Positions 1-62,851 of a stretch of DNA of 62,851 nt are shown one piece after another. Source of the stretch: Mycoplasmataceae bacterium (lineage in GTDB: Bacteria; Bacillota_I; Bacilli_A; Mycoplasmatales; Mycoplasmoidaceae); contig JAEELD010000004.1 of assembly GCA_016288695.1 (NCBI GenBank), forward strand, positions 1 through 62,851. The letters are read 5' to 3'. Positions within the stretch are counted from its first letter, which is position 1; every line of letters starts with the position of its first letter. The notes beneath the pieces are model-generated. The model was not told where the DNA came from and ran no database searches. It saw nothing but the letters and a program-made list of their open reading frames with translations. The position numbers and the translations under genes were made by a program.

Positions 1-1496
1 ATAATTCTTCTAAATCATACTTACAATTTGGAAAATCTGATAAAGCCTTCTTTGATAATTGAGATATTTATTTAAACATTTTAAATGCTTCAATTGATCA
101 ACAACAAGTAAGATATGAATTAAAACTTACCCCTAAATGTTTGAACGGGCAAATCAAGTTTAGTTCAACTGATGAACAATATAGCTCAGTTTATACAGAA
201 CAAATGCCTGTATCTAAGGCATTATATGCTAATTACATTAACCGAATATTATTGTTAAATGAAGCATCATATTTGATTAAGAATTTTGTTCTGTCAGATT
301 TTACTAATGCTTATGAAAAGGATTTTAATGAAGATCCTGCGATGTATCAGTTTTTTATTGAACAAATTGGCGAAGTTAAATTGCAACTTATAATTTTGGT
401 AGCTTTGATTGTTATTATGCAATTATTTTTTACACTATTTATGATAATATACCTTGTTAAAGCAGCGTTTGGATTTGGTGTTGTTGAATGGTGATTATTT
501 GTAGCTTTTGTGGCTTGTTGTGTAATTGCTTTGGCATTAAATGTTATCTCATTGTATTTTACATATGATTTAATAACTTCATCAATTCCAAATGATAAAC
601 GTTTAAAAGATAGTTATAAAATCTTCACTTCTTTAAAAAATATTAAAAAAACAAATGAAGTTTCTCCAAAAATAATTATTGATTTCACTAATTCAGATGA
701 ATATAAAAATCATTTAAATAATGTTACAAATTACACTTTTCCTAATGAAGTTATAATAAATGATTTCTTGAATAAGATGGGTTCACCAGATGATACTGAT
801 CCTTCTTTACCTATGTATCAATGATCAGAAATAAATAAAATTATTGCTTTGGAGAACAATTTATCTTTATTTAATCAAAATGGCAAAATTATTAACTATT
901 TTTCTCATATCACTACAGCAAATAAAGCACTTGGAGAAGAATATTTATCTCAATTAAAACTTTGTGGTTTAGGGATAGTTGGATATCTTGTGTTTTTTGC
1001 GGTTGCTATTGTTTTGTTATTACATCTAACAATGGTCGCAGGTTATAATAAGGATGAAATATGAAGAAAAAAAATGTTGCAACAAGAACTTTTTGGTGAA
1101 AATGGTGGTAATGATAGAATAGCTAGTGAGATGCAAAGTAATATTACTAGCAGACAGGAATCACTCTCAGTATCTTATGATGTTCTTTCATTGAATCTTT
1201 GTCAACAAATCAATAATAATAGTGGTCAAGCTAATAGTTATTTTTCATGGTTTAAAAGCACATTTTTTGAGATTATAATCGTAATACCTCAATTGTTTAC
1301 TCTTTATAAATTTTCAAAAATTAATTTTATAAGACCCGATAATAATGAATATGGTCCAAAATATGGTATTTTTTGTGTTCTTATATGCATTTTGTGCATC
1401 ATAGGATATTATTTTTTGATGGATTATTTGGAATTTCCAGTGTCACAATTATATATACTTGATAAGAAGGCTGCATCATTTGTTGATGCAATTTAA
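1..1496 (+). CDS. Multi-TM surface/membrane protein, paralog A (5' end outside window)
   Basis: Frame 3 is open from the window start across TGA(Trp) codons, joining ORFs 141-494, 510-824, 849-1064 and 1074-1496; ends in TAA. Hydrophobic segments (LIILVALIVIMQLFFTLFMIIYLV, LFVAFVACCVIALALNVISLYF, LGIVGYLVFFAVAIVLLLHLTMV, YGIFCVLICILCIIGYYFLM). Homologous to the C-terminal half of the next gene. Confidence 0.85.
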
Positions 1497-1592
1497 TTAG
1501 TGCTTAGCATCTGCTATTTTGTTTATAGTATAATAAATTATACAAGGCATATTTAGTCAATAAGAGTCCTATTTAAGAAGGAGTTTATATAT

Positions 1593-4184
1593 ATGACAAA
1601 GAAGATTCTTTTGGGGTTAATCCCTTTATCATTGTGCTCAATAATTGAACCTACTTGTAATGCTAGCAGTTCATTATTGAATAGTGTTAAGACTTCTAAT
1701 GAAGATGAAAAGGGAATTAGTTTTGAAAATCTTGAATACATATACCATAGTGGGGTTATTAACTATTATCGACTAGATAAAAAACAACAAATTGAAATTA
1801 ATAACCAGATTAAAGAAGAAAAATCAGAATTTTATGCCAACTTCTTAGGTAAACTTGACTATTTTTATAAAAATAATGATTTAAAGATAAGTGAAAAATA
1901 TTCAAAAATTAATGATGCTTGCTATGCTGCATCAATAAAAGTTGTTGATTTTATTTCTGTTGAAGAAGATTTGAATAAGCAAACAAAAGACATAAATGGA
2001 GTTAAATCAAATAATAGAGTAAATTCAACAGTAAATTTTTGCAAAAATAATTACTTACTTTATGATGAGTCATATGATTTAATTGATAAGGCTGCAATAG
2101 CAGAATCAATAGTTTCTACTTCAAAATCAACTGTTGTTTTGAATACAGGTATGATTTTGAAAAGATTTTTGAAATCTGTAGAAAAATCTGAAGAAAATAA
2201 AGCAAAATTAGATTCAATTTATGTTAATAAGAAAGTTTCAATTGATGAGCTTTATCAAGAAGGGAAATTAAAAGTTGGGGAAGATTTAACTGAATATGTA
2301 AGAAATAATGAATTGGATATTAATTATGAACATGAAAAATCTCAATTTTTATTACCAAATTTTCATGATTTTGAATATAAAGACAAATTTGATTTATATG
2401 TAAAAATTGATTCATTTAATTTTGATTTAAATAAAGGATATGATGTAACATTAAACTTTGGTTTAATTAATAAAGATTTCAAAAATCGCCCAGATTTTAA
2501 TGATTTTATCATTTGATCTAATGACAAAGAAAGAGTTCCTCAATTAGCAAATAGTCAAGAAAAGCAAGAGATGACATATTATATGACTCCTTCTAATGAA
2601 TATTTGCAAAAAGAAGTCAATAATGCCTTTAAACAAATTAATATGGATTTAAAACCAAAATTATTGACTAATAATGCGATTGGTGTAGAAACTTACAATG
2701 AATTAAAAAATAAAGGTCAAATTTATCAATTTGATAATTCTTCTAAATCATACTTACAATTTGGAAAATCTGATAAAGCCTTCTTTGATAATTGAGATAT
2801 TTATTTAAACATTTTAAATGCTTCAATTGATCAGCAACAAGTGAGATATGAATTGAAACTTGCCCCTAAATGTATGAATGGGCAAATCAAGTTCAGTTCA
2901 ACTGATGAACAGTTTAGTTCAGTTTATACAGAAAAAATGCCTGTATCTAAAGCATTATATGCTAATTACATTAACCGAGTATTATTGTTGCATGAAGCAT
3001 CATATTTAATTAAGGAATTTGTTCTAAAAGATCAAATCAACGCTAATGAAAAAGATTTTGAAGAAGATCCAGTAATGTATCAGTTCTTTATTGAACAGAT
3101 AGATGATGTTAAAGCGAAATTATTAGTTATGTTGGCTTCAATTTTTGTTGTACAAACAATAATGACAATAATTTTGGTTATATATGTTTTGTCTGAGTTA
3201 TGTAAGTCAGTATTAGATATAGCTGAATGACTTGAGATGGGATTACTTATTGCTTTTTTTTGTTCAGTTGGGATAGCCTTGATATTAAATGCTGTTTCTA
3301 TGTATGGTTTATATAATTTGATAGGTATATCAATTCCAAATAATAAACATTTAAAAGACAGTTACAAAATCTTTAAATCATTAAAAGGCATTAAAAAAAC
3401 TAATGAGATATCTCCAAAAATAATTATTGATTTCACTAATTTAGATGAATATAAAAAACATTTGGATAATGTTGCAAATTACACTTTTCCTAATGAAGTT
3501 AAAATAAATGATTTCTTAAGTAAGATGGGTTCACCAGAAGATACTGATCCTTCTTTACCTATGTACCAGTGATCAGAAATAAATAAAATTATTGCTTTAA
3601 AAAATAACTTATCTTTATTTAATCAAAATGGCAAAATTATTAACTATTTTTCTTACATCACTACACCAGTAAAATCATTTGGAGAAGAATATATATCTAA
3701 ATTTAGATTATGTTGTACAGGGATATTTATTGCTATTGTTCTTTTTGATGCTTCAATTGTTATATTGCTTCATTTAATAGTGTTTGCTGGAACGTCCAGA
3801 CCAGGTATAGATGCGAGAATTTCAGGATCAAGGCTTCAAGGACTTTTATATAATTCTCATAATGTTGATCAATTCAATAATGTTTTAAATAATGAACTTG
3901 GTATTATTGGAAGCGTTATTTTTAATAGTCAAAATGGTGCTTCTGATTTTTCATGATTCAAAACTATAATTTCTACTTGCTTAATTGCTGTGCCTCAAAT
4001 ACCAATTGTTTTTAAAGGCTTTAGAAAATTGTTTGATAGTAAAATGAAATATGCTTGTTTGGGTATAGCAATATGCATCTTGAACGTTTTAGGTCATGCC
4101 TTAATGTTACATAATTTATCTCTCCCTCTCTCTGAACTTTATTTATTTCAAACAAAAGTTGCATCATTCATTGATGCAATTTAA
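1593..4184 (+). CDS. Multi-TM surface/membrane protein, paralog B (full length, ~863 aa)
   Basis: ORFs 1593-2516, 2571-2795, 2841-3230, 3237-3572, 3765-3956 and 3990-4184 are all in one frame, separated only by TGA(Trp). N-terminal signal-like MTKKILLGLIPLSLCSIIEPTCNA, long hydrophilic ectodomain, C-terminal TM segments, AAGAAGGAG upstream. Confidence 0.88.
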
Positions 4185-4356
4185 TAAATAGTTATAAGAT
4201 AAAATCTATTCTTATGTGTTTTGATTAAAGGAATTTACTTATTAGGTATAAATTTTCTTTGTAAATAAATTTTTGAATTTTATTTATTATTTATTTGTTT
4301 TTTTGTAGAGATATATATATAATTACTTATGTTATTTAAGGAGAAATTAATTATTT

Positions 4357-4599
4357 ATGGCAAAAATAACTGAACAGAAATTATCACCATCTAGTGATTT
4401 GGCTGATTTGATCGGTGGAGGAAAAATAACACGCCCACAAGCAGTTAAGAAGTTCTGAGATTATGTTAAAAAACATGGTTTGCAGGATAAAAAAAATAAG
4501 AGAATGATTAATTGTGATGATAAATTAAAAGTTCTTTTTGGAAAAAAGCAAATTTCAATGTTCGAAGTTGGCGGAATGATTTCTAAAAACTTAGACTAA
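4357..4599 (+). CDS. Standalone SWIB/MDM2-domain protein (80 aa)
   Basis: Translation (code 4): MAKITEQKLSPSSDLADLIGGGKITRPQAVKKFWDYVKKHGLQDKKNKRMINCDDKLKVLFGKKQISMFEVGGMISKNLD*. Matches the SWIB pattern (L..lvG...isR..vvk.lWdYiK.n.LQd..nkr.I.cD.kLk.lFg...i.MFe). SD AAGGAG at 4338-4343. Missed by the ORF track because its Trp is TGA. Confidence 0.9.
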
Positions 4600-4636
4600 A
4601 CTTATAATTTGTTTTTTTACTTTTTTATAATTTTTT

Positions 4637-4697
4637 ATTAGTGTAAATAAATATTGTTGGATTACTAACAGTGTTTATCTTCACTAATATTTTTTTG
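4637..4697 (+). terminator. Likely intrinsic terminator downstream of the SWIB gene
   Basis: ATTAGTG(T)AAATA...GTTGG attact AAC...TTTAT..TCACTAAT long imperfect hairpin followed by a T-run. Confidence 0.55.
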
Positions 4698-4887
4698 TCC
4701 TGATCAAAATATTCTTAATTTATTTAGTTAGTGAAGGCAAATTATATTAGTATATTTTTGCTTTTTATTATTTTGCTATCAATTATGATATTGGTAGATT
4801 TCTTGTTCACTTCTAGTATTAATATTCAATGAAATTAAATATAAAAAAAGTATGCATTAAACTATAATTAATTAACTTAATTATTTT

Positions 4888-5619
4888 ATGACTCCTCATA
4901 TTAATGCAAAATTACAAGATATAGCTGAAGTAGTCTTGATGTCTGGCGATCCTTTAAGGGCAAAATGGATTGCTAGAAAATTTTTGGAAAAGCCTCGGCT
5001 TGTCAATGATATTCGAGCAATGTATATTTATACTGGTTATTACAATAAAAAAAAGGTTACAGTGATGGGTCATGGCATGGGTATCCCTTCCATTGGTATT
5101 TATTCTTATGAATTATTTAATTTTTATGATACTAAATTCATTATTAGGCTTGGTTCTGCAGGGAGTATTAACAAAAATATAAATTTAGGTGATATTTTTA
5201 TTGCAGATGAAAGTTATAGTAATTCATCTTATGCAAGTGAAATCGGTGTTAATGCGACTAATAAAGTTCTTAAATGTGATAAAAAATTAAAAATTTTAGC
5301 TGCTAGAACTGCTAAAGAATTAAAAATTCCTTTTTTCTCTGGTAGGGTATTTTCTATGGATGCCTTTTATTCAAAATATTCTTTAAATAGTTTAAAAGCA
5401 ACAAAATCTGATATGCTTGAAATGGAAGCATTTGGATTGTATGCAAATGCAATAAAGTGTAAGAGGTCAGCATTAACTATTCTTACATGTAGTGATTCAT
5501 TAATAACAAAAAAAAGTTTATCTCCAGCTGAGCGAGAAACTTCATTTGTTAATATGGCTGAATTAGGGTTGAAATTAGCTGATAAATTATCAAAAAATAG
5601 ATGAAGCAAAAAATATTAA
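4888..5619 (+). CDS. deoD: Purine nucleoside phosphorylase
   Basis: MTPHINAKLQDIAEVVLMSGDPLRAKWIARKFLE...VTVMGHGMGIPSIGIYSYELF; the ORF-track stop is TGA(Trp), and the frame continues WSKKY* to TAA at 5617-5619. Confidence 0.93.
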
Positions 5620-5628
5620 ATTTGTAGC

Positions 5629-6267
5629 ATGAACTTAAATAAATATATAGATCACACTTTGTTGAAACAAACCGCAACCATAGATGATATAAATAAATTA
5701 TGTAAAGAGGCAATTGCACATAATTTTGCAAGTGTTTGTGTGAATCCTTGTTTTGTTAAGTATGCATCAGATTTATTAAAATCTTCAGATATTAAAGTAT
5801 GTACAGTTGTTGGTTTTCCATTAGGTGCAAATAGTACATTATCAAAGATGTATGAAGCTAATTTGGCAATCACAGATGGGGCAAGTGAAATTGACATGGT
5901 AATTAATATTTCTGATGCAAAAATGCACAATTTTAAAAATATAGAAGATGAGATAAAAAAAGTAAAGCAAGTTTGTAAAAGTATAGTTCTAAAAGTAATA
6001 ATCGAAACTTGTTTGTTATCTGATTATGAAAAAAAATTAGTTTGTCAAGCCATAATTAATGCAGGTGCAGATTTTGTAAAAACTTCAACAGGTTTTTCAT
6101 CTGGTGGTGCAACTGTTGAAGATATAAGGTTATTAAAAACTATTTGTGATGGTAAACTAAAAATAAAAGCCTCAGGTGGTATTAAAAATAAGTCAACAGC
6201 AATTGAAATGATTACTGCAGGTGCAGATAGAATTGGTACAAGTTCCGGAGTTGAAATAGTTAAATAG
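5629..6267 (+). CDS. deoC: Deoxyribose-phosphate aldolase
   Basis: MNLNKYIDHTLLKQTAT...VGFPLG...FVKTSTGFSSGGATVEDI...KASGGIKN. Confidence 0.96.
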   Translation: MNLNKYIDHTLLKQTATIDDINKLCKEAIAHNFASVCVNPCFVKYASDLLKSSDIKVCTVVGFPLGANSTLSKMYEANLAITDGASEIDMVINISDAKMHNFKNIEDEIKKVKQVCKSIVLKVIIETCLLSDYEKKLVCQAIINAGADFVKTSTGFSSGGATVEDIRLLKTICDGKLKIKASGGIKNKSTAIEMITAGADRIGTSSGVEIVK

Positions 6268-6271
6268 TTTT

Positions 6272-7573
6272 ATGAATATAATTTCCATCATTGAGAAGAA
6301 AAGATATGGTAAAGAACTTTCAAAGGAAGAAATTAAATTTTTCATAAAAAATTATGTACTAAAAAAAAATATAGCTGATTATCAAGCTTCAGCCTTTCTT
6401 ATGGCAATTGCTATAAATGGGTTGTCATATAATGAGACATTTTGGCTAACAGATGAAATGATTAAAACTAGTAAAATTTTTAAATTCAAAAATTTTATTA
6501 AAGGTCATATTATAGATAAACATTCAACAGGTGGGGTTGGTGATAAGGTTTCACTAATTTTAGCTCCAATATGTTCAGCATTAGGGATTAATGTTGCTAA
6601 GTTATCAGGCAAAGGTTTAGGTTTTACTGGTGGTACAATAGATAAATTAGCATCTATTAACATAAATACTCTATTGAACGAAAGAGATGGGGCAAGGATA
6701 TTAAAATCAACTGGTATTTTGATTATGCAACAGCAAGATAATGTTGTTCCAGCAGACAAATTATTATATAGTTTGCGAAATTCGTCTGGTTCAGTCGACT
6801 CTATACCATTAATAGCATCTAGTATTGTTTCAAAAAAAGTTGTTTTAGATTCAGAGTATATTTTTTTAGATATTAAAGTTGGTGATGGTGGTTTTTGCAC
6901 AACATTACCAAAGGCTATTAAGTTAGCAAAGCTTATGACATTTCTGTTTAAGAAATTCAAAAGAAAAGCAATCATTTTTATTACTGGAATGGATCAACCA
7001 TTAGGTAAATGTATAGGTAATGCATTAGAGATAAAAGCAGTCATAAACTTTTTACTTGGTAAACCAGAATCAAAAGAGATAGAGAATTTGATTATGATTT
7101 TCATGACTGATATTCTATTAACCTTAAAGATGGTTAAAAGTAAAATTGATGCTGAAAAATTAATAAAAAAAGTTATAAAAAATCAACTTGCTTATAAAGC
7201 TTTCTGCCACTGGGCTATTGCTCAAGGGTCAAATAAAAAATTTTTGTTAGATGGATGTTTTAAACCAAAACATAAGGCTAATATTTATTCTGATAAAAAT
7301 TGTTATATTTCATATAAGTCAACACGTGAAATAGGTAACATATCTTTTTTGCTTGGTGCTGGAAGAGTTAAGGTTGATGACCAAATTGATTATAATGCAG
7401 GTATATATCTAAATAAAATCCATAATGACTTTGTAAAAAAAGGTGATTTGATAGCATCACTTTATTCATCTAAAAATATTGAAAAAAATTTAATTGATAG
7501 ATTTAGAAAAAATATTATTTTTCAAAATAAAAAATTTAAAACAACAAAATTAATATTTAAAATTTTTAGATAG
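6272..7573 (+). CDS. deoA: Thymidine/pyrimidine-nucleoside phosphorylase
   Basis: KHSTGGVGDKVSLILAPICSALG...KLSGKGLGFTGGTIDKLASI...SVDSIPLIASSIVSKK. Confidence 0.95.
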   Translation: MNIISIIEKKRYGKELSKEEIKFFIKNYVLKKNIADYQASAFLMAIAINGLSYNETFWLTDEMIKTSKIFKFKNFIKGHIIDKHSTGGVGDKVSLILAPICSALGINVAKLSGKGLGFTGGTIDKLASININTLLNERDGARILKSTGILIMQQQDNVVPADKLLYSLRNSSGSVDSIPLIASSIVSKKVVLDSEYIFLDIKVGDGGFCTTLPKAIKLAKLMTFLFKKFKRKAIIFITGMDQPLGKCIGNALEIKAVINFLLGKPESKEIENLIMIFMTDILLTLKMVKSKIDAEKLIKKVIKNQLAYKAFCHWAIAQGSNKKFLLDGCFKPKHKANIYSDKNCYISYKSTREIGNISFLLGAGRVKVDDQIDYNAGIYLNKIHNDFVKKGDLIASLYSSKNIEKNLIDRFRKNIIFQNKKFKTTKLIFKIFR

Positions 7574-7583
7574 TTGGAATGTT

Positions 7584-7982
7584 ATGATAGTTTCGAAATT
7601 TAGTGAATTAAAAAAAATTTTAAAAAATTCCTATTCACCATATTCAAAATTTAAAACAGCAGCAATAGTTGTTACGGATAAAGGAGATTTTGTTGGTGTC
7701 AATGTTGAGAATTCATCTTACCCTGCAACAATTTGTGCAGAAAGGAATGCGATTTTCTCTGCCATTGCAAATGGAGCAAAAAAGTTTAAGTCACTTTATG
7801 TTATTAGTTCTTCAAAAAGAAAGGATATAGTTCCATGCGCCATGTGTCTCCAAGTTATGAGCGAATTTTTTACTCCTAATATAGAAATTATCTTTTTTAA
7901 TATTAATGGAGCATATGTTAAATATAAGTTTAGCCAACTATTGCCATTTTCTTTTAATAAAAAACAGTTAAAAAAAAATTAA
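7584..7982 (+). CDS. cdd: Cytidine deaminase
   Basis: YSPYSKFKTAAIV...NVENSSYPATICAERNAIFSAIANG...VPCAMCLQVMSEF. Confidence 0.95.
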   Translation: MIVSKFSELKKILKNSYSPYSKFKTAAIVVTDKGDFVGVNVENSSYPATICAERNAIFSAIANGAKKFKSLYVISSSKRKDIVPCAMCLQVMSEFFTPNIEIIFFNINGAYVKYKFSQLLPFSFNKKQLKKN

Positions 7983-7991
7983 TTTTCAATT

Positions 7992-9623
7992 ATGAATGCT
8001 CTATATAAAAAATTAATTAATTCAAAAAAAATTAATTCTAGAGAAAAAAGTAAATTAAAAAATATGTCTTTAAAAGAAATAAATAACCAGTTTATTGACA
8101 GGAAACTCCATTTTGGCACAGCTGGGATTCGTGGAATAATGGGAATTGGTCCTCAGTTTATGGATAAGGTAAATTATCAGCGTATGGCATACGGATATGG
8201 TAAATATCTGTTAAGCAAATTTAGAAATCCAATGGTTGTAATTGGTCATGATAACCGTTTTAATTCTGATAGTTTTTCTTTAGCATGTGCCGATGTTTTA
8301 ACAAGTATGGGCATTATTGTTTATTTGTTTAAAAATAATAATTTAATGCCAACCCCAATTATTTCATATTCAATAAGAAAATTGAAAGCATCAGGAGGAA
8401 TAATTGTTACTGCAAGTCATAATCCTAAAGAATATAATGGATTCAAGGCATATAATCCTGATGGTGGTCAAATTTTGCCAGATGTAGCAACTAAAATCGA
8501 AAAAAATATGCCAAGTTACTATAAGACATTAGATATGTCATTTATTAGAAATAATAGTTGCATAAAATATATTAGCGATTCAGTTATTAGCAATTATTTT
8601 TCTGATATTGAGTTGCATATTCTCGGTAAAACAAAAAATAAAAATACAAATAATTTTCCTATTGTTGTTACTACTCATCATGGAACAGCAAGCAACTATT
8701 TACCAAAGTGATTAAAATCTTTAGGTTATAAAATAAAACCTCTTTTAAGTCAATGTTATCCAAATTCTAATTTTGAGAATTCTAAATGTCTTAATCCAGA
8801 AATGTTTGAATCATTTGAACCTACCATCAAATATGCTAAAAAATGCAATGCTAAATTGATTATAGGTGTTGATCCAGATGCAGATAGAATGGCGGTTATG
8901 ATTTTGCATAAAAATAAATGAAGACTTATGACTGGTAATGAAATGGGAATAATTTATACACATTATTTGTTAAATAATGTGAAGTTTAAAAAGCAGCCAT
9001 TTATTATTAGTAGTTATGTTTCGACAAATTATATTGATGCAATTGCAAAAGAATATAATGCTAAAGTCTACCGAACTGGGACTGGTTTCAAATGAATGGG
9101 AGCAAAAGTTTCTGAATTAGATAATAAACAAAGTTTCGTAGTGGCATTTGAAGAAGCAATAGGTGGATTAAATACAAATGTAAATAGGGATAAAGATTCA
9201 TTTGCTACCTCTTTATTGGCTCTTAAAATAAATGATTTCTGCTTGAAAAAAAAGATGGATTTACTTGACTATCTGCAAGATATTGTTTTTAAAAAGTATG
9301 GTTATTGGATTGGAAAAACAAAATCATATTTAATAAAAAAAATTGATTGAAAAAAAACTGCAACAGCAAAGATGTCTTATTTTAAAAAATATTTAAAAAT
9401 TGGTAGTTCAATATGTGGATTGAAAGTTAAGAAGATTGTTTTTAATAAAATTGGTGGATGTTTAGAGTGGCATTTTGTCGGTAGAAATTGAATAAAATTT
9501 AGAATGAGTGGTACTGAGCCAAAATTTAAAGTTTACTATGAATTATATGGTAATTCATTAGACCAACTTAATGCTAAACTTAATGAACTTGATAAGTTAA
9601 TATCTTATTTGGTAATTAAATAA
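7992..9623 (+). CDS. manB: Phosphohexomutase (phosphomannomutase/phosphoglucomutase/phosphopentomutase family)
   Basis: LHFGTAGIRGIMG, TASHNPKEYNGFKAY, GVDPDADR, FRMSGTEPKFKVYYE; in-frame TGA(Trp) codons join ORFs 7992-8711 and 9096-9350; stop TAA 9621-9623. Confidence 0.9.
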
Positions 9624-9718
9624 GTTTGTCTAATATTGTAATGTTTATTTTAATGGGTACATTAAGTTAATATTAATTTATCTTTTATTTTTAAAATAAT
9701 TATTAATGATGGTGGATT

Positions 9719-10006
9719 ATGAATATAAACAATTTAATGCAGCAAGCACAAAAAATGCAAAAAGAATATTCAAAAAAAATTAATGAATTTAATAATAAAG
9801 AATTTGAATACAATTATCAGAATGGCTGTGTTATTATTAAAATGACAGGTGCATTAAAAATCATAAAATTGACAATAAATAAATCATTAATTGATCCTGA
9901 TGATGTTATTACATTGGAGGAAATGGTAAGCGAAGCAATAAATAATGCAATCGCTTTGATAACAGATAAAAAAAATGATTTAGCTCCATCAAATGGTTTA
10001 TTTTAA
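9719..10006 (+). CDS. ybaB: YbaB/EbfC-family nucleoid-associated protein
   Basis: MNINNLMQQAQKMQKEYSKKINEFNNKEFEY..., size and position immediately before recR. Confidence 0.85.
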   Translation: MNINNLMQQAQKMQKEYSKKINEFNNKEFEYNYQNGCVIIKMTGALKIIKLTINKSLIDPDDVITLEEMVSEAINNAIALITDKKNDLAPSNGLF

Positions 10007-10605
10007 TGAAAAATATAGAAGCAATTAATTTATTAGTTGATAAATTAAGAAGATTACCAGGTGTGACTGAGAAACAGGCAAATAACATCTGTAATGCATT
10101 AATAGAAAGCAATAATGATGAAGTTGATTCATTAATATTTTCAATAAAAAATTTAAAGAAAGTAGTTAAATTATGTAAACAATGTAATAACATATCGCAA
10201 AATGATTTATGTGAAATTTGTTCTAATCCATTAAGAAATACAAAACAATTATGCATAGTTAATTCATGTGATGATATAGAAAAAATTGAACAGACAAATA
10301 GTTATTTAGGATTATACTTAGTTGTGCCATCTGTCAATATAAAAAAGAATAAATTAATTAATGAACATTCAATTTTACAACTTAAAGAACTAATGAACAA
10401 ATTTCAATTTATTGACATATTGATCGCAACAAATTTAACTCCAAATGGCGAAGCTACAGCCTTTTACTTAAAAAAAATAATTAATGACATTTTTCCAAAT
10501 GTTAGTTTGTATAGGATCGCTATAGGCTTGCCATTAAATTCTGATTTGAGTTATTCAGATGTTGAAACATTATCAATGGCAATAAAAAATAAGACAAAGT
10601 ATTAA
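10006..10605 (+). CDS. recR: Recombination mediator RecR
   Basis: N-terminal LVDKLRRLPGVTEKQA, C4 zinc finger CKQCNNISQNDLCEIC, TOPRIM LIATNLTPNGEATAFYL. Start overlaps ybaB stop (TAATG). Confidence 0.92.
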   Translation: MKNIEAINLLVDKLRRLPGVTEKQANNICNALIESNNDEVDSLIFSIKNLKKVVKLCKQCNNISQNDLCEICSNPLRNTKQLCIVNSCDDIEKIEQTNSYLGLYLVVPSVNIKKNKLINEHSILQLKELMNKFQFIDILIATNLTPNGEATAFYLKKIINDIFPNVSLYRIAIGLPLNSDLSYSDVETLSMAIKNKTKY

Positions 10606-10609
10606 AAAT

Positions 10610-12910
10610 ATGAATAATTCATCAATAGATTTTTTTTTAAAGAAAATAAAAAATAATGATTTTAATTTTAAGATTTCAGATTTTTTAGCATTTGTAAATA
10701 AAGAAAATATTGATATTTATTCTAAATATTTGCAAAAAATAATGAATTATCTTTTAGGTTTAGTTAATGATTTTATAAATTTTAAATTTGATTCCATACC
10801 TGGAGAAAATCTTTTTTTTCAATATTTAGAAATAACAGACAACATCTCTTTGATTAAAAAATTAGATAGTAATATTTTGTCAACAAATTTTGATTTTTTC
10901 AAGTTTATTAAAAAAAGAATTCAATTTATTAGAAAGAAATTAAAAATTTGAGAGTATAAGTATTATGCTTTAGAAAAACCAGAAGTTTCAGATACAATTT
11001 ATGATCTTGTACTTAAAGAATTAAATTTTATTGAGCAAAAATTTCCAAATCTTGCAATAAAATCTTCTCCTACAAGTAAGCTAGGAGGTGCAATCAGCAA
11101 TAAATTTCAAAAAGTCGAACATAAATTTCCTATGCTATCATTGTCTAATGCTTTTAATATTGATGATTTAAAAAAGTTTGATGCTAGCATCAAAAAGAAA
11201 ACTTCTAGTATTAAAAATATAAGTTATGTTGTTGAACCAAAAATAGATGGTTTAAGTATTTCATTAATTTACAATAATGGGTTGTTGGTGCAAGGGTTAA
11301 CTAGGGGAGATGGAAAATTTGGGGAGGATGTAACTAAAAATATTTTGATGGTAGATTCTATTCCAAAAAAAATAAAGTATTGCGGTAAATATCTTGAAGT
11401 AAGAGGAGAAATTTTTTTAGACTTTAAGCAATTTGAATTGATAAATTCATCTATAAAAGATGAAAAAGATAAATTTGCTAATCCACGAAATGCTGCATCT
11501 GGAACAATAAGAAGATTAAACACGAATTTAGTTAAAGAACGAAAACTTCAATTTATTGGTTATCATATTCCTGATTTTTCATCAATTAAAGAATTAAAAA
11601 TTTCTAAGCAGAGCGAAGTCTTATTAAAACTTAAATCTTTTGGATTTAGGGTTCATGATAATGTTTATCATTGTAATAGTATTGATGATGCATATAAAGA
11701 TGTAGTTAAATTAGAGCAAAATCAGAATGGATTGCTATATCCAATAGATGGTGCTGTTGTTAAAGTTGATGAAATAAGTTTATATGATAAGTTAGGGTAT
11801 ACTTCAAAATTTCCACATTGAGCAATTGCATATAAATTTGTTCCAGAGGAGGCTAAAACTAAGTTATTATCCATTTCAACAAGTGTTGGTAGAACTGGAA
11901 AAATTACTTATGTAGCAAATCTTAAACCAATAGAATTATCAGGTTCAAGAATTTCATCAGCGACATTGAATAATGCAAACTATATAAAAACTAAGGATAT
12001 AAGAGTAGGGGACACAGTAATAGTTTATAAAGCAGCAGAAATTATTCCATATATTAAAGAATCAGTGAAAGAAGATAGAGGTCAAAATATAAAACCATTT
12101 GTTGCGCCTGATCATTGTCCTATTTGTAATTCAAAATTAGAAAAAAAGAATGATTCTGATGTAGATCAATATTGTGTTAATACTTCATGCCCAGCAAGAG
12201 TATTAAATTCAATAATTCATTATTGTAGCAAAGATGCAATGGATATTCAAGGCTTAAGTGAAAAAACTATTGCTAAATATTTTAAATTGGGTTATTTAAA
12301 GAATATACAAGATATATATAAATTAAATGATAAGCGTGTAGATATAATAGAGAATGTCTTTAATAAAAAATTTAAGACTTTTAATAATGTTATTTATTTT
12401 ATTAATCTTTCAAAAACAAAATCATTAGAAAAATTATTATATGCATTAGGGATATTAAATGTTGGCTCTGTTTTGGCAGAAAAGTTGGCAAAACATTATA
12501 AAAATATTGATAATTTAATGTCTGCTTCAATCGATGAACTTATTCAATTAAAAGATATTGGTTTAACTGTTTCTAAATCTATTTATGAATGATTTCACAA
12601 TAGTGAAAATATTAAATTAATAAATGAATTAAAGATAGCTGGAGTTAATATGACATTTTTAGAGCGTAATATTTCTTTAGCTAATAAACAAAGTGAATTT
12701 TATAAAAAGAACATATGCATAACGGGCAGTTTTGAGATTCCACGTGATCAAATTAAGAGTAAACTGATTGAAAAATATGATGCAAATATTCTAGATAGTG
12801 TTTCAAAGTCATTAGATTATTTAATAGTCGGCAGTAATGGCGGCAGCAAAATAGAAAAAGCGAAAAAAATTGGCATCAAGTTGATTTATAATAAAATTTG
12901 AGAAAATTAG
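10610..12910 (+). CDS. ligA: NAD-dependent DNA ligase with N-terminal extension
   Basis: PEVSDTIYDLVLKEL, VVEPKIDGLSISLIY, LTRGDGKFGEDVTKNI, EVRGEIFL, C4 zinc finger CPICNSKL..CVNTSCPAR, BRCT ITGSFEIPRDQI. Four ORFs in the same frame joined across TGA; stop TAG 12908-12910. Confidence 0.94.
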
Positions 12911-12914
12911 TAAC

Positions 12915-14246
12915 ATGATAAAAATTAAAAATTCTTCTACAAATGAATATTTTCACATAGATATAAATAAACAATTAACTATTTATAATTGTGGTCCTAC
13001 TTTATATAACCATATTCATATAGGCAATTTACGTCCTCTTATTGTTTTCGATATATTTTATCGATATTTACTTCGAATAGGATGTAACGTTAAGTATGTT
13101 CATAATTTAACTGATATTGATGATAAAATTATCAATCGTGCAGAAGAGTTACATAAGGCTGAATTAGAGATTACAAATTTTTATCATAAGGAATATTTAA
13201 AAATATTTGATGAGCTAAATGTAAAAAAGATGGATATTATGCCAAAAGTTTCAGATAACATAACTGGAATAATCGAAATGATAGAAAAAATTGTTGATAA
13301 TGGCTTTGCATATGTCTCCAACGGTGATGTTTACTTTAAAACCAACATGATTAAAGATTATGGTTCAGTATCTGGGCAAAATATAGATAATTTAATTTCT
13401 GGTGCTCGTGTTGCTTCTAATGAGGATAAGGCAAGTCCTTTGGATTTTGCCTTGTGGAAGTCCACTAAAAAAGGCATTGGATGAAAAACAAAATGAAATG
13501 AACATGGTAGACCTGGTTGGCATTCAGAGTGTGTATTTTTAATTAATAAATATATTGGTAAACAAGTTTCTATTCATGGCGGTGGAGTGGATTTAAAATT
13601 TCCTCACCATGAAAATGAAAATGCCCAAAACATTGCTTTGAATGGCATTCCATTAGCTAAATGTTGGATGCATGTTGGGCATTTAAATGTTAATAATCAA
13701 AAAATGTCCAAATCGTTGAATAATTTTATTTTGGTTAAAGATAACCTAAAAGAATATAGTGGTAATGCAATTAGATGATTTTTAATTTCGACAAATTATG
13801 AAAAACCAATTAATTACTCAAGTAAAATATTAGATTCATTTACTAATGAAATTTATTTGTTATTTTCTAATTTAAATTTGGGAATTATTACATTGCATAA
13901 TGCAAAAAAGGGATTTGAGTTAGAAAATAATTTAGATTTTGCTTTACCAAAAGAATTTATTGAAGCTTTAGATGATAATTTAAATACACCTAATGCAATA
14001 AGTGTTGTTTGGAATTGTGTGAAATGTATATCCAAATTGATAAAAGAAAAACAATATCAAGAATTAATTACTAAATTAAAAGAAATATTGTCTATGATTG
14101 ATGTTTTAGGTTTAAAATATTCAAATCCACTTTCTGATGAAAGCATATTGGTCCTAGTTAATAAATGAAATTCTGCAATTAAATTAGGTGATTATAAAAA
14201 GGCAGATGAACTACGTGAAGTTTTGAAGAAAAAGAAGATTATTTAA
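12915..14246 (+). CDS. cysS: Cysteinyl-tRNA synthetase
   Basis: [54 protein letters not shown]; fragments in frame across TGA. Confidence 0.95.
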
Positions 14247-14248
14247 AT

Positions 14249-14860
14249 TTATTTTTTGGATGTTTTCTTATTATTCCTAAAATTGATGTAATTAATAACA
14301 ATTGGTGATATTGATAATAGAACAGAAAAAACAGCAAAAGTCAACATTCATCATCATGTTGGTTTTAAAATGAATTTGTTTTCTCGTTTATTAAATTTTA
14401 ATAGTAAATTTTCCAAAATATCATCTGTAAATTGGTGAGAGTTAAAAGTATTTGAACAATAAATAATGAATAATATTATATTAAGAAAAATCCCAGTAGC
14501 AATCCCAATATTTGATAAAACATATTGCTTATTGAACTTAGATTTTGTAAGTCAGAGAATATAAAACAGCAAAAGTGAAGTAAATAAAAAAATAACAACA
14601 ACTAATATAAAAAAATTATTTCATCAATCAAATGTTACTTGCGTTTTTTCAATGTCATAAGTCCAAAAACCTGCATGATATAATAATGGAAGCGATTTTT
14701 TATGTCAACTATGTGTACCATATCTTTGTCCTGTGAATGAATTTATAGCAAAAATAATGATGAGTAAAAAAACAGAAATAAATAAAAAAATATAATTAAA
14801 AATTTTTTTCTTGTATTTAATATCCTTGTTATTAATTGAATTAATATTTTGGTTTTTCAT
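14249..14860 (-). CDS. Hypothetical multi-TM membrane protein (~203 aa)
   Basis: Code-4 reading: MKNQNINSINNKDIKYKKKIFNYIFLFISVFLLIIIFAINSFTGQRYGTHSWHKKSLPLLYHAGFWTYDIEK...TWWWMLTFAVFSVLLSISPIVINYINFRNNKKTSKK*. About 4 hydrophobic segments; many TGA codons explain its absence from the ORF track. Confidence 0.75.
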
Positions 14861-14888
14861 ATGAAATACTTTATATCTGTATTTTACA

Positions 14889-17408
14889 CTAATTAGGTGT
14901 ATTGGTTATTTTTTCAGTATCTAACAATTCCTTTTTAAGAACAGCAATATCCTTTACTCGATCATCTTCATTTTCAATGTTTACAAGTTTTACACCACTT
15001 GTATTTCTACCAGTCTCGCGGATTTGTGATACAGGTATTCTAATAATTTTATTTTTTATTGTAATTATTAATATTTCATCATCAATATTTACAGATTTTA
15101 TTGATACTAGTTGTCCAGTTTTAACAGTTACTTTTAATGCTTTTACTCCCTTTGCGTTTCTATTAGTTTTTCTGTATTCTTCAATGGGCGTTAATTTTCC
15201 TATACCTTTTTTGCCTATTGACAATATAAATTTCCCTTGATTAAAAGTTGACACTCCTATAATTTCTCCATTTGGTATTTTCATCCCCTTCACACCAGCT
15301 GCTGTTCTTCCCATAGGTCTGACACAAGAATGATCAAATCTTATTACTTGCCCATTGCTTGCCCCCATAATAATATCAGTTTCATTTTGTGGAATCTTTA
15401 ATACATCAAATAACACATCATTTTCCTTAAGTGTAATGCATTTTTTTCCAGCCTTATTTATATTTTCAAACAATGCAATTGATGTTTTTTTAATAATGCC
15501 TTTTTTTGTAACAAAAAATAAATAGTTATCAGATTCATATTTATCAACTGATAAAAGAGTGATAATGTTTTCATTTTTTTCAATGCCAGGGATAAAACTA
15601 ATGGCAGGAAGACCTTTTGAGATTCTACTACCTTGCGGGAATTGGTGTCCACGCATCCTATAGACTTTACCCTTATTTGTAAATATTAAAACATCAACAT
15701 GTGTGTTTGAAATAATTATTCTTGATACATCATCATCACTATACGTTGATGTGCCAATTACTCCAACACCACCTCTATTTTGCGTTCTATATGTATCAAC
15801 TGGGAGTCTTTTCACATACCCACGACTACTAACTGTTAATAAAATATCCTGTTTTTTTATTAAATCTTCGTCAGATATATCCATTTCTTGATCCAAAAAA
15901 ACTTCAGTTTTACGTTTATCACCAAATTTTTTGTCTAACAATTCTAGTCTATTAATGATATTTTCTATTTGTCTTTCACGTTTAGACAATAGATCATTGA
16001 AATCATTTATCTCAAAAGTCAATTTTTCTAGTTCTTTTGTAATTTTTTCATGTTCTAGTCCACTAAGCGTTCGTAGACGCATGTCAAGAATAGCTTTAGC
16101 TTGTTTATTGTCTAAATTATATTTAGATATAAGTTCATTTGTTGCTTGATTGTCAGTTTCAGATTGTCGAATTATTTTTATTACGCCATCTATATTAGAC
16201 ATTGCAATATTTAGTCCTTCTAAGATGTGTTTACGTTCAATATCATTTTTTAGATTAAAATTAATTTTTCTATTTAATACATTTATCTGGTGGTTTAAAT
16301 ATATTTCAAGTGCTTGCTTAATGCTTAATAATTTTGGTTCACCATTAACTAATGCAAGCATGTTGACATAGAAAGATGATTGAAGTTGAGTTTTTTTGTA
16401 AAGCTGGTTCATAATAACTTCAGGCGAAACATCACGTTTAGTTTCGATTACTATTCTTATACCCTCTCTTGATGACTCATCTCTTAAATCAGCTATACCA
16501 GGAATTCCATTATTATCTGCATTTTTAGAACTTGATAACTCAGCAATTTTTTCAATTAAGTTTTTCTTATTTACTTGATATGGGATTTCAGTAAAAATTA
16601 TTGTTGATTTTCCTGTAGAGTCATTAGTTGTGTAACTTCCTTTTGCTCTAACGACAATATTACCATGGCCAGTTGAGAAATAATCATTTATTCCTTTTGC
16701 ACCAATAATTTGTGCACCTGTAGGAAAATCAGGCCCTTTTATAACTGTTTTTAATTCTTCAATTGTGCATTCAGGATTATTAGAAATTAATTTTATTCCT
16801 GCAATAAGTTCACTTAGGTTATGCGGTGGGATATTAGTTGCCATTCCAACAGCAATACCATTAGCACCATTTGCAAGTAAGTTGGGGAATAAAGATGGAA
16901 GAACTGTAGGCTCTGTTTCACTGCCATCATAGTTATCAACAAAATTAACAGTGTTTTTATCAATATCTTCTAACATTGAATCAGCTATTTTGCTCATTCT
17001 AGTTTCAGTATAACGCATAGCTGCAGCAGAATCACCATCTATTGATCCAAAATTCCCATGCCCATCAATTAATGTATATCTCATAGAAAAATCTTGCGCC
17101 ATACGAACCATAGTTTCATAAACTGCTGTATCACCATGTGGATGGTATTTACCTATAACTTCACCAACTAATCTTGCTGATTTTTTGTATGGACGTGAAG
17201 AAGACATCCCTAATCCATATGCTGCGTAAAGAATTCTTCTATGAACAGGTTTAAATCCATCCCTTGCATCAGGTAAAGCTCTTGCAACAATAACAGACAT
17301 TGAGTATTCCAAGAAGGAATTTTTCAATTCTTGTGTTATTGGCTTTTCAATAATTTTAGTTTGATTTTGTTGTTCTTTTATTAAATTTTCATCTCTATTT
17401 GTTGCCAT
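14889..17408 (-). CDS. gyrA: DNA gyrase subunit A
   Basis: [58 protein letters not shown]. Confidence 0.97.
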
Positions 17409-17420
17409 ATTTAATCTCCA

Positions 17421-19475
17421 TTAAATATCTAAATTTTTTACAAATTTAGCATTGCTAGATATAAATTCTTTTCTTGGGTTTACATCATCTCCCATCAAAA
17501 AAGAAAATTGTTTATCAGCTTCTATTGCGTCTTCAATTGTAAATTTATGTAATTTTCTAACTGTTGGGTCCATAGTGGTTTCCCACAATTGATCAGGATT
17601 CATTTCACCTAAACCTTTATATCTTTGGATATCAAATTTACTATCTTTTTTAGCTAAAGACTTTAAATTTTCTAATTCCTCATTATTGTATGCATATGTA
17701 ATTTTTTTGTCTTGGGTAAATTTGTATAGCGGAGGGACAGCAGCATAAATATGACCATGTTCAATTAAAGGTCTCATGTATCTGAAGAAGAATGTTAATA
17801 ATAGAATACGAATATGTGCTCCATCCACATCAGCATCTGTCATGATGACTATTTTGTCATATCTAAGTTTATCAATTGAGAACTCAGGCATAACTCCTGC
17901 ACCAACCGCGGTTATGATTGCATTTATTTCTTCTGATTCAAAAATTCTTTCAGTTTTTGCTTTTTCAACATTTAATATCTTTCCACGTAATGGCAAAATA
18001 GCTTGATAATATCTATCTCTTCCCAATTTTGCACTTCCACCAGCTGAATCACCTTCCACAATATAAATTTCACTTATGCTATGGTCTTTTGTTGCACAAT
18101 CTGCTAATTTACCTGGCAATGTGCCAACATCAAAAGGTGATTTTCTTCTTACTGCTTCTTTTGCCGCAATTGATTTAATTCTTGATTCTTTTGCTAAATT
18201 AATTTTATTGACTATTAAAGAGGCTTCATCAGGATTTTCATTTAAGAATTTTTCAAAAATTTCACCAGTTACTGAATTAACAACTTGTCTAACTTCAGTA
18301 TTTCCTAGTTTTTGTTTTGTTTGTCCATCATATTGTGGATCAGGGTGTTTTATAGAAATTATTGCAGCTAGTCCTTCTATAGTATCTTCTTTTGAATATT
18401 TGTCATCTTGTTCTTTTAAGAATTTATTTCTTAATGCATATGAATTTAGCACACGAGTTAATGCTAATTTGAAACCCTCTTCATGAGTGCCCCCATCTGC
18501 AGTGTCAATATTGTTACAAAAAGTATAAATAGATGATGTGTAGGAAGCATTATATTGGAATGCGACTTCAACTTTTATTTTAAAGATTAATGGTTTTGTT
18601 GGGTCATTAGGATCAATGCGATTGGCTGATTTAACCATTGATTCTTTTTCACCATAAATAACTGATTCAAAAAGTTTATTTTTATCAGCATTAATATCAG
18701 ATATATATGAAATTATTCCATTAGGGTAATTGAATGTATCTTTTGTATTTAAATTTTCATCAATGAAAATAATTGTTGCATTTTTATTTAAATATGCCAC
18801 TTTTTTTAAATGAGAAGATATTAAATCATGATCAAATGGATATTTTTCCATAACAGTAAAATCTGGAAAAAATTCTATTGTCGTACCTTGTAATTTATCA
18901 GATTTTCCAATAGTTTTTAATGGAGTATTTAGTTTACCACCATCTTTAAAATCTATATAATATTGATTATGATTTCGACAAACCCATACTTTCATTCATT
19001 TACTTAATGCATTTGTAACAGATGCACCAACACCATGTAAACCACCAGAAGTTTTATATGAATCATTATCAAATTTACCACCTGCATGTAAAATTGTTAA
19101 AACAACTTCTACAGTAGGTTTTCCTTCTTCAGGATGCATTTCTATTGGTATTCCTCGCCCATTATCTTCAACAATTACTGACCCCTGTTTTGTTAAAGTC
19201 ACTATAACTTTATTACCATATCCACATGCTATTTCATCAATTGAATTATCAATGATTTCCCAAGCCATATGGTGTAAACCATTTATTCCAGTTGAACCAA
19301 TATACATTCCTGGACGTTTTCTAACCGCTTCTAGACCTTTAAGAACATGTATAGATTTAGCATTATATTTTTGTGCTTGTTCCATTAAGTGTTGTTCTTC
19401 ATCTACAACAAGATCAGCATTTCTATTTAAAAATTCTTCAACATTTTTTATTACTTTTTCTTCAGGTTTCGACAT
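17421..19475 (-). CDS. gyrB: DNA gyrase subunit B
   Basis: [102 protein letters not shown]. Two ORFs abut across a TGA(Trp). Confidence 0.97.
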
Positions 19476-19526
19476 AGTTTACTTTCTATATATTTTTTTG
19501 TTAATTAGTTAATAAAAAAAAGAACA

Positions 19527-19552
19527 CATATTTTTGACAAAGCAAAAATATG
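19527..19552 (-). terminator. Likely intrinsic terminator of rplK-rplA on the minus strand
   Basis: Perfect 10-bp inverted repeat CATATTTTTG-acaaag-CAAAAATATG; on the minus strand it is followed by TGTTCTTTTTTTT. Confidence 0.6.
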
Positions 19553-19565
19553 GAGAAATTCTTAA

Positions 19566-19598
19566 TTTTACTATATTAATTATATTAATATAGTAAAA
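19566..19598. repeat. Perfect 15-bp inverted repeat (3-nt spacer)
   Basis: TTTTACTATATTAAT-TAT-ATTAATATAGTAAAA, just downstream of rplA. Confidence 0.85.
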
Positions 19599-19608
19599 AC
19601 AATAAAAA

Positions 19609-20280
19609 TTATTTAATTCTTATAGATGGTCCAAAGGTTGATGAAATAAAAATTGATTGTATATAGTCACCTTTAACTGTGGATGGACGTTTTGAAAGAA
19701 TAAAATTGACAATATACTCTATATTCTCAACTATTTCTTCAATTTTTGATGACTTTTTCCCAATTACTATGTGCACATTACCATATGTATCAGTTCTGTA
19801 TTTAGATTTACCTTTTTTAAATTCTTTGATTGCCTTTAATACATCCTTAGTTACATTTCCATTTTTAGGATTAGGCATTAAGCCTTTTGGTCCTAGTATT
19901 TTACCTAATGTACTGATTTTAGGCATAAATTTTGGACTAGTAATCAATACATCAAAACCAAGTCAATTTTCTTTAATCTCTGCAATTTTTTCTTCGCCAC
20001 CAAAGAAGTCCGCACCAGCTTTTTTTGCTTCCTCTTCAGAAATTGAGTCATCAATAACCAATATTTTATTTGTTTTTCCAAAATAATGTGGAAGTGAAAG
20101 TGTGCCTCGCAATTGCTGTTCTGCTTTTGATGTGTCAACATTTAACTTGATTGCAATGTCTATTGACTCATCAAATTTAGCATAAGCTATATCTTTTACT
20201 AGTTTTACAGCATCATGATATGAATAAATTTTTTTGTTATCGATTAGTTTCTTAGCATTTATATATTTTTTCCCTGGCAT
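19609..20280 (-). CDS. rplA: 50S ribosomal protein L1
   Basis: MPGKKYINAKKLIDNKKIYSYHDAVKLVKDIAYAKFDESIDIAIKLNVD...; LGKILGPKGLMPNPKNGNVT; fragments in frame across TGA. Confidence 0.95.
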
Positions 20281-20282
20281 TG

Positions 20283-20753
20283 TTATTTATCCTTTTTTTT
20301 GTTGGAATTTAGTACTGGAGTTAAATCTAAATCTTTAATCTTTATTCCCATTTGTTTTGCTGTTCCAGCAATCATTCTAAGCCCCATTTCATCATCATAC
20401 GCATTAAGATCTTCTTTTTTTTGCTTAACAATTGCTAATGCTTGCTCTTTTGTAATAGTAGCTACATTATCTGTTAATTGATTTTTTCCACCCTTTTCAA
20501 TTTCTGCTGCTCTTTTTAAAAGAACAGAAGCAGGGGTTGATTTACATACAAATTTAAATGATTTATCAGAAAAAGTAGTGATTACACAAGGGACAATATC
20601 ACCATTACGTTCCTTTCGTGTAGCATCATTAAATTGTTTGCAAAATTCTGCCATATTAATGCCATATGATGCTAAAGTTGGTCCAGGTTTAGCTTGACCA
20701 CCAATTAATTGAACAACAGCCACACGTATAATCTTTTTTTGTTTTGCAGCCAC
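20283..20753 (-). CDS. rplK: 50S ribosomal protein L11
   Basis: VAVVQLIGGQAKPGPTLASYGINMAEFCKQFNDAT...AGTAKQMGIKI; SD AAGGAGGA upstream. Confidence 0.95.
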   Translation of the reverse strand: MAAKQKKIIRVAVVQLIGGQAKPGPTLASYGINMAEFCKQFNDATRKERNGDIVPCVITTFSDKSFKFVCKSTPASVLLKRAAEIEKGGKNQLTDNVATITKEQALAIVKQKKEDLNAYDDEMGLRMIAGTAKQMGIKIKDLDLTPVLNSNKKKDK

Positions 20754-20806
20754 AAGTAAATCCTCCTTAAAAAATATAATTTATGAATACTCTACGTAGT
20801 AACAAC

Positions 20807-20824
20807 GTAATAAATATTTATTAC
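20807..20824. repeat. Perfect 18-nt palindrome in the rplK leader/promoter region
   Basis: GTAATAAATATTTATTAC. Confidence 0.7.
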
Positions 20825-20970
20825 TCCTACATACATGCTACAAATAATAAAGTTTTTGTCGCTTCATGCTACAAAGTATATAAGCATGAATAATAAAATG
20901 ATACTATTTAATTTAATTAAAAAACTATAAAGTTATATTTTTCAATAAATATCAAACTAAATGTTTAATG

Positions 20971-22779
20971 TTACTCGTTTTTTAATTTTTCTTTCATTTG
21001 GTTTTTAATTATGTCTGCACTAGTACCAAAAACTGCGTAAACTAATTGTTTACTTGGCTTTATAACACCTTTTGCACCTAGCTCAATCAGCTTTCTTTCA
21101 TTAACTTTACTTTGGTTAACAACTTTAATTCGTAATTTTGTTATACATGCATCAACATTAACAATGTTTTCTTTACCACCATATGCTTTTATTATTTCAT
21201 CAATTTTATTATTTTTTTCATTTATGCTTTCGGAATTTTCAACTGCTTTTTTAAGTTTAAGTGACTGATAGTCTTTTTTGTTAAATAATCTAACTGTATC
21301 GTTTCTACCTGGTGTAGAAATGTTAAATTTCTTTATAAAGAATAAGAAGCCAAAAAAGTATATTGGAGATAAGCCAAGACCAATGATTATTGCAATTCAA
21401 CATTTTGCCCCAGCACCAGCAATATCTGGCAATACACCATAAATTAAAAAGTCTAATACCCCTGCAGAAAATGTCATCCCAACATGTGCATTTAATATAT
21501 TCATCAATCAAAAACTTATTGCACATAATACAGCATGGAAGCCATAATACAATCATGGAGCAAGAAATAGGAAAGTAAATTCAATTGGTTCTGTTATCCC
21601 TGTTAGGAATGTAGTCATAGCTGCTCCTATTATTGCACCAAATGCCAGTTTTCGTTGTTCTCCTCTTGGAGCAGACATTATCATTGCTAAACCAGCAAAT
21701 GGTAATCCAAGCATCATGAATGGATATTTTCCTTGCATATACTGTCCGGGGTTAACACCTTTAAAGTTTTCTTTAATTAAATCAAAAGTTATTAATTTTC
21801 CTTCAATAGTTCTTCCAACTAAATGTGCATTAGCAAACATTCAACAATATTGGTCACCAGCAATTGTTGTCCCTCCTGTATATTGAGGTTCCACTTTATG
21901 CAACCATTCAATTCATGTGTATGATAATTCATTCCCATCTATCATTATTTTGTTGCGTAATTCGATAGTCCCACCAGCTGATGTAAATCATAATGGGGTA
22001 TAAAATGCATGATGTAAACCTAATGGAACAAGTGAACGTTCAGTGTACCCAAAAATTAATGAATTCACCCCCCCTGGTGCTTGTCCTACGATTTCTCCAA
22101 ATTTAATTAGACCTAAACCAAATAGTGGCCAAATTATAGAAAAAATTAAAGAAATGAATATCATTGAGATGAAGACAATTATTGGTATAAATCTTACACC
22201 CGAGAAGAAACTAATAGCTTGTGGCAGCTGGATATTTTTGAATTTATTGTATAGAATTGAAACCACATATCCTACAATAATTCCACCAAAAACAGAGGTT
22301 TGTAATGAAGTTATACCTACATTTGAGCCAAAAATTGCATCAAATTGAGTTTTATCATAGTGGTATCAAAGAAAGTTATATCCTCCACCATTTTTTATAA
22401 TCAGAGCACTTTGAAATGCACAAAATGTGATTCACCCAACAAAGGCACTTAAACCTGCTGTACCTACATCACTACTAAATGTTATAGCAACAGCGATGCA
22501 AAATAATATAGGAAGGTTATTAAATATTGCTTCACCTGGCATTTTCAAAATTTGTCCAAGAATTCTTCAAATAGTTCCATCTTGTGTTTTTGACACAATT
22601 GTAGCACCTATACCTAAAAACAACCCAGCTATTGGAAGCATTGCAATAGGGAGCATTAATCCTCTTGACAATTTAGCAATAAATTCCTTTACTGAATCAG
22701 TTTTTTTTATGCTAGTATTATTAGACATATTTACTGATGATTTTTCTTTATTTGATCGAATAATTCTAAAAAAATTCAT
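20971..22779 (-). CDS. PTS glucose/N-acetylglucosamine-family IICB permease (no IIA domain)
   Basis: Code-4 reading joins ORFs 21553-21840, 21988-22266 and 22567-22800: SRGLMLPIAMLPIAGLFLGIG, SLVPLGLHHAFYTPLW, QGKYPFMMLGLPFAGLAMI, ITEPIEFTFLFLAPWLY; EIIB motif VDACITKLRIKV; stop TAA at 20971-20973. Start could also be 22728 (MSNNTSIKK). Confidence 0.9.
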
Positions 22780-22814
22780 ACAATGTACACGAAGTAACAA
22801 AAATATTTTATCTA

Positions 22815-22840
22815 TTCATTTTATTATAGTTTAAAATGAA
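22815..22840 (-). promoter_or_regulatory. Putative -10 box flanked by an inverted repeat upstream of the PTS gene
   Basis: Minus strand reads TTCATTTTA AACTATAA TAAAATGAA: 9-bp inverted repeat with TATAAT spanning the loop. Confidence 0.5.
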
Positions 22841-23088
22841 TATAATTACATTTTTCAGTTTTTTAAAAAGGTTGATTAAATATTGCTTGTACCTTTAGAG
22901 ATAATTTTGGTCCCATTGTTGTTTATTTGAAAAAAAGAATTTGGTAAGAATTTAGATTGAGAATAATTGATAAGTAATAATGAATGTACGTTGAATATGT
23001 TTAATCTATAATGTTAAAAACATAAAATTAAACTTTATTAATATTATTAATGAACAGCAATTAATTTCATTTATAAAATGTATTAGAT

Positions 23089-23820
23089 ATGATAAGTAAC
23101 ATTTTGGAAGAGTATGACCCTTATAAAATTCAACCACAAATTTTTTCAATAATAGTTGTTTTTCTGATATTGTTATTTTGTTCACTATTTTATTTTTTTG
23201 AATTAAAAAAACAAAAGCCAGATAGGGCACCAAATGGTTTTGTATTAGTTATTCAAATGTATGTTGAATATATTCGTGATTTAACAGTTTCAATTTTAGG
23301 TTATAAATATGAAAAACTGACTCCTTATTTTATTGTTTTATTTTCATATTTGCTTATTTCTAATACTATTGGTATTATTGGTATTTCCAACCCCACATCA
23401 TCATTAACTGTTACATTATCAATGGGTCTGGTTACATGAATTGGGATGTTTGTTTTTGGTTTTAGATATCAGAAAATCTCATATTTAAAAAAATTTTGCT
23501 TCAAAATTGCCATAAAAAATAAAGATGTTCCAATTATGCTTAATCCATTAGAAATAATTGGTCAAATTACACCATTAGTAAGTATTTCCTTTAGGCTATG
23601 GGGAAATATTTTTGCTGGTAGTGTAATTTTGGAATTATGATATGCTTTTTGTAATGAAATTTTTCAGCATGTTCCATTGTTAGGTGTTTTTAATTTATTA
23701 GGTTGTATAACATCTCCACCAATTCATATTTATTTTGACCTGCTTTGTGGAGTTATACAAGCACTTGTATTCACGCTCTTAACAATGGTTTATTGAAATT
23801 TAGAAAAAGGGGAAGAATAA
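23089..23820 (+). CDS. atpB: F0 ATP synthase subunit a
   Basis: Operon position; LNPLEIIGQITPLVSISFRLWGNIFAGSVILELW; ORFs in frame across TGA; stop TAA 23818-23820. Confidence 0.93.
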
Positions 23821-23899
23821 AACATATTTACTTATTCAATATAATAGTAAAATTAGTTAAATAAAAATAAGTTTATTCAATTTAAACTAGAGGTAATTT

Positions 23900-24169
23900 A
23901 TGGATATAGATATATTGCTAAAAATATCAGAGGTAGCAAGCCAAACTGATAAATTTGGAGCATTAATTGGTGCAGGTATAGCATTAATTGGTGCAGTTGG
24001 AACAGGAGCAGGGCAAGGATATGCAGTTGGTAAAGCATGTGAAGCTGTTGCAAGAAACCCTGAAGCAGAATCAAAAATTCGTACTATGTTAATTGTTGGT
24101 TGTGCAATTGCAGAAACTTCTGCCATTTATTCACTAATAGTAGCAATTTTATTAATTTTTGTTTCATAG
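23900..24169 (+). CDS. atpE: F0 ATP synthase subunit c
   Basis: GAGIALIGAVGTGAGQGYAVGKACEAVARNPEAESKIRTMLIVGCAIAETSAIYSLIVAILLIF. Confidence 0.96.
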   Translation: MDIDILLKISEVASQTDKFGALIGAGIALIGAVGTGAGQGYAVGKACEAVARNPEAESKIRTMLIVGCAIAETSAIYSLIVAILLIFVS

Positions 24170-24799
24170 ATGAAAATATTTAGTAAAGTTATCGCTATTT
24201 TAATAGCTATAGGTTGTTTTTTTATTTTATTTTTTCTAACAGGCTGTTCCCCAATTGAAAAAGGTACAGTACTTGATTTGTTGCTTCCAGATGTTGGTGT
24301 TTTTATCACTCATGTTGTTGCAACATTATTTTTAATTCTTATCATTTTCTATTTGGTTTGAAAGCCAACAAAATCATCTTTATCTAAACGAAAAGAGTAT
24401 ATTCAAAGTAAAATAGATGAAGCTAATAAGGCCAAAAGTGAAGCATTAAAAAATTTTCAAGATTCAGAGTCATTAAAAATTAAAGCTTTTTCTGATGCCA
24501 ATGAGATAATTGATCATGCTATAAAAAAGGCAGAAACTGATAAAGAAAAAATTTTATCCGAAGCAAGAAAAATTTCAAATAATATGCTTAATCAAGCCTC
24601 TGAAGAAATTTTAAAAATGAGAATTTTAAATGAAAAAAACATAAAAAAGCAGGTTTTAAATATTGCATTTGAAGCCTCTAAATTTTTTCTAAAAGATAAA
24701 ATTAATCGTGAGGAATCTGATGAATATGTTGATGAATTTATAAAAAAATTAGACTCTAAAAAGAGTAGCGATAAAACAATGAATACCAAAGCTAAATAA
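24170..24799 (+). CDS. atpF: F0 ATP synthase subunit b with lipobox (putative lipoprotein)
   Basis: N-terminal FFILFFLTGCSPIEKG lipobox followed by TM LLLPDVGVFITHVVATLFLILIIFYLVWKP; fragments in frame across TGA. Confidence 0.92.
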
Positions 24800-24823
24800 T
24801 ATTAACATTTAATAAAAATAATA

Positions 24824-25426
24824 ATGAATAGTAAATTAATTTCTTTATATTCTCAAATTCTATTTGAATATGCTTTAAAAAATAATAAATTAGAAACATA
24901 TTATGATTTATTATCATCTTTGTTAAAGACTTTTGAAGATTCAGATAAATTATTTTATTTTTTATTCTTATCATATGCTAAAAAGCAATTCAAGAAGAAA
25001 ATAGTTTATGATATATTTCATGAACAATTAGATTTTTTTATTATTACTTTCATTTGAGCAATTATTGATTTTAACCACGTTCAATTGATTGTTAAAATTT
25101 TTACTGATTTTTTATTTAAGGTAAATAGATTCAAAAAAATAAAATATGTAAAAATTTATTCTAGTAATAAGTTGTCTAAATCTAGTTTAGAAAAGTTAAA
25201 GAATTATTTAAAAAAATATTTTAATTCAGATATTCTTTTAAAGAATATTGTTAATAATGATTTCATAGGCGGAATAAAGTTAGAAACAGAAAACTTTTCA
25301 ATAGATAACTTAATTTCATCTAGATTAATTAAGATGAAGAATAACCTTATTGATGATGTTATCAATAATGACAATAGCAGTTATCTTCATAGTGGTTTAG
25401 AAAGTGGGTTAAATAATGTCAAATAA
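24824..25426 (+). CDS. atpH: F1 ATP synthase subunit delta
   Basis: Operon position; [19 protein letters not shown]...; C-terminal [31 protein letters not shown]; in frame across TGA. Confidence 0.88.
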
Positions 25427-26978
25427 GTTAGATATGTTTTCATCAATCATAAAATCAAAGATTGATAAGTATTTGGATAAAATCGAGAAACATGAAGATG
25501 GTTATGTGATTTCAGTTAAAGATGGTGTAGTCATTGCAAATGGGCTATCAGATGTAATGTTGGATGAAACAGTCATTTTCGAGAATGGCACACATGGTAT
25601 TGTAATGAATCTTGAGGAAGATTGCGTTTGTATAATTTGTCTTGGAAATTTTAGTGATATAAAAGAGGGCTCGCTAGTTAAAAGAACAAAAAATATTCTA
25701 TCAGTTGGTGTTGGTGATAATTTGTTAGGGAGGATCGTTGATCCGTTAGGAAAAGCAATAGATGGAAATACACCAATAACTAATTACACTGCTTTTAATC
25801 CAATTGATACATTAGCACCAGGTGTCATGAAGCGAAAAAGTGTTAACCAACCACTCGAAACAGGTATTTTGTTAATTGATTCAATGTTTCCGATTGGTAA
25901 AGGACAAAGGGAATTAATTATTGGTGATAGACAAACAGGAAAAACAACAATAGCAATTGATACAATAATAAATCAAAAAAATAAAAATGTTTATTGTGTT
26001 TATGTAGCAATAGGTCAAAAAAATTCATCAGTAATGCAAGTTTCAATGACCTTGAAATATCATGATGCTTTGAAGTATACAACAATAGTTAGCGCTGCTG
26101 CTAGTGATGCCCCCGCTATAAAATATATTGCTCCATATTCTGGTATGGCAATTGCAGAATATTGGATGTCAAAGGGCAAAGATGTTCTGATAATTTTTGA
26201 TGATTTATCTAAACATGCTGCTAGTTATCGAACAATTTCATTATTATTAAGAAGACCACCAGGGAGAGAAGCGTATCCTGGTGATATTTTTTATCTTCAT
26301 TCACGTTTATTAGAAAGAGCTTGTAGATTGGATAAGAAATTTGGTGGTGGGAGCATTACAGCATTGCCAATTATTGAGACACAGGCTGAGGATATTTCAG
26401 CATATATACCAACAAATGTTATTTCAATCACTGATGGACAATTATTTATGGTTTCTTCAATGTTTAATGAGGGACAAAGACCTGCTATTAGTACAGGACT
26501 ATCAGTTTCTAGAGTTGGTTCAGCTGCACAAATAAAAGCAATGAAACAAGTGTGTAGTTCATTAAAATTAGAATTAGCTCAATATGAAGAATTGATTTCG
26601 TTTAGTCAATTTAGTAGTGATTTGGATAAATCAACAAAAAAAATTTTGGAACACGGAAAAAGAATAATGTTAGTTATAAATCAAATTAAAAACAATACAA
26701 TGGATCAATTTGATCAAATAATTATTCTTTTTGCGGTCAAATATTATTTAATTGATTGGATCCCATTAGATAAAATTTCATTATTTAAAGAAGAATTGCC
26801 TACATTTATTAATAAACATAAAATAAGAAAAATTTTAGTTGAGAAAAAAGAATTTACTAACGATATGATTAATGAAATGTCAGCCCTTATTAAGTCATTT
26901 GTTAAGCAATTTGTTAGTAAGATAAAAGATTATGATCCAAAAAAATATGGAGATATAAATATTTTTAAAAAGTTTTAA
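25416..26978 (+). CDS. atpA: F1 ATP synthase subunit alpha
   Basis: [59 protein letters not shown]. Confidence 0.97.
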
Positions 26979-26989
26979 TTTGGTGCATT

Positions 26990-27871
26990 ATGGAATCAAT
27001 TAATGGGATAAAAAAAAGAATAGGTGTTATTTCTATGATAGATAAAATTTCACAAGCCATGGAATTGGTATCTATTGCAAAGATTAAATCGATTAAATCA
27101 AAGTTTGAAGATTCTAAAAAATTTACTTATAACACATTTCAAATAATGTCTGAATTAATTAATTCTGCTTCTAATGTTAATAACAAATATTTAAAAAAAA
27201 TTAATGACTCAAAAAAGAAGTTATATGTTTTGATATCCTCTTCTATGGGCTTATGTGGATCATATAATATAACAATATGTAAATTTTTGCTTAATCTATT
27301 AGATAGTAATGATGACATAATTGTTATTGGTCAAGGTGGTTTTAATTATCTAAGATCTTGTGGGTACAGAAAGCAGATAATTAGTTTTTATAGGTTTGAT
27401 TTAAATGATAATTTTAGTATGATAGAATCTGCAATTGGAAAAAAAATAATTAGTGATTATTTTGAAGGGTTATATGATAATATTTTTATTGTTTATACAT
27501 CTTATATCAATGCTTTAAAATTTTCTCCTAAAATTTTTAGTTTTTTACCAATTGATAAAACTTTTTTTACTAGTATAAACAAAATAAATCCGAACACTGA
27601 TTTGAATAGTTTGAATCAGGTTATTAGTTATGAGCCAAATAAAGAAAAAATATTTATCAATTTTTTATTATTTTTCTTTTCTTCATTTTTACATTCATGT
27701 TGTATAGAATCAACATTATGTGAATTTTCTGCCCGTCAATCAGCTATGAAAAATGCTAATGATAATGTTAAAAAAATTAAAAATGAATTAATGGTTAAAT
27801 ACAATCAAATAAGACAAGAAAAAATAACTCAAGAAATAAATGAGATAATTTCAGGGAGGGACATTAGTTAA
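26990..27871 (+). CDS. atpG: F1 ATP synthase subunit gamma
   Basis: MESINGIKKRIGVISMIDKISQAMELVSIAKI; SSMGLCGSYNITICK; SARQSAMKNANDN. Confidence 0.95.
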   Translation: MESINGIKKRIGVISMIDKISQAMELVSIAKIKSIKSKFEDSKKFTYNTFQIMSELINSASNVNNKYLKKINDSKKKLYVLISSSMGLCGSYNITICKFLLNLLDSNDDIIVIGQGGFNYLRSCGYRKQIISFYRFDLNDNFSMIESAIGKKIISDYFEGLYDNIFIVYTSYINALKFSPKIFSFLPIDKTFFTSINKINPNTDLNSLNQVISYEPNKEKIFINFLLFFFSSFLHSCCIESTLCEFSARQSAMKNANDNVKKIKNELMVKYNQIRQEKITQEINEIISGRDIS

Positions 27872-29711
<1,840 letters not shown>

Positions 29712-29713
29712 TT

Positions 29714-29747
29714 ATTAATTGAAATTATCAATTAATTTCTTTTTTTA
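29714..29747 (+). terminator. Intrinsic terminator of the atp operon
   Basis: ATTAATTGA-aatta-TCAATTAAT followed by TTCTTTTTTT, immediately after the atpC stop. Confidence 0.7.
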
Positions 29748-30381
29748 AATATTTTTTAAGATAATTATTTGCCTTTGAAAATGGTTTAGAACCAAAAAAA
29801 TTTCTATTTGCACTTAAAGGGGAAGGATGGGACGATTTAATTACTAAATTGTTTTTTTCATTTATAAATTTTTGTTTAGATATGGATTTATTTCCTCATA
29901 AAATGTATACAAGATTTTTACATTTTTTATTAAGGAATTTAATAATTTCATCTGTTATGTATTCTCAACCCAGAGCCTTATGTGATAAAGGTTTATTTGA
30001 TTCAACTGTAAGTATTGAATTTAATAGTAAAACTCCTTGTCTTGCTCAATCTGATAAATCCCCACTTGTTCTTTTTATTTTTAAGTCATTATTTAATTCT
30101 ATTAATATGTTTTTTAGTGTTTTTGGAAGAGTATTATTTTTTACACTAAATGCAAGACCATTTGCATATCCAGGGGTATAATATGGATCTTGTCCAAGTA
30201 TAACAACTTTTGTTAATTCATAATCAAAATAATTAAAGCACTCAAAAATTTTATTTTTTTCTGGAAAAATAATTTTTTCATCATATTGTTTTTCAACACT
30301 ATTAAGAATTGAAGTATAAAACGGAAATTTAAATAACTGATTAAAAAGGGTATTTCAGTTAGTTGCTATTTTTATTTCCAT
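29725..30381 (-). CDS. ung: Uracil-DNA glycosylase
   Basis: Code-4 reading: [25 protein letters not shown]..., [40 protein letters not shown]. Not in the ORF track as a whole because of TGA codons. Confidence 0.95.
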
Positions 30382-32192
30382 TAATAAACTAATTTGTAGA
30401 TTTCAGATGATTTAACAGTATTTTTCCTTGTTGTAAAATCACCATTTGGAAAACAATTATACATTCATTTAAAGATTGCAAATGGATCATTATTAAATAA
30501 GTCAAATGATCGTTTGAATTCAATTTCATTAATTGTCTCGATTTTAAAATTCATTAAATTGTTTATTATTTTGTAAAAATTTTTTGATAGCTCTTTTTCA
30601 TCAGAGAAATCTAATACTCATGATTTATATGAATTATCTTTATCATCGATATTAATTTGTTTGTAGCATTTAGTGTTGAATGCTAGATATGCTGGAAAAA
30701 TTGTGCTATATCCATTAAAATATGGAACTTTTGTTTTAAAATGAACTGATTCATTTTTTTTGTTTTTATACTCATAATTAATTTCTGTTAATGTATAGTT
30801 TGCTAATGCAATAAAATCACCCGTATTGATGTCGTTGTTTTCAATTCAAAATTTTATAGTTGGATCAATTTTTGTTAAGTCTATTTTTTCTGTTTCTCAT
30901 CAACCATCATACTTTGTTGGTTCTGTAGATTGGCTACTAGAAGGAAAGGTTTGATTAAAAGATAAACCACTAATTTTTGGTTCTGAATCAGTTTTATTTT
31001 TAAATGATGATCATACATTTGTTGCATTGATTGCATTATTTATTGCTATTTTATCTGTAGATAACCAATCACTATTAAAAATAGAATTTTTATCCATCAT
31101 TGGGTCATAATACCCATTTAATATGTTATTTAATTTTATTAATACTGGCACATTTGCTATACTTGTTAAGTCTGTGCAAATGCCATCATCATAAGCATAT
31201 TGAAAATATTTTGAAAAATTATTATCACTTATTTCTTTTCTTTCATATGTCCATTTATTGTCACCTTCATATTTATAATTTCCTACTCCATCATTTGTCA
31301 TTACAAATGGTGGTATTTTTTTATTTAGATTTTCTTGGTTATCATAATTAAAATCAATTAATTCTTTTTTTTCATTTAAAAGTGGGAAGGGAGAATTATT
31401 TTTTTCACTTAAATCAACTCCAGATTTTTTAGCTTTTCATTCAACATCATATGGACCAAATTTGAAATGAGAATTTCCCTGTGAAAGTAAATTAGCTTCG
31501 TCATAACAAAATTCAAAAAAATTTGTATTTGTTTGACTTCCTATTTCTCCTTTTTCAAAACCACTTTTCTCATTATTTGCATATATTATTGAAAGTTTTT
31601 TAGATATTTCATCATTATTTTTTTGTTGAATAATTTTTGTCTGGCATTTATTCATATATCCTATAAGTGATAACAAATTATTAGTGATCAAATTTGTTGA
31701 ATTCATAGCTATATATATGTTGTAATTTTGAAATGAAGTTGTATCATAATGATCTTTTGTAGATATTCATTTACTATCATTAAATAAATCTTTTTTAAAA
31801 GTTCATGGCTTTTGGTTGTCTTCATTAGAGTATTTAAGATTTGGATTATTTGTGTTATACGAATATGCATATAAATCATTAATTTCTGGTGAAAAGTTAG
31901 CATTGTATGATCTTGTAAATTTATAATTTTCTGGCAAATATCAAATGATATTTTTTTTATTATCTTCTATTTCTTTTGTGCTTTCTTCATATTGACCATT
32001 TTCAATGAATGGATCTAGAACTTTACTTCCATCATATGGATTAGTATTTGTTGAAATAGGAATTAAGTGTTGTGATATATTTGAACATGAAGTTAAAGTA
32101 ACCATTGGCATAAATAAAGTAACAATTATTGCCAAATGAACTGCAATATATCTTTTTAATTTATTTTTTGCTTTTATTCTTCTTAATTTCAT
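30381..32192 (-). CDS. Large predicted surface lipoprotein (~603 aa) between dnaB and ung
   Basis: ORFs 31941-32279, 31437-31706 and 31011-31301 share one frame across TGA(Trp). Lipobox VTLTSC after MKLRRIKAKNKLKRYIAVHLAIIVTLFMPM. Stop TAA overlaps the ung start (TAATG). Confidence 0.85.
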
Positions 32193-32196
32193 GAAA

Positions 32197-33621
32197 TTAT
32201 TTGATTTCTTTTTTATCATATTCTGTAAATTTTCCATAATTTTTAATGAAGTTAAGAACAACTTTTCCAGTAGCTCCATTCCGATGCTTTTCTATTATGT
32301 ATTCTATTTCTTCTGCATTTAATGGATTAACTTCATTATTATCTAAATTATCTTTTTTATATCTATAGTATAGGAAACTTACTATATCAGCGTCTTGTTC
32401 AATTGCCCCTGATTCCCTTAAATCTGATAGTAATGGGTGAGGATTTTCGTCAGTTGATGCTTTTGCTCTTTGTTCTATTGCCCTTGATAATTGTGCCAAT
32501 GCTAAAATTGGTGTGTTGTTTTGACGTGCAATAATTTTTAGTAGTCTTGAAATATTAGAAACTTCTTGTTGTCTATTAATGTTTGCAAATTTGTTTCCTG
32601 TATTCCCTTTCAATAATTGTAGATAGTCTACTACAACTAGTTTTATATCATAGTTAGCTGACAGTTGCTTTAGTTTTGATTGAATGTCAATTATTGAAAG
32701 ATCACTCGAATCATCAATAATAATTGGTAATTTAGCTAGCAATGATAGAGTCATAGATAAACTATCATATTCTATAGGAGATAAGTTTCCTCTTTGTATT
32801 TTTTTAAGATCTACGGTCGACTCATTGGCAATCATTCGTTGTATAACTTGCTTTGCTGACATTTCAATAGAAAAAAGAACTATTAATGGCTTTTTTTTGA
32901 TTTGATTAAAATTTTTTGTATTTAAGATTGATTTTGCACTATTTAATATAAAGTTCAATGCTAATGCAGTTTTTCCTACACCCGGTCTTGCTGCAAGAAT
33001 AATTAAGTCCCCTTTTTGGAATCCATCTGTCAGATTGTTTATTCCTTTAAAACCAGTATCAAGGCCTGATATTTTTGAAGTGTCTTTATTGATTAAATTA
33101 GCTAATTGATTGCGATAAGAATTAATAATTTCACTTATTGGATGGATCTGATCAATTTTCTTCGAATTTATAATATTTGTAAATTCAGTTAGGGCATTAA
33201 ATATATTTTCATTAAAATTCATTAATTCAGGTTTAAAATCTACTAATTTTTTGCCAAAATTATTTATTTGTGAAATAATTGATTGCTCTTTCACGTAATC
33301 AATATATACATCAGCATCAGCACTTGATGTGTATTCAGAATTCACAATATTAATAATTTCATTAAAATTTTTTATGTTGTTTGATAAATTTTCATTAGAT
33401 TTAATATTTTCAATTAATAAAGATACATTTATTTGCTTACCAACTTTGTATATATTGCTAATTGCTAAAAAAATATATTTATATGTAAGATTCGAAAAAT
33501 CAGAATATGTCAATTTTGTTATTGCATTTTCGAGTACATTTGTGTCATTAAGCATACAGCTAATGATATATCGTTCATATTTGGAATTATCAATTTTTGG
33601 ATTATTATTTTTGTTTGACAT
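32197..33621 (-). CDS. dnaB: Replicative DNA helicase
   Basis: LAARPGVGKTALALNFILN, VVVDYLQLL, LALAQLSRAIEQRA, LLSDLRESGAIEQDADIV. Confidence 0.97.
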   Translation of the reverse strand: MSNKNNNPKIDNSKYERYIISCMLNDTNVLENAITKLTYSDFSNLTYKYIFLAISNIYKVGKQINVSLLIENIKSNENLSNNIKNFNEIINIVNSEYTSSADADVYIDYVKEQSIISQINNFGKKLVDFKPELMNFNENIFNALTEFTNIINSKKIDQIHPISEIINSYRNQLANLINKDTSKISGLDTGFKGINNLTDGFQKGDLIILAARPGVGKTALALNFILNSAKSILNTKNFNQIKKKPLIVLFSIEMSAKQVIQRMIANESTVDLKKIQRGNLSPIEYDSLSMTLSLLAKLPIIIDDSSDLSIIDIQSKLKQLSANYDIKLVVVDYLQLLKGNTGNKFANINRQQEVSNISRLLKIIARQNNTPILALAQLSRAIEQRAKASTDENPHPLLSDLRESGAIEQDADIVSFLYYRYKKDNLDNNEVNPLNAEEIEYIIEKHRNGATGKVVLNFIKNYGKFTEYDKKEIK

Positions 33622-33638
33622 TTTTTTTATTGTATTTA

Positions 33639-34079
33639 TTATGATTCAGTAACTAATACAGTTAATTTGGCAACAACATTTTTATAAAGGTTTAGCGGTA
33701 TGTTTGCTTTGCCAATTTTTAAACTTTGAAAATCATTACTGAACATATATTTACTAATGAGAATACCTTTTTCTTTTAATGAATCAATTATTTGTTTTTG
33801 ACTAATTGACCCAAAAACATTACCAGAATTGGTTTTTAAACTAAAATTTAGAGTTATATTTTCTATTTGTTTTTTGAGTTGAATTGCATCCTTGATATTT
33901 TTTTCTTCATTTTCATTTTGAATTTTTAAGTCTTCTTTTAAATGTTCTAGACTATTTTTAGAACATACAACAGCATATTTTTTAGGCAAAAGGAAATTTT
34001 TATAATATCCATCAGCAACATTAACAATGTCGTTTTTTTTCCCTAGATTTTTTACATCTTGAAGAAGAATAACTTTCAT
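33639..34079 (-). CDS. rplI: 50S ribosomal protein L9
   Basis: MKVILLQDVKNLGKKNDIVNVADGYYKNFLLPKKYA. Confidence 0.96.
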   Translation of the reverse strand: MKVILLQDVKNLGKKNDIVNVADGYYKNFLLPKKYAVVCSKNSLEHLKEDLKIQNENEEKNIKDAIQLKKQIENITLNFSLKTNSGNVFGSISQKQIIDSLKEKGILISKYMFSNDFQSLKIGKANIPLNLYKNVVAKLTVLVTES

Positions 34080-34088
34080 TTGATTAAT

Positions 34089-34382
34089 CTAACCTCTAAT
34101 AAATGGAATTAATGCCATTATTCGTGCACGTTTTATAGCATTTGTTATCATTTTTTGATGTTTAGCACAAAGATTAGTAATTCTTCGTGGTAAAATTTTT
34201 CCATTGTTAGCTATGAATTTATTTAATAATTCAATATTCTTATAGTCAACATGTAAGACACCTTGTGAACATAGAGGACATGGTCTTTTTATTAAAAATT
34301 TGTATTTTTTTATAAATTTTCTTCCAGTTGTTCGCTCTGTATTTGTAGTTTTAGTAGAGGCATTATTATTTTTCTTTTCCAT
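34089..34382 (-). CDS. rpsR: 30S ribosomal protein S18
   Basis: [43 protein letters not shown]. Confidence 0.95.
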
Positions 34383-34400
34383 TTTATTTTTTTCTCTCCT

Positions 34401-34898
34401 TTAATTATTATTTTTATTATTTAATTCATCAAACCATTCAACATCATCTTGCTGAGTATTATGATTTGATGTATTATCTAATTTTTGCTCACTAATTTCA
34501 ATGTTATTTGTTGCTGATTCAGGAAATAGATCATCAAATGGAATTTGTGTGTCAACATTACTTTTAGTTTTTTGTTCATCATTTTGATTTTTATTATTTA
34601 GTGATTCAATATTTTCTACAGTAACATTAAAAATGGTCATATTTTTATTTGTTTTGTTGCTGATAAAACTTCGTCTATCAATTTTCCCATTGACACATAC
34701 TAAATTTCCTTTTTTTAAATATGACTGTATGAAGTTTGCTTGATTATTTCATGCTACACATGGAATAAATGTCGTTCTCTTTTTTGAATTATATGTATCA
34801 TTAACTGCTATGTCAAATGTAACTCTATTTACACCATTTGCTGAAATTTTGCTTTCTGGATCAGCAGTTAAACGTCCAATTAAAATAACTTTATTCAT
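34401..34898 (-). CDS. ssb: Single-stranded DNA-binding protein
   Basis: Code-4 reading: MNKVILIGRLTADPESKISANGVNRVTFDIAVND...[38 protein letters not shown]; acidic tail ends DDVEWFDELNNKNNN. Confidence 0.94.
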
Positions 34899-35346
34899 GA
34901 TTTTTTTCCTTAATTTCAGATTCATTTATTTGCAGTTGTTGTTCCATTTTTTTAAAATTTTCTTTTTCAATTGCAAGTTGTTCCATTTTCTTTTTATATA
35001 TTTCTGCCTTCTTTGCAGCTTTGTCAACTTTCTTCTTATTTTTTAATGCTTTAGCACCATAATCTTTATCAAGGTTTATTATTAAATGTCTGATAACATT
35101 TTTATTAATTTTTGTTATACGATCAAACTCAAAAATATCTTTGGGTATTGAAGAAATAAAGTTAAGTTGAAAATATCAACCTTTTGTATAGCCTTTTATC
35201 TTGTAAGCTAAATCCTTTAACCCAATATTGATTTGTTTAAAATCTTGACTTTTATTAATGGTTTTTGTCAATTTATTTAATTCCGAAACAGCTTCAGATT
35301 CAGATAAATTACCATTAATTATTGTTAAAATCTCATAACTTGCCAT
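34891..35346 (-). CDS. rpsF: 30S ribosomal protein S6 with C-terminal extension
   Basis: MASYEILTIINGNLSESEAVSELNKLTKTI...; tail KKVDKAAKKAEIYKKKMEQLAIEKENFKKMEQQLQINESEIKEKNHE; position upstream of ssb-rpsR. Confidence 0.9.
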
Positions 35347-35560
35347 AATAATCTCCTTTGTGGTTATAACTTAATTTTTAATGAAAGACAAAATTAAGAA
35401 AGAATACGTTTATGAAAGTGATGTAGATAACATAAATGTATTACTTATAAGAGTATATATTTATTTAAATAAATATTTGCTATATTTATTCAATTTCATC
35501 ATCTATAATAAGTTACTTAAAGTTAATGTTAATAAATGTTGTGTTAGTTAAGGAATAAAT

Positions 35561-37926
<2,366 letters not shown>

Positions 37927-37930
37927 TAAC

Positions 37931-39442
37931 ATGAATGACATATTAGAAAAATACACAAAAAGAACAAAAATTATTATTACTATAGGCCCCGCTTTTGTTC
38001 CAACTGAGTTGACATTAAAAAATTTAGATAGTCAGAATTACAAGAATAAAGTAAATGAGGCAGTTGAAAAAATTAAAAAAGCAATCAACTTAGGTGTTTC
38101 ATGTTTTCGCTTGAATTTTTCTCATGGTTCTTATGAAGAACATGAAGTAAAAATTAGGCTAATAAGAAAAGCTGCATTTGAATTAAAAAAGAATGTTGCA
38201 ATAATGTTAGATACTAAAGGACCAGAGATTAGGTGCGGAAAATTTGTTAATGGTAAATGTAAGTTTGAAATGAATCATACTGTAGTCATTTATACATTAA
38301 AGAAGATTATTGGTAATTCAAAAGAATTTTCTGTCATTCCAACAAATGAAAAATATAACATGGCAGATGATATTAAAATTGGACAATCAATCTTGGTGGA
38401 TGATGGTAAGTTAGAACTGATTGTTGAATGATTTTCACGAAAAGAAGGGAAAATTAGAAGCAAAATTATTAATACACATACATTATTTGATAATAAGCGT
38501 ATAAATCTCCCAGGCTCAAAATATTCGATGGATTTTTTATCAAACAAAGACAAGAATGATATTGCTTTTGGTTGCAAAAATGATGTTGATTATATAGCTG
38601 CTAGTTTTGTTGCTTCAAAAGATAATATCAAATCAATAAGAGATATCTTGGTTTCATCTGGCAAAAGAAATATTCAAATTATAAGTAAAATTGAAAATTC
38701 TGAGGCTATTGATAATATTGACGAAATAATAAGTGCATCAGATGGGATTATGATAGCAAGAGGTGACTTGGCTCTAGATATTAATTATTATGATGTTCCA
38801 TATTGAGAGAAACAGATAATACGTAAGTGTCGTTTTTCAGGTAAACCATGCATTGTTGCTACACAAATGTTAGATTCATTAGAACGTAATGTTCAGCCGA
38901 CACGTGCAGAAGTTACTGATGTTTTTTTTGCAGTTGAAAGAGGAGCAGATGCAACAATGCTCTCTGGTGAATCTGCACAAGGTCTCTTTCCAATTATTGC
39001 AATAGAAACAATGGCAACAATTAATGTTTCAAGTGAATTGCTATTTGATTATAACCGTGCAATAAATTATTATTTTTCTAAAAGTATATTTAAAGGTGAT
39101 ATTTATCGTCAAGCAAAAAAAATTGCAAAAAAAGTTCTGCCTGATTATAAAAAGTTTCAGCAATTATTTAAATTTGATTTTGTTGTATTATTTTCAAATG
39201 ACAATCTATTAATACGAGCCTTAAGTGCTATTCGCCCAGCTGCAACAATTGTCGTAGTAACCGAAAAAGAAGATTTATTAAAAAAATTTGCTATTAGCTA
39301 TGGAGTACAAACATATTTTGTACAAGATTTGGATAAAGCAAAATTAAATTACAAGAACATTTCAAAAAGTGCTATTAAATTGATGAATAAAAATTTTAAT
39401 TCTGCAATTGCATATTTCAATAAAAAATTTCATTCTTTGTAA
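37931..39442 (+). CDS. pyk: Pyruvate kinase
   Basis: FRLNFSHGSYEEHE, MLDTKGPEIRCG, DGIMIARGDLALDI, TQMLDSLERNVQPTRAEVTDV; fragments in frame across TGA. Confidence 0.96.
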
Positions 39443-39446
39443 TAAT

Positions 39447-41441
39447 TTAGTTATTCAAATTCCCTTCATACTCTATTACTAAATCACGCAAATATGCTGC
39501 GCGTTCATATTCTTTATTTTTTGCTGCATTAAGCATTTCTTTTTTCAATTTATTAATTGCTGCAGAATATTTGTTTTTATTGGTCTTCTTTTTCTTTTTC
39601 ATTTCATTGTATTCTTCAAGAATTTTTGCTTCTTCGTCAGTAAGAAAGTCATTTCTTATTTCTTTTTTTATTGTTTCAGGTATTATGTTATTTTTTTTGT
39701 TATATTCCATTTGGATTTTTCTTCTTCTGTTTGTTTCGTCTATTGCTTTTTTCATATCAATAGTTGTGCTATCAGCATACATAATAATATGTCCATTTTT
39801 ATTACGTGCAGCACGACCGAATATTTGTATTAGTGCTTTTTCATTTCTAAATATTCCTGGCTTATCAGCATCAAAAATGCAAATTAATGATACTTCTGGT
39901 ACATCCAATCCTTCTCGGAGTAGGTTTATTCCAACTATAGCATCATATTTATTTCTTCTTAAATCATTAATAATTTTTGATCTCTGCAAAGGTTTTAATC
40001 CATGATGTAAGTAAGCAATTTTAAATTTTTGATTTTTTAAAAATTCTGTAAGCGTCTCAGCCATTTTAATAGTTAATACAACAATGAATGTTTTTTCATT
40101 TTTTTTTATTTGATTAGTTAATTGTTCAACTAAATCATCCACCTGATATTTTGTTGGCTTTATTTCTATAGTTGGATCAAGCAATCCTGTTGGACGTGTT
40201 ATTTGTTCGATAACTATGTTGTTAGATTTTTTAATTTCATATTCATTTGGTGTTGCAGAGCAATAAATGACATTTTTAATTTTTTTATTAAATTCTTCGA
40301 AATTTAATGGTCTATTATCCAGTGCACTAGGCAATCTAAATCCATAGTCAACCAAAACTTTTTTTCTATTGTGATCAGTGTTATACATTCCTCTAATTTG
40401 AGGTATAGTCATGTGCGATTCATCAATAACTAAAAGTCAATTTTTACTCTTAAAATAGTCAAAAATTGTATAAGGTGTTTCACCTTTATTTCGTAGTTCT
40501 AGATGTCTTGAATAGTTTTCAATTCCGGGGCAAAAACCTAATTCTCTCATAGATTCTAAGTCATTTTTAGTTCGCTTTTCAATTCTTTGTGCTTCTAATA
40601 GCATGCCGTTTTGTTTAAAATATGCAATTTGATCTTTTAGTTCATTACTTATTCGATTTAATGATTCTTCAATTCGCGAAGTGTTCATTATGTATTCATT
40701 AGCCGGCGTAATTAAGTATTCATTTACTTTCTTTTTAGTCTTCCCAGTTATTGGATCAATAATCATTATTGATTCTATAGTATCACCAAACATTGAAAAA
40801 CGCACTGTATATGTATCATCTGTTCCTGGTGCTAATTCAATTACATCACCTCTAACTCTAAATGTTCCTGGCTTTAATTCAATATCATTTCTTTGATATT
40901 GCAATTTGATTAATTTGTAAGTAATGTCTTTATATTTAATATTTAATCCAACTCTTATCAAAAATTTAAATTCTTCAAAATCATTTGGCGCAACAGATGC
41001 ATATATTGCAGCAACAGAAGCAACAACAATACATTTTTTTTTAGTAGATAATGATGATATTGTTGATAGCCTCATCATTTCTATATTGTCATTTCTTTGA
41101 GCATTTTTTTCAATGTACAAATCACGTTGAGGGATATATGCTTCAGGCTGGTAAAAGTCAAAGTAAGATATATAATACTCAACATTATTTTCTTTAAATA
41201 GTTCTTTAAATTCGCCATATAGTTGGGCAGCTATAACTTTATTGTGAACAATTATTAAGGTATTTTCTTGAATTTGATTTATTACATTTGCAATTGTAAA
41301 AGTTTTTCCTGTTCCTGTAGCACCTAGTAGGACTTGTGATTTTTTTCCATTTTTGATGTTTTTTACTAAATCATTAATTGCTGTGATTTGATCGCCTACA
41401 GGTTTCAATGTAGTTGTTAGTTTAAATTTATCATTTGGCAT
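39447..41441 (-). CDS. uvrB: Excinuclease ABC subunit B
   Basis: LLGATGTGKTFTIANVI, YYISYFDFYQPEAYIPQRDLYIEK, INLLREGLDVPEVSLICIFDADKPGIFRNEKALIQIFGRAARN; UVR motif at C-terminus. Confidence 0.97.
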
Positions 41442-41468
41442 AACAAATATAAAGTTAATAATAAAATT

Positions 41469-44066
41469 TTATTTGTTACTATTTTCACTATTTTTAACTT
41501 GATTTTCTTGGATTTGCTTAATTTTCTGTTTTAATATTTCTTTAGAGTCAACTTGTGTATCTGAAACATCAGATGATTGAGCACTAGTAAATTTAATGTT
41601 GAATGTTGGTTTAGCATTAAATGCATTCTCAATTATCTTGTTTTTGTTTTCTTCCTTTAATCTATCAAAAGCTGCCTCATCAATTTTTAAATTTGGCAGA
41701 ATGCTATTTAATTCATTCATAATTGCTTCATTAATTTTTGGAATATATATCCTATTTATACTGCATACACATTGATTTGCTACTAGTGTTTTCATTTCTT
41801 TAAAATGATTATCTGCTTCTTCAACATAAATGTTTAATGGTGATCTTTGCTCAAAACTTCTCAATGAAACACCTTCTCTAATTTTTATTAATAAATCAAG
41901 ATGTTTAGTCCATGCATTATCTAGAGCTTGGATCATAATATTTTTGAATAAGTTATTTGCCCTTTCTAATGTTAAGAGTTCAACCCTTTTATCTATTGAT
42001 AAACAGATTATTTTATGAACAATATTAGCTGCTTCGGTAGCTGTTTTTTCAATAAAAAAGTCAGGTGACACAATATTGTAATTGAAAATTTGTTCGTTAA
42101 CTATTTTTGCTATATTATCTTTTTCAACAAATAAATGTTTGTTTGAAACAACACATTTTTCAGCAAGCATCTTGCTTATAATTTTTGCCATATTTTTAGC
42201 AATTTCGATATTTGTTAAATTTTTTAAAATTTGATCCCTTTGTTTATAAATAAGCTCACGTTGATTAGATAGAACCGAGTCATAATCAATTAAATTTTTT
42301 CTCATGTCATAATTTAGTGCTTCAACTTTTTTTTGTGCATTTTTTATAAGTCTTGTAAAGAATCAAGAATCATAATATTCATTGTCTAGTTTAAGATTAG
42401 CTTTTTTAGCTTTTTCAATGGCGAAACGTTTAAATAAAGTATCTTCAAGTGAAACAAAAAATCTTGTTACTCCAGGATCACCCTGCCTTCCACTTCTACC
42501 TCTTAACTGGTTGTCAATTCTTCTTGACTCGTGATGAGCAGTACCTATAACATATAATCCACCAAGTTCAGCAACACCTTTACCAAGTTTGATGTCAGTA
42601 CCTCTACCGGCCATGTTTGTTGAAATTGTTATCATTCCTTTTTGACCAGCATTGGATACTATTAGTGCTTCTTTTGCATTATTCTTTGCATTTAGTAATT
42701 GAAATTTTAATCCTTTGTTTCGCAAAAAATGGACTAATTCTTCTGAATCCTCTACAGATTCAGTACCAACAAGTATAGGTTGACCAGTTTTATTTACTCG
42801 GCTAATTTCTTCTGCAACATGAGTTCATTTAGATAATTTATTTGTAAATATGTAATCATTTTTGTCTTTTCTAATTACTGGTTTATTTGTTGGTATACTA
42901 ACAACAACCATGTTATAAATTTTTAAGAATTCTTCAGCTTCAGTTTGTGCTGTTCCTGATACTCCTGCAAGTTTTCCATATAAACGGAAAAATGATTGAT
43001 ATGTAATAGTTGCAACAGTAACATTTTCAGGATCAATTTTTACTTTTTCTTTAGCTTGTATCGCTTGGTGAAGACCTGCATTATAACTTCTATCTTGAAG
43101 CACACGACCAGTAAATTGATCAACTAGTGCAATTTTATCATTCTGTACTATATATTCAACTCCATTTTGAAGAATAAAGTTAGCAGTTAATGCATTTTTA
43201 ATTTTATGGTAAAGTGTGGAATTTTCTATATTAAATAAATTTTTAACTCCATAGTATTTTTCAGCTTTTTTAACTCCTGAATCTGTAAGGTTTATTGAAT
43301 GTGACTCCATATCAATTTTGTAATCTTCATTAATCAATGTGTTGGCAAATTCATCAGCTTCAATGTAAAATGATACATCTTGTTTTGGTTGGCCTGAAAT
43401 AATTAATGGAACACGAGCTTCATCTATTAAAACAGAATCGGCTTCATCAATTATTGCAAAACTTAATTCTCTAATAACTTTGTCATTGATATTATGAACC
43501 ATATTATCTCTTAGATAATCAAATCCAAGTTCAGAGTTGGTTGTATATGTAATATCACATTTGAACATTTCCTTTTTTTTCCTAAAATCAAATGCTGCTA
43601 AATTATAGCCTACAGTAATTCCTAATGGATTTAGGGCTTGTGCACAAAATTGTGCATCACGTTGAACCAAATATTCATTAACTGTAACAATATGCACCCC
43701 TCGTTTTAATAGTGCATTTAAATATGCAACTAAAACAATAACTAGTGTTTTACCTTCACCAGTATACATTTCAGCAAAATCACCATCATGAGCAACAATT
43801 GCTCCAATTATTTGGACTTTATATGCAAAAAGATTATGAACACGATATATAGCTTCTCTAGCTGTAGCAATAGCTTCAGGCAAAATATCATCTAGACTTT
43901 GCCCGCTTTTTAAACGTTGGATAAATAGATTTGTCATATTTGACAATTCTTCATTTGATTTTTTTCTAAAAGAATATTTCAAACTCTCAATATAATTGGC
44001 TATTTTTTTTGCCTTATTTAATATTTTCCGACTTGGTGCAAATATATTTAAGCTTGTTAAAGACAT
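41469..44066 (-). CDS. secA: Preprotein translocase ATPase SecA
   Basis: [84 protein letters not shown]; three ORFs in frame across TGA. Confidence 0.96.
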
Positions 44067-44154
44067 ATATTAATTGAAAAATATGATATTTATAATCTAT
44101 TATAAATATTAATATCAACTTAGAATATTTTGCATAATTTGCTTTTTGTTTGCA

Positions 44155-45054
44155 ATGCTATATAAACAATTTATTGAGTTAAATAAAAAAAAAGTTTATT
44201 TTTATTCAACAGATGACTTGAAGGAGAAATTATGAATAGTGATTTATATTTGTCCTGCAAATATGCCTTCATCAATTGCTAATTATTTTAATATTCCTAA
44301 AATAAGGAATTTTTCATTTATTGGTATTGACTTATCACCTAGAAATTTAAGTATGAAAAAACCAAAAAAAAATTATAAATGGTATATAAAATTTTTATGT
44401 TCTTTTATCTTAAAAGTTACTGAAAATTATCCAGATAAGAGAAAAAAGCTGATAATTTCTGGTGAGTCATGAGGAGGAAATTTATCTTTGCTTTTTGCTA
44501 AATTTTATCCTAATTTACCCAATGCAATCATTTGCTGAAACGCTCCATTTCAAGTTATAAGTTCAGCAATACAAGAAAAATTTATAAAAAAAGATAATTT
44601 AGTTTTAAGAAATAATGACAATAAATTTTTGTTAATTATGAAGCACTTAATTTCATATTTTTTTGGTATTAATTTCAAATATGTTCATAACAACATTTCG
44701 TTAATAACAAATAACAAGAAAGTCATTAATATAGTTAACAATTTAAATCAGCGAGATAGGTTTTATGGTTCAACCTTATTGAATATTGCTGTTTTTAAAA
44801 GCATGTATAAATCATTTAAGTTTTTAAAGAAATGTTTTATTAAATCAAATAAATTTAAACATATTATTTATATTCAATCAAAAAATGATATTTATTTTAA
44901 GAACAACTATAAGAAGTTAAAGAAGTGCTTACCCTTTGTTAATTTAAATAATAAAATAATTTTAAATAATGATGGATTTCACCTTTTATCGCTTGATCCC
45001 AATCATAATGATGATGTCATATGGAATGAAGTTGCCAGTTTAACTTCTAAATAA
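44155..45054 (+). CDS. Alpha/beta-hydrolase (putative esterase/lipase)
   Basis: Frame MLYKQFIELNKKKVYFYSTDDLKEKLWIVIYICPAN...LIISGESWGGNLSLLFAKFYP (GxSxG nucleophile elbow); C-terminal LNNDGFHLLS candidate His. In-frame TGA codons join ORFs 44239-44472 and 44629-45054. Confidence 0.75.
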
Positions 45055-45944
45055 TGAAATATATGAGTGAGTTACATTTAATTTTTAATCCAGCATCAAA
45101 TAATGGCAAAAATCATCATGCATTTTGTGATATAGAAAAATACATGAAGTATAAAAAGATAAAATATTTTTTACATTCTACTAAATATCCAGGTGATGCA
45201 AAAAATATTGTCAATAAGTTAACTACCAAGAATAATAAAATTGTAAAGATTATTAGCATTGGTGGGGATGGGACTCTTCATGAAATAATTAATGGCATTA
45301 ATGATTTCAAAAAATGTTTAATTGGTGTAATACCTGTTGGTCGTGGTAATGATTTTTTTCTAAATATAAAAACTGATAGGAATTCGTTACATGAATTAAT
45401 TGATAAATATAGTAATTCCAATAAATGAAAATTTATAGATTTTATTAACATTAATAATAAGATACGTTGTTTAAATTCATTTGGTTTTGGTATTGATTCT
45501 CACATTATTAAGGAGTGTAAGGAAAAACGTAAAAGTAATTATAAGTTCATTACAATAAAAAAATGTCTATTTTTTTCAGTTAATGAATGCATCTTTAATG
45601 TTGATGATAGTAATCATGAAAGTCATGAGAAAACAATTGTTTTTGTTATAAGTAAAGGAAAATGGTTTGGTGGTGGAATCCAGATATCTGAGAATTCTCA
45701 AATCGATGATGGTTATTTAACTATTTCATATATTAAAAAGTTAAATAGATTATTTACTATTCCTAGTTTATTTAAATTATTAAAGTATGGTGGACATGCA
45801 TTAAAGCAACATAAAGAATTTAAATGCAAAAAAATTAAATTAACTATTGATAAGAAATTTTATCAATGTGATGGTGAACTATATGAAGATACAAATTTAA
45901 TCAATGCTAGTGTAGTTAGCAATAAATTAAAAATAATAATTTAA
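45054..45944 (+). CDS. Diacylglycerol/lipid kinase family protein (DagK/YegS-like)
   Basis: HLIFNPASNNGKN, IISIGGDGTLHEIINGI, GVIPVGRGNDFF, C-terminal FYQCDGELYE. TGA(Trp) joins 45054-45428 to the rest; start overlaps the hydrolase stop (TAATGA). Confidence 0.9.
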
Positions 45945-47746
45945 TCACTATTAAGATGTTTTTTTAGCATTTTAGCTAATTTGTATCCAATGATTTGTGA
46001 AATTTCTTCAATATTGGCATTTTTTATATTGCTTATGTTATCCCATTGTGCTAATAATTTTTCAATTTTTTTTGTTCCAAGTCCAGGTATTTCATTTAAT
46101 TTTGTTTTTAAAATAGAATTATTTTTCTTTGTTCGGAAAAATGTAATAGCAAAGCGGTGAATCTCATCTTGGATTTTTGTAAGATACATATACAAATTTG
46201 ATTTTTTTTCAATGTTTATATATTTATTCCCTTCAGCATAAATTTTTTCAGTTTTATGGAATTTATTTTTTGTTAATCCTATCACAGGTATTATTAAATT
46301 CAAACGTAGTTTTTTTAGTATTTTCTTTGCTATCTCAGTTTGTTGTTTGCCACCATCAACAATTATGAGATTTGGTAAATCTTCTTTGTATTTCAAAATC
46401 CTTGTATATTCACGTTCAATAATCTCACCCATATAATGGGCATCACCTTTTAAGGTTTTATTTTTCACAATAAATCTACGATAAAAATTTTTGTTAAACT
46501 CACCATTTTCAATTGCAATCATTGCCCCAACTTTATTTTCATTGTACAGATTTGATATATCAAACACATGGATCAAACTTAAATTATTAAGTTTTAGTAT
46601 TGATTTAAGTTCACTATATCCTAAATCTAAAATCGATTTAGTTTTTAGATATTGCAAGAAATTTGAATCATATTGAAATTTAGCATTTTGCATAGCATTT
46701 ATTAATGCCTCTTTATATTTTCCTTTATCAGGATTATTGAAATTGATATTTAGTACTTTAGAAAGATTTTTTAATATTTTATTCTCTAGTGAAACAAAGC
46801 ATTTTTTCGGTAAATTTAAATTATTCTTGTAATATTGAAATACATAATTTGATACAACATCTGAAACTTCTCCATTAATTTCTGAAATTTGTCTGTTCTT
46901 AATTAATAATTTATTATTTCGATATGCAAATATAACAAATGATATGTAATTTTTGTTTATATAAAAACCAATAATATCAATTTGATTATCATACGAAAAA
47001 TAAATATTTTTTATAGTAGTTAAATTTTTTATGCTATTAAAAATTTCATTATAAAGTTTTGCATCTTCATACATGAATGAATTTGCTGCTTTTTTTTCTT
47101 TTTCCAAAATTTCATTGATTATTTTTTTATCATTTCCTTTAAAAAATGCATTTATATCATCAAAAATTTTTGAATACTGATTGTCATCTATTTTTTTTAT
47201 GCATGGTCCAAGACATTGTTTTAAATCATAGTATAAGCATTTTTTCTTTGGTATGTGCCTACACTTTCTAAGAGGAAAAATGATATTTAACAATTTATAA
47301 ATTTTATATGGATTTGATTCACTTGTCGCAAATGGTCCATAGTATTTACCTTTTATATTATTAATTCTTGTATATATTAAGCGCGGATTTTTTTCATTGG
47401 TTACTACTATATATGGGTAATTACTTCCCTCTTTTAAAAGGATATTAAATTTTGGTTTATATTTTTTGATTAAATCATTTTCTAAAATTAATGATTCATT
47501 TTCTGTTTTTACAGTTATAAAATCTATGTCATAAATATTTTCAACAAGCTTGGTTGTTTTAGGATCACGATTTTTAAGAAAATATTGGTGTGTTCGCTTA
47601 AATAAATCTTTTGCTTTTCCAACATATATTACTTGATTGTATTTGTCTTTCCATATGTAGCACCCAGGTGAATGAGGGATTTTTTTAAGTTTGTATTGAA
47701 GAATTTCACTATTATTCATTTTTGTGAAATTATTTTTTAACCTCAT
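45941..47746 (-). CDS. uvrC: Excinuclease ABC subunit C
   Basis: IPHSPGCYIWKDKYNQVIYVGKAKDLFKRTHQYF (GIY-YIG), RKCRHIPKKKCLYYDLKQCLGPC, LIIVDGGKQQTEIAKKIL, HhH IPGLGTKKIEKLL. Confidence 0.96.
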   Translation of the reverse strand: MRLKNNFTKMNNSEILQYKLKKIPHSPGCYIWKDKYNQVIYVGKAKDLFKRTHQYFLKNRDPKTTKLVENIYDIDFITVKTENESLILENDLIKKYKPKFNILLKEGSNYPYIVVTNEKNPRLIYTRINNIKGKYYGPFATSESNPYKIYKLLNIIFPLRKCRHIPKKKCLYYDLKQCLGPCIKKIDDNQYSKIFDDINAFFKGNDKKIINEILEKEKKAANSFMYEDAKLYNEIFNSIKNLTTIKNIYFSYDNQIDIIGFYINKNYISFVIFAYRNNKLLIKNRQISEINGEVSDVVSNYVFQYYKNNLNLPKKCFVSLENKILKNLSKVLNINFNNPDKGKYKEALINAMQNAKFQYDSNFLQYLKTKSILDLGYSELKSILKLNNLSLIHVFDISNLYNENKVGAMIAIENGEFNKNFYRRFIVKNKTLKGDAHYMGEIIEREYTRILKYKEDLPNLIIVDGGKQQTEIAKKILKKLRLNLIIPVIGLTKNKFHKTEKIYAEGNKYINIEKKSNLYMYLTKIQDEIHRFAITFFRTKKNNSILKTKLNEIPGLGTKKIEKLLAQWDNISNIKNANIEEISQIIGYKLAKMLKKHLNSD

Positions 47747-49091
47747 TTAATGTATCTACACTTCCATATATAATTAGATTTTTGTAAATATTTTCTAAAG
47801 AAGGAAGGTTTTTATTAAAAGAGTTAATAAATATTTTATTATCTACCATTATCTTTTGTATATTTTTGATCAATTTTTGATCATTAGTCTTAAGTAGGAA
47901 TTCTCCTTTTTCTATAGATACATTAATGATTTCAACATTTTTAACATTTACTAGTTTAAGGAATTTTTGACTATCTTTTGGATCTATCTTTATTAAATAT
48001 TCATTGTTATCAAATTTTTTTAAAAGTTTATCCTTTTTTCCAGAATAAATTATTTTTCCACCATCAAGTATTGTTAATGAATCAGCATATATATCCAATT
48101 CGGCTAATACGTGGCTTGATATAAAAATAGATTTGTTTTTATTTTTAAGTTTTAAAAGAGTATCAAAGAAATTTATTCTTGATTTTGGGTCAAGATTGGC
48201 TACAGGTTCATCCATAATGATAATATCTGGATTATGGATTAGTGCTTGTGCTAGTAGTATTTTCTTTTTTTGTCCACTACTAAAAGTGTTTGGGGATCTA
48301 TGTCTTAAATTTCACATTCCCAATTCTTTTAATTTTTCTTTGGCTATTTCTTTTGCATCTTTTGGATTAATTCCTGAAAGAGTGACCATCCATTTTAGAT
48401 AAGATAATGTAGAAATTCTTTCAGGGAAATTTGCTTTTTCTGGTATATATCCTATCTTTTTCTTCGCTGATTCACTAATATTAGGTTTCCCATCAACCAA
48501 TATTGTTCCAGACCAATTTTGGTATGAAGTTATTAATGATTTTATTGTTGTTGTCTTTCCTGCTCCGTTTGCACCGATGAAAGCATGAAATTCACCTGGG
48601 AAGACAGAAAAATTAAGTTTATTTATGGTAGGTATTTTTTTAAAGGGATAATATTTTGTTAGGTTTCTAACATAAAGAATGGGTTTACTTTTTAAATTTT
48701 TATATTCTTCAATATCGTTTTTAAAAAATTTATGCGTTTTACCAGTTCTTCATTTCAAAATTTCAAATATTAAGTTTTTTACATATTTAATTTCTTTCTC
48801 ATTAAGTTGTTTTTTTTCTACATCGCTTTCTAATAATTCTTTAAATAATTTTTTTAAGTTCAAAATTAAATTTTTATAGTCAACTTTATTTTTTTTATAA
48901 GTTATTTTTTCATCATTTATGTTAGTTTCTTTCTTATTGTTTAGAAAATTCAATTTGATACTATTTGTTTTTGTATTAAATTCATTTTTTATTTCATAAT
49001 ACGATGAAACAGAAGATAAAAAATGTGATAATTCATTTTTATCTTTGATAATTTTTTTTAATTCATTTAAAGTCAAATTTTGATAATTCAT
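47730..49091 (-). CDS. ABC transporter ATP-binding protein with ~135-aa N-terminal extension
   Basis: ORFs 48750-49091, 48312-48500 and 47730-48215 are in one frame. GANGAGKTTTIKSL (Walker A), NTFSSGQKKKILLAQAL (signature), DIIIMDEPVANLDP (Walker B). The domain starts at LYVRNLTKYYPF; upstream is MNYQNLTLNELKKIIKDKNELSHFL... Confidence 0.88.
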
Positions 49092-49102
49092 ATTTATGTT
49101 AA

Positions 49103-51361
49103 TTAGCTGAAGTCATGTCGAATATAGCAATTAAAACTAGTAGAAGTTGTAATTAGTGAGATTAGTAGATAAATAATATATAAAAATAAATTGCTTATTT
49201 TTTGTTTGGTTGTAAAAATGAATGAACCATATAGAAAATTTGGCGAACTAATATTTGTTTTAAATATGTAATTTACATATTTGTTTATTGGTTTGCCAAG
49301 ATATGATGGTATATTTGTATTTGTGTTAGATGCTCAATTTATTAGTGATTGCGCTCTTATCCCCATTTCAGAGAATCAACCATATGAATAATTCTTATCA
49401 TCCCTTTTTAGTTTTTGTCACTTTTGATCACTATTAATATTAAATTGAACAAAATAATTTTCTAGATCATTACTTGGTTTCATAGTACCATCATAAGTTG
49501 GTGAGAATTTAGACAAAATGTCATCATGATTTTTTCCAATGAAAAAATTTATAGCATTTTCACTAGGTGCTTTATTTTTGTCATATAAATAAGGAAGTGG
49601 TATAAAACCATATGAAAATAGTTCACTTAATTTCTTTGAACTACTATTGTCAATATTCTCATAATTACGTGCAGTGAAACAATTAAATTGTGGCAAGAAA
49701 CAAAATTTGAAATATTCAGTTCACTTAACTTTAATTTGTTGCTCAGATTTTTCAGATGAATAATCATTAGTTTCAACATCATCTGTACCATAATATCCTG
49801 TTAATTGATGAAATAAAAAATATTTTAATTTAAGAAATTCAATCCCATAGTCATATTCATTTTTTAGATTTAATTCTTTTTCATATTTTTTAAAAATTTC
49901 ATCATAAAGTATTACATCTATTTTCCGGCATTTAGCATGTTGAAAATCATCATTTCCATATGTTTGTTCATTATATGATCAGGTTGATGTTGATTTTTTC
50001 ATAACATCACTAAATCAATCATCAGTATAAAGTAATTTGTATAAGACATAGTTAAATAATTTGCATTCAAATGGAGTTGGTTCTAATTGTTTTGATAAGA
50101 GAATGTGCTTGTGATTTTTTAATGATGAACCATTGTAGATTAAACCAGCTGCATAATCTGTAGAGGTTGTTCAATTATCTATACCCGAATATTTGAATCA
50201 TTGTTCTTTCATTTGTTCAGTTTGATAGTTGTATTGAATAGAAGAACCATTAACTAAGAGTGATGTTAAGTTTTCTATTGATGATATGTGTTCTCACTCT
50301 TTGAACCCACCATTTAATTTAATAAAAAAATCTTTTAAGACAGATATATTCAAATTTGAATAGTTAGTTAAGAAATATGGAATATTTTTTTTAACAAAAT
50401 TCATTCATTCATAATTGTCATCATTAAGATTTATATTCAATTTGTTCTTTTCAAATAAAGATTTTTCAATTCCATATGTATATCATTTATTTTCCCCAAT
50501 TGATGAAGAATTTTTTGTGTCATACGCATGTTTTAATAAAAATAGATTTCCCATATATGAAAAATGTTCTGGTATGTCAAAAAGCAATAAGGGATCTACA
50601 AAAGATTTATTCTGTATGTCATTTCAATAATTTTTTATTTCGTCAATATCAAAATATTTAGTTAAATCGTTTATGTCTGTACTAATACTTGTAATTTGCC
50701 CAATTGTTGCTACCTTTCAATCTTTTGTCCAATAGTTGTATGACAAGGATGTTTGTGATTTTGAATTTTGAATAATGGCTTTTGGATCTTTTTGGATTGA
50801 CATACAAATAATTGAGTAGATTATGCTTAGAATATTGATTGTTGTAATCCCTATAAAGACAACTATTTTATTAAAGAATAATGATAAAAGAGTTCCCATT
50901 GAACCAAAAAACATAATTTCAATAAATGTTAGAGCAGCAATTGTTGCAATAACTGAAAATATTATGTTTTTATTGGAATTTGGTATAAAAAGAGCTGCAA
51001 ACATAAAAACAATTGTTAATAATGAAAAAAAAACTGTATAGAGAGCAAAAATTAAAAATTTTATTAGTATAAGTTTTTCTCTTTTCAGTGGTTTGGATTG
51101 TATTATTAATTCTGATCCATCTTCTAATGAAGATCTAAAAATATAAACTACTAAGATAGCAGAAAAAAACGACAACATGTAAGATACCATAATTTGTGCA
51201 ATGGTTCCGCGTTCACTCCAAATATATCCTACCCATTCATTCAAGTTTATTGGTAGGAAAATGAAGAAAATGTATAGCACCAAAATATAAGCAAGAAAAA
51301 AAAGCCACATTATTATTTTTTTGCTTGTTATTTTTAGCAAATATATAAAATATGTGAGCAT
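49103..51361 (-). CDS. ABC transporter permease-like membrane protein with very large central ectodomain (~752 aa)
   Basis: Open in one frame across many TGA(Trp) from ATG 51361 to TAA 49103-49105. N-terminal ~200 aa contains several TM segments (WLFFLAYILVLYIFFIFLPI, MVSYMLSFFSAILVVYIF, FLIFALYTVFFSLLTIVFMFAALFI, VIATIAALTFIEIMFFGSMGTLLSLFF, IVVFIGITTINILSIIYSIICM), then ~470 hydrophilic aa, then a C-terminal TM (LFLYIIYLLISLITT). Directly upstream of the ABC ATPase. Confidence 0.8.
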
Positions 51362-51365
51362 ATAC

Positions 51366-54077
51366 TTATTCTAAAATGTGTTTGCACCGTGGGCACAAGT
51401 TATCATGGGATAATTTCCCTTCTTCATAATAATTTCAACAACGTTCACATCTTTTATAGTTGCTATTAGAGCATTCTATAATAAATTCATTTTCTTCCAT
51501 AGATGAGTCATTTTCAATTAAAACGCATGCAACATTTAAATATTTCTTTAGGTTATTTTCATTAAAATTAAATTTGTTATTAAATTTTATTTTCACTTTT
51601 GCCATTGTATTTTTACTAATTGTTCCATTTAATTTTAATGTTTCAAGTTTTGAATAAACCTTATCTTTAATTTTGAAAAAATTATGAAAATAATTTTCAT
51701 TAACATTTAGATCATTAAAATTAATTTCATCTGTGAATTTCTCAAAAAAAATTGATTCTTTTTTGTTTTTTAAGCATTGATATGCTTCTTCACATGTATG
51801 AGGGATTATTGGTGCAAGAGAGATTAAATATGTCCTTAATATTGTATATAACACGGTCTGTATTCCTAAGCGGTGCTTATTATTCTTTTCATCACAATAT
51901 AAGCAGTCTTTTATGATATCGAAATATCATGTTGATAATTGTATTGTATGCAAATTAATAATTTTAATAATGTTAGAAAATTCATATTTTTTATATGCAT
52001 CAGTAATTTCTTTTAAATTATTTTTTAAAGTGAACAAAATATACTTGTCTACTTCATCAAGATAATATGAAGAATCATCATTATTAAATTCAAAATCACT
52101 AATATTAGATAAGATAAACTTAAATATTGAATTTCTAATTCTTCTATAAATTTCTGCTGTTTGCAATAAAATATTTTTTGATATCCTTACATCCTGTTGG
52201 AAATTTGTATTTGCCGCCCATAATCTTAATATATCAGCCCCATACTCATTACAAACAACATTAGGATCAATTACATTGCCTAAAGATTTTGACATTTTTC
52301 TACCTTGTTCATCTAATACAAAACCATGGGATAATAAAGACTTATATGGTGCACACGAATTTTGAATAACACTACAGATTAGTGATGAATTAAATCAGCC
52401 TCTAAATTGATCACTTCCTTCAAAATATAAGTCAGAAGGCAATTTAAGTTTATTAAATGTTATTACATTATAACTACTACCTGAATCAAACCAAACATCC
52501 ATAATATCTTTTTCTTTGGTAAATTTTTTATAAGAAATATTGGATAAATATTTTTTTGTGAGAAAAAAATCAACAGGTTTTTCGAATCAAGAATCAATTC
52601 CATATTTTTTTATTAACTCAATTATGTTAGTGATTAATTCTTTGTCAAAAATAGGCTTATTATTTTCATCAAAAATAATTGGTATTGGCACACCTCAAAT
52701 TCTTTGTCTAGATATACATCATTCTTTACGATTAGAAATCATTGATTTTAATTGCTTTTTATTGTTTTCATTAAAAAAAGTAACTAATTCAATTGATTTG
52801 TTTAATTCATCTTTAATTTTTTCGATGTTAATAAATCACTGTTTAGTAGCTCGATAAATTATTGGTTTTTTTGTTCTTCAATCCACAGCTGCCGAGTGAT
52901 TAATTTTAGCTGAAACTAAAAGAGAATTTTGCGCTTTTAATCTATCAATTATTATTTGATTAGATTTTTCATAAAATACACCCATAAGTTCATTGTCATT
53001 AATTGATTTATCAAATTTACCATAAGAATCAATTGGGCAATAAACACTTATGCCATATTTTTTGCATGCAATAAAATCATCAGGCCCAAAACCAGGTGCA
53101 ATGTGTACTAAACCAGTACCATCTTCATTTGTTACAAAGTTAGCTAATATTATTTTACTAACCCTATTAATTCATGGATGCTTATATAATGAATTTTCTA
53201 TATCTGAACCTTTAAATTTACTAATGACAGTGAAGTTATTTCATTTAAGTAATGAAGTAATTTTTTTTAATAGTGAATTTAGAAGAATAAAATTTTCGTT
53301 TTTATATGAGATTTTTACATATTCATATTCTGGATGAACTGCAATTGCAAGATTACTTGGAAGTGTTCATGGTGTTGTAGTTCAAACTATCAATTTATCA
53401 TTTACATCCAAGAATTTATTTTTTTCAGCTATTTTAAATGTGAGATAAATTGAATCTGATTCCATTAATTTATATTCAATTTCAGCTTCTGCTAATGCAG
53501 ATTGACTTGATCATGATCACCAAACAGGTTTAAAATCTTGGAATATTAAGTGCTTTTCAACCATTGATAAGAATAGATTCAATTGATTGTATTCAAACCA
53601 TGGATACATTGTTAAATAGTTATTTTTTAAATCAAAGATTAATCCTAATCTTTTAAATTGTTCAATTTGCTTATTAACATTTTCATTTGCAAAATCTTTA
53701 CATTTATTTCGTTTTTCTGTTATTGATAAAGTTTTGTACAATTTGTCATTCTTTTTTTCTAATGCATGTTCAATTGGTAGACCATGTGTATCTCATCCTG
53801 GGATAAATGGTGCATTATAACCATTCATCAATTTGTATCGAACAATAATATCTTTTATTATTTTATTTAGTGCATGGCCAACATGGATATCACCATTGGC
53901 ATATGGAGGCCCATCATGCAAAATTCATTGTTTATTATTTTTGTTCATTTCCAATAAACGATGATATATTTTTTGTTCAAACCATTTATTTTGAATGATT
54001 GGTTCTTTTTTATTTAAGTTACCTTTCATTTCAAAATCTGTTTTTAAAATATTTAATGTGTTTTTATAGTCTGCCAT
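51366..54077 (-). CDS. ileS: Isoleucyl-tRNA synthetase
   Basis: [50 protein letters not shown]-terminal zinc finger [27 protein letters not shown]; ORFs in frame across TGA. Confidence 0.97.
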
Positions 54078-54178
54078 TGTCCTATTTATTTTAAATATTA
54101 TTTATAATTATTTAATTATTAATTAAATATGATTTTACATGCTCATTTTTAATTAATATTCTATGATATTTTTTGGTT

Positions 54179-56899
54179 ATGGATCTTTGGTCAACAAATA
54201 AAATTCGGAAAGCTTGATTAGATTATTTTGTTAGCAATAATCATTTAATTATTCCGCCCCATTCTCTTATCCCAAAAAATGATCCATCTATTCTCTGAAT
54301 TAATTCTGGTGTGGCAACATTAAAAAAATATTTTTCTGGTTTGGCATCTCCACCATGTAAAAGATTAGTAAATTGTCAAAAAGCAATAAGGACTAATGAT
54401 ATATCTAATGTTGGTTTAACTTCTAGACACCATACTTTTTTTGAAATGTTAGGGAATTTTTCTATAGGTGATTATTTTAAGAAAGATGCAATCGATCTTG
54501 CTTTTAATCTACTAAAAAATATTTTTTTGTTAAATATAAACAATTTATACTTTACTGTTTTTGAAGATGATAGTGAAACATATGAATTATGAATTAAAAA
54601 AGGTATAAAGCCTAATCACATATTCAAGTGTAATAAAAATCGTAATTTTTGGGATTTAGGTTCAGGACCATGCGGCCCCTGTACAGAAATTTTTTATGAT
54701 AGAGGTGAAAAATTTGATTTTTCAAAACAAGGAATAAAATTGCTTCAAGATGATATTGAAAATGATCGTTATGTTGAAATTTGGAATATTGTTTTTTCCC
54801 AATTTAATAATGTAGGGAATGGCAAATATACTGAGTTGACACAAAAAAATATTGATACAGGGGCTGGATTGGAGCGCTTAGCTTGCATATTGCAAAACAA
54901 AAATACTGACTATGAAACTGATATATTTTTTCCAGTAATAAAAGTATTAGAGAAATATACAAAACATCCGTATGTGGCAGAAGCGTATTTTTCAAATAAC
55001 AAAAAGCAAAAAAACATCAATAAAAATTTTTCAATTATCGCAGACCATTTAAGGGCTATTATTTTTGCAATTGCCGATGGTGCATTACCTTCAAGCAAAG
55101 AGCGCGGAGCAGTAATAAGAAAATTAATTAGGAGAATGCTAATTGCAGCCAAATCACTAGATCTTAATAATTCTTTTTTAAAAGAGTCAATTAGTGCATC
55201 CATTTCAACAATGAGTGAATTCTATGGATATTTATTAAAGAAAGAGGATGAAATTTATAAAATTTTAATTAGTGAAAGAGAGCTTTTTTCAAAGACATTA
55301 AATCATGGATTTGATTTGTTTAAGTCAATAATTAGTAAAAACAAGATTATTGATCCAGAAATGGCTTTTAAACTTGTTGAAACATATGGTTTTCCATATG
55401 AAATTTTAATTGATATTTGTGCTGAAAAAAATATTAATTTTGATAAAGACAAATATGAAACTTTGTTTAAAAAACATAAATTGATATCTAGAAATGAAGC
55501 ATTTGTTAATGCTAAAGGTATGGAGGAGCAGAATTCCTTAATCAATTTTAAAGTTCAATCTTTTTTTAATTATGAAAAATTTGATATTCTTAATTCAAAA
55601 ATAATTCAGTTATTTGATTCAAATTTTGAACCAGTTGAAAACTTTAAAGGCTTGGGTTATATAGTTGTTCATGAAACTCCATTTTTTGCAACATGTGGTG
55701 GTCAAGAACATGATGTAGGTTATGTAGTTATTAATAAAAAGAAAGTTAATGTCATTGATGTAATAAAATCTGTGAATGGTCAGCATCTTCATAAAGTTGA
55801 AACTGATTTTGTTATAAATATCAATGATTCCATTGATCTATATGTAGATAAAATGAATAGAAAATTGCTTGCATCTAATCATTCATGTGAGCATTTAATT
55901 CAAAAAGCTTTACAAGCAGTAATCTCAAATGAAATAATCCAAGAAAGTTCAAATAAAACAGCTGACCATTTATCTTTTCAATTTTCATACAAAAATAAAT
56001 TAACTACTGAACAAATTATTAATGTTGAGAATGAGGTTAATAAATATATTAAAACCAATGCAAAGGTTACAACCAAATTAATGTCACTGGATGAAGCTAA
56101 AGCATTTGGTGCCCAAGCACACTTTGATGATGTTTATTCAAAGATTAATGGTCCATTAAGAGTTGTTATTATGGAAGGAATTACTTCAGAAATTTGCGCT
56201 GGGACTCATGTAAAATATTTAGGTGAAATCGAGCAATTTTTAATATCAAAAATTGAGACAAAACGTGCTGGCGAATACCGATTAATTGGATTAACAACAA
56301 ACAAAATAATTAATTCATATTTAACAAATTTTTTTGATAATCTTAAGAGTAAAATTTTGATGCAAAAATCAGAATTGAAAAAAAGAAAAATTTCTGATTT
56401 AACTTATGACAATATCGTTTCAAAACTTTCATTTTCTTTATCAAGAGAAAATTATCATATTGTCTCATCTATTTGCAAAGAAGTTGATGAAGCATTTAAT
56501 GAATTGATTAAAAAAGATGATATTAAGAATAGTTTGCTCTTATCTAATAAGATTATTAATGAGTTTAATATCACAAAATCAACTATTGTTTATGCAATAT
56601 TTGATGGATTAAGTGTTAAAAATATTTCTAATGCTTTATCAAAATTAGTTAATGCAAACAAGGATAAATGCTTTGTAGCTTTTAATAAAAATAAAAACAA
56701 AATTCAGTACCTTGTATGCACTGGTTCAAATGTTAAAAACGAAAAATATTATGCTTTGAACATAGTGAGAGAATTTAATAAAATTTCTAATGGCACTGGT
56801 GGGGGCAATAATTTTTTTGCCCAAGGTGGTTCACTAAAATTGTCAAGTTTATCTGAAATAATTAATCTTTTGTCAAAATCATTTATTGAATGTCAATAA
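54179..56899 (+). CDS. alaS: Alanyl-tRNA synthetase
   Basis: [105 protein letters not shown]. Confidence 0.97.
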
Positions 56900-56921
56900 A
56901 TTTTTTAAATATCACTAATAT

Positions 56922-57221
56922 TTATTTTGTTTTTTTATTTTGGTTCTCTTTTTGGTATTCTTTGCTTATTTTTAAAATATTTTTAATGAAATCTAAATAA
57001 TATTTTTTAATTTCTGTATTTTTTATTTGTTTTGAATTTATATTGATAATTTCATTCTCTCGTTTTTTATCAAAAATCGGAATTTTATTTCTTTTCTTGT
57101 ATAGACTAATCATTTTAGATATTTCCATTCTTTTTTTAAATAGAAGCATCATCTCTTTATCAATTTTATTGATAGATTTTCTATATTTGCTTAAGCTTGG
57201 TTTTTCAATTTTGCATTTCAT
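56922..57221 (-). CDS. AroQ-type chorismate mutase domain protein (99 aa)
   Basis: SKYRKSINKIDKEMMLLFKKRMEISKMISLYKKRNKIPIFDKKRENEIININSKQIKNTEIKKYYLDFIKNILKISKEYQ: pattern R..Id.iD..ll.L...Rm..s..I..yK..n..pi.d..RE.ei, typical of chorismate mutase II helices. Confidence 0.8.
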   Translation of the reverse strand: MKCKIEKPSLSKYRKSINKIDKEMMLLFKKRMEISKMISLYKKRNKIPIFDKKRENEIININSKQIKNTEIKKYYLDFIKNILKISKEYQKENQNKKTK

Positions 57222-57381
57222 TGGTAAATACTATTATGATAATGTGATATTCTTCTTAGTTTTATGTATCGAATTACATTTTTTGCATTTAAATAAAAAC
57301 TCCTAATGATTTTGGTCAAACAAATTTGATATATAAAATATTACTTTTTTAATTTTTAGTAATATTAAAAAAAAGTAATTA

Positions 57382-57457
57382 TGGTGGAGTGTGAGGGGAT
57401 CGAACCCCCGACCTCCTGCTTGTAAGGCAGATGCTCTCCCAGCTGAGCTAACACTCC
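57382..57457 (-). tRNA. tRNA-Val (anticodon TAC)
   Basis: GGAGTGTTAGCTCAGCTGGGAGAGCATCTGCCTTACAAGCAGGAGGTCGGGGGTTCGATCCCCTCACACTCCACCA, full cloverleaf, encoded CCA. Confidence 0.96.
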
Positions 57458-57464
57458 AATAAAA

Positions 57465-57541
57465 TGGTGACCTGTACGGGATTCAAACCCATGAATGTAC
57501 GCGTGAAAGGCGTATGTGTTAAGTCACTTCACCAACAGGCC
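57465..57541 (-). tRNA. tRNA-Glu (anticodon TTC)
   Basis: GGCCTGTTGGTGAAGTGACTTAACACATACGCCTTTCACGCGTACATTCATGGGTTTGAATCCCGTACAGGTCACCA. Confidence 0.94.
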
Positions 57542-57546
57542 ATGGA

Positions 57547-57621
57547 TGGCGGCCACAGTAAGGATCGAACTTACGACCAACCGGTTAACAGCCGGTTGCT
57601 CTACCGCTGAGCTATGTGGCC
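57547..57621 (-). tRNA. tRNA-Asn (anticodon GTT)
   Basis: GGCCACATAGCTCAGCGGTAGAGCAACCGGCTGTTAACCGGTTGGTCGTAAGTTCGATCCTTACTGTGGCCGCCA. Confidence 0.96.
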
Positions 57622-57812
57622 AAGGTAATATGTTAGTAATTATAATATTAATAATTATTAGACTTTTAATTTTGGTTAGTTTAGAAATAGATATAAAAAT
57701 ATATGAATGTTTGGATGCTTACAAATATTACAAAAATGCATTTTGTTTTTGTAAACTTTATTTAATTAATTATTGCACTCACTACTAATAAAATAGATCT
57801 ATATTATCAACT

Positions 57813-60221
57813 ATGTATAATCACAATCTTATTGAAAAAAAATGGCAAAAATATTGACTAGAAAATGAAACTTATAAATTTTTTGATGACCCAAAAAAGC
57901 AAAAGATTTATATTCTTGATATGTTTCCTTATCCAAGTGGAGTTGGTCTTCATGTAGGTCACCCAAAAGGATATACTGCAACTGATATAATTGCTAGATT
58001 TAAAAGATTTTGCGGTTTTAATGTACTTCATCCAATAGGTTGAGATGCATTTGGTTTGCCAGCTGAGCAATATGCCATTAATACAAACAATCATCCTGCT
58101 TCATTTACAAATAAAAATATTGATAACTTTAGGAAGCAATTGCAGTCTTTAGGATTTAGTTATGACTACAAGAAAGAAGTTAACACAACAGATCCTAAAT
58201 ATTACAAGTGAACACAGTGAATTTTTTCAAAACTTTTTGAAAAAGGTCTTGCAGAGATAAGAGACATAGATGTGAACTGATGCGAAGAACTTGGCACTGT
58301 TCTTTCTAATGAGGAAGTTATAAATAAAAATGGTTATATGGTTTCAGAAAGAGGTGAATTCCCGGTAATTAAAAAACCAATGAAGCAGTGAGTATTAAAA
58401 ATTACGGCTTATGCAGATAAATTACTGGATGGATTAAATGAAGTTAATTGACCTGAATCATTGAAATCAATTCAGAGAAAATGAATTGGCAAATCATGTG
58501 GCACAGTTATTAAATTTAAAACTGAAAACAATATTATTCTTGAAGTTTTTACAACACGACCCGATACTATATATGGTGTTACTTTTTTAGCTATTTCACC
58601 AGAGCATGAATTAGTTAGTAAATTGATAAATTCAAATAACATGCATGAATGTAATCAATACATTTTAAATGCTTCAAAAAAAAGTGAATTTGAAAGAAAA
58701 AGTAATCTTAAAAATCAAACAGGAGTTTTTTCAGGTTCATATGCAATAAACCCTGTAAGTAATGAAAAAATTCCAATTTATATTTGTGATTATGTATTAT
58801 CAAGTTACGCAACAGGTATATTAATGTCCGTTCCTGCACATGATGAAAGAGATTTCAATTTTGCAAAAAAGAACAATTTACCAATAAAATTTGTGTTAAA
58901 AACAGATTCGCATGATAAACCTTTTTTAGGAGATAGTATTCATATAAATTCACCAATATTAAATGATTTAAATATTAGTGATGCAAAATTAAAAGTTAAT
59001 AAATATTTAGTTGAAAAAAACATTGGTTATGAAAAAGTTTATTACAAAATGAAGGACTGAATTTTTTCACGTCAACGATACTGAGGCGAACCATTCCCTA
59101 TCATATTTGACAAAAATAATAAACCACATCTTGTTGATGATTTACCAGTATGTCTTCCTGAATGCAAAGATTTTAAACCCGCAAAAGATGGTCATTCACC
59201 TCTTGCAAATTTAAAAGAATGGTTAAGTGTTAATATTGGTCATAAAGAATATATTAGAGAATCTAATACTATGCCACAATGAGCAGGATCTTGTTGGTAT
59301 TATTTGGCATATATTATGAAGCAAGATAATGGTGAATATATTCCTCTTAATTCAAAGGAAGCTTATGAGTTATTTAAAAAATGGCTTCCAGTTGATATTT
59401 ATGTAGGTGGTCAAGAACATGCAGTTCTTCATTTACTGTATTCACGTTTTTGACATCGTTTTTTGTATGATATTGGTATTGTTCCCACAAAGGAACCATT
59501 TTATAAATTAATTAATCAAGGGATGATACTTGGTAATAATGGGGAGAAAATGTCAAAATCTCGTGGTAATGTTATAAATCCTAACCAAATTGTCGAAACC
59601 CATGGTGCCGATGCACTTAGACTATATGAAATGTTTATGGGGCCATTAACTGCATCATTATCTTGATCTGATGAAGGATTAAATGGTGTTAGGAAATGAT
59701 TGGATAGAGTTTATAGATATTTTGATTCACACATTTCTGAATTTGGTAGTTCCACAAATAATGATCTTGATCATGCTTACAATATCTTTGTTAAGAATGT
59801 TACTAATAATATCCAAAAGATGAATTTTAATGTTGCTATTAGTGATATGATGGTTTTTATTAATTACTGTTATAATTCAAAGATCCACAATAAATCTTAT
59901 TGTGTTAATTTTTTAAAAATATTATCTTGTTTTGCGCCCCACATTGCAGAGGAATTAAATTCATTACTTGGGAATAATGAATCAATAACATTGGGCGAGT
60001 GACCATCTTTTGATGAAAATAAAACAAAATTAGCAAATGTGAGAATGCCAATAATGGTAAATGGAAAATTACGTGATGTTATTTTGGTTAAAACAGGCAC
60101 TATTGAAGATGAAGTTTTAAAAATGGCATTACAATCACCAAAGATTAAAAATTATGTTTCTGAAAAAAAGATAAAAAAAGTTATTTTTGTTGTTGATAAA
60201 ATCATCAATTTAATTATTTAG
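57813..60221 (+). CDS. leuS: Leucyl-tRNA synthetase
   Basis: [79 protein letters not shown]; ORFs in frame across TGA. Confidence 0.97.
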
Positions 60222-60223
60222 TT

Positions 60224-61570
60224 ATGTTATTTAGCTCACTGAATTTAAAAAAATGAATTCTTGATGTTTTGAATTCAATGAATTTCAAAACCACAACTGA
60301 AATTCAAACTAAATCATTTCTTAGAGAGAATTCAAATAGGAGCCAAATTATAACATCAAAAACTGGTAGTGGGAAAACATTTTGTTATGTGCTTCCAATA
60401 TTGAACAATTTAAATTTAGATGAAAATAAGGTTCAAGCAATTATTGTCTTGCCCACTAAAGAACTATCCCAACAGATTTTTTCACTTTTTTACAAATTTA
60501 CTGCATTTAGTAAATTGAAAGTGAAAATATTAAGAAAAAATGAAAATATTTTGAAAAATCAACCCCATATTTTGATTGGCACACCACATAAAATTTATAA
60601 TGCTGTTAGGTTAAATATATTTAACAAGTCTATTAGATATTTTGTTTTAGATGAAGCAGACATGCTATTAGATTTTGGGTTTTATGACACGATTTATCAA
60701 ATATTTAAAAAAATTAATAGCACTCATTTAATTAAATATGCAACAAGTGCTACCTTACATACAAGTTTAGCAAACCATTTGCGCAATATATTAGGTAATG
60801 CAAAAGTTATAAATAATTCTTCATCGATTTGGCTGAATGAAAATTTGTGTCACAATATTGTTTATCAGTCAGTTAATTCTGATCCCATCAATACATTGTT
60901 TAAGTTATTGAAAATAATTAATCCCTACTTTTGTATTATTTTCACTAATACAAAAAATGAAGCAAATTTAATTTACAAATTAATGATTCAACAAGAATTT
61001 AATGTTTCTTTGTTACATCAAGATCTTTTTGAGCGAAAACGAAGAAGAGAATTTAAGAAAATAACTAAAAACGAATATCAGTATATAGTTGTCACTGATT
61101 TGATGGCACGTGGTGTGGATTTACCTCTTGCTGATGTAGTAATTTCATATGGATTACCAAATGATACAATGTTTTATATTCATCGAGCTGGGAGAGTAGG
61201 TAGAAATAAAAAAAATGGCAATTGTTATTTGATTTATCGAAATAACCAAGATAATTTAATTAATAATTTGATAAGAAAAGGAATTAAATGAAATTTTCAA
61301 TTAATTAAGGATGATAAATTAATTAATAGAGAAAAAAAATTACATTTTAGAAAAAAAATATTATTAGATCAAAGTATAAATGCTTCAATAAAACGTATAT
61401 ATGTTCAAGGAACAAAAAAAGTTAAACCATGCTATAAGAAAAAAATTAAACTTAAGATTAATAAAATAAAGCAAAAACAGCGTCATTTATTTATTGAGAA
61501 AAAAATTAAGCAAAATTTACTATTGAAAAATATTAAGAATTCAAAGTGTGATAAAAATAAAATTACATAA
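60224..61570 (+). CDS. DEAD-box RNA helicase with lysine-rich C-terminal tail
   Basis: TKTGSGKTFCYVLPIL, LDEADMLLDFGF, SATLH, VVTDLMARGVDLPLADVVISYGLP, HRAGRVGRN; continues across TGA to a basic tail KKKIKLKINKIKQKQRH..., stop TAA 61568-61570. Confidence 0.92.
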
Positions 61571-61599
61571 TATAAAATAAGAAAATCAAATGCTAACTT

Positions 61600-62634
61600 A
61601 TGAATGATATTTTGATTTCTATATTAATTACTGCTTATAATTGCGAGAATTTTATTGAAAATGCAATAAAGTCTGCAATTAGTCAGACTTATAAAAATAT
61701 TGAAATTTTAATTTCAGATGATTGTTCAACAGATTCAACACTTAAAATAATTAAAAAATATGCAATTCTTGATAAAAGAATTCATTTTTTTACATCAAAT
61801 AAAAACCGCTCTATTGGTTATTGAAGAAATTTTCTAATTAGCCAAGTGAAGGGTCAGTATTTTACTTTTCTTGATGGTGATGATTTTTTAAATGTGAGGT
61901 TTATCGAGAAATTGTCAAACCCAATTTTTAAGAAAAGATCCCATTTTGATCTTATTTCATGTAAATCTGTTTGTATATGGTTAAATAAATTTAACAAAAA
62001 ATTTTTTCGTATTCCATTTCTTATTAATTATTTCCCGTTATTTGGGAGAATTGACAATATAAAATTTGTTAATAAAACTCTCTGTGTTCTACTTTGGGGT
62101 AATCTTTTTAATACTAAGTTTTTTCGTTCTTTGAATATTTATTTCATTCCTTTTAGGAAGTATGAAGATGTTGGAAATACTTTATATATCTTTTTAAGAG
62201 CGCATAAATTCACTTTTGTTAGGTTTAATGGCTATAACTATGTGCGACGCAAAAGTGGGAATTTATCAAACATAAAGGAATCAAATTTATCAAATATAAC
62301 TGATTTAGTTTGACAAATTGACCATCTTTTAAAAATTTTAGATGAAAATAATATGCTATCTAATCCAATTTATCATAAACCTATTAGTCGGTTCGTTATC
62401 CCAATTGGTTTTTTATTGTCAATATTAACTGCAAACGTGTTTAAGCCAAAATATGACCATAAAATAAAACTACTTTTATTAAGAGAAAGAATGCGCTTTG
62501 TTTACCTGATTATCTGTAAATATAAATTAAATACTAAAATTTCAGTTACGTGATGAAAAGCAATCTTAAAAAATTTTAACAAAATTTCTTTTAATAAAGA
62601 ATTTATTACAATTAAAAATTTGTATAGTCTATAA
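61600..62634 (+). CDS. Family 2 glycosyltransferase
   Basis: ISILITAYNCENFIENAIKSAISQTYKNIEILISDDCSTDSTLKII...YFTFLDGDDFLN; three ORFs in frame across TGA; stop TAA 62632-62634. Confidence 0.9.
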
Positions 62635-62780
62635 AATTAATAAATAGGTCTTTTATCTTATTCATAATATTTTAAAAGTGAATGTTTTAAATTAATTTAA
62701 TCATCAAAACACTCTTATCATGCATAAAAATATTTAACATTTTTTTGTTTTATTAACTAATAGTTATAAAAGTTTTGTTC

Positions 62781-62792
62781 TTTTTTTTTTTT
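62781..62792. repeat. Poly-T(12)/poly-A(12) homopolymer tract
   Basis: GTTC-TTTTTTTTTTTT-GGC in the intergenic region at the window end. Confidence 0.9.
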
Positions 62793-62851
62793 GGCTAAGT
62801 ATACCCCAAAGTACCCACATAACTAAATAAAGCTCATTTGATCTCTTTAAT

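What the first reader, a model, noticed from the sequence alone, without database searches (positions are those of the whole stretch)
4357..4599. Tiny standalone SWIB/MDM2-domain protein in a mollicute, hidden by a UGA(Trp) codon
The 80-aa product is essentially one SWIB domain (…DLADLIGGGKITRPQAVKKFWDYVKKHGLQDKKNKRMINCDDKLKVLFGKKQISMFEVGGMISKNLD). SWIB is best known from eukaryotic SWI/SNF BAF60b and MDM2, and among bacteria from Chlamydia and some other lineages as standalone proteins or topoisomerase I fusions. It is not a textbook part of a minimal mollicute genome. The conserved Trp of 'WDYVKK' is encoded by TGA, so standard-code ORF calling splits the gene and the supplied track lacks it. 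It has its own SD and a likely terminator and sits as a monocistron between surface-protein genes and the deo cluster. It could be a nucleoid/chromatin-like or topoisomerase-associated factor; horizontal acquisition is possible. Function and origin are inference.
Basis: partly seen in the sequence, partly recalled or inferred. Interest (0 to 1): 0.8.

Follow-up and report, generated by a model that had tools for sequence, protein, structure and literature searches.

The report
SWIB nucleoid-type protein in a mollicute
A gut-associated relative of Mycoplasma carries a tiny gene for a chromatin-type (SWIB) protein that other mycoplasmas lack, and the genomes that have it have mostly lost HU, the usual bacterial DNA-packing protein, which suggests that one has taken over from the other.

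Summary
Window 4357-4599 (+) encodes, under code 4, an 80-aa protein that is one complete SWIB domain (Pfam PF02201, E 9.4e-27; AlphaFold pLDDT 90; best PDB matches are SWIB domains). Its invariant Trp34 is a TGA codon. It is a monocistron with its own TATAAT box, Shine-Dalgarno sequence and strong terminator hairpin, upstream of a confirmed deo cluster. The genome is an uncultured member of the family of Candidatus Hennigella (Mycoplasmoidaceae by NCBI). SWIB occurs in only 17 of 95 genomes of that family (two gut genera) and credibly in none of 225 other genomes of the order. Close homologues are standalone SWIB proteins of Elusimicrobiota, Bacteroidota and other phyla. The best explanation is an architectural nucleoid protein, by analogy with plastid SWIB-4 and Waddlia Wcw_0377. 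New evidence: HU is missing in 12 of 17 SWIB-bearing genomes, this one included, against 13 of 78 family members without SWIB. In this genome and one other SWIB-bearing genome HU is gone from its conserved site. Control for phylogeny leaves this suggestive (p 0.03; independent pairs not significant). In two related genomes SWIB also ends large membrane proteins. DNA binding was not tested. New member of a known kind.

The parts
4357..4599 (+). SWIB/MDM2-domain protein, 80 aa, code 4 (W34 = TGA at 4456-4458), pI 9.8, about +7.6 charge at pH 7
   Evidence: Pfam PF02201 E 9.4e-27; AF2/Foldseek SWIB fold; charge; purifying selection
4338..4343 (+). Shine-Dalgarno AAGGAG, 13-nt spacer to ATG
   Evidence: sequence; AGGAG/AAAGGA-type motifs precede the ATG in most relatives
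4318..4323 (+). putative -10 box TATAAT, about 34 nt before the ATG; TATAAT lies within about 30 nt of the ATG in several relatives
   Evidence: sequence, read by eye; no -35 match in the pattern scan
4636..4697 (+). intrinsic terminator: long stem-loop followed by TTTTTTT
   Evidence: RNA fold -21.4 kcal/mol, z -7.4, 0 of 200 shuffles as low
4888..9623 (+). deo cluster downstream (purine nucleoside phosphorylase, deoC, pyrimidine nucleoside phosphorylase, cdd, phosphomannomutase); not a functional partner, since SWIB is absent from this site in other genomes of the genus
   Evidence: Pfam; deo sites of 8 other genomes lack SWIB; SWIB genes of relatives lie elsewhere

Best explanation
The gene encodes a small basic standalone SWIB protein that acts as an architectural nucleoid protein in a gut-associated mollicute lineage. 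It binds and compacts chromosomal DNA without strong sequence specificity, directly or through partners, as reported for plastid SWIB-4 and chlamydial Wcw_0377, and it partly or wholly takes over the work of HU, which this genome has lost. The gene probably entered the ancestor of two genera once, from another bacterium, and was later lost in many descendants. Shown here: domain identity, fold, restricted distribution, absence of HU and its loss from its conserved site, constraint on the sequence. Inferred: DNA binding, compaction, replacement of HU, and the donor.
For: SWIB domain and fold; pI 9.8. HU is found in 287 of 320 genomes of the order but in only 5 of 17 SWIB-bearing genomes, against 65 of 78 family members without SWIB (Fisher p 2.6e-5; in the genus 4/14 against 17/22, p 0.006; in the genus at >=85% completeness 2/8 against 11/11, p 0.001). 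A family-specific HU profile finds nothing in this genome even at E 1. The obgE-nadE block that HU follows in the close relatives G020 and G017 is intact inside a 143-kb contig here, without HU. In SWIB-bearing G034, a DUF1600 ORF and others lie where HU sits between a deaminase gene and gpsA in G021 and G024. A correlated-evolution model that allows for genome incompleteness favours dependence (LRT p 0.027). Far relatives carry histone-H1-like KKAAPKKAA tails on the same domain, and NCBIfam has topoisomerase I and III proteins that end in SWIB. Literature: SWIB-4 binds DNA, compacts nucleoids and complements an E. coli hns mutant (PMC4154389); Wcw_0377 binds heparin, co-localises with DNA and gives ChIP peaks over the whole genome (PMC6426960).
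Against: No binding data for this protein. The independent-pair test on the rpoB tree is not significant (2.7 pairs one way, 0.5 the other, of 7), and in the correlated-evolution fits some rates ran to extremes, one to its bound in the simpler model. Five genomes keep both genes (G008, G009, G010, G029, G267), and HU is also missing in some well-assembled genomes without SWIB (G276, G279, G289), so neither gene strictly requires loss of the other. This SWIB has no lysine-rich tail. The SWIB/MDM2 fold is also a protein-protein interaction module. The genomes of the genus are incomplete drafts.
Confidence: 0.6

Rival explanations
1. The protein is a protein-protein adaptor, working like MDM2 or the BAF60 SWIB domain: its groove binds a peptide of RNA polymerase, topoisomerase I, gyrase or a membrane protein, and it is not itself a DNA packer.
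For: MDM2 peptide-binding domains are the next structural matches after SWIB. Topoisomerase I and III fusions place SWIB next to topoisomerases. In G031 and G013 SWIB sits on membrane proteins, which suits a docking module.
Against: Basic charge; genome-wide ChIP signal of a standalone relative and compaction by SWIB-4; no conserved gene neighbour that could be a partner.
Confidence: 0.25
2. The protein is an effector delivered to a eukaryotic host nucleus, as suggested for Wcw_0377.
For: Wcw_0377 was found in the host chromatin fraction; named members of the two genera come from uncultured MAGs that are probably gut-associated (L026, L042).
Against: The 80 residues are almost all SWIB domain with no signal sequence; dedicated effector export of the type III kind is not known in mollicutes (general knowledge); same-type proteins are common in free-living Bacteroidota and Acidobacteriota.
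Confidence: 0.04
3. The HU pattern is coincidence: HU has been lost several times in this fast-evolving, reduced lineage for other reasons, and SWIB does not stand in for it. This rivals only the replacement step and can hold together with a nucleoid or an adaptor role.
For: HU is missing in several genomes without SWIB; independent pairs are not significant; mycoplasma enolase can serve as a nucleoid protein (PMC8637272).
Against: Strong raw association and LRT p 0.027; all 11 SWIB-free genomes of the genus at >=85% completeness keep HU.
Confidence: 0.3

Closest known systems
Bacterial standalone SWIB/MDM2 proteins (Pfam PF02201), e.g. of Elusimicrobiota and Bacteroidota (L027, L028)
   Same: Single SWIB domain, about 45-63% identity, shared LQDKKNKRMIN core
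   Different: Many have lysine/alanine-rich N-terminal tails, absent here; standard genetic code
Chlamydial Wcw_0377 / CT460
   Same: Small protein of SWIB domain only; Wcw_0377 is DNA-associated (PMC6426960)
   Different: Different phylum; experimental data exist there, none here
Plastid SWIB-4 of land plants
   Same: Small SWIB nucleoid protein in a genome system that has lost bacterial architectural proteins (PMC4154389)
   Different: [quoted passage not shown] eukaryotic nuclear gene
Topoisomerase I/SWIB and topoisomerase III/SWIB proteins (NCBIfam NF004966, NF011313)
   Same: Same domain at the C-terminus
   Different: No topoisomerase domain here

Membership tests
SWIB/MDM2 domain family (PF02201) | Significant profile match over the whole domain | tested here: met
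   93 bits against a cut-off of 25, positions 2-73 of 74
SWIB/MDM2 domain family (PF02201) | SWIB fold | tested here: met
   AF2 pLDDT 89.9; Foldseek 1v31 TM 0.86, rmsd 1.1
Standalone bacterial SWIB protein | No other domain in the protein | tested here: met
   80 aa; SWIB the only Pfam match up to E 1
Topoisomerase-SWIB fusion | Topoisomerase domain N-terminal to SWIB | tested here: not met
   ORF is 80 aa and holds the only SWIB in the genome
Nucleoid-associated protein | Binds DNA and is nucleoid-located in vivo | not testable with these tools
   Only indirect: basic pI, published homologues
Functional HU replacement | HU absent where SWIB is present | tested here: inconclusive
   12 of 17 lack HU, LRT p 0.027, independent pairs not significant

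The most novel reading that the evidence does not exclude
A SWIB protein has replaced HU as the main architectural chromosome protein in a lineage of mollicutes, in parallel with plastids, and in one sub-lineage (G031, G013) it has been grafted onto polytopic membrane proteins that could tether the nucleoid to the cell membrane.
Probability: 0.3. Interest if true: 0.75.

Novelty: new member of a known kind. Interest (0 to 1): 0.52.

Why it matters
HU is close to universal in mollicutes, and the known structural nucleoid set of Mycoplasma gallisepticum is reduced to two HU homologues (PMC8637272). A lineage that dropped HU and carries a eukaryote-like SWIB instead would show that the main bacterial chromosome protein can be swapped out, and would make the function of bacterial SWIB proteins, found in many phyla but hardly studied, directly testable in a very small genome.

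Tried and rejected
Operon or partner by synteny: rejected, SWIB neighbourhoods are not conserved beyond close pairs, and the deo sites of eight other genomes hold no SWIB or remnant. Phage or plasmid vehicle: no phage hit, one viral contig at 42% identity, plasmid hits shown all under 50%. HU pseudogene in G034 (E 0.24, five stops): rejected, not at the syntenic HU site. A weak SWIB match outside the family (G116, 19.5 bits, stops inside) and one in the class (G477): not counted. Donor: the tree of about 80 columns cannot resolve it; mollicute SWIBs held as one clade fit better than the free quick tree (lnL +15, p-AU 0.75; one divergent membrane-protein domain left out), so a single origin is allowed but not proved.

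Full report
What is there. Window 4357-4599 on the + strand reads, under NCBI table 4, as an 80-residue protein; the one codon read otherwise than by table 11 is TGA for Trp34. The protein is a complete SWIB domain (Pfam PF02201, E 9.4e-27, positions 2-73 of 74). Sequence search of solved structures finds yeast UAF30, plant SWIB domains and BAF60. An AlphaFold model from 30 sequences has pLDDT 89.9, and Foldseek places it on SWIB domains first (1v31, TM 0.86, rmsd 1.1) and then on MDM2. Trp34 is invariant in the alignment; of 13 mollicute genes examined, this one included, 10 write it TGA and 3 write it TGG, which supports the code. Synonymous changes far exceed non-synonymous ones against relatives.

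Gene setting. AAGGAG lies 13 nt before the ATG and a TATAAT about 34 nt before it; TATAAT also lies close upstream of the SWIB gene in several relatives. These two elements were read by eye; the pattern scan, which demands a -35 box, did not list them. A long hairpin with a T tract follows at 4636-4697 (-21.4 kcal/mol, z -7.4). The gene is therefore most simply a monocistron. Upstream are two tandem paralogues without Pfam matches; the first is cut by the contig end. Downstream is a nucleoside-salvage (deo) cluster confirmed by Pfam.

Who has it. The window is contig 8 of a 607-kb, 89% complete draft. SWIB occurs in 14 of 36 genomes of the same genus and 3 of 6 of a second genus in the family; credible hits in the 225 other genomes of the order are zero, and a sample of 395 genomes of the class adds only one borderline match. 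Named records tie the two genera to a Mycoplasmataceae genome bin (L042, same contig as G002) and to Candidatus Hennigella equi (L026, same contig as G267), which NCBI places in Mycoplasmoidaceae. That these come from animal guts (termite and horse) is my inference from the isolate and species names. The closest proteins elsewhere are standalone SWIB proteins of Elusimicrobiota, Bacteroidota, Acidobacteriota, Verrucomicrobiota and others, at about 45-63% identity; several of the Bacteroidota ones carry histone-H1-like lysine/alanine tails. Holding all mollicute SWIBs but one divergent domain as one clade gives a better tree than the free quick search, so one entry into the lineage is the simplest reading, but about 80 columns cannot name the donor. 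SWIB neighbourhoods are not conserved among relatives.

The HU pattern. HU is found in 287 of 320 genomes of the order. In the family it is found in 65 of 78 genomes without SWIB but only 5 of 17 with it (Fisher p 2.6e-5). Restricted to the genus the figures are 17 of 22 and 4 of 14 (p 0.006), and to drafts of the genus at least 85% complete, 11 of 11 and 2 of 8 (p 0.001). A profile made from HU proteins of the family finds none in this genome at E 1, nor a credible one in the other SWIB-bearing genomes scored as lacking HU. In G020 and G017, close relatives without SWIB, HU follows nadE; in this genome the same obgE-nadE block is intact within a 143-kb contig and HU is not there. In G021 and G024 HU lies near a deaminase gene and next to gpsA; in G034, which has SWIB, other ORFs lie between those two genes, and in G019 the two genes are 3 bp apart. 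These are real losses from those sites, not assembly gaps, although a moved copy in the unassembled part cannot be excluded.

How firm is that. Related genomes are not independent. On an rpoB tree of 48 genomes, SWIB needs at least 8 changes and HU absence 12; seven independent pairs give 2.7 in the expected direction and 0.5 against, not significant. A correlated-evolution likelihood model with tip uncertainty set by genome completeness favours dependence at p 0.027; some of its rates are extreme, and in the simpler model one is at its bound. HU is also absent in a few good genomes without SWIB (G276, G279, G289), and five genomes have both. So the association is suggestive.

Function. Direct evidence for this protein is lacking. 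Published relatives point one way: SWIB-4 of plastids binds DNA, compacts nucleoids and complements an E. coli hns mutant (PMC4154389), and Waddlia Wcw_0377, likewise a SWIB-only protein, binds heparin, co-localises with bacterial DNA and gives ChIP peaks across the genome (PMC6426960). Chlamydia topoisomerase I ends in a SWIB domain (PMC12445093), and NCBIfam also lists a topoisomerase III that ends in one. I commit to an architectural nucleoid protein (0.6), with a peptide-binding adaptor as the main rival mechanism (0.25); chance co-occurrence with HU loss (0.3) is a rival to the replacement step only, and can hold together with either.

A wider find. In G031 and G013, a supported sister pair without detectable HU, SWIB domains also end large polytopic membrane proteins: 429-1306 aa, 4-15 predicted hydrophobic segments, one with two SWIB domains. 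Their N-terminal parts fall into more than one family. I know of no described SWIB protein with this architecture; that is from memory and was not exhaustively checked. Tethering of DNA to the membrane is a guess, though membrane association of the genome is reported for M. gallisepticum (PMC8637272). The window genome has no such protein.

Verdict. The gene is a new member of a known kind in an unexpected lineage; the possible swap with HU makes it worth an experiment. No paper found in the held library links SWIB with mollicutes in a relevant way.

Noticed in passing
L116:9561-11990, L118:8965-10254, L119:4103-8023, L121:2915-5572 (G031); L117:10086-11783 (G013): SWIB domains at the C-terminus of large polytopic membrane proteins; L116 has two. 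L119 also carries an IWARMFKKHPKPKKEEP-type repeat.
   Followed up: partly
L247:5559-5562 (G019): HU cleanly missing between two genes that flank its site in G021 and G024; no SWIB found in this 77% complete genome.
   Followed up: partly
window 3-4184: Two tandem paralogous proteins without Pfam match; the second has a signal-like N-terminus and several hydrophobic segments, the first is cut by the contig end.
   Followed up: no
G276, G279, G289 (whole genomes): Well-assembled genomes of other genera of the family with neither HU nor SWIB detected; their nucleoid protein is unknown.
   Followed up: no
L116:8913-9527 and L117:11784-12354: A homologous gene of about 200 aa lies next to the membrane SWIB gene in both G031 and G013, a possible partner.
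   Followed up: no
L254:5225-5826 (G015): The purine nucleoside phosphorylase gene of the deo cluster reads as two pieces with a stop between them in G015.
   Followed up: no
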